Notes under the pieces: generated by a model
Seen by the model: the letters and a program-made list of their open reading frames with translations, nothing else
Told to the model about the DNA's origin: nothing
Databases searched by the model: none
Source: Pseudomonadota bacterium
GTDB lineage: Bacteria > Pseudomonadota > Gammaproteobacteria > Pseudomonadales > Halieaceae
DNA length: 32,563 nt
Direction of reading: 5' to 3'
NCBI GenBank assembly: GCA_015222725.1
Contig: JADFVW010000167.1
Coordinates: 1-32,563, forward strand
Program-made: the position numbers and the translations under genes
Part shown: positions 1 through 32,563 of the stretch, piece after piece
Layout of the letters: every line of letters begins with the position of its first letter
How positions within the stretch are numbered: position 1 is the first letter of the stretch

Positions 1-1597
1 AATCCTCAACCGTGAGGTCGTGCTGTGAGGCGGTTATTTCGGTACGGCGCTCGTCGCCGTAATTTTCTACAACTTCCAGCATTTCCTCCCGGATCACCTG
101 CTTCAGGCGAACCGCGTCGGAAAGAATCTCCATGTAATCGGCACTCTCGGCCAGCTTTTCCTGGTACTCCTTGATCAGCTTTTCGTGCTCCAGGCCGGTC
201 AGGCGGTGCAGGCGCAGCTCGAGGATTGCCTGGGCCTGGGCGGGAGACAGATAATACCTGCCGTCGCGCAGACCGTAGTGTTCATCCAAGTCATCGGGCC
301 TGCAGGCCTCGCTACCGGCGCGCTCTAGCATGCCGGTAACTTCACCGGGCAGCCAATCGCCCGCGATCAGTTTCTGTTTGGCCTCCGCTGAACTGGGCGA
401 CGCTTTAATCATAGCGATAATGGGGTCGATATTGGCCAGGGCAATGGCCAGGCCTTCCAACAAATGCCCGCGTTCACGTGCCTTGCGCAGTAAATACACC
501 GTACGGCGTGTGACAACTTCCCGGCGATGACGAATAAAGGCAGCGATGATCTCCTTGAGATTCAATATCTTCGGCTGGCCGTCAACCAGCGCAACCATAT
601 TGATACCGAATACCGACTGCAGCTGGGTCTGGGCGTACAGGTTGTTGAGAACGACATCGCCTATCTCGCCACGACGCAGCTCAATCACCACACGCATGCC
701 ATCGCGGTCAGATTCGTCGCGAAGCTCGGTAATGCCTTCTATTTTCTTCTCTTTCACCAACTCCGCTATTCGCTCGATCAGGCGCGCCTTGTTCAGCTGG
801 TAGGGGAGTTCGTGGATAAGAATAATATCCTTACCCCTCTTTTCGTCGTGGATGACTTCTGCTTTGGCCCGCACATAGATGCGACCGCGGCCCGTGCGAT
901 AGGCCTGGATGATGCCTGCACGGCCATTGATGATAGCGCCGGTGGGAAAGTCGGGGCCGGGAATATGCTCCATCAGGTCATCGATGCTCAGCTCCGGCTC
1001 ATCTAGCAGGGCCAGACAAGCGGAGATCACCTCGGTCATATTGTGAGGCGGAATATTGGTTGCCATACCGACGGCGATGCCGGAGGAACCATTGACCAGA
1101 AGCGTCGGGATGCGGGTGGGCAAAACCGCGGGGATTCTTTCTGTACCGTCATAGTTATCGACAAAATCGACAGTTTCCTTGTCGAGATCTGCCAACATAT
1201 CGTGAGAGATTTTGCGCATGCGAATTTCGGTGTAACGCATGGCCGCCGCCGAATCGCCGTCGACAGAACCAAAGTTTCCCTGGCCGTCAACCAGCATATA
1301 GCGCATGGAGAACGGTTGCGCCATGCGCACAATGGTGTCGTATACCGCGGAGTCACCGTGGGGGTGATACTTACCAATAACGTCGCCCACCACCCGGGCT
1401 GATTTTTTGTAGGCTTTATTCCAGTCGTTGTTCAGCTCATTCATCGCAAACAACACACGCCGGTGAACCGGCTTGAGGCCATCTCGAACATCGGGCAGAG
1501 CCCTGCCCACAATGACGCTCATGGCGTAATCGAGGTAGGACTGTTTCAGCTCGTCCTCGATGTTTACCGGAACAATTTCTTTTGCTATTTCACCCAT
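1..1597 (-). CDS. gyrA: DNA gyrase subunit A, N-terminal 532 residues (partial)
   Basis: This is the breakage-reunion subunit of DNA gyrase, which with GyrB introduces negative supercoils in an ATP-dependent way. I translated the minus strand from the ATG at 1597; the frame stays open to the window edge, so the C-terminal part (the family is about 850-900 aa) lies outside. The N-terminus [20 protein letters not shown] is typical. The quinolone-resistance region reads [12 protein letters not shown], giving Ser83 and Asp87 in E. coli numbering, both wild type. The catalytic Tyr is Tyr122 in [10 protein letters not shown] Shine-Dalgarno AAGGAAG lies about 9 nt upstream of the ATG. The 5' flank carries the structured repeat at 1629-1790 in the same sense, so it may be in the leader. 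Nothing is unusual in the visible protein. Confidence 0.97.
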
Positions 1598-1628
1598 GTA
1601 GTACGGCTTCCTTAACTTCTACTAAACC

Positions 1629-1790
1629 GGAATGACACTGACTTAAGCTTCGCTTCGGGCCGCGCTGGTGTTACCGACTGGACACGCCGTGAATCCATCC
1701 ATGGAGGCTCGGCAACAGCATCCCTGCTGTTGACGGTCCTGCCGGTAACACCAGCGCGCCCCTTCCCTACGCTTAAGCCAGTGCCATTCC
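1629..1790 (-). repeat. Structured palindromic repeat, copy 1 (gyrA leader side)
   Basis: There is a perfect 16-bp inverted repeat at 1661-1676 and 1743-1758. It extends outward as a weaker pairing (1629-1648 with 1771-1790) in which only two positions differ; read on the minus strand, those two are G:U pairs. The region between the arms contains a 7-bp hairpin (1713-1719 with 1726-1732, loop AGGGAT on the minus strand), then a motif containing CCATGGATGG and ATTCACG. The same core occurs at 11941-12048 with different arms. The minus strand is taken as sense because the wobble pairs and the core orientation agree. Function is unknown; it lies 31 nt upstream of gyrA. Confidence 0.85.
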
Positions 1791-1804
1791 TACTTTAACG
1801 AAAA

Positions 1805-1833
1805 ATTTTAGCTTTGAACTCGCCGCTTGTCCG
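1805..1833 (-). promoter_or_regulatory. Candidate sigma-70 promoter for gyrA
   Basis: On the minus strand a -10 box TAAAAT (1805-1810, five of six consensus bases) lies 17 bp from CGGACA (1828-1833, matching the GACA half of the -35 consensus). Transcription would begin near 1798, just before the palindromic repeat, which would place the whole repeat inside the gyrA leader RNA. This is a by-eye match only. Confidence 0.3.
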
Positions 1834-1999
1834 GCTGTTATGCACCTCAACAAGCACCTTTCAATTCGCCCAAACACAAACCGCGGATTATACGGAAAAT
1901 GCGGCTTTCCCGCCATGTTTTTACAGTATTACGGGGAATTGAGGTTATACTTCGGCGCGAATGTGACAAACACCCACCTGGCACAGGATACGGCGCGCC

Positions 2000-3325
2000 A
2001 TGAGCTCAATTCCAGAATTTGTGGACACCCTGATTCACCCGGGTTGGATCGTCCCTGTTGTGCCCGAGGGCGACGTCCTGACCGGGTTCAGTGTCGCCCT
2101 GGTGGGCAATAAAATAGTCGCCGTTCTCCCCACCGAAGAAACCACCTATATCAACGCAAAGAAAGTCCATACCCTGCCTGAACACGTTCTGCTACCCGGG
2201 CTGATTAACGCCCACGGCCATGCCGCCATGTCCCTGTTACGCGGTTACGCGGACGACCTGCCACTCATGCCCTGGCTGGAGCAACATATCTGGCCAGCCG
2301 AGGCCAAACATGTGAGTGAGGAGTTTGTGCGCGATGGCGTGGAGCTCGCCATTGTTGAAATGCTGCGCTCCGGCACCACAAGCTTCACCGATATGTATAT
2401 ATACCCGGATATTACCGCCGAAGTTTCTCAGGCAATGGGCATGCGTTGCCAGATTACTTTTCCCGTCTTTGATTTCCCCACTGCCTGGGCACGGGATGCG
2501 GACGAATACATCAGCAAGGGACTGGCCCTGAGAGATAGGCTGAAGCACAGTGAGCTAATTTCTGTGGCATTCGGGCCCCATGCACCTTACACAGTGTCCC
2601 AGAACAATCTGTCCAAGGTGGCCACCCTGGCTGCACAACTGGACATAGGCGTGCACATCCATCTGCATGAGACCACTGGAGAAGTGCTGCAGGCTGTCGA
2701 GCAACACGGCGAGCGGCCCATCGACACCCTGCACCGGCTGGGTTTGCTGGGGCCGAAAACGCAGTGCGTACATATGACCGACCTTGGGAATCAAGATATA
2801 GCTCTGCTGGCCGCTACCGGCGCCCACGTGATCCACTGTCCCACCTCCAACATGAAACTGGCCTCTGGCAGCTGTCCCGTGGCAAAACTGTTGGCGCAGG
2901 ACGTCAATGTCGCCCTGGGCACGGACGGTGCCGCCGCCAACAACAATCTAAACATGTTCGGAGAGATTCGCGCAGCCGCCCTGCTAGGCAAATTGCACAC
3001 CCAGGATGCCAGCGCGATTTCTGCCCAGCAGGCACTATCAATGTCGACCATAAACGGTGCGCGAGCCCAGGGCATCGACGATTGCCTGGGCAGCCTGGAG
3101 GTCGGCAAGCTGGCCGACCTGATCGCTGTAGACATGAGCGGCCCGGAGACCGCGCCCCTGTATAACCCAATTTCACAACTGGTCTACGCGAGCAACGGCA
3201 GCCAGGTCACTCACAGTTGGATAAACGGGAAATTGCTCCTTGAAAACCGGGCGCTCAACAATATCGACATGCCCCAGCTCATGCAAAAAATACAAAAATG
3301 GCAACACCGCATTGGAAGCCAATAA
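2000..3325 (+). CDS. mtaD: TRZ/ATZ family amidohydrolase, 5'-methylthioadenosine/S-adenosylhomocysteine deaminase type
   Basis: This is a metal-dependent deaminase of the amidohydrolase superfamily (441 aa). Characterised relatives deaminate the adenine ring of methylthioadenosine and related nucleosides for salvage; the Pseudomonas homologue sits beside gyrA, as here. Visible metal and substrate residues are the NAHGH pair (His72, His74), the HIHLHET cluster (His219-His223), HCPTSN (His279) and GTDGAA (Asp309). The flanking N- and C-terminal segments form the usual small beta-sandwich. ATG at 2000 is chosen because the characteristic N-terminus starts there. mupP follows 4 nt later, so the two are probably co-transcribed. 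The exact substrate cannot be read from sequence; 8-oxoguanine or other purine deamination remains possible. Confidence 0.87.
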   Translation: MSSIPEFVDTLIHPGWIVPVVPEGDVLTGFSVALVGNKIVAVLPTEETTYINAKKVHTLPEHVLLPGLINAHGHAAMSLLRGYADDLPLMPWLEQHIWPAEAKHVSEEFVRDGVELAIVEMLRSGTTSFTDMYIYPDITAEVSQAMGMRCQITFPVFDFPTAWARDADEYISKGLALRDRLKHSELISVAFGPHAPYTVSQNNLSKVATLAAQLDIGVHIHLHETTGEVLQAVEQHGERPIDTLHRLGLLGPKTQCVHMTDLGNQDIALLAATGAHVIHCPTSNMKLASGSCPVAKLLAQDVNVALGTDGAAANNNLNMFGEIRAAALLGKLHTQDASAISAQQALSMSTINGARAQGIDDCLGSLEVGKLADLIAVDMSGPETAPLYNPISQLVYASNGSQVTHSWINGKLLLENRALNNIDMPQLMQKIQKWQHRIGSQ

Positions 3326-3329
3326 AACA

Positions 3330-4010
3330 ATGACCAAACTTCCCTCCGAGCTGAAAGCGGTTGTGTTTGACCTGGATGGCACCCTGGTCGATACGGCAGA
3401 TGAATTCATCATTGTGGTGCAGGCCCTGCGCGCCGAGCACGGACTGACCGCTATGGATGAAAACCTTATTCGCTCCACGGTATCCAGCGGGGCCCGGGCC
3501 CTGGTTCATCTCGCCCTGAGCATGCGCGAGACAGACCCCATGTTTGAGAGCAAACGCCTGCGCCTGCTGGAACTCTATAGTGAGGTGCTGGGCAGTGTAG
3601 CCAGACCCTACCCGGGCATAGAGTCCCTGATTACCAGACTGGAACAACGCGGCATCGCCTGGGGTATATCCACCAATAAGCCCAGGGCGTACACGGCGCC
3701 CCTGATGCAAAGCCTGAACCTCTCTCCGGCGCCCTCCTGCGTGGTGTGCCCGGACGATGTAAAAGAAACCAAACCTCACCCCGAGCCCCTCTACCTCAGT
3801 TGCCGCCAGATAGGCTGCACGCCCCACCAGGCTATTTATATTGGCGACCACAGGCGCGATATTGAAGCGGGCAGAAGGGCAGGCATGTACACCATTGCCG
3901 CCGCCTATGGCTATATAGAAGCCGGCGACGACCCCTCGGACTGGGGGGCCAATGCCCGGGTAGACTGCAGCACAGAACTCTCGACCATGATTTTAGGGGA
4001 CACCGGTTAG
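3330..4010 (+). CDS. mupP: N-acetylmuramic acid 6-phosphate phosphatase (HAD family)
   Basis: This is a HAD-superfamily hydrolase of 226 aa. Its position between mtaD and yciK matches MupP, which removes phosphate from MurNAc-6-P in the AnmK-MupP-AmgK-MurU peptidoglycan recycling route; this route bypasses de novo UDP-MurNAc synthesis. Motif I is VFDLDGTLVDT (nucleophile Asp14, acid/base Asp16), motif II is STNKP, the motif III Lys is in KPHPEP, and motif IV is IGDHRRDIEAG. The open frame extends upstream to 3240 inside mtaD, but the HAD N-terminus places the start at ATG 3330, 4 nt after the mtaD stop. In Pseudomonas ubiG lies between mtaD and mupP; here it is absent. Phosphoglycolate phosphatase is the alternative reading of the fold. 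Confidence 0.85.
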   Translation: MTKLPSELKAVVFDLDGTLVDTADEFIIVVQALRAEHGLTAMDENLIRSTVSSGARALVHLALSMRETDPMFESKRLRLLELYSEVLGSVARPYPGIESLITRLEQRGIAWGISTNKPRAYTAPLMQSLNLSPAPSCVVCPDDVKETKPHPEPLYLSCRQIGCTPHQAIYIGDHRRDIEAGRRAGMYTIAAAYGYIEAGDDPSDWGANARVDCSTELSTMILGDTG

Positions 4011-4014
4011 GCCT

Positions 4015-4773
4015 ATGCAAAATATTCCTTCTGATTATGTGGCACCAACGGACCTGCTTGCGGGCAAAATTATTCTGGTTACCGGCGCGGGAGACGGCAT
4101 AGGCCGCGCCGCGGCCCTGGCCTACGCGAAGCACGGAGCAACCCTGGTCCTGCTGGGACGGACGGTGGAAAAACTGGAAGCCGTCTACGATGAAATAGAG
4201 GCAGCGGGCTACCCGCAAGCCGCCATCTTCCCGCTGGACCTGAAAACAATTACCGAGCAGGAGTGCGAGAGCCTGCGTGATGCTCTGGAAAGAGAATTTG
4301 GTGCACTCGACGGCCTACTGCACAACGCCGGCATACTGGGAGAAAGGCGGCCCATTGAGAGTGCCACCTATCCCAGCTGGACCGAAGTCATGCAGGTTAA
4401 TGTCAACGCACAGTTTCTGCTCACCCAGAGCTTGCTACCCCTGTTACAGGCGGCGCCCACGGCGTCTATCATTTTCACATCTTCGGGTGTGGGCAGAACA
4501 GGCCGCGCATTCTGGGGGGCCTACGCCGTATCAAAATTCGCCACGGAGGGGTTAATGCAGGTACTGGCAGACGAGCTGGAGAATATTTCCAAAGTGCGTG
4601 TGAACAGCCTGAACCCGGGAGCAACCAATACCGCCATGCGCCGCACCGCCTATCCGGGAGAAAAGCCCAGCACCAACCCCTCCCCCAAAGACATCATGCC
4701 TGCCTATTTATATCTAATGGGCAAGGACAGCATTGGTATAACAGGCAAAGCCTATAATGCCCAACCGCTCTAA
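4015..4773 (+). CDS. yciK: YciK family short-chain oxidoreductase
   Basis: This is a 252-aa short-chain dehydrogenase/reductase whose physiological substrate is unknown in the family. The Rossmann motif TGAGDGIG spans residues 23-30, the HNAG motif follows near 103-106, and the catalytic set is Ser157, Tyr170 and Lys174 (GAYAVSKFA). Length and sequence match YciK throughout. It starts 4 nt after the mupP stop, so mtaD-mupP-yciK look like one operon. Its stop codon overlaps the stop of the convergent rluB by a few bases, leaving no room for a terminator between them. Confidence 0.93.
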   Translation: MQNIPSDYVAPTDLLAGKIILVTGAGDGIGRAAALAYAKHGATLVLLGRTVEKLEAVYDEIEAAGYPQAAIFPLDLKTITEQECESLRDALEREFGALDGLLHNAGILGERRPIESATYPSWTEVMQVNVNAQFLLTQSLLPLLQAAPTASIIFTSSGVGRTGRAFWGAYAVSKFATEGLMQVLADELENISKVRVNSLNPGATNTAMRRTAYPGEKPSTNPSPKDIMPAYLYLMGKDSIGITGKAYNAQPL

Positions 4774-5645
4774 CGCTTGCTCTTCTTTCCTGTCGCCCTG
4801 CCGCGACGCTTGCCAAACTGCCGCTCCATCACCTGGCGCTCCTGCAAGGTATTGCGTTTAACATCCTTCACCTGTAGCCCCGCCATACGATAGAGGCCTT
4901 TAATCTCCTTTCGGTCCAGCTCAATCCATTGGCCCTGCTTGACCTTGGATGGAATGAATACATCGCCGTAGCGCACGCGCTTGAGCCGAGACACGGTCAA
5001 GCCCTGAGACTCCCACAGGCGGCGCACCTCACGGTTTCGACCCTCCATCAGCACCACGTAAAACCAGCGATTGATACCATCACCGCTGCCCAGCTGAATA
5101 TCGGAAAATTTGGCAACGCCATCCTCCAGCATGACGCCTTCCGTCATCCGCTGCAGCATACCGTCGTCCACTTCGCCCATCACCCTGACCATATACTCTC
5201 GTTCGATATTGGAAGAGGGGTGCATAAGCGAATTTGCCAGCTCACCGTCGGTACTGAAGAGCAACAAGCCCGAGGTGTTGTAATCCAGTCGACCTATGGA
5301 TATCCAGCGACCACTTTTCAATTTGGGCAATCGCTCGAATACTGTGCTCCGGCCCTGGGGGTCTTTGCGGGTACAAACCTCCCCGGTGGGTTTGTGGTAA
5401 AGAATGCAGCGGGTATCTTCGCCAGAGGGGGTTGCCAGTGGCTTTCCATCCACAGTGATTTTGGCCCGCCCGTCCACCCGGTCACCCAGGCTGGCGACCT
5501 TGTTATCAACCACAATACGTTTGGCCTGTATCCAGCGCTCCATTTCCCGGCGAGAGCCGAGGCCCGCCCTGGCCAAAACTTTCTGTAGTTTCTCACCGGG
5601 CAGGGCACGCGGTTCGGTGTGGGTATTTTCGGGTTTATCAGTCAT
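4770..5645 (-). CDS. rluB: 23S rRNA pseudouridine(2605) synthase
   Basis: RluB isomerises U2605 of 23S rRNA (E. coli numbering) to pseudouridine during 50S assembly. The protein has 291 aa, the same length as the E. coli enzyme. An N-terminal S4 RNA-binding domain (about 18-65) precedes the RsuA/RluB catalytic domain. The catalytic Asp is Asp121 in GRLDYNTSGLLLF, and EGRNREVRRL is the family signature. The basic tail (about 270-291, rich in Arg/Lys) is usual. It is the last gene of the rnm-yciO-scpA-scpB-rluB set, 11 nt after scpB. Confidence 0.96.
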   Translation of the reverse strand: MTDKPENTHTEPRALPGEKLQKVLARAGLGSRREMERWIQAKRIVVDNKVASLGDRVDGRAKITVDGKPLATPSGEDTRCILYHKPTGEVCTRKDPQGRSTVFERLPKLKSGRWISIGRLDYNTSGLLLFSTDGELANSLMHPSSNIEREYMVRVMGEVDDGMLQRMTEGVMLEDGVAKFSDIQLGSGDGINRWFYVVLMEGRNREVRRLWESQGLTVSRLKRVRYGDVFIPSKVKQGQWIELDRKEIKGLYRMAGLQVKDVKRNTLQERQVMERQFGKRRGRATGKKSKR

Positions 5646-5656
5646 AGGCGTTGAGG

Positions 5657-6340
5657 CTAAATACCCGTCTCTGTATTTTGCTGCGGCTGCTCGGTCTTCT
5701 CCTCATCGGCGGCCACGTGCTCTGTGCCACCGACCACGGTGAGGGCATCCGATTCGGGTTCGGGTTCGGGTTCGGGTTTCAGATCCGTAAAGCCCAGCTC
5801 TGCCGTCAAGGTTTCAAAGTCGCGAACCTCGGCGAGGGCGGGCAATTGATCCAGCGTCTTGAGGTTAAAGTAATCCAGAAACATTTTTGTTGTGGCATAC
5901 ATAGCCGGCCTGCCCGGCACATCGCGGTGCCCCACCACTCGCACCCACTCGCGCTCGTGAAGGGTCTTGATGATATTGGAGCTCACCGCCACGCCGCGAA
6001 TCTCTTCAATTTCACCGCGGGTGATAGGCTGCCTGTAGGCGATCAGGGCGAGGGTCTCCAACATGGCACGGGAATATTTCTGGGGCCTCTCCTGCCACAG
6101 CCGCGCTACCCAGGGGCTGAGCGTCTGGCGCACCTGAAAGCGAAAACCACCGGCAACTTCCAACAGCTCGAAACCACGGTCATCGCAGCGCAGTGCGACT
6201 TCCTTGAGTGCCTCGCGAATCTCAGTACTTTCAGGCTTCTCCTGCTCGTCGAACAATTCGCCGATTTGCGTCACCGTCAGGGGGTTGCCCGCCGCCATGA
6301 GAGCACCCTCAACAATTTGCACCAATCCGGTTTCCGCCAT
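5657..6340 (-). CDS. scpB: Segregation and condensation protein B
   Basis: ScpB is the dimeric winged-helix (kite) subunit that binds ScpA and SMC for chromosome compaction and segregation. The 227-aa protein has two winged-helix domains; ETLALIAYRQPITRGEIEEIRGV is represented in part by LETLALIAYRQPITR, and SSNIIKTLHEREWV follows. The C-terminus carries a Glu-Pro repeat (EPEPEPES) encoded by a 6-bp tandem tract at 5753-5776. ATG 6340 lies one base after the scpA stop (TAGCATG), implying translational coupling. Confidence 0.95.
   Translation of the reverse strand: MAETGLVQIVEGALMAAGNPLTVTQIGELFDEQEKPESTEIREALKEVALRCDDRGFELLEVAGGFRFQVRQTLSPWVARLWQERPQKYSRAMLETLALIAYRQPITRGEIEEIRGVAVSSNIIKTLHEREWVRVVGHRDVPGRPAMYATTKMFLDYFNLKTLDQLPALAEVRDFETLTAELGFTDLKPEPEPEPESDALTVVGGTEHVAADEEKTEQPQQNTETGI
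5753..5776. repeat. Four-copy 6-bp tandem tract (TTCGGG) inside scpB
   Basis: Four exact copies of TTCGGG occur within scpB; on the minus strand they encode the alternating Glu-Pro run in the C-terminal tail. Because the unit is 6 bp, slippage would change tail length without a frameshift. Confidence 0.85.
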
Positions 6341-6341
6341 G

Positions 6342-7226
6342 CTATTCCGACCTGCCCTTGATATGAATGGGACCGAAATTTTCGGTCTGTACGATTTCCA
6401 CCAGCGACTCCTTCAGTAGCTCCATAATCGCGAGAAAGGTCACCACCACACCGAGCCGCCCTTCGGAGGCGGAAAACAGCGACACAAAAGGCACAAACTG
6501 TTCACCGGCCAGTAACTCCAGCACCTGTGACATACGCTCCCGGGTGGACAGAGCCTCCCGTTGTACATGGTGGCTCTCGAACATATCCGCCCGGCGCAAC
6601 ACTTCGCTCAGGGACATTAACAACTGGCGCATATCCACTTCCGGTTCCGGCCTGGCCCTGTTCAGATCGGGTGGGTTGCCGTTACCAACCCAGGTGTCGC
6701 GCCCAATTCTGGGCATTTCGTCCAGTTCGGCTGCGGCCTGCTTAAAGCGCTCGTACTCCTGCAAGCGACGGATAAGCTGAGCCCTGGGGTCTTCCTCATC
6801 TTCCTCTACCTCGGACGAACGCGGCAGCAGCATGCGCGACTTGATCTCTGCCAACACCGCGGCCATCAGCAAATATTCGCCGGCCAGTTCGAACTGCATG
6901 GCATCCATCAGATCGACGTAATGCATATATTGTTCGGTGACCTGGGATACATCGACGTCCAGAATATCGAGGTTCTGTCGGCGAATGAGGTACAGCAGCA
7001 GATCCAGCGGGCCCTCGAAGGCCTCCAGGAAAACCTCCAGTGCCTGGGGCGGAATATACAAATCCTTGGGAAGCTCGGTAACCGCCTTCCCCATCACTAC
7101 CGCGAAGGGCATTTCACCTTGCTGTGGCGAGCTGACCTGAGCCGACAGAGGCGCTTCCTGGGGTGCAACGCCCTCTGCGCCCGCCTGCTGAGTCTCTGGA
7201 TTTAGTTCTGGCTCGGATTCGTTCAC
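6342..7226 (-). CDS. scpA: Segregation and condensation protein A (kleisin)
   Basis: ScpA is the kleisin that bridges the SMC heads and binds ScpB. The protein has 294 aa with a long, low-complexity Glu/Gln/Pro-rich N-terminus (about 1-60). The core begins at FEGPLDLLLYLIRRQNLDI (about 69-87), and the conserved GEYLLMAAVLAEIKSRMLLP segment follows at about 117-136. The C-terminal winged helix includes FLAIMELLKE. ATG 7226 is the most upstream start; an internal start would remove only the variable tail. The gene lies 44 nt after yciO and is directly coupled to scpB. Confidence 0.94.
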   Translation of the reverse strand: MNESEPELNPETQQAGAEGVAPQEAPLSAQVSSPQQGEMPFAVVMGKAVTELPKDLYIPPQALEVFLEAFEGPLDLLLYLIRRQNLDILDVDVSQVTEQYMHYVDLMDAMQFELAGEYLLMAAVLAEIKSRMLLPRSSEVEEDEEDPRAQLIRRLQEYERFKQAAAELDEMPRIGRDTWVGNGNPPDLNRARPEPEVDMRQLLMSLSEVLRRADMFESHHVQREALSTRERMSQVLELLAGEQFVPFVSLFSASEGRLGVVVTFLAIMELLKESLVEIVQTENFGPIHIKGRSE

Positions 7227-7270
7227 TGAGATGGCCGATGGCGTTTAAGTATGACCCCCAGTATACCTGA

Positions 7271-7894
7271 CTAATTTTCAAATGGCGCGGTATCGCCCTT
7301 GCCGGCACGTAAAACCATGGGGACCTCGTCGGCGAGATCCACCACGGTGGTCGCCTCCATACCGCAATACCCACCGTCGATGACCAGATCGACGTCGTGT
7401 TCCAGAACCTGGCGAATATCGTAGGGGTCTATCAGGGGATATTCCTCCCCCGGCATAATCAAGGTGACACTCATCAGGGGCTCACCCAGGTCCGCAAGCA
7501 GTGCCAGAGCGATAGGGTTTTCCGGTACGCGCAGCCCCACCGTTTTGCGCTTGGGGTGCATCAAGCGCTTGGGCACCTCGGAAGTTGCCCGCAAAATGAA
7601 GGTATAAGGGCCCGGCGTGCTGTGCTTGAGCAGACGATAGGCCGCGTTATCAACTTTTGCATAGCTGGCAATTTCGGATAAGTCCCGGCAAACCAGGGTA
7701 AAATTATGGCGTGCATCCAGCTTCCGAATTCGCCGGATTCTATCCAGGGCACTTTTGTCGCCAATATGACAGCCCAGCGCATAAGCGGAGTCGGTGGGGT
7801 AGACCACCACACCGCCCGCTCGAATAATGTCCACCGCCTCTCGAACCAACCTGGCCTGAGGGTTCTCCGGATGAATTTGAAAAAACTGACTCAC
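7271..7894 (-). CDS. yciO: YciO/YrdC/Sua5 family protein
   Basis: The protein has a YrdC-like fold. YciO resembles the threonylcarbamoyl-AMP synthase TsaC/Sua5 but is a separate subfamily with an uncertain role in tRNA t6A metabolism. The N-terminus SQFFQIHPENPQ and the motifs VVYPTDSAYALGC, STPGPYTFILRAT and KRKTVGLRVP follow E. coli YciO along its length. The open frame extends upstream to 7939, but homology places the start at GTG 7894 (207 aa). That leaves a 29-nt gap after rnm instead of an overlap. It is probably co-transcribed with rnm and scpAB. Confidence 0.9.
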   Translation of the reverse strand: MSQFFQIHPENPQARLVREAVDIIRAGGVVVYPTDSAYALGCHIGDKSALDRIRRIRKLDARHNFTLVCRDLSEIASYAKVDNAAYRLLKHSTPGPYTFILRATSEVPKRLMHPKRKTVGLRVPENPIALALLADLGEPLMSVTLIMPGEEYPLIDPYDIRQVLEHDVDLVIDGGYCGMEATTVVDLADEVPMVLRAGKGDTAPFEN

Positions 7895-7923
7895 GATAGT
7901 TCGCTCTCTTACTGCCGGGCAAT

Positions 7924-8754
7924 TTACCAGCGCTCCCACACACCGCGCAGGTCTCCGAGGTGGCGTAATTCTACACCGAGTTGCGCGCCATAGGGGGCAT
8001 CTCTATGAAAATCGCTGCCCGCCGAAACTTCCAATTCAAATTCCAGGGCCAGGCGCTTCAGCTGATTGGTTTGGTCCGCCGTTTGACGGCCGTTCAGGAT
8101 CTCCACAGCCTGCCCTCCGGCCAGCTTGAAATCGACGATCAGGCGACGCAGTTTCATCCGCGTAAACTTGTACTTCAAGGGATGGGCGACAATGGCCACG
8201 CCCCCCGACTCGACAATCCAGCCAGTAACCTCACTTAACTCCGGCCAGAACGCTTTTACATCGCCTATTTTTCCCTGCCCCAGATACTTGTCAAATGCCT
8301 GGTTAAAGTCTTCTACATGGCCCTGGTCAATAAGCCACCGGGCAAAATGCGGCCGCCCCAGCTGGCTCTCTCCCGCGATTGCCAGAGCCCCACTGTGCGC
8401 GCCGGCAAAGCCCTTCGCCTCCAGGCGCTCGGCAATTTTCTTTCCCCGCGCTATCCGGGCATCCCCTAAAAGGGCCAATCCAGCGGCCATGGCGGGGTGC
8501 TGGTCATCCACTGCCAGGCCCACGATATGAATTGTGGTACCAGACCAGCGACAGGAAAATTCCACCCCGGAAATTAGTCTCATCTGCCCGGGAATGTGCG
8601 TATAATACTCCGCCGCAGCCCGATAGCCTGCCATGGTATCGTGGTCGGTAATGGCAAACTGGTGAATATTTCCCGCCACAGCCCGGTCAATTAACTCGCC
8701 GGGGCTGAGGGCACCATCGGATGCGGTGGTGTGGCTGTGAAAGTCGATTAGCAC
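7924..8754 (-). CDS. rnm: PHP-domain phosphoesterase, RNase AM type (YciV)
   Basis: This PHP-domain metallo-phosphoesterase is homologous to E. coli YciV/RNase AM, a 5'-3' exonuclease that trims rRNA 5' ends and also hydrolyses 3',5'-nucleoside bisphosphates. The metal-ligand motifs visible are DFHSHTTASDG at the N-terminus, ITDHDT, GVEFS, VAHPLKY and GSDFH. I place the start at GTG 8754 (276 aa): AAAGG lies about 7 nt upstream and the PHP motif begins three codons later. The ATG at 8850 would add 32 residues without homology. It is first in the minus-strand operon and divergent from yciB. Confidence 0.88.
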   Translation of the reverse strand: MLIDFHSHTTASDGALSPGELIDRAVAGNIHQFAITDHDTMAGYRAAAEYYTHIPGQMRLISGVEFSCRWSGTTIHIVGLAVDDQHPAMAAGLALLGDARIARGKKIAERLEAKGFAGAHSGALAIAGESQLGRPHFARWLIDQGHVEDFNQAFDKYLGQGKIGDVKAFWPELSEVTGWIVESGGVAIVAHPLKYKFTRMKLRRLIVDFKLAGGQAVEILNGRQTADQTNQLKRLALEFELEVSAGSDFHRDAPYGAQLGVELRHLGDLRGVWERW

Positions 8755-8858
8755 AATTGTACCTTTAGTTGGGCCACCTATAGTATCAGCTGATGCCCGA
8801 GAAAACCTATCAGACGCTAAACCCGTGACGCAGAACAACCTATGAGACAAGCAGTTTT

Positions 8859-9467
8859 ATGAAGCAACTGGCTGAATTTTTACCTATCGCCCTGTTTTTC
8901 ATCGTCTACCAGTTCAAGGGTGAGACCATCGAACTGGGCAGCTGGACACACACCCTGGACGGGATTTTCTCCGCAACTGCTGTTCTCATGGCTGCAACCG
9001 GTGCACAGGTTGCAGTGAGTTTCGCCATAAGCCGCCGCCTGGAAAAACGTCAACTGTGGTTATTACTGGCGGTGCTGGTATTTGGCGGTGCCACCCTGTT
9101 TTTCCGCAATCAAATGTTTATTCAATGGAAGCCCACCATATTCAACTGGGTGCTGGCCCTCGCCTTCGGCGCCTCCCAGTTTATCGGCGACAAAAACCTG
9201 ATGCAGCGCACCCTGGGCAGCCAGTTGCAATTACCCGGCGTCGTCTGGACAAAACTCAACCTGATCTGGACAACAAATTTTGCCGTGGTCGGGGCGCTAA
9301 ACTTATACGTCGCCTATTATTACAGCGAGGAGACATGGGTCAGCTACAAGCTCTATTCAGCCATTGGCTTTACCATTGTATTGACCCTACTTACCGCTCT
9401 CTTGATCAGTCCTCACCTGCGCGAAGATGAGGACGAACAGAGCGACGAGCAACTTCCCCAGAAATAA
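8859..9467 (+). CDS. yciB: Inner-membrane septation protein YciB
   Basis: This is an integral membrane protein of the YciB/IspZ family (202 aa), implicated in cell-envelope synthesis and septation. About five hydrophobic segments are visible, beginning with [13 protein letters not shown]. The conserved stretch [18 protein letters not shown] and the later [10 protein letters not shown] segment are diagnostic. The C-terminal tail is acidic ([13 protein letters not shown]) and longer than in E. coli. yciI follows after 10 nt, so the two genes are probably an operon. Confidence 0.94.
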
Positions 9468-9477
9468 GGACCAACCC

Positions 9478-9777
9478 ATGTACTACGCCATCATTTGCGA
9501 GGACATAGAAAACAGCCTGTCACTGCGGCAACAAGCCAGGCCAGCCCATTTATCCCGCATCCAGGAACTGGTAGACCAGGGGCGACTGCTTGCTGCCGGC
9601 CCCCACCCCGCCCTGGATACCGGAGAGCCTGGAGAGGCGGGCTTCACTGGAAGCCTGATTATCGCTGAGTTCGACAGCCTGGAGGCGGCCACCGTATGGG
9701 CCGACTCTGACCCCTACGTAGATGCGGGTGTATTCAACCGGGTGACGGTTAAACCCTATAAGGTCGTACTGCCTTAA
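9478..9777 (+). CDS. yciI: YciI family protein
   Basis: This is a 99-aa dimeric alpha/beta-barrel protein of the YciI family; the cellular role is not established. It aligns with E. coli YciI end to end: [39 protein letters not shown] and [12 protein letters not shown]. The start is ATG 9478, supported by AAGGA 6 nt upstream; the frame upstream (to 9427) overlaps yciB and has no homology. Confidence 0.95.
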
Positions 9778-9857
9778 ACTTGTTTCAAGCTGCGCCTATG
9801 AATACACTGCACCGCTGACCCAAAGACTAGAACCATAAGCCGACAAAGGACCTTATT

Positions 9858-10532
9858 TTGCGATTTATCATAACACTCTCTACGCTTTTGCTACTCGCTG
9901 CCACCCCTGCCATTGCCCAGGACACTCGCTATGTCAGTGACAAACAATATATTCCCCTGCGCAGCGGGCCCGGGTCTGATTACCGCATTACACACAGGGG
10001 CATCCCCTCGGGTACACGCCTGAGCGTTGCCCGCACCTCAGGTGATGGAACATTCGCTGAAATTACCACTGCCAAGGGCACCACCGGCTGGATTCGCACA
10101 CAGTACCTGATGAAAGACCTTCCCGCGCAGAACAAACTGGATGCCGCCGTCAAAAAGGCCGCCGATCTGGAAGCAACAAATGTATCCCTGGCCAGCGAAG
10201 CCAAAGCGCTGAAAATCGAGCGCGTCGACGTACTCAAGCAAATCCAGAGCACCGATGGGCAACTCGATGAAGTGAGCCTGGAATTGACAGAATTAAAGCA
10301 GATCTCGGGCAATGCCGTGCAGTTGGATACGGATAATCGCCGATTAATCGTGGAGTCAGAGACGCTTAAGTCAGAACTGGACATGCACCGCGCAGAAAAT
10401 CAGCGGCTTAAGGATCGACTGAATAGCGAGGGCTTTATGAACGGTGCACTGGCGGTGCTACTTGGGGTTATCATTGCCCTGGTGGTTCCCCGGTTGTGGC
10501 CCAAGCGCCGCAGAGACTCTGGCTGGGCATAG
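9858..10532 (+). CDS. SH3-domain and membrane-anchor protein (TIGR04211/YgiM-like)
   Basis: The protein has 224 aa. A signal peptide (1-20, cleavage after AIAQ) is followed by a bacterial SH3 domain (about 22-88, with PLRSGPGSDYRI and GTTGWIRTQYL), a long coiled coil (about 95-190) and a C-terminal membrane helix (about 195-213) ending in a basic cytoplasmic tail (PKRRR). This architecture matches the YgiM/TIGR04211 family, whose function is unknown; an envelope or peptidoglycan-binding role is inferred from the SH3 domain. The start codon is TTG at 9858, with AAAGGA 8 nt upstream. Confidence 0.88.
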   Translation: MRFIITLSTLLLLAATPAIAQDTRYVSDKQYIPLRSGPGSDYRITHRGIPSGTRLSVARTSGDGTFAEITTAKGTTGWIRTQYLMKDLPAQNKLDAAVKKAADLEATNVSLASEAKALKIERVDVLKQIQSTDGQLDEVSLELTELKQISGNAVQLDTDNRRLIVESETLKSELDMHRAENQRLKDRLNSEGFMNGALAVLLGVIIALVVPRLWPKRRRDSGWA

Positions 10533-10562
10533 TGCTCGAATACACCAATACAGGAAACCATC

Positions 10563-11135
10563 ATGTACAAAATATTATTGCTCTGCCTTTTTATTATGCT
10601 CCCCTGCCTGGCGCAGGCCGGGGACAACAAAGCACCCAACCCCCAGGTCATCATCAAAACCAACTACGGCGATATCACCGTACGCCTTTTTCCTGCCAAG
10701 GCTCCACTTACGGTTGAAAACTTTCTCAAGTATGTCGATGCGGGCCAGTACAACGGCACCATTTTCCACCGCGTGATCCCAAAGTTTATGATTCAGGGCG
10801 GTGGCTTTTTGCCCGACATGAGCAAGAAAGAAACCGGGAAACCCATCGTCAACGAATCCAAAAACAAGCTGCACAACACCCGCGGCACGATCGCCATGGC
10901 GAGAACCAACCACCCCGACTCCGCCACCGCCCAGTTTTTTATCAACCAGAGCACCAACCTGCGGCTGGATTGGACACCCGGAAATCCCGGCTACACCGTA
11001 TTTGGTGAAGTTACCAGCGGACTGGATGTTGTGGACTTTATCGCTTCATCACCGGTACAAAAGGCAGGGGGCATGGACAACGTGCCTATCGAGACCATCG
11101 TCATAAGCGAGATCAAGCGCAAGAGCCTGCTGTGA
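10563..11135 (+). CDS. Periplasmic cyclophilin-type peptidyl-prolyl isomerase
   Basis: This cyclophilin (190 aa) catalyses cis-trans isomerisation of prolyl bonds. A hydrophobic signal peptide (1-18, ending CLAQA) indicates export, as for PpiA. The active-site signatures are FHRVIPKFMIQGG (Phe and Arg of the catalytic pocket), MARTNHPDSATAQFFIN, and the VFGEV segment. An AGGA ribosome site precedes the ATG. The next gene, pdxJ, overlaps it by 4 bp (GTGA), so the two are coupled in translation although their functions are unrelated. Confidence 0.93.
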   Translation: MYKILLLCLFIMLPCLAQAGDNKAPNPQVIIKTNYGDITVRLFPAKAPLTVENFLKYVDAGQYNGTIFHRVIPKFMIQGGGFLPDMSKKETGKPIVNESKNKLHNTRGTIAMARTNHPDSATAQFFINQSTNLRLDWTPGNPGYTVFGEVTSGLDVVDFIASSPVQKAGGMDNVPIETIVISEIKRKSLL

Positions 11136-11914
11136 TCGCACTCAGCGTCAATCTCAACAAAATTGCGCTGATCCGAAACTCCCGGGACACGACTAATCCC
11201 AGTATCCCGCACCACGCCCGGATGTGCCTGGACGCGGGGGCCGATGGCATCACTGTCCACCCCCGCCCCGACCAACGCCATATCAGGGTAGACGACTGCT
11301 TTGAGCTGGCCGCCATGCTACGCGGCGACCTATCATCGCCGCGTATCGAGTTCAATATCGAGGGCAACCCCATGACCGGTCCGCGCAAAAGCGAGCGCGC
11401 CGGGGTGAGTGACTACCCGGGCTTCATGGCGCTGGTAAAAGCCATCTGCCCGGCACAGTGCACACTGGTGCCCGATGGCGACGGCCAACTCACCTCAGAT
11501 CACGGCTTTGACCTAATGCGAGATGGCGAGCGGGTTGCCCCCCTGGTGCAGGAGCTGAAAGCCCTGGGAATTCGAACCAGCCTGTTTATGGACCCCGACC
11601 TGGAGCAAATTCGACTGGCCGCACAGACCGGTGCCGATCGCATCGAGCTGTATACAGAATCTTATGCAGAAGCCTGGCGCCGGCAGGAAAATGTGGACGG
11701 CGTACTTCATCAGTTTATCGAAGCCGCCGAAGTCGCCGCCGAAGAGGGCCTGGGCCTGAATGCGGGACACGACCTGGACTTGAACAACCTGCCACGTTTC
11801 GTTGATGTACCGGGATTGCTGGAAGTTTCTATCGGTCATGCTTTGACGGTGGATGCTATTCGGATGGGACTAGCGAGTACAGTGAAGGCGTATAAAGCTG
11901 TGCTGGGGACGTAG
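11132..11914 (+). CDS. pdxJ: Pyridoxine 5'-phosphate synthase, Bacteroidetes-like subtype
   Basis: PdxJ condenses 1-deoxyxylulose 5-phosphate with 3-amino-2-oxopropyl phosphate to give pyridoxine 5'-phosphate. The protein is 260 aa, a single TIM barrel. Diagnostic segments are SVNLNKIALIRNSR, DAGADGITVHPRPDQRHI, EFNIEG, CTLVPD, SLFMDPD, ELYTESYA and LNAGHDLDL (the NAGH His). The HPRPDQRHIR / EFNIEG wording resembles the Bacteroidetes type more than the enterobacterial enzyme (HLREDRRHI). The start is GTG 11132, overlapping the cyclophilin stop. In many gammaproteobacteria pdxJ lies in the rnc-era-recO cluster; here it does not, so this may be a second or replaced copy. Confidence 0.9.
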   Translation: MIALSVNLNKIALIRNSRDTTNPSIPHHARMCLDAGADGITVHPRPDQRHIRVDDCFELAAMLRGDLSSPRIEFNIEGNPMTGPRKSERAGVSDYPGFMALVKAICPAQCTLVPDGDGQLTSDHGFDLMRDGERVAPLVQELKALGIRTSLFMDPDLEQIRLAAQTGADRIELYTESYAEAWRRQENVDGVLHQFIEAAEVAAEEGLGLNAGHDLDLNNLPRFVDVPGLLEVSIGHALTVDAIRMGLASTVKAYKAVLGT

Positions 11915-11940
11915 TTTTAATTCCAATAGTTGAAGCATAG

Positions 11941-12048
11941 CCCTGATAGTCTATGGGGTGTTTAAAACCGTCTGCGGCAGGGACGCCGCAGCCGAGACTC
12001 CATGGATGGATTCACGTCGTGTTTTAAACACCCCATAGACTATCAGGG
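11941..12048 (+). repeat. Structured palindromic repeat, copy 2 (pdxJ/methyltransferase junction)
   Basis: There is a perfect 28-bp inverted repeat (11941-11968 with 12021-12048) enclosing a 52-bp core. The core holds a 7-bp hairpin (11972-11978 with 11985-11991, loop AGGGAC) followed by a motif containing CCATGGATGG, ATTCACG and CGTGT. It shares this core with copy 1 (1629-1790, opposite strand) while the arms are unrelated. Lying between the ends of two convergent genes it could work as a two-way terminator, but there is no clear T-run. Confidence 0.88.
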
Positions 12049-12069
12049 CGCCACCACTACTTGATAAAA

Positions 12070-12741
12070 CTACGAACCTGCCAGATATATCCTCACATCC
12101 CGAAACTCCGGCGACTCATCGAGGTCCGGTAAGGTACTGGCCTTATGGCGATCTATCTGAACGTAGGGCGGATAATCGAAATCTTTCACGCGAGAATCTG
12201 CAATCAAGACCTGATCGGCCCTATCCACAAAGCGCTGTAACCACACCAGATTTTCCCGGTCATACAGAACATCGGCGACGATAATCAGGTCTATGGCACC
12301 TTCGACTTCAAAATAATCGCTTACCAGTGTTAATTTCACACCGTTGAGCTCTGCATTTCGTTTTGTCGCAGCCAGAGCGAGGGGGTCATTGTCGCAGGCG
12401 ATGACTTCGCTGGCTCCGCCCAGGGCGGCGGCGATGGCGACTACGCCGGAGCCGCAGCCGAAATCCAGCACCCGTTTACCCTTCACCCAGGATGGGTCAT
12501 CCTGTAGAAACTGTGCCAGTACTTGGCCGGAGGCCCAACAAAATACCCAATACAGGGGGTTATCCATAAGGCGGGTAACCACCTCCGGCGAGAGTGTGCT
12601 CTGGGGGTAATCTTCATTTAGCAGGAACAGGCCAAGTTCGGGATAGTCCGGCAGGGACATGTGCTCTATGCGTGCCTCGGGCAACAAATCCTGAATTATT
12701 GCTGATAATTTCTTCTCGACCACGGTTGGGCAGGTCTCCAC
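12070..12741 (-). CDS. Class I SAM-dependent methyltransferase, METTL20/Nnt1-like
   Basis: The protein has 223 aa with a Rossmann-type methyltransferase fold. Motif I is [15 protein letters not shown] (about 90-104), the acidic end of beta 2 is VIACDND, and the post-II motif is [25 protein letters not shown] segment precedes motif I, as in the COG3897 family, which includes the bacterial ETF-beta lysine methyltransferases related to METTL20. The substrate is therefore probably a protein lysine (possibly ETF-beta), but this is inference; ribosomal-protein methylation is the main alternative. It is transcribed alone and is divergent from rluA. Confidence 0.75.
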
Positions 12742-12780
12742 TGGTTTACTTTTGCGCTGTAGGCCCTAAAGTACCATGCC

Positions 12781-13440
12781 ATGACTGAACAACCCTATCT
12801 CGTTCCCCACAGCCAGGAAGAAATTACCATTCTCTACGAGGATGAAAATCTGCTGTTGGTACGCAAACCGCATTTGCTGCTCACCATTCCCGGGCGCCAC
12901 CCCCTGAACAAGGACTGCCTCATTACGCGGCTGCAACAGAACTATCCCTCGGCGAGCATTGTGCACCGACTGGACCTGGACACCTCGGGCATCATGGTTA
13001 TTCCGCTGAACAAAGCCACCCACTCGCATATCAGCAGGCAGTTTCAGGAGCGCAGGGTCGAAAAATCCTATTATGCGATTGTATATGGCGTTGTCGAGGA
13101 GGATCAGGGGGAAATTGACTTGCCAATTGCACCGGACTGGAGCCGGCGACCGCGGCAGAAAATTTGCGCGCAGCGGGGTAAACAGGCCCTGACACGATTT
13201 GAGGTTTTGCAGCGGGAAGCAGATCGCTCCCGGCTTTTACTAAAACCCGTCACCGGTCGCTCCCACCAACTGCGCATTCATATGCGAGAACTGGGCCACC
13301 CCATTCTGGGTTGCGATATGTACGCCCACGATGAGGCGCTAAAGATGTCTCCACGATTACTGCTGCACGCCACAGCGCTGGCATTTACCCATCCCGCCAC
13401 CGGAGACTGGTTGAGTGGCGAATGTCCAGCAGACTTCTGA
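12781..13440 (+). CDS. rluA: RluA family pseudouridine synthase
   Basis: This is a 219-aa pseudouridine synthase with the catalytic Asp65 in HRLDLDTSG and the signature TGRSHQLRIHMRELGHPILGC seen in part as GRSHQLRIHMRELGHPI. Its length and lack of an S4 domain match E. coli RluA, which modifies 23S rRNA U746 and U32 of several tRNAs; the dual specificity here is inferred. The ATG at 12781 is the first start in frame. It is divergent from the methyltransferase and convergent with the crotonase-fold gene, with only 12 bp between, including an eight-base C run. Confidence 0.88.
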   Translation: MTEQPYLVPHSQEEITILYEDENLLLVRKPHLLLTIPGRHPLNKDCLITRLQQNYPSASIVHRLDLDTSGIMVIPLNKATHSHISRQFQERRVEKSYYAIVYGVVEEDQGEIDLPIAPDWSRRPRQKICAQRGKQALTRFEVLQREADRSRLLLKPVTGRSHQLRIHMRELGHPILGCDMYAHDEALKMSPRLLLHATALAFTHPATGDWLSGECPADF

Positions 13441-13452
13441 CCCCCCCCTATT

Positions 13453-14229
13453 CTAAATGTCGTCGAAATTACCATGGCGGCCTTGACCCGAGGCAAACCG
13501 GGTAGCACCGTCCAATGTTTCCTTCGAGGCAATAACCTGCATGCCCCGCCGGTATTCATTTTCCAGGGCCTCCTCCAGGGAAAGGTTCCACTGTTCACAA
13601 GCACTGAGCCGGTCCGATCGCAGACAGATCTGCGGGTATCGGGCAATTTGCTCCGCCAGTTCAATGGCCGCAGACAGGCATTCGCCCTCTGCCACAACCC
13701 GATTGGCCAGGCCTATTTGCAGTGCTTCTTCTGCCGAGACCGGGCGTCCGGTGAGAATAAGATCCATAGCCCGGCTGTGCCCGATAAGCCGGGGCAAACG
13801 AATAGTGCCACCGTCAATAAGTGGCACACCCCAGCGCCGACAAAACACACCCATAATGGCGCTACGCTCCACCACCCGCATATCGCACCACAGGGCCAGT
13901 TCCAGGCCACCGGCAACGGCATGTCCCGCCACCGCGGCAATAACAGGCTTACTCAGCAGCATCCGGCTGGGCCCCATGGGGCCGTCACCCTCAAAGGTCG
14001 GTGACACCATGTTTTCACCGCCCGCAGCGATAGACTTGAGGTCGGCACCGGCGCAGAAAGTACCGTGGTCGCCATAGAAAACCGCGACATCGCTCTCAGG
14101 GTCCGCATCAAATTCACGAAAGGCCGCGGCCAGGGCCCCAGCGGTTTTTGCATCCACTGCGTTTCTGACTGCAGGGCGCGCCAGTGATATCACCGTTACC
14201 CTGTTACGTTGTTCTACACTAACAGACAT
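13453..14229 (-). CDS. Crotonase-fold (enoyl-CoA hydratase/isomerase family) protein, one catalytic Glu replaced
   Basis: The protein is 258 aa with the crotonase fold. The oxyanion-hole segments are FCAGADLKSI (58-67) and AVAGGLELALWCD (104-116). Glu110 aligns with Glu144 of rat mitochondrial hydratase, but the position of Glu164, exactly 20 residues on, is Cys130 (MGVFCRRWGVPLIDGG). A classical hydratase needs both, so hydration of a simple enoyl-CoA is doubtful; isomerase, hydrolase or lyase activity on a CoA ester is more likely. The gene stands alone and is divergent from rsmE; its link to the acyl-CoA dehydrogenases about 10 kb away is only thematic. Confidence 0.85.
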   Translation of the reverse strand: MSVSVEQRNRVTVISLARPAVRNAVDAKTAGALAAAFREFDADPESDVAVFYGDHGTFCAGADLKSIAAGGENMVSPTFEGDGPMGPSRMLLSKPVIAAVAGHAVAGGLELALWCDMRVVERSAIMGVFCRRWGVPLIDGGTIRLPRLIGHSRAMDLILTGRPVSAEEALQIGLANRVVAEGECLSAAIELAEQIARYPQICLRSDRLSACEQWNLSLEEALENEYRRGMQVIASKETLDGATRFASGQGRHGNFDDI

Positions 14230-14339
14230 TTTCCACCTCTGTGACCTTGCTCAATGGGTCCAGCCATCGAGACATTAAACTTCAGGTGATTTAGTATAGC
14301 CCTCGAAACACCGAGTAACGAATAATGGAATCACCCTAA

Positions 14340-15047
14340 TTGAATATCCTCCTTTTCACAGACTCTGACATAGTCGCCCCCGGGCAGATAAAAATACGCG
14401 GCCGCCGTTTCGAACATCTGGTTCGTGTACTCGGCATTGAGGTCGGAAGACAACTGCGCGTGGGAGAACTGGGCGGGGAGCTTGGTTTGGGAACGGTTTT
14501 AAAAGTCACTGATGCTGAGGCTTTGATTTCTGTTGAGCTAAACCAGACTCCTCCGCCCAAGCTGCCGCTCAGCCTGGTTCTGGCCCTACCCCGACCAAAG
14601 ATGTTGCGACGAATACTGCGTACGGTCGCTGAATTGGGAGTCTCCGAGCTGCACCTCATCAACAGCTACAGAGTCGAAAAGTCTTACTGGAGCACGCCCG
14701 CGCTGAACGAAGAAAAGATACGGGCTTATTTTATAGATGGACTCGAACAGTCCCGGGACACCGTATTACCCGACCTTTACCTGCACCACCGCTTCAAGCC
14801 CTTTGTGGAGGACCAGCTCCCGGCGCTAATTGGAAACAAACGAGGCCTGGCCGCTCACCCCGGAGACTACCCTGCTTGCCCACACGACATCGGCGAAGAC
14901 ACGCTGATGGTCATCGGGCCGGAGGGTGGCTTTATCCCCTTTGAAGTGGAAAAACTGCAGCAGGCGGGCTGCGAAATCGTGTCGCTGGGCAGCCGTATTC
15001 TGCGGGTTGAAAACGCAGTGACCAATGTCATCGGCCGTTTATTTTAA
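14340..15047 (+). CDS. rsmE: 16S rRNA (uracil1498-N3)-methyltransferase
   Basis: RsmE methylates N3 of U1498 in the 30S decoding region using SAM. The 235-aa protein has an N-terminal PUA-like domain (about 1-70, with RRFEHLVRVLG) and a SPOUT trefoil-knot domain with VIGPEGGFIPFEVE (about 197-210) and LGSRILRVENAV near the C-terminus. The start must be TTG 14340: an in-frame TAA lies immediately before it and the conserved N-terminus MNILLF starts there. The Shine-Dalgarno is weak (TGGAA). Confidence 0.94.
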   Translation: MNILLFTDSDIVAPGQIKIRGRRFEHLVRVLGIEVGRQLRVGELGGELGLGTVLKVTDAEALISVELNQTPPPKLPLSLVLALPRPKMLRRILRTVAELGVSELHLINSYRVEKSYWSTPALNEEKIRAYFIDGLEQSRDTVLPDLYLHHRFKPFVEDQLPALIGNKRGLAAHPGDYPACPHDIGEDTLMVIGPEGGFIPFEVEKLQQAGCEIVSLGSRILRVENAVTNVIGRLF

Positions 15048-15058
15048 GCTGACGGGCA

Positions 15059-16156
15059 CTATACCAGCGGCAGCTGCGGGCTATCTTTCCTGGTGGAGGG
15101 CTGCAAACGCAAACCCGCTCCCAGCAGGCGTACAGGCTTGGCACCCCTGGGCCAGGCCGCCGCTATCAGCCGCCTGAAGTGTTCGGCGTCGCACCAGTTT
15201 TCCCCACTCGTTCCAATCGCCTCCTCCAACGTTGTCTGGGTAAAGTCTCGATACTTAATCTTTACCACTCTTTTCACCGGAAAATAATGTTGCTCGATTT
15301 TCGCAAAGCGCTGACCCAGTTCCTCCACCAGCCCATCCATCGCCTCAAGCATGGCCGGTAATTCGGCGATATCCTCGGGAAAGGTGTGTTCAACGCTGAT
15401 AGATTTTCGAACGCGGGAGGGTTGTACCGGACGATTATCTATTCCCCGCGCCACCTCCGACAGGCGCTTGCCATACTTGCCAAAACGCTTCAGCAAATCC
15501 TCCAGGGGGACCGCCTGCAGGTCAGCGCAGGTCACAACGCCCATTTTTTGCAGATTTTCAGCGGTGACCTTACCCACGCCATTGATCTTGCTCACGGGCA
15601 AATTCCGTACAAACTGCGCGACCTCATTGGGGGGAATGGTAAATACACCGTTGGGCTTATTCCAATCGCTGGCCACCTTGGCAAGAAACTTGTTGGGCGC
15701 CACTCCTGCAGATACGGTCAGCTGTAATTCATCCCTCACACGCGCCAGTATTTCTTCGGCCATGCGTGTCGCACTGCCGCAACAACGGGGGCATTCGCTG
15801 ACATCCAAAAAGGCTTCATCCAGAGACAGCGGTTCGATCAGGGCACTGTAGTCCCTGAAAATTTGATGAAACTGGCGGGAGACCTTTTTATAGAGTTCAA
15901 AACGGGGGGCGACAATAATCAACTGCGGGCAGAGAACCAGCGCCCTGGAGGACGCCATCGCCGATCTCACCCCAAATTTGCGCGCCTCATAACTGCTGGT
16001 TGCTATCACGCCGCGCCGGTCCGCATTGCCACCCACCGCGATAGCTTTTCCCCGCAGTTCCGGGCGCTCGCGCATTTCAACCGAGGCGTAGAACGAATCT
16101 GCATCGACATGCAGTATCTTTCGTTGTAACGCTCTTTTTTGCTGTGAATCGGCCAC
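15059..16156 (-). CDS. dinB: DNA polymerase IV (Y-family translesion polymerase)
   Basis: DinB is an error-prone polymerase that bypasses minor-groove N2-dG lesions. The catalytic carboxylates are Asp18 in HVDADSFYASVE and the SLDEAFLDVS motif; the helix-hairpin-helix region (KINGVGKVTAENL) and little-finger domain follow. The C-terminal QLPLV resembles a beta-clamp-binding motif. I set the start at GTG 16156 (365 aa), because the MFS stop overlaps it by one base (TAGTG) and the family N-terminus begins about 12 residues later; the frame stays open to 16279 inside the MFS gene but shows no homology there. No LexA box was recognised. Confidence 0.93.
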   Translation of the reverse strand: MADSQQKRALQRKILHVDADSFYASVEMRERPELRGKAIAVGGNADRRGVIATSSYEARKFGVRSAMASSRALVLCPQLIIVAPRFELYKKVSRQFHQIFRDYSALIEPLSLDEAFLDVSECPRCCGSATRMAEEILARVRDELQLTVSAGVAPNKFLAKVASDWNKPNGVFTIPPNEVAQFVRNLPVSKINGVGKVTAENLQKMGVVTCADLQAVPLEDLLKRFGKYGKRLSEVARGIDNRPVQPSRVRKSISVEHTFPEDIAELPAMLEAMDGLVEELGQRFAKIEQHYFPVKRVVKIKYRDFTQTTLEEAIGTSGENWCDAEHFRRLIAAAWPRGAKPVRLLGAGLRLQPSTRKDSPQLPLV

Positions 16157-17334
16157 TACAAAATACGCTGCATTTCTCTGCCCGGTGTCGGCTGCCGGGG
16201 AACCACAAATGCCAGACCCAATGAAATCACTGCAAAGACAACACCGGTCAGGAACACGGCGGAGGGTGATTCCAGCCACACAAAACCAAGCAGCGCCGGA
16301 ATAACCACCGCCGCAACATGATTAATGGTAAAACTGACACTGGCGTTGGAGGCAATATCCGCCGGATCTGCTATTTTCTGGAAATAGGTATCAATGGCTA
16401 TCGCCAGGGAAAAGAAAAGGTGATCGATGACATACAGGGCCGCGGCGATCCAGGCGGTTTCCACAAAGGCGTAGCAGCTGAACACAACAATAAGCCCGGT
16501 ATATTCCAGCAGTAACGCACTGCGCTCTCCCACCGCGCCGATCCAGCGTCCGATACGGGGTGCAAAGGCCAGGTTAAACAGATAATTGAGTAAGAACAGG
16601 CTGCTGATCTGTTGCACGCTATAGCCGAATTTTTCCACCATCATAAACGCGGCGAAGACCATAAATATTTGCCGCCTGGCGCCACTCATAAACTTCAACG
16701 CGTAATACAGGCCATAGCGTTTGCGCAAAATAATTTTCTTGTGCTGCACCGTATGTTGTTCAAACTGCGGAAAAACCACCCAGATCAGCACCGTCAGCAC
16801 CAGCCCCAGACTACCGGCTATGACATACATAGCGGAGTAGCTAATATTCAGCTGGCCCATAAGTAGCCAGATCGAACCATAGGCCAGAAGCGAGGCCACC
16901 GATTTCACCGCCAGCGCCCTGCCCATAAAATGTGCAGTCTCACCGTGGGGAAGAAACTGCAGCGTCAGGGACTGATTAACCGTTTCAAAATAATGAAAGC
17001 CCATGGACATTATTATTGTTGTTGCATACAAACCGACAACGGACGGAAAATAACCGGTCGCTGTTATCGCCAGTGACATCAGCAGCAGGGAAAGGAGCGC
17101 GAAAACCTGTTCGCGCAGTAGCAGTAAAACAAAGATAGCGGTGAAAGCGAGAAACCCGGGGATCTCCCGCAAACTGTGGAGAATGCCGATCTCACGCCCG
17201 GTAAAACCAACCTGCTCCACGGCAAAGTTATTCAGCAGAGCGGTCCAGAGCGAAAATGTCAGGGGCATGATAAAGGCCATGGCCAATAACATGATCTGGG
17301 GCGACTGGCATGCACTGCGCAATCTGGCCATCAC
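16156..17334 (-). CDS. MFS transporter
   Basis: This is a 392-aa integral membrane protein with about 12 hydrophobic segments and the central cytoplasmic loop typical of the major facilitator superfamily (basic stretch HKKIILRKRYGLYY about 197-210). Substrate and direction cannot be deduced. The start is one of two consecutive ATGs at 17334. It lies 47 nt downstream of msrA and overlaps dinB by one base, so msrA-MFS-dinB may be one transcript. Confidence 0.85.
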   Translation of the reverse strand: MMARLRSACQSPQIMLLAMAFIMPLTFSLWTALLNNFAVEQVGFTGREIGILHSLREIPGFLAFTAIFVLLLLREQVFALLSLLLMSLAITATGYFPSVVGLYATTIIMSMGFHYFETVNQSLTLQFLPHGETAHFMGRALAVKSVASLLAYGSIWLLMGQLNISYSAMYVIAGSLGLVLTVLIWVVFPQFEQHTVQHKKIILRKRYGLYYALKFMSGARRQIFMVFAAFMMVEKFGYSVQQISSLFLLNYLFNLAFAPRIGRWIGAVGERSALLLEYTGLIVVFSCYAFVETAWIAAALYVIDHLFFSLAIAIDTYFQKIADPADIASNASVSFTINHVAAVVIPALLGFVWLESPSAVFLTGVVFAVISLGLAFVVPRQPTPGREMQRIL

Positions 17335-17381
17335 AGGCGGGACAGCTCGAAGTTCAAGAATTCATGCCCGGGGCCGCGAGC

Positions 17382-17948
17382 TTACAGCGGGCATGTAACC
17401 CCGGTTCCACCCAGGCCACAGTAGCCGGCCGGATTCTTTGCCAGGTACTGTTGATGATAATCTTCCGCATAGAAAAATTTCGGCGCCGGGAGAATCTCCG
17501 TGGTGATTTTTCCATACGCAGTTTTGCTCAACTCGCTCTGGAAGCGAGCTTTGGAGGCTTCAGCTGCAGCGTGTTGATCCTCGCTAAAGGTATAAATACC
17601 CGAGCGATACTGGCTGCCCATGTCGTTTCCCTGGCGCATGCCCTGGGTGGGGTCATGCCCTTCCCAGAACAGTCGCAGCAAATCCTCATAGGATATTACC
17701 GCCGGGTCAAAGGTGATCAATACCACTTCGCTGTGCCCGCTCTGCCCGCTGCACACCTCCTCGTAACTCGGCTCCTGAGTTAGACCCGCTGCATAACCCA
17801 CGGCTGTGGAGTAAACCCCCTGCTGCTGCCAGAATTTGCGCTCTACTCCCCAAAAGCAGCCCATGCCGAATAGCGCTTGTTCCATCTGCTCCGGGAATGG
17901 GGGTTTGAGCGTATGCCCATTAACAAAATGTGTGTTCGCTGTAGTCAT
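17382..17948 (-). CDS. msrA: Peptide-methionine (S)-S-oxide reductase
   Basis: MsrA reduces the S-epimer of methionine sulfoxide in proteins, with thioredoxin as donor. The active site is GCFWG with Cys31; candidate resolving cysteines are Cys177 and Cys186 in the Gly-rich C-terminus. The conserved GHSEVV, GHDPTQ and [10 protein letters not shown] segments are present. The protein has 188 aa, slightly shorter than the E. coli enzyme at the N-terminus. A palindrome and a perfect TATAAT lie immediately upstream of the start, which suggests control at this point. Confidence 0.96.
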
Positions 17949-17952
17949 GATG

Positions 17953-17980
17953 CCCCCTAAAAGTTTATAGGGGGATTATA
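17953..17980 (-). promoter_or_regulatory. msrA upstream site: TATAAT plus CCCCCTA/TAGGGGG palindrome
   Basis: On the minus strand a consensus -10 box TATAAT (17975-17980) directly abuts a palindrome with 7-bp arms (17953-17959 and 17968-17974, 8-nt centre). The downstream arm contains the AGGGGG Shine-Dalgarno, 4 nt from the msrA ATG. No good -35 hexamer was found at the normal distance. The palindrome covers the expected transcription start, so it could be an operator or, if transcription starts further upstream, an RNA hairpin hiding the ribosome site. Confidence 0.5.
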
Positions 17981-18043
17981 GCTGACTGCCTTAAAACTAG
18001 TGTACTGTATTGCACAAATTGAACCTTCCAAGCGTAGAAATTC

Positions 18044-20068
18044 ATGGCTATCACCCGCAGATCAATGCTGGGGCTCATCTCCAGCGGTACTTTTTTTCTT
18101 ACCGTTTCAAATCGACTGACGGCTGGGGCAGCTCTCCCTGCTGACGCGCCGCCGATAAGCTTTCCCCAGGGTGTGGCCTCCGCCGATCCGAAACCCGATG
18201 CTGTGGTGCTGTGGACCCGGGCACAACCCGAGACGGCGGTGTCCGATGTACAGCTACTGGTACAGGTAAGTACCAGTAGCGACTTTTCCAATATTATTCT
18301 GGACGCTGTGCTGAACACCGGCCCCGACAGTGACTACACGGTGCGCACTTACCTGCGTGGCCTGTTCCCGGATACCGAGTACTATTTCCGCTTCCTGGGG
18401 CCGGGCGGCTACTCCTCGCGCCTGGGTAGAACCCGCACCGCCCCTGCCGATAACCAGGAGAAGAACGTGTCCATGGCATTTGCCAGCTGCCAGAGCTACG
18501 AGCAGAGCTTCTATGGCTCCTGGGCGAGAATGATTGCGGATGACGAGGCGGCGGCCAGCGAGGATAAAATTCAGTTCATTCTCCATCTGGGGGATTTCGT
18601 CTATGAGAGAAGCTGGCACAAGCGCCTGGACGGTAGCAGTCAATCGCGGTATGTCCCACCCTTCCCCGATGGCGAGAAAACCGACGAGAATCGCTATGCC
18701 GTCTCTCTGGCCGACTACCGGCACCTCTACAAAACCTACCTCAGTGACCCGTGGTTGCAGGAGGCCCGTGCCCGGTGGCCTTTTATTTGTATTTGGGATG
18801 ACCACGAGTTCTGCGACGACAATTTCCAGAGTTACAACACCTACGGGGACCAGCCGGTTCCCCAGGCGATGCGCAAGCAACATGCCAACCAGGCATGGTC
18901 AGAATACATTCCAGCACTGTTAAATGAGCTGCAAGACCAGCCCGCCCACGGGTTTACCGCGACCACGTTCCGCGGCGAGGAAAAATCCGACAATCTGGCG
19001 GCTATTGCTAGCCTGTGTATCTACCGCAAATTGAGCTGGGGTAAGAACCTGGACCTGGTGCTGACCGATACCCGTAGTTACCGCACCGCCCCCTGCCTGC
19101 CAAAGCATTTTGCCGAAACCCTGGGTTTGCCCATGAACACTGCCAAACTGGTTGATATCGCCGATGGCGGACGTGAATACGACAATGGCAATCCACCTGA
19201 ATTTCTTCCCTATGGCGATGGCAAAACTCCCAACCTCGCTAAAACGCGAGCACCCGGATCCTGCCTGGGCGAAACACAGCGCAGCTGGTTCCTGGACACC
19301 ATGGAAGGATCAACAGCAAACTGGAAATTGTGGGGCAACGCCCTGCCACTTATCCCCATGCAACTCGATATGTCTTCCATTCCGTTTGCCGGCATGGAGG
19401 ACAGCGTGTTCAATCTGGATGCCTGGGCTGGTTTCCCCTCTGAGCTCAATTACCTGATGGACCAATTCGCCAGCAGGAGCATAAACGGCCTTGTGTCATT
19501 CTCCGGCGATCACCACATGCACGGCGCCGGCAGCCTGTATAGCGCGAAGACAGATTCGCCTGTAATCGTAGACTTCCCCTGTGCTGGCATCAGTTCCTCC
19601 CCAATATTTACCAATCTCGACAACGCCGCCCGGGAGGCAAATCCCGACTTCCAGTCCATGGTTTATAGCGAGACCGAGGGCGATAATCAGGGCGAGATCT
19701 ATGCGGGTCGCGAGGTGGTGCCCGTATGGAATATGACGATGCTAGAGGGCGTACTGGCCTCCATGACGTACTCCAAGACGGGCCTGGACACACTTGCCGG
19801 CTGGATGGGTCCCAATACAGCCAATCCGGGCTTAAAGTATGTCGATACCACGGCCAACGGCTATGGGCTGGCGCAATTCAATGCCCGCGAGCTGAATGTT
19901 CAAATGATAACCATGGAGGAATTGCGCACGCCCTTTGAACAGCCACCTAAAATCAAGTACAGCGCAAGTTTCCATATACCCCGATGGGACGACAGCACGG
20001 GTCCTGCATTAGAGGGACCAAAATTTATCGGCGGAGCCCCCTTCCCCTTCGAGCCCCCAACAGTGTAA
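18044..20068 (+). CDS. phoD: PhoD family alkaline phosphatase/phosphodiesterase, Tat-exported
   Basis: PhoD enzymes are Fe/Ca-dependent secreted phosphatases acting on phosphate mono- and diesters during phosphate scarcity. The N-terminus has a twin-arginine signal (TRRSML, Arg5-Arg6) and a hydrophobic stretch to about residue 30. An N-terminal PhoD domain (about 40-135) precedes the catalytic domain with FASCQSYEQSFYGSW (Cys149), LHLGDFVYE (Asp184, Tyr187), WDDHEF (Asp252-Asp253-His254) and FSGDHHMHG (Asp489, His490, His491). At 674 aa it is longer than B. subtilis PhoD (583 aa). No Pho box was recognised upstream. It is divergent from msrA, with 95 bp between. Confidence 0.9.
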   Translation: MAITRRSMLGLISSGTFFLTVSNRLTAGAALPADAPPISFPQGVASADPKPDAVVLWTRAQPETAVSDVQLLVQVSTSSDFSNIILDAVLNTGPDSDYTVRTYLRGLFPDTEYYFRFLGPGGYSSRLGRTRTAPADNQEKNVSMAFASCQSYEQSFYGSWARMIADDEAAASEDKIQFILHLGDFVYERSWHKRLDGSSQSRYVPPFPDGEKTDENRYAVSLADYRHLYKTYLSDPWLQEARARWPFICIWDDHEFCDDNFQSYNTYGDQPVPQAMRKQHANQAWSEYIPALLNELQDQPAHGFTATTFRGEEKSDNLAAIASLCIYRKLSWGKNLDLVLTDTRSYRTAPCLPKHFAETLGLPMNTAKLVDIADGGREYDNGNPPEFLPYGDGKTPNLAKTRAPGSCLGETQRSWFLDTMEGSTANWKLWGNALPLIPMQLDMSSIPFAGMEDSVFNLDAWAGFPSELNYLMDQFASRSINGLVSFSGDHHMHGAGSLYSAKTDSPVIVDFPCAGISSSPIFTNLDNAAREANPDFQSMVYSETEGDNQGEIYAGREVVPVWNMTMLEGVLASMTYSKTGLDTLAGWMGPNTANPGLKYVDTTANGYGLAQFNARELNVQMITMEELRTPFEQPPKIKYSASFHIPRWDDSTGPALEGPKFIGGAPFPFEPPTV

Positions 20069-20177
20069 GCTGGCAGGCTACGCGAAAAATTACCAAAATT
20101 GGCAACACGGAGTCACTATAGCGATCACACTGGAATAGATTGACCGCAATGTGGCACAGAAAGAGCAATAAGAAACT

Positions 20178-20366
20178 ATGACTATGAACAAATTTAATGC
20201 ACAGGAATTGTGCAGCCGCAAGCTCTGGGAGCTTGTAAAAAATGAGCCAGGACAGCGACAGGAAATCAACGAAGCAGAACTGAGCGAAGCCATTCGCGAG
20301 TTGGCCGAGAGACGCCACGATCTGGAAGAGCTTGCCGAAACCGGGATTCTGGGCCGCACAAATTAG
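20178..20366 (+). CDS. Small uncharacterised protein (62 aa)
   Basis: This short, highly charged, probably helical protein contains no motif I recognise. I accept it because it lies in a gap between phoD and the J-domain gene, reads in their direction, has no competing frame, and shows a soluble, Glu/Arg-rich composition (SEAIRELAERRHDLEELAE) typical of real small proteins. A second ATG two codons downstream (20184) is an alternative start. It is 27 nt upstream of the J-domain gene and may be co-transcribed with it. Confidence 0.6.
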   Translation: MTMNKFNAQELCSRKLWELVKNEPGQRQEINEAELSEAIRELAERRHDLEELAETGILGRTN

Positions 20367-20393
20367 ACCTGGCAGACAACTGAAGAGTAGCTC

Positions 20394-20867
20394 ATGCCCA
20401 GACTGATACTAATTCTGGCAATTGGCTTCGTGGTGTACATACTGTACAGGCGCGCGCAGGGCTCAGCCCCCGAGCAACGCAGGGCCGAATATATCAAGCT
20501 GGGCCTCGGCATCGCCGTCCTGGTTGTGATTGGCCTTACCCTTACCGGCCGAATGCACTGGGTGGGTGCCGCTATCACCGGCTTGCTGGTCGCCGCCAGA
20601 CAGTTACTCCCCACTCTGGTAAGGCTTTTCCCCATGCTGGCATCCCTGCGCAGCAAATCCGGCCCCGATGGCAAAACAGCCACCCCCGCCAGCGGTCCCA
20701 ATATGAGTCCCGCAGAGGCCCTGGCCGTACTGGGCCTCGAAGAGGGGGCGACCGAGGAAGAAGTCATTACCGCCCATCGCTCCATGATGCAAAAAAATCA
20801 CCCCGATCGCGGCGGTAGCGATTATCTCGCCGCCAAAATTAATCAGGCAAAAGACACTTTGACATGA
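20394..20867 (+). CDS. Membrane-anchored J-domain protein
   Basis: The protein is 157 aa. Two or three hydrophobic segments lie in the N-terminal half (about 2-16, 38-55, 57-75), then a linker, then a C-terminal J domain (about 103-157) with the HPD tripeptide (KNHPDRGGSDYLAAKINQAKD). This layout resembles the Tim14/Pam18-like bacterial J proteins; the J domain would stimulate DnaK at the membrane. The client is unknown. Its stop codon overlaps the start of the next gene (ATGA). Confidence 0.85.
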   Translation: MPRLILILAIGFVVYILYRRAQGSAPEQRRAEYIKLGLGIAVLVVIGLTLTGRMHWVGAAITGLLVAARQLLPTLVRLFPMLASLRSKSGPDGKTATPASGPNMSPAEALAVLGLEEGATEEEVITAHRSMMQKNHPDRGGSDYLAAKINQAKDTLT

Positions 20868-21133
20868 ACGACGTATTTGTTATTCGCAATCAACTGGGCC
20901 ACTACTGGGGCAAGAAAAAGCTCTGGCTTGACGGCGGCGATGCGCGACTTGTTACGCGATTTAAACATCGTGATGAGGCCGTCAATACGCTATTTGAGCT
21001 AAGCTCAAAGGACATAGAGCTGCGCGGTGAAATTGCAGCCGCGCAATTGAGTCCCAGGGGAGAGCCCATGATTGAAGCCAGCGACATCCCCCTGCCGGAA
21101 GTCCCGATCGAAAAGCAGGCCGCACAAGCCTGA
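20864..21133 (+). CDS. Uncharacterised protein (89 aa) coupled to the J-domain gene
   Basis: I do not recognise a domain. The ATG at 20864 overlaps the J-domain stop by 4 bp, which supports translation. The N-terminal half (NDVFVIRNQLGHYWGKKKLWLDG...RFKHRDEAVNTLFELSSKD) looks like a compact alpha/beta fold of the kind found in small conserved gammaproteobacterial proteins; the C-terminus is Pro/Glu-rich and probably disordered. It ends against the convergent EthD gene, whose stop directly adjoins it. Confidence 0.75.
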   Translation: MNDVFVIRNQLGHYWGKKKLWLDGGDARLVTRFKHRDEAVNTLFELSSKDIELRGEIAAAQLSPRGEPMIEASDIPLPEVPIEKQAAQA

Positions 21134-21841
21134 TCAGGCCTGGAAAAAATACTCGGACATGGGAATCACATCGATTTTGTCGAAGTCGATAAATCGCGCA
21201 CAGCTTTCCAGCATCGCCGCCAGTTTAAGCTGCAGGTCTTCATCGTCACGCGCACCATAAAAGGCCTGATCTGAGGCCATCGCCTGGTCCGGGAAATTTT
21301 CTTCTATCATCGCATGCAACTCAGGCGCGGCATCCGTATAGCGCCGGGTGATCACATTCTGTCGGTAGCCAAAGGTCGCCTGGGTGTCAATCGCCACCTG
21401 GGTGTGGCTCCCCTGCCACAGCTCAAGCCATGCCGCTTCGCTCAAGCGTGAGGGCCGCTGTAGAAAGACAATCTGGCAAAAGCCCTGAATGCGCTCCCCC
21501 GATGTGACATCGTGCTTCAGGACTTCAGTCTCACTCACCTGATAACAGCTGGCACGCTCTACACTATTTTGAATCAGCGTATCAGCGCACGACTTTTCGT
21601 CCCAGGTATCCCGATCGAGCCCGGACATATAGAGTGAGATCACTCCATCGGGCAAGGGCTGACAATTCTCCATGCGTCTGGCTGTAGCCGGAGCAACTGC
21701 ACTATCGACCACCGCGATGCGCAGGCTCTCTACCTGATTCAGGGTGCGCAATTGTGGAATTAACTCTCCCAGCAACTGCTCGCGAAAGTCATCGCCACTC
21801 AGTGTAGACGGCTTCCAGATGGGGTAAATAAATTTGACCAA
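21134..21841 (-). CDS. EthD-domain protein
   Basis: This 235-aa protein belongs to the dimeric alpha/beta-barrel group with an EthD-like segment (QIVFLQRPSRLSEAAWLELW, about 125-145). The N-terminal half (LVKFIYPIWKPSTLSGDDF) looks like a second, degenerate repeat of the same fold. EthD proteins often accompany oxidative catabolic genes; their chemistry is unclear. The start is placed at TTG 21841: GGAG lies 7 nt upstream on the minus strand, whereas the ATG at 21907 lies inside the upstream SDR gene and adds a basic, non-homologous stretch. It is 31 nt downstream of that SDR and probably its operon partner. Confidence 0.72.
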   Translation of the reverse strand: MVKFIYPIWKPSTLSGDDFREQLLGELIPQLRTLNQVESLRIAVVDSAVAPATARRMENCQPLPDGVISLYMSGLDRDTWDEKSCADTLIQNSVERASCYQVSETEVLKHDVTSGERIQGFCQIVFLQRPSRLSEAAWLELWQGSHTQVAIDTQATFGYRQNVITRRYTDAAPELHAMIEENFPDQAMASDQAFYGARDDEDLQLKLAAMLESCARFIDFDKIDVIPMSEYFFQA

Positions 21842-21872
21842 TTTCGCGCTCCGCCGAAATTTTATTCTATCC

Positions 21873-22643
21873 CTACAGCGTGAGGGGCGGCGTGATGGTT
21901 GATGCATTGTCGATAACCATCTCCGCGCCGGTCACAAAACTTGATTCGTCCGAGGCAAGATACAGTACCAGGTTGGCAATATCACCGGGCTCACACATAT
22001 TCCCCAGTTTTCCCACCTCCTCTATCTCTTCTTCGGTGGCAGTGTCCTTACCCGTCGCCACCTTTGCCACCATGGGTGTTTTCACACCATCGGGATGGAT
22101 CGAGTTACAGCGAATACCGTTTCCCTGTTCTTTACAATACATCGCCACACTTTTGGTCAGGGCTTTCACTGCACCCTTGCTGGCACTGTAGGCGGCAAAG
22201 AAGGACATGCCATGCAACGCTGCAACGGAAGACATATTAATAATTGAGCCACCGCCGCTTTCGGCCATCGCCGGTATCGCATGCTTGCAACCGAGAAAGA
22301 CACCTTCACTGTTTACCGCATTGGTTTTGCGGTAGTCCTCAAGATCTGTGTCCACTACCGTACCCAGGCTCATCATGCCCGCATTATTGACCAGAATATC
22401 CAGTTTGCCAAAGGCCTCTATAGTCTGCGCCACAACCGATATCCAGTTTTCCTCATTGGTAACATCCAGGTGAAGATACAGGGCATTTTCGCCAATCTCA
22501 GCCGCTGCGGCCTCACCATCGGCATCATTCAAATCCGCCAGCACCACCTTGGCACCCTGCTGCGCTAATAATTGCGCATCCGCTTTACCCATACCGCTTG
22601 CCGCACCGGTCACAATAGCGACCTTGCCCTCTACTCTACCCAT
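21873..22643 (-). CDS. SDR oxidoreductase, 3beta/17beta-hydroxysteroid dehydrogenase-like
   Basis: This is a 256-aa classical SDR. The cofactor motif TGAASGMG (12-19), NNAG (86-89), and Ser139-Tyr152-Lys156 form the expected set; Asp37 in the LADLND segment favours NAD(H). The segments VFLGCKHAIPAM and GIRCNSIHPDGVKTPM closely resemble the Comamonas 3beta/17beta-hydroxysteroid dehydrogenase (VFIGCQ..., AIRVNSIHPDG). With a ketosteroid isomerase in the same region a steroid alcohol substrate is plausible but unproven. The start is ATG 22643, with GGTGAAGG just upstream; the frame's ATG at 22706 lacks homology. Confidence 0.85.
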   Translation of the reverse strand: MGRVEGKVAIVTGAASGMGKADAQLLAQQGAKVVLADLNDADGEAAAAEIGENALYLHLDVTNEENWISVVAQTIEAFGKLDILVNNAGMMSLGTVVDTDLEDYRKTNAVNSEGVFLGCKHAIPAMAESGGGSIINMSSVAALHGMSFFAAYSASKGAVKALTKSVAMYCKEQGNGIRCNSIHPDGVKTPMVAKVATGKDTATEEEIEEVGKLGNMCEPGDIANLVLYLASDESSFVTGAEMVIDNASTITPPLTL

Positions 22644-22796
22644 GCCTTCACCTTGCTTTCTATTGCAATACCCATTGAGCAGGCAGTTAAGCAGATGGGC
22701 TGCCACTTAACAATGAAACACCCTTTTACCCGGGTAGAATGTGAACTTCGGTCAGGCAATGTAAACTAGGGGCAATACAATCAAGCGGGGATGACC

Positions 22797-23519
22797 ATGA
22801 GTGAGCAGGCGAATTCTTCCAAACTGGTGAATTGGGGCGGCTACCTGGCGCTGACATTTTTGCTGGGGCTGGTACTGAGCATTTTATCTGTACGCGGCGG
22901 ATTGTGGCAGCAGGGCCTGCTGTTATACGCCGTGTGCTGTCTGGGGGCAGCTCTATTGCTGGCGATATTGCTAATCTGCACAGCATTGCCGGGATTTTCT
23001 CCCTGGCGCCGTGACTTGTTGCTGCGATGCCTGGCAGTGCTGCCAGGCAGTATCCTTTTCATAAGCGCGTTAATGACCCGGGGCGACTACCCCGTCATCC
23101 ACGATATCACTACAGATGTGATGAATCCGCCGGTATTCACTCAGGCTCTTGTCATTCGCGACAAATCAGCGAACTCCCTGGACATAAACCAGGAGACCAT
23201 ACAACTGCAAATTGCTGCCTACCCTGGCGTACAAACCCGTCACAGCACGCTGGACTTCATGCAGGCATTCAAGCATGCCACAACCACAGCGGAATCAATG
23301 GGCTGGGAAATCACCCTCAGCGATTCTGCAGCCGGCATCATCGAAGCCGTGGCTACGACCTCGATAATGGCCTTTAAGGACGACATCGTAATACGCCTGA
23401 TGCGCGGCGCAGAGAATGGCACCGTAATTGACCTGCGCTCCGCCTCGCGGGTGGGCCAAAGTGACCTGGGAGCCAACGCCAGGCGTATCCGTGAGTTTAT
23501 GCGCCGCTATAAGTCCTGA
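22797..23519 (+). CDS. DUF1499 family membrane protein
   Basis: The protein is 240 aa. Three hydrophobic segments occupy the N-terminal third (about 13-31, 38-62, 75-92), followed by a soluble DUF1499-like domain (about 98-240), with YPVIHDITTD at its start and the signature SASRVGQSDLGANARRIREF at its end. The function of the family is unknown. I prefer ATG 22797 because GGGG sits 6 nt upstream; the ATG at 22791 is directly adjacent to it. It lies between, and opposite to, the two SDR genes, so it is not part of their transcripts. Confidence 0.82.
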   Translation: MSEQANSSKLVNWGGYLALTFLLGLVLSILSVRGGLWQQGLLLYAVCCLGAALLLAILLICTALPGFSPWRRDLLLRCLAVLPGSILFISALMTRGDYPVIHDITTDVMNPPVFTQALVIRDKSANSLDINQETIQLQIAAYPGVQTRHSTLDFMQAFKHATTTAESMGWEITLSDSAAGIIEAVATTSIMAFKDDIVIRLMRGAENGTVIDLRSASRVGQSDLGANARRIREFMRRYKS

Positions 23520-23537
23520 GCCTTCCCGGGACTGCCC

Positions 23538-24287
23538 CTAGGACAAGGTCCCGCCGTCAACACGGATGTCTTCACCGGTGATATGAATGCCGTCCTCCGA
23601 GGCCAGCATGGCGATCACCCCAGCCAGTGTTTCCGGGCCCTTTGCACCTGAAATGGACATTATTCGGGATATCAGGTCGAAATCCATACTATCCGGGAAT
23701 CCGACGCCGTCGGTCATGCCCGTTTTAATATCACCGGGACAGACGCAGTTAGCCCGCACACCACGCTTGGCATACTCCACGGCAATACTGCGCGTCATGG
23801 CCAACACCCCACCTTTTGATGCCGAATAAGCCACACCACAGGGCAGGCCTGACAAGGCAGCCGTGGAGGCTGCATTGATAATACTGCCCCCGGTTTTGAT
23901 CAAATGAGGCAATGCCGCTCTACACAGCAGCATGGTGCCGGTTAAATTCACATCAATGACTTTCTGCCAGGCCGATAATTCCAACTGCTCTGTGTCATCG
24001 AAACGTAGAATGCCGGCCATGTTGACCAGGGCATAGAGAGACCCGTATTGCTCAACACAGGCTGATATACACGCATTAACGGCTGCTTCGCGTGCAATAT
24101 CACACTTGTAGGACGCGGCTTTGCCACCCTGAGATTCAATCTCATCGACTGTCGCCCGTATCGCCTCAAGATTCAGGTCAACACAAAAAACGGCGGCGCC
24201 CTCTGCGGCAAGCCTGATGGCACTCGCCCTGCCAATGCCGCTGCCCGCTCCGGTAACCAATGCCACTTTTTCATCAAACCTGTTCAT
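23538..24287 (-). CDS. SDR family oxidoreductase
   Basis: This is a 249-aa classical SDR: TGAGSGIG (13-20), the acidic CVDLN end of beta 2 favouring NAD, the NMAG variant of the NNAG motif, and YSASK (Tyr about 153). The C-terminal ITGEDIRVDGGTLS is standard. The substrate is unknown; the setting (ketosteroid isomerase, acyl-CoA dehydrogenases, another hydroxysteroid-type SDR) suggests a hydroxy/keto step in the same catabolic route. It is divergent from the first acyl-CoA dehydrogenase across 154 bp. Confidence 0.85.
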   Translation of the reverse strand: MNRFDEKVALVTGAGSGIGRASAIRLAAEGAAVFCVDLNLEAIRATVDEIESQGGKAASYKCDIAREAAVNACISACVEQYGSLYALVNMAGILRFDDTEQLELSAWQKVIDVNLTGTMLLCRAALPHLIKTGGSIINAASTAALSGLPCGVAYSASKGGVLAMTRSIAVEYAKRGVRANCVCPGDIKTGMTDGVGFPDSMDFDLISRIMSISGAKGPETLAGVIAMLASEDGIHITGEDIRVDGGTLS

Positions 24288-24394
24288 TACTTATCCACCT
24301 TTCCATTAAGCTGACGACAAACCGTCCAATTTCACCCTGCAGACTGACTTATTAGGCCATTGTGCTGAACTGCCCAGAGATTAAGCTATGTACC

Positions 24395-24423
24395 TTTAAT
24401 CGATCATAGCGCGCCAGTATGAT
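24395..24423 (+). promoter_or_regulatory. Weak candidate promoter for the acyl-CoA dehydrogenase operon
   Basis: TATGAT (24418-24423, five of six -10 bases) lies 17 bp from TTTAAT (24395-24400, three of six -35 bases) in the divergent SDR/acyl-CoA dehydrogenase gap. No operator palindrome typical of a TetR-type regulator was evident. Confidence 0.2.
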
Positions 24424-24441
24424 ACACAGATCGCGGCGGTG

Positions 24442-25665
24442 ATGTGGAATCACGCCACCATGAAGCAGGAGCTTAGCTTGGAAAATCTGGATCAATTTCG
24501 CGAGGAGACGCGGGCCTGGCTGGAAGAGAATTGCCCGCCGTCCCAGCGACAGCCCACAACCCCCGACCAGCAATATTGGGGAGGCCGCCGCAGCTCATTC
24601 CCCAGCGAAGATGCCAAATTGTGGTTTGAACGGATGCGCGACCACGGCTGGGTTGTCCCGGAGTGGCCCAGGGCCTACGGCGGGGGCGGTCACAGTGACC
24701 TCGAAGGAAAAATCATCAAGCAAGAGATGAAACGCATCAAAGCCAGAGCCCCTATCCTCAGTATTGGTATCTGGATGTTAGGGCCCGCGCTGCTTGAGTA
24801 CGGCACCGAGGAACAAAAACAACAGCATGTGCGCGCCATTGTTAATGGTGATATCTGGTGGTGCCAGGGCTACTCCGAACCGGGCTCCGGCTCCGATCTG
24901 GCCAGCGTACAAATGAAAGCGGAAGACATGGGCGATCATTATTTGGTCAACGGCAGTAAAATATGGACGACCAAAGCTGATAAGGCCGACTGGATATTTT
25001 GTCTGGTACGCACCGACCCCTCCGTCAAAAAGCAGCTGGGTATCAGTTTTTTACTGATTGACATGGAAACTCCCGGCATCAGTGTCACACCGATTAGCCT
25101 GATCAGCGGTGAATCGGAATTCTGCCAGACATTTTTCGACAACGTAAAGGTTCCCAAGAATAATCTTATTGGCAAGCTCAATACCGGCTGGTCTATTGCC
25201 AAAGCACTGTTGGTTCACGAGCGCAAGCTGATGGCCGAGATGGGTAGCGAAACACCCAGAGCGGCAATTGCGCCGAATGCCGCCGCCAGGGAATACCTGG
25301 AATTTGAGAACGGCCAAATTGCCGATCCACAGCTGCGCGGTGAGCTGGTCGACTACGATATGAATATGCACGCCATCGGGCTGACCCACTTCCGAACCTT
25401 TGAAGAGCGCCAGGAGAAGGTACATAGCGCGGCGGCAATGGTGATGAAGTATGTAGGCACCGAGGCTGAAAAAGTAAAAAGTGAATTACTGCTCGCCATC
25501 ATGGGCAGCCAAGGACTGGGATGGGAGGGAGAGGGATTCTCCGAGGAAGAAATAGATACATTGCGCCTGTGGGCCATGTCCAAGGCAATGACCATTGCGG
25601 GGGGAACCTCCGAAATACAATTGAATGTCATTGCCAAGAATGTATTGGGACTACCCCAATCCTAG
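24442..25665 (+). CDS. Acyl-CoA dehydrogenase, large-type subunit
   Basis: This is a 407-aa FAD-dependent acyl-CoA dehydrogenase family protein. It shows the N-terminal helical domain (FREETRAWLEENCP), the middle domain with WWCQGYSEPGSGSDLAS and GSKIWTTKADKADWIFCLVRT, and the C-terminal helical domain ending TIAGGTSEIQLNVIAKNVLGLP. The position of the MCAD catalytic Glu376 (YEGT) is a Gly here (AGGT), as in many members of this subfamily, so the base must lie elsewhere or in a partner. The second acyl-CoA dehydrogenase follows 59 nt downstream, which suggests a heteromeric enzyme like the mycobacterial steroid ChsE pairs. The start is uncertain: ATG 24442 or ATG 24460. Confidence 0.9.
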   Translation: MWNHATMKQELSLENLDQFREETRAWLEENCPPSQRQPTTPDQQYWGGRRSSFPSEDAKLWFERMRDHGWVVPEWPRAYGGGGHSDLEGKIIKQEMKRIKARAPILSIGIWMLGPALLEYGTEEQKQQHVRAIVNGDIWWCQGYSEPGSGSDLASVQMKAEDMGDHYLVNGSKIWTTKADKADWIFCLVRTDPSVKKQLGISFLLIDMETPGISVTPISLISGESEFCQTFFDNVKVPKNNLIGKLNTGWSIAKALLVHERKLMAEMGSETPRAAIAPNAAAREYLEFENGQIADPQLRGELVDYDMNMHAIGLTHFRTFEERQEKVHSAAAMVMKYVGTEAEKVKSELLLAIMGSQGLGWEGEGFSEEEIDTLRLWAMSKAMTIAGGTSEIQLNVIAKNVLGLPQS

Positions 25666-25724
25666 CGCCAACAAATGGCCCCAATGGCTAGCCCCGAAAT
25701 AGAGTACGTATTCAGGAGAAAACA

Positions 25725-26867
25725 ATGGCTCTGGTGTTAAATGAAGAGCAGAGACTGCTGCAAGATACTGCAAAAGATTTTTTTACTGCCAACGCCCCGG
25801 TAGAAGCACTGCGCACGCTCAGGGATAAAGGTGACGCCACCGGGTACTCAACCGAGCTGTGGAAAACCATGGCGGAACTGGGTTGGGCCGGCATTATCCT
25901 ACCCGAGGCGTATGGCGGGTTGGACTTTGGTTTTATGGGGCTGGGACTGGTATTGGAAGAGTCGGGCCGCACACTTACCGCATCGCCTATGTTCAGCTCT
26001 GTGGTGGTGGGAGCCTCGACAATTTTGTTAGGTGGGAGCTCTCGACAAAAGGAAACCTTGCTGCCTGAAATCACGACCGGGCAATTAACACTGGCACTGG
26101 CACTGGAAGAATCACACCATCACCGTCCCACCACCATAGCGACACGGGCGACCGCCGAGGGCGCGAACTATATTATTAACGGTCGGAAAACCTTCGTTCT
26201 GGATGGCCACAGTGCAGATAAACTCATTGTTGTCGCACGCACCAGTGGCGAGCAGAGTGAATCCGAGCAGGGTCTCACACTGTTTCTGGTGGACGCCCGG
26301 GCACCTGGCATATCTTGTCAACGCACGACCATGGCAGATAGTCGAAACTGTGCCAACATCAGCTTCGACAATGTCATTGTCTCTGCCGAGGATGCGATTG
26401 GAGAGATTGATGCAGCGTGGCCTGTACTGGAGGCGGTACTGGACAGGGCGAGAATCGCCATAGCCGCGGAGATGATGGGCTGTGCGCTGGAAGCCTTCGA
26501 CAGAACCGTGGGATACCTCAAGGAGCGCGTTCAGTTCGATGTGCATATCGGCAGCTTCCAGGCGCTTCAGCACCGCGCCGCCCATATGCAGTCAGAGATA
26601 GAACTGTGTCGATCTGTCATACTGCAGGCCCTGTCCACCGTGGACGACTCGCCGGAACAGTTGCCGCTTATCGCCAGTCTCGCCAAGGCGAAACTGAACG
26701 AACTGGTCAAACTGATAAGCAACGAGGCCGTACAAATGCACGGTGGAATAGGCGTCACTGACGAGTTGGAGATTGGCTTCTTTTTAAAGCGCGCCCGTGT
26801 CACCATGCAAATTTATGGCGACACCGGCTTCCACAAAAATCGCTACGCCAGACTTTGTGGCTATTAA
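25725..26867 (+). CDS. Acyl-CoA dehydrogenase, small-type subunit
   Basis: This is a 380-aa acyl-CoA dehydrogenase family protein with LNEEQRLLQDTAKDFF at the N-terminus, WAGIILPEAYGGLDFGFMGL, the flavin-domain ALEESHHHRP stretch where other members have an EPxxGSD-type motif, and AVQMHGGIGVTDE near the C-terminus. The MCAD Glu376 region reads IYGDTG (363-368), again without the Glu. The middle-domain FAD-contact motif is also atypical. Adjacent, unequal acyl-CoA dehydrogenases with incomplete sites are the hallmark of alpha2beta2 steroid-CoA dehydrogenases, so this is probably the partner of the gene at 24442. AGGAG precedes the ATG. Confidence 0.88.
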   Translation: MALVLNEEQRLLQDTAKDFFTANAPVEALRTLRDKGDATGYSTELWKTMAELGWAGIILPEAYGGLDFGFMGLGLVLEESGRTLTASPMFSSVVVGASTILLGGSSRQKETLLPEITTGQLTLALALEESHHHRPTTIATRATAEGANYIINGRKTFVLDGHSADKLIVVARTSGEQSESEQGLTLFLVDARAPGISCQRTTMADSRNCANISFDNVIVSAEDAIGEIDAAWPVLEAVLDRARIAIAAEMMGCALEAFDRTVGYLKERVQFDVHIGSFQALQHRAAHMQSEIELCRSVILQALSTVDDSPEQLPLIASLAKAKLNELVKLISNEAVQMHGGIGVTDELEIGFFLKRARVTMQIYGDTGFHKNRYARLCGY

Positions 26868-26895
26868 CTAAAAACCTGACTATCAGAGGTAGAGC

Positions 26896-27252
26896 ATGGA
26901 AACCAAAGACAAAATTGCAGCAGTGGACCTGTATATTAAAGCCTTCAAAGATACCGACATGGCCATCATTAAAGATCTTTATGCAACTGATGCCATCGTT
27001 GAAGATCCCGTGGGAACAGATGTCCACGTGGGCATAGACGCCGTCTGTGCATTTTATGAAGGTGCGATTGCCTCCGGCGCCAAGCTGGTTCCCTCCGGCA
27101 CGCCACGCTGTGCCGGTAATGCCGTCGCCTTTCCCTTCCAGGTGACCATGCCCGGCATGACCATCGATGTGATCGATGTCTTTGAATTCAATGACAGCGG
27201 TAAAGTGGTTTCGATGAAAGCCTATTGGGGCCCGGAAAACCTCACCGCTTAG
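26896..27252 (+). CDS. ksi: Steroid Delta5-3-ketosteroid isomerase
   Basis: This enzyme shifts the C5=C6 bond of 3-oxo-Delta5-steroids to the conjugated Delta4 position. The 118-aa NTF2-like protein aligns with Pseudomonas putida KSI over its length: VEDPVG versus VEDPFG, and DVIDVFEFNDSG / MKAYWGPENL versus DVIDVMRFDEHG / MQAYWSEVNL. The general base is Asp37 (Asp40 in P. putida); the oxyanion hole is Tyr13 (Tyr16) and Asp94 (Asp103). The supporting tyrosines Tyr29 and Tyr54 (Tyr32, Tyr57) are also present. AGAGGTAG precedes the ATG. It is 28 nt after the second acyl-CoA dehydrogenase, in the same operon. A different small-ketone substrate is possible, but the catalytic set is intact. Confidence 0.88.
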   Translation: METKDKIAAVDLYIKAFKDTDMAIIKDLYATDAIVEDPVGTDVHVGIDAVCAFYEGAIASGAKLVPSGTPRCAGNAVAFPFQVTMPGMTIDVIDVFEFNDSGKVVSMKAYWGPENLTA

Positions 27253-27255
27253 TAT

Positions 27256-27277
27256 ATCTCCTCCACTTACAGGAGAT
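27256..27277 (+). promoter_or_regulatory. Hairpin enclosing the Shine-Dalgarno of the phosphatase gene
   Basis: ATCTCCT (27256-27262) and AGGAGAT (27271-27277) form a perfect 7-bp stem with an 8-nt loop; the 3' arm is the AGGAG ribosome site, 8 nt before the ATG at 27284. In RNA the stem would hide the site. There is no T-run after it, so it is not a simple terminator. Confidence 0.55.
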
Positions 27278-27283
27278 CGCACA

Positions 27284-28183
27284 ATGAACAAAAAGAAAGC
27301 TCTGCAATGGCTGCTGCCGGCACTGGTGCTGGTTCTTGCCATTATCCAGTTTATTCCATCGGCCCCGGTCATAGCACCGGTCAACTTACCACCTGAGCAA
27401 CGGGCCACTCACCGCCTCCTGCAGTTTGAGGGCATTGCAAACTTTCGGGATCTGGGGGGCTATAAAACCACGGACAATCACAGCGTAAAATGGGGAACAC
27501 TGTACCGCTCGGGCTCCTTCGACAAAGCCAGCAGGTCTGACTTGAGGGCCCTGGCAAACCTCAAATTATCGACACTGGTAGACTTCAGGTCCTCTATAGA
27601 AAAAGAAGACGAGCCCAGTGTCTTACCTGAGCCCGCTGTATTTCGAGTAGTGGAAATTCCGACTCTGGACGACGGCAATAAAGCGATGGTCGGTGAAATT
27701 ATGGAGCGAATTGAAAGTGGTAACTTTGAGGGTTTCGACCCCGATGCCGCAATGCTGGATGCCAATCGGCAGTTTGCCAGCACGTTCACCCCCCAATTCA
27801 GGGAGTTTATTCAGCTTGTGCTGAACGAAGGGGGTAAACCCGTGGCCTGGCACTGCAGTGCTGGCAAAGACAGAACCGGTTTTGCTGCTGCCATATTGTT
27901 GCGAATTCTCGGTGTACCCCAGATTACCGTGATGGCCGATTACATGCAGAGCAAACGCTATGCCCTGGCGGGCAGAAAAAATGACTTGCGCCTGCTGCGC
28001 CTGTTCAAGGGCGATGAAGCAGCAGATAAACTGACCATTATGATGGGCGTGGAAGAATCCTGGCTGACAGCTGCTTTTGACGAGATAGACCGGCAATGGA
28101 GCGACTTTGACCGCTATGTGTCAGATGGCCTGCAACTGTCACCCGCTGACGTAGAACAGCTCAGGTCAACATTGCTCGAATAA
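27284..28183 (+). CDS. Membrane-anchored tyrosine/dual-specificity phosphatase (Y_phosphatase3 type)
   Basis: The protein is 299 aa. An N-terminal hydrophobic helix (about 7-25) serves as signal anchor or signal peptide, so the catalytic domain faces the periplasm. The domain starts with the family motif GIANFRDLGGY (50-60) and WGTLYRSGSFD. The P-loop is HCSAGKDRTG with nucleophile Cys191 and Arg197. The Lys/Asp within the loop (AGKDR) are shared with MptpB/LipA-type phosphatases, which accept phosphotyrosine and phosphoinositides. It follows ksi by 31 nt and precedes cardiolipin synthase by 70 nt; a phospholipid phosphate substrate is possible but speculative. Confidence 0.88.
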   Translation: MNKKKALQWLLPALVLVLAIIQFIPSAPVIAPVNLPPEQRATHRLLQFEGIANFRDLGGYKTTDNHSVKWGTLYRSGSFDKASRSDLRALANLKLSTLVDFRSSIEKEDEPSVLPEPAVFRVVEIPTLDDGNKAMVGEIMERIESGNFEGFDPDAAMLDANRQFASTFTPQFREFIQLVLNEGGKPVAWHCSAGKDRTGFAAAILLRILGVPQITVMADYMQSKRYALAGRKNDLRLLRLFKGDEAADKLTIMMGVEESWLTAAFDEIDRQWSDFDRYVSDGLQLSPADVEQLRSTLLE

Positions 28184-28253
28184 ATCCTCTTCGCCGCGCA
28201 CCCCATTGGCACCGATGTCTATGCCAGGCGCTTCCTGCTAGACTAACTTCAGG

Positions 28254-29756
28254 ATGGATATAAAACTGCTTACCGAATTAGTTGCGGTGACCATGGTGTT
28301 GCTCCATATACTGGGCATCGCCTTCGCGCTGGAGTCTGTTACCAAGGTGCGAACAGCCCAGGGTGCTATTGCCTGGGTCATATCCCTGCTGACCTTCCCC
28401 TATATCGCGGTTCCCTGCTACCTGGTTTTCGGCCGCAACAAATTTGATGGCTATCTCGACCAGCGCGAGGAAATAGAGCGCGAGTCTATCGCCCTGGTTG
28501 AAAAAACCAGTGACACGGTAGCCCAGCACATTATTCCCGGCTCTGGTGATAGTGCGTTCTACACCAGTCTATACGCCCTGGCCAGAATGCCCGCCACTGG
28601 TGGTAACTGCGTCAAACTTCTTATCAACGGTGAGCAGACCTTCGACAGTATTGAGTCGGGGTTAAGGTCTGCTGAGAAATATATCCTGTTTCAGTTTTAT
28701 ATTATTCGCGACGATCAACTGGGGCAACGGCTGGGAAAAATTTTGATAGATAAGGCCCGTAACAGTGTGCGGGTCAAGATTCTATACGATGAAATTGGCA
28801 GCCGAGGCTTTCACCGCACGGCGCTTTGTCGCGAGATGGAAGCGGTGGGAATACAAGTGGCCGCATTCAATACCACCCAGGCCACACAGCCCATAGAGAG
28901 TACTGAGGACAAAGAGAAGGCGCAGAAAACAAAGAAAATCAAAGTGCGCAGCAACCGTTTTCAGCTGAATTTTCGCAACCATCGAAAAATTGTAGTGGTC
29001 GATGGCCTGGTAGCCTGGATCGGCGGTCACAATGTAGGCGATGAATACCTGGGCCTGGACAAAAAAATTGGTCATTGGCGCGACACCCACACCCGCATTG
29101 AGGGGCCCGCCGTACTGGCAACAGAAATCGTGTTTGCCGCTGATTGGCTCTGGGCAACTCGCCAACCCCTTGGCATTGACTGGGAATCTGTGAGCCTCGA
29201 TATTGGCAGCAGCAAGGTTCTGGTTTTTCCCTCGGACCCCGCCAGTCAGTTCGAAGAAACCGGGCTGATGTATCACCAGCTTATCGTCGATGCCAGAAAG
29301 CGCATCTGGATTGCCAGCCCCTATTTTGTTCCGGACCGCAGTATTATAGCCGCGCTGCAATTGGCCGCCCTACGCGGCGTGGATGTGAGAGTCATTATTC
29401 CCGATGAACCAGACGGGCCTGTCGTGGCAATGGCAAACTGGTCTTACACCAAAGAACTTCTTCCTGCAGGCGTAAAAGTGTATCGCTACAAGGGTGGCTT
29501 TATGCACCAGAAAGTTCTGCTGATGGACGACCATACCTCGGGCGTGGGCACAGCGAACTTCGACAACCGATCGTTCCGGCTTAATTTTGAAATCACCCTG
29601 CTGGTCGACGATTTGGATTTTGCCAGCCAAGTATCAGATATGCTCGATGCGGATATGCAACACTCGACACAAGTCGTCATGGAAGACTTTAAGGAAAAGC
29701 CCTTCTGGTTTTCCCTGGCAATGGGCGTCGCCCGCCTGATGTCCCCGGTGCTCTAG
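28254..29756 (+). CDS. cls: Cardiolipin synthase (phospholipase D family)
   Basis: Cls makes cardiolipin from two phosphatidylglycerols at the inner membrane. The protein is 500 aa. Two N-terminal membrane segments (about 6-26 and 37-59) are followed by two PLD domains with HKD motifs: His243-x-Lys245-x4-Asp250 (NHRKIVVVDG) and His418-x-Lys420-x4-Asp425 (MHQKVLLMDD). This matches the ClsA layout. A Lys/Glu-rich insertion (about 213-233, TEDKEKAQKTKKIKV) precedes the first HKD and looks like a flexible loop. Its end lies 14 nt from the convergent transporter gene. Confidence 0.95.
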   Translation: MDIKLLTELVAVTMVLLHILGIAFALESVTKVRTAQGAIAWVISLLTFPYIAVPCYLVFGRNKFDGYLDQREEIERESIALVEKTSDTVAQHIIPGSGDSAFYTSLYALARMPATGGNCVKLLINGEQTFDSIESGLRSAEKYILFQFYIIRDDQLGQRLGKILIDKARNSVRVKILYDEIGSRGFHRTALCREMEAVGIQVAAFNTTQATQPIESTEDKEKAQKTKKIKVRSNRFQLNFRNHRKIVVVDGLVAWIGGHNVGDEYLGLDKKIGHWRDTHTRIEGPAVLATEIVFAADWLWATRQPLGIDWESVSLDIGSSKVLVFPSDPASQFEETGLMYHQLIVDARKRIWIASPYFVPDRSIIAALQLAALRGVDVRVIIPDEPDGPVVAMANWSYTKELLPAGVKVYRYKGGFMHQKVLLMDDHTSGVGTANFDNRSFRLNFEITLLVDDLDFASQVSDMLDADMQHSTQVVMEDFKEKPFWFSLAMGVARLMSPVL

Positions 29757-29770
29757 AATACTGTAGTGAA

Positions 29771-31159
29771 CTAGTCTCGCCAGGCCGCCTTATCGATATC
29801 CAGATCACTGTAGTCCTCTAACTTTAAACGCGGCTGCACCCCGGACTTCAGCTGTTCATCGTAGTCTCGCAGCAGCCGCATGCCAATTTTGTACATTAGC
29901 ACCAGCCCCACCAGGTTTACGATGGCCAGTAGCCCCATGGTAACGTCGGCAAAGGCAAAAACCGTCCCCAGGTCCTGCATGGAACCCCAGAAGATCAAAG
30001 CCAACACCATCACTCGAAATACGTTGAATAGTTTCTTGTTCTCTTCGCTGAAGTAGTTGAGGCTGTTTTCACCGAGGTAATAGTTATACATGATGGAACT
30101 GAAGGCGAACAACAGCAGGGCAATACTGACAAAGCCACCGCCCCAGGCTCCCACATGACTGGCCAGTGCATCTTGCGTGAGTGTGACACCGGAAACATTT
30201 TCTGCGCCCGGCTGATAAACATCAGAAAGGAGGATAATGGTCGCGGTACAAGTACACATCACGATGGTGTCAATAAAAACACTGAAGGCCTGCACGATGC
30301 CCTGGTTCACCGGGTGCGGCACATAGGCTACCGCGGCGACATTGGGGGCACTACCCAGGCCGGCTTCATTGGAAAACAAACCGCGTTTCACGCCCTGCAG
30401 AACGGCAATACCCATGCCGCCGCCAATAGCTGAGTCCAGACCGAAGGCGCTGCGCACAATATGTGCCAAAACAGCGGGCACTTCGGTGATGTTCATGCCT
30501 ATTACCAATATGGCACAGGCAAAATAGCTTACCGCCATAACAGGAACAATAAACTCTGCCACATTGGCGATGCGCTTAATTCCACCAAAAATTGTAGCCC
30601 CCAGCAACACGACCATGACCAGGCCGGTAACCCAGGTGGGAACACCGAAGGAAGAATGTACCGACGTGGCCACCACATAGGCCTGCACCGCATTGAAGCC
30701 AAAACCAAAGGTCACCAGCAACAATACCGAGTAAATAGCGGCCATACCCTTCTGGCCAATACCATGACTGAGATAGTAGGCGGGACCGCCGCGAAAGTTT
30801 CCCGAGGGTTCTGCGCGCTTATACAGCTGTGCCAGTGAACACTCGAAGAAGCTGGTTGCCATACCCATCAGCCCGATCACCCACATCCAGAATATAGCGC
30901 CCGGCCCGCCCAGGGTAATGGCCACTGCAACACCGGCGATGTTACCGCTGCCAACCCGCCCGGCAACGCTGACCACCAAAGCCTGAAATGAACTGATATG
31001 GCCTTTTTCGTGGTGCATGGCGCCGCGCAGCACGCTAAACATTCTGCCGAAGTAGCGAAATTGTACAAAGCGTGAGCCGACCGTGAAAAAGACGCCGGCG
31101 GCAATTAACAGGACGATCAAGAGCTGACCCCAGAGAAAATCATTCAGTGCCGACAGCAT
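29771..31159 (-). CDS. Sodium:alanine symporter (AGCS family)
   Basis: This is a 462-aa Na+-coupled small neutral amino acid carrier with about 11 hydrophobic segments. Signature stretches are GSGNIAGVAVAITLGGPGA (near 67-85) and GLFSNEAGLGSAPNVAA (about 262-278), both characteristic of AGCS proteins such as AgcS; alanine or glycine is the usual substrate. Its ATG directly follows the stop of the NSS transporter (TAGATG), so the two are translated from one transcript. Confidence 0.94.
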   Translation of the reverse strand: MLSALNDFLWGQLLIVLLIAAGVFFTVGSRFVQFRYFGRMFSVLRGAMHHEKGHISSFQALVVSVAGRVGSGNIAGVAVAITLGGPGAIFWMWVIGLMGMATSFFECSLAQLYKRAEPSGNFRGGPAYYLSHGIGQKGMAAIYSVLLLVTFGFGFNAVQAYVVATSVHSSFGVPTWVTGLVMVVLLGATIFGGIKRIANVAEFIVPVMAVSYFACAILVIGMNITEVPAVLAHIVRSAFGLDSAIGGGMGIAVLQGVKRGLFSNEAGLGSAPNVAAVAYVPHPVNQGIVQAFSVFIDTIVMCTCTATIILLSDVYQPGAENVSGVTLTQDALASHVGAWGGGFVSIALLLFAFSSIMYNYYLGENSLNYFSEENKKLFNVFRVMVLALIFWGSMQDLGTVFAFADVTMGLLAIVNLVGLVLMYKIGMRLLRDYDEQLKSGVQPRLKLEDYSDLDIDKAAWRD

Positions 31160-32509
31160 CTAGGCGGTAACTCCCTTGATAAATATATACAACAATGCCG
31201 GGGGCACCACGAACCGGATCAGGAAATGCCAGAGCTGGAAACCCCAGGCATTCAGGGAAGTCAGTTCATCCCGTGTAGCCTCTTTATTCACTACCCAGCC
31301 GGCAAATACTGCAATCAACAGGCCGCCCAGCGGCAGCAGAATCTGGTTGGAAAAGTAGTCCAGGGAATCATTGAAATTCTTGCCCGCGATAGTCCAGTCG
31401 CCCAGCACGTTATAGGACAGGATACTGAGCACGCTTAACACGGCGATGGAGCCAATAACGATTAAGGCGCTTTTATGCCGCGGCATGTTATAGCTGTCCT
31501 CCAGCCAGCCATTGACACACTCAATCAGGCCCACCATGGAAGTAATGCCGGCAAATGACAGCATTAAGAAAAACAGAATACTAAAACCATAACCGCCGGG
31601 CATCTGGGCAAAGGCTACCGGAAGTGTCTGAAAAATAAGCCCAGGACCGGCGGCAGGATCCAGGCCGTTGGCAAAAACCGCCGGAAAAATAACCAGCCCC
31701 GCGAGAATGGCGACAAAGGTATCGGCAATGACAATAATAAAAACAGACTGGGTAATTGAGATGGACTTGGGCAGGTAGGAGCCATAGATCATCATGCCGC
31801 CCATGGCCACGCCGATTGAGAAAAAGGCCTGGCCAATGGCCACAAGTACAGTTTCGGGACCAATTTTGCTGAAATCCGGGGTGAACAGCCAGGCCACCGC
31901 CTGATCAAAGCCACCGGCAAAATAGTTATAGCCCGCCAGACCGAACAGCAACACAAACATCAGGGGCATCATTACCACCACCGCGCGTTCTATACCATTT
32001 TGAACGCCCGCGTAAATAATCATGCCGGTGATGGCCAGGCCGATCAAGGTCCAAAAAATCATCCCCAGGTTATTATCCAGAATGCTGGCAAATTCAGCGT
32101 TGGCAGCTGCACCATCCATACCGACAAAACCGGTTGTTATAGCCGTGAATAAATACCATAACACCCAGCCCACAATAACGGCGTAGACTATTTCAATGGT
32201 GTAAGCGGCCAGTAATCCCATGCCGCCAACTATTCCCCACTTTCTGCTCTTGCCATTTTCAGCGGCGACATTGGCCATGGCATTTGGCGGGCTGGCCTGC
32301 CCGCGTCGGCCTATCAGTAACTCCGCCATAAGAATAGGAATACCGATACCAAATGCACAAGCCAGGTAAATGAGAACGAAGGCCGCACCGCCGTTCTCAC
32401 CCGTGACATAGGGGAAACGCCAGATATTGCCCAGTCCAACGGCAAAGCCCACCGACGCCATCAGAAATGCAAAACGAGAAGACCAGTGTGATTGCGTGCC
32501 TCCGGCCAT
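31160..32509 (-). CDS. Sodium-dependent transporter (NSS/SNF family)
   Basis: This is a 449-aa neurotransmitter:sodium symporter homologue (LeuT/MhsT fold, about 11 hydrophobic segments). TM1 carries GFAVGLGNIWRFPYVTGENG, the unwound Na+/substrate-binding segment, and TM6 carries the AIGQAFFSIGVAMGGMMIYGSY stretch (in part FFSIGVAMGGMMIYG). The substrate is an amino acid, identity unknown. GGAG lies 7 nt upstream of the ATG at 32509. It is the first gene of the transporter operon; the remaining 54 bp to the edge is its leader, with a TATAAC hexamer but a -35 region cut off by the window edge. Confidence 0.93.
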   Translation of the reverse strand: MAGGTQSHWSSRFAFLMASVGFAVGLGNIWRFPYVTGENGGAAFVLIYLACAFGIGIPILMAELLIGRRGQASPPNAMANVAAENGKSRKWGIVGGMGLLAAYTIEIVYAVIVGWVLWYLFTAITTGFVGMDGAAANAEFASILDNNLGMIFWTLIGLAITGMIIYAGVQNGIERAVVVMMPLMFVLLFGLAGYNYFAGGFDQAVAWLFTPDFSKIGPETVLVAIGQAFFSIGVAMGGMMIYGSYLPKSISITQSVFIIVIADTFVAILAGLVIFPAVFANGLDPAAGPGLIFQTLPVAFAQMPGGYGFSILFFLMLSFAGITSMVGLIECVNGWLEDSYNMPRHKSALIVIGSIAVLSVLSILSYNVLGDWTIAGKNFNDSLDYFSNQILLPLGGLLIAVFAGWVVNKEATRDELTSLNAWGFQLWHFLIRFVVPPALLYIFIKGVTA

Positions 32510-32563
32510 GAGGAATCTCCGTATTATTTTTAGTTTGTTATAGGCCGCAGTCTACACCTTATG

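What the first reader, a model, noticed from the sequence alone, without database searches (positions are those of the whole stretch)
1629..12048. Two intergenic elements share a core but have unrelated, perfectly palindromic arms
Copy 1 (1629-1790, minus sense) and copy 2 (11941-12048, plus sense) share a core that ends in CCGAG-M-CTCCATGGATGGATTCACG-type sequence (28 bases, two differences). Yet the flanking inverted arms (16 bp perfect plus extension; 28 bp perfect) do not match each other except for a GGTGTT near the core. Either a mobile core inserts into the loops of existing palindromes, or the arms are kept complementary by selection while free to drift. Both outcomes are unusual. I have an impression of similar CATGGATG-containing repeats in other gammaproteobacteria but cannot name a family.
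Basis: seen in the sequence. Interest (0 to 1): 0.8.

Follow-up and report, generated by a model that had tools for sequence, protein, structure and literature searches.

The report
Scattered RNA hairpins with private arms
Two odd intergenic palindromes are copies of a known but unexplained folded-RNA motif (TwoAYGGAY) that is scattered tens to more than a hundred times through many gammaproteobacterial genomes; in the genome studied, copies that share almost the same core keep long outer stems that are paired but spelled differently in each.

Summary
Both copies (1655-1764 minus, 11940-12049 plus) have a 52-nt core inside a stem of about 29 bp, P1. The closest family is Rfam RF01731, TwoAYGGAY (window copies 36.5 and 40.6 bits, cut-off 43; two sister copies pass). 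A covariance model built here finds 46 copies in this genome, 14 to at least 150 in 19 selected genomes, and hits in 76 of 370 sampled gammaproteobacteria. P1 is kept paired as a single sense strand: 95.6% standard pairs over the whole structure in 38 arm clusters, and G.U exceeds A.C, about 50 to 10, with all mismatches scored alike and kin reduced. Plain drift does not suffice: in this genome, copies with cores at least 93% identical, inner stem included, have arms about as alike as shuffled ones; in G034 arm class shows no significant link to P2 and a borderline one to P3. In Arenimonas and Xanthomonas arms are largely shared. Best reading: a dispersed RNA repeat with a shape-constrained stem and cores exchanged or homogenised between copies. 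CsrA binding is a published proposal, untested; 75 of 76 element-bearing genomes have CsrA.

The parts
11940..12049 (+). copy 2, whole element in model register (P1 + core), in the gap after pdxJ and before a convergent methyltransferase-like gene
   Evidence: (113.8 bits), genes
11940..11968 (+). copy 2, 5' arm of P1 (29 bp, perfect)
11969..11994 (+). copy 2, P2 hairpin; ANGGAY loop at 11979-11984
   Evidence: structure mapped on the sequence
11996..12018 (+). copy 2, P3 hairpin; AUGGAU loop at 12002-12007, 3' bulge UUCAC at 12011-12015
   Evidence: structure mapped on the sequence
12021..12049 (+). copy 2, 3' arm of P1
1655..1764 (-). copy 1, whole element in model register, between divergent gyrA (ATG at 1597, minus) and an amidohydrolase gene (2000-3325, plus); same sense as gyrA
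   Evidence: (105.2 bits)
1736..1764 (-). copy 1, 5' arm of P1
1710..1735 (-). copy 1, P2 hairpin; loop at 1720-1725
   Evidence: structure mapped on the sequence
1686..1708 (-). copy 1, P3 hairpin; AUGGAU loop at 1697-1702, bulge 1689-1693
   Evidence: structure mapped on the sequence
1655..1683 (-). copy 1, 3' arm of P1
1771..1790 (-). copy 1, 5' strand of an outer helix beyond P1 (20 nt; by eye 18 Watson-Crick pairs and 2 G.U)
   Evidence: (arms of 55 nt), read by eye
1629..1648 (-). copy 1, 3' strand of the outer helix
   Evidence: read by eye

Best explanation
Each copy is a dispersed intergenic RNA element of the TwoAYGGAY kind. Its sense strand folds into a long outer stem P1 (about 26-29 bp) that closes a three-way junction with two hairpins, P2 and P3, both ending in an ANGGAY-type hexaloop. 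P1 must stay paired and of fixed length, but its letters hardly matter (shown by covariation and by G.U far above A.C). Cores are alike within a genome across copies with unrelated arms, most simply through recombination or gene conversion between copies inside the conserved core; arms that share no homology are left out of this and stay private, while recently spread copies still share arms (the lack of linkage is shown in two genomes, the process is inferred). Most likely role: a binding platform for the RNA-binding protein CsrA/RsmA on the two GGA loops, so that many transcribed copies act as a diffuse sink or as local tags on transcripts (inferred; CsrA binding by this family is proposed in PMC4333381, untested).
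For: RF01731 hits. 46 copies in G000 and 14 to at least 150 in 19 genomes picked because they or a relative carry the motif; 76 of 370 sampled genomes. On 38 arm-cluster representatives 95.6% of 1672 cells are standard pairs against 57.5% shuffled, and 648 cells are changed on both sides against 191; RNAalifold gives the same 44 pairs. P1 mismatches G.U: A.C are about 50: 9.5 with all mismatches scored alike and one element per arm cluster, 54: 13 in the fixed-register set, 229: 17 over 147 sites without removing kin, 49: 2 in 52 of the better-scoring G034 copies. Core length 52 in 134 of 168. 13 of 91 pairs of G000 copies have core identity at least 0.93 and arm identity near 0.5, shuffled mean 0.49. 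G034, 49 copies: P1 class against P2 p 0.31 and 0.28; P2 upper against lower part 0 of 5000 permutations; P2 against P3 p 0.01. In Stenotrophomonas a P2 variant is in 5 of 12 S. panacihumi copies read and in 0 of 16 HITSZ_GD copies read, and differs at 2 of 3 orthologous loci. CsrA in 75 of 76 element-bearing genomes against 248 of 294 others (lists matched by eye; Fisher p 1.8e-4, kinship not corrected).
Against: Both window copies fall just below the RF01731 cut-off, and none of 19 loci from other genomes reached it. Orientation to neighbouring genes is near random (left gene + 59, - 61; right + 71, - 49), which does not fit a plain UTR regulator and leaves open how each copy would be transcribed. 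No promoter or terminator pattern near copy 2. G.U excess would also arise if a single DNA strand were folded. P1 class against P3 in G034 is borderline (p 0.054), and one P3 type is missing from one of three classes. A few G000 pairs keep some arm likeness (L003/L005 0.73 on both arms, L003/L009 0.73 on one). Mismatches other than G.U and A.C are about as many as G.U (55 against 54 of 1102). One element-bearing genome (G231) gave no CsrA hit. No expression or binding data here.
Confidence: 0.62

Rival explanations
1. Ordinary MITE- or REP-like repeat: whole elements, arms included, are copied to new sites, and the arms merely diverge with age by compensatory changes. (Not exclusive of the best explanation.)
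For: In Arenimonas and Xanthomonas most copies read share arms; in G034 most copies read fall in three arm classes with 16 nt of partly shared flank outside P1. The stretches of G001 and G002 syntenic with the window hold no element.
Against: In G000 arms are about as different as shuffled sequence although cores and the P2 stem, which also varies between genomes, are at least 93% identical; arm class and P2 type are not detectably linked in G034.
Confidence: 0.3
2. A mobile core inserts into the loops of existing palindromes.
For: Cores and arms are not detectably linked; arm classes carry their own outer flanks.
Against: P1 length and core length are fixed and P1 shows the same pairing constraint as the core helices, so P1 belongs to the unit. 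Apart from the two elements, the window's listed inverted repeats within 120 bases have arms of at most 18 nt, or 48 nt at 71%. The site of copy 2 in G001 and G002 shows no palindrome by eye (about 72% identity, so weak).
Confidence: 0.12
3. A folded single DNA strand, not RNA, is what is recognised, as for integron attC sites or HUH transposon ends (recalled); arms vary because shape is read.
For: Strand-specific G.T tolerance is expected for ssDNA too; orientation to genes is near random; copies are dispersed.
Against: The most conserved letters sit in GGA hexaloops of the shape that PMC4333381 matches to CsrA sites (in one search the loops were required by the finder). No match in plasmids, phages or viral contigs at the sensitivity used. 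No recombinase or transposase was searched for.
Confidence: 0.1
4. Private arms arise at insertion: one flank is copied inverted on the other side of the core (inverted target duplication).
For: Would give perfect private arms at once, as in G000.
Against: In Stenotrophomonas, Arenimonas and G034 conserved sequence lies outside the arms, so the arms are inside the repeated unit; the mismatch spectrum shows that pairing is maintained afterwards.
Confidence: 0.05

Closest known systems
TwoAYGGAY RNA motif, Rfam RF01731 (Weinberg et al. 2010, PMC2864571; passages seen)
   Same: Two ANGGAY-type hexaloop hairpins in one junction and a poorly conserved external stem; the table row seen gives: probably an RNA, probably not cis-regulatory, from human gut, gammaproteobacteria and Clostridiales.
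   Different: P3 here has 3 bp above a 3' UUCAC bulge instead of the longer Rfam stem; most copies tested score below the cut-off; high copy number, fixed P1 length and the lack of linkage between arms and core are in none of the passages I saw.
Ysr224, Rfam RF02770 (Yersinia sRNA)
   Same: It looks like the reverse strand of this family: at one Sodalis locus it scores 82.9 bits (cut-off 70) on the strand opposite to the element. PMC9029176 (passages seen) lists it among the 20 most prevalent sRNAs and as temperature-responsive.
   Different: Modelled on the opposite strand; the window copies reach only 26.3 and 31.2 bits.
CsrB/RsmZ-type CsrA-sequestering sRNAs (recalled, and PMC4333381 passage)
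   Same: GGA in hairpin loops, several sites per RNA.
   Different: Those are single genes with many loops; here two loops per copy and many copies. Binding untested.
REP/BIME, ERIC and YPAL repeats (recalled; YPAL named in PMC2267715 passages)
   Same: Dispersed intergenic palindromes, in some cases in inverted pairs.
   Different: Those families share their stems between copies (recalled). Whether YPAL is the Yersinia form of this element was not tested.
Integron attC sites (recalled)
   Same: Stem letters vary while shape is kept.
   Different: attC is conserved at its ends, here the centre is conserved; integrase context was not examined.

Membership tests
TwoAYGGAY RF01731 | score at or above the curated cut-off of 43 bits | tested here: inconclusive
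   window copies 40.6 and 36.5; of 12 G000 loci searched L011 51.4 and L002 48.8 pass and L005 38.7 does not, 9 gave no RF01731 match at E <= 1; 1 of 4 G000 matches over the cut-off; 0 of 19 loci, mostly of other genomes,
TwoAYGGAY RF01731 | two AYGGAY-type hexaloop hairpins in one junction | tested here: met
   with sites found by the P3 motif alone the P2 loop holds GGA in 136 of 167, and 11 of the 15 misses printed hold one by eye
TwoAYGGAY RF01731 | external stem of low sequence conservation | tested here: met
Ysr224 RF02770 | score at or above 70 bits | tested here: not met
   window copies 26.3 and 31.2; one Sodalis relative 82.9
MITE | terminal inverted repeats shared by the copies | tested here: not met
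   arms unrelated in 14 G000 copies apart from a few likenesses; largely shared in Arenimonas and Xanthomonas
MITE | target-site duplication and a related transposase | not tested
   no empty site close enough; no transposase search made
REP/BIME | GTAG-type palindrome linked to a RAYT transposase (recalled) | not tested
   -
intrinsic terminator | GC stem of short loop followed by a T run | tested here: not met
   none in 11700-12300 (copy 1 not scanned)
CsrA-binding RNA | binds CsrA through GGA loops | not testable with these tools
   loop sequence fits; CsrA in 75 of 76 element-bearing genomes

The most novel reading that the evidence does not exclude
A modular RNA repeat: within a genome the 52-nt two-loop core is passed between many elements with unrelated 29-bp stems, so that up to more than a hundred structurally alike, sequence-private RNA hairpins serve one CsrA-type protein across the chromosome: a distributed sink built by core exchange rather than by one sRNA gene.
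Probability: 0.28. Interest if true: 0.78.

Novelty: new variant of a known kind. Interest (0 to 1): 0.6.

Why it matters
TwoAYGGAY has been an RNA motif of unknown role since 2010. Seeing it as a dispersed element (at least 150 matches in some genomes) with a stem held by pairing alone, and with cores not linked to arms, changes the question from what one sRNA does to why a genome keeps dozens of them, and offers many natural variants for testing CsrA binding. It also suggests that Ysr224 is the opposite strand of the same element, and warns that such palindromes break short-read assemblies.

Tried and rejected
Rejected: chance; intrinsic terminator for copy 2. No hit in viral contigs, plasmids, E. 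coli genomes or phages at the sensitivities used. No convincing gene in the 350-bp repeat beside the element in seven Arenimonas loci (open frames only, judged by eye). A first gene-calling attempt put 46 of 126 sites inside open frames; with a codon model 2 of 126 are, 120 could be classed and 4 lacked a gene on one side, so the first was discarded. A first arm comparison used a wrong pattern and compared one pair; one search replaced it and covers 14 of the 18 G000 copies (the others do not fit its pattern, or are cut by a contig end); its pattern for the second subfamily matched nothing, so that subfamily is not in the count. The search for close empty sites did not succeed: Xanthomonas flanks are themselves repetitive, and all 18 stretches fetched around one site carry at least one model match, three of them weak and one (L333) not in the gap between the flank matches; the genus of G431 holds only 3 genomes. 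In G034, 52 of 55 model matches in 46 loci were used, of 125 in the genome; 3 with insertions were left out and the loci were taken from the best-scoring and the exact-motif copies, which can favour good pairing. The finder requires A.GGAY in both loops and scores G.U milder than other mismatches, so cannot show that the loops are invariant; two searches were made without these biases. The RF01731 search of whole genomes is insensitive: one search missed L002, which passes the cut-off. Literature searches: exact motif, TwoAYGGAY (14), RF01731 (15), Ysr224 (16), CsrA with intergenic repeats (60), YPAL and intergenic repeats (80), dispersed RNA motif (81): none of the listings and passages I saw describes TwoAYGGAY as a dispersed repeat with private stems; supplements could not be read. 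On checking, confidence in the best explanation was lowered from 0.66 to 0.62, because one search gave no RF01731 hit in 19 loci and one P3 type is missing from one arm class.
Full report
What is there. Copy 2 has 29 perfect pairs. Copy 1 has a less perfect inner stem and a second, outer helix of about 20 bp whose two mismatches, read by eye, are G.U in the sense strand. Copy 2 lies between the ends of pdxJ and a methyltransferase-like gene, copy 1 between the starts of gyrA and an amidohydrolase gene, in the sense of gyrA.

It is a family. In the same genome (G000, a draft of 425 contigs, 83% complete) the 19-letter motif occurs 14 times exactly and 18 times with up to two mismatches, with 0 for the reversed control. 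By eye 16 of these 18 have long pairing arms of their own; one is cut by a contig end (L008) and one pairs poorly (L015, 68.1 bits). A second subfamily with another P2 has 13 copies, also with their own arms by eye; the model built here matches all 13.

Name. Rfam reports TwoAYGGAY, RF01731: in 12 G000 loci two copies have 51.4 and 48.8 bits, above the cut-off of 43, and one 38.7; the window copies reach 40.6 and 36.5 when searched alone. None of 19 loci, mostly of other genomes, reached the cut-off. The Rfam alignment puts both AYGGAY hairpins and the outer stem where they are drawn here. On the opposite strand the same copies resemble Ysr224 (26.3 and 31.2 bits, cut-off 70), and one Sodalis copy reaches 82.9, so Ysr224 looks like the antisense of this family.

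Structure. One element per arm cluster gave 38 sequences of equal length that align without gaps. A 44-pair structure (P1 29, P2 9, P3 3+3 with a 5-nt 3' bulge) has 95.6% standard pairs against 57.5% in shuffles and 38-46% in slid versions; 648 cells are changed on both sides against 191. RNAalifold, not told the structure, returns the same 44 pairs. Core length is 52 in 134 of 168 elements found.

Selection on pairing. If arms were DNA palindromes decaying freely, G.T and A.C mismatches should be about equal. With all mismatches scored alike and one random element per arm cluster (38 clusters from 156 sites with arms, of 186) they are about 50 and 9.5. In the fixed-register set, whose finder favours G.U, they are 54 and 13, with 980 Watson-Crick and 55 other of 1102; over 147 of 176 sites, kin not removed, 229 and 17 with 123 other; in 52 of the better-scoring G034 copies 49 and 2. 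So the sense strand is folded as a single strand. This fits RNA and, less well, ssDNA. The low share of G.U (about 5%) means nearly strict Watson-Crick pairing, which I cannot fully explain.

Arms and core are not linked. In G000, 13 of the 91 pairs among 14 copies have cores at least 93% identical, P2 stem included, yet their arms are about 50% identical on average, near shuffled arms (mean 0.49, 97.5% point 0.64). Some pairs are above that: L001/L013 0.68 on the left arm, L003/L009 0.73 on the right, and L003/L005 (core 0.87) 0.73 on both. P2 is a stem too, so equal drift should have changed it as well. In G034 the 52 copies read fall into P1 classes of 32, 10, 7 and three singles (single linkage, so the largest class lumps at least two arm types by eye). 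The commonest P2 types recur in all three large classes; P3 type TCC/GGA is in two of the three. For 49 copies, mutual information of P1 class with P2 is not significant (p 0.31 and 0.28) and with P3 borderline (0.054), while P2 upper and lower parts are tightly linked (0 of 5000 permutations) and P2 with P3 less so (0.01). Linkage that fades with distance is what recombination gives. In the two Stenotrophomonas genomes a P2 variant is in 5 of 12 copies read of one and 0 of 16 of the other; of three orthologous loci two differ and one agrees.

Results against a single simple story. In Arenimonas most copies read share arms, with a repeat of about 350 bp upstream of many. In Xanthomonas arms are largely shared, and all 18 stretches fetched around one site carry at least one element, three of them only weak matches. 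In Stenotrophomonas both ends of P1 and some outer sequence are conserved while the middle varies (by eye). So arms range from shared to private. The orthologues L280 and L271 differ by a block of about 6 nt changed on both arms (by eye).

Spread. Model R1 gives 46 copies in G000, 51 and 16 in its congeners, 125 in G034, 127 in a Xanthomonas, 148 and at least 150 in two Saccharospirillum genomes, and matches in 19 of 19 genomes given, which were chosen because they or a relative were known to carry the motif; at most 150 candidates are scored per genome. In an even draw of gammaproteobacteria 76 of 370 genomes, 65 of 273 genera, have a match at E <= 1e-5, against 4 of 370 with the exact 19-mer. 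Rfam's own model lists 4 in G000 at E <= 0.001 and misses a copy known to pass.

Place in genomes. Of 126 sites tested, 2 lie inside a predicted gene; 120 could be classed: left gene + 59 and - 61, right gene + 71 and - 49 relative to the element's sense. The stretches of G001 (both sites) and G002 (site of copy 2) syntenic with the window hold no model match. At copy 2's site about 20 and 10 nt lie between the two stop codons there by my reading, against 155 here. At about 72% identity this does not tell how arms arose.

Function. GGA in a hairpin loop is the known shape of CsrA sites (recalled); PMC4333381 (passage seen) proposes TwoAYGGAY as a CsrA-sequestering RNA. In the same draw of 370 genomes 323 have CsrA; of the 76 with the element 75 do, G231 being the exception; of the 294 others 248 do (lists matched by eye; Fisher p 1.8e-4, without correction for kinship or genome reduction). 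This is weak support only. Near-random orientation to genes argues against a plain UTR switch.

Papers. Passages were seen in PMC4333381, PMC2864571, PMC11701678, PMC7657543, PMC11661157, PMC9029176 and PMC2267715; others were seen in listings only. Rfam 15 (PMC11701678) lists two additional covarying pairs for this family. Statements on attC, REP, ERIC, MITE, CsrB and CsrA sites are recalled.

Verdict. A real, structured, dispersed RNA element of a known motif, with a genome-wide pattern that my searches did not find described: stems held by pairing alone and not linked to nearly identical cores. The structure is firm, the exchange of cores is likely, the CsrA role is a proposal.

Noticed in passing
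L186-L198 (G000), for example L186 around 1501: Second subfamily in the same genome with another P2 (TGAGGCC/GGCCGAGG region), 13 copies, each with its own arms by eye; in L001, L016 and L017 one lies roughly 100-150 bp from a first-subfamily copy in opposite orientation.
   Followed up: partly
L048:7247-7352 (-): Rfam Ysr224 (82.9 bits) lies on the strand opposite to a TwoAYGGAY-type element in Sodalis, so the Yersinia sRNA family looks like the antisense of this repeat.
   Followed up: partly
L241, L250, L254, L258 (Arenimonas terrae), some 200-300 nt upstream of the element: Another palindromic repeat, by eye with arms of about 19 bp in L241, and a core holding repeated GCATCCTGCC; read on the other strand this again places GGA in short hairpins.
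   Followed up: no
L026, L032 (G002), L030 and L421 (G034), L053: In a few copies the P2 hairpin is replaced or lengthened by another hairpin, which suggests that the tip of P2 can be swapped.
   Followed up: no
G431 contigs C4, C9, C11, C15, C16, C19, C24, C31, C33 (first bases): Many contigs of the Stenotrophomonas sp. HITSZ_GD assembly begin within about 60 bases of a core motif: the repeat seems to break short-read assembly, so copy numbers in drafts may be underestimates.
   Followed up: no
L324:343-922 (Xanthomonas): Four elements within 580 bp in alternating orientation.
   Followed up: no
window 1655-1764: Copy 1 ends 57 nt before the gyrA start codon in the same sense, so it may be part of the gyrA leader.
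   Followed up: no
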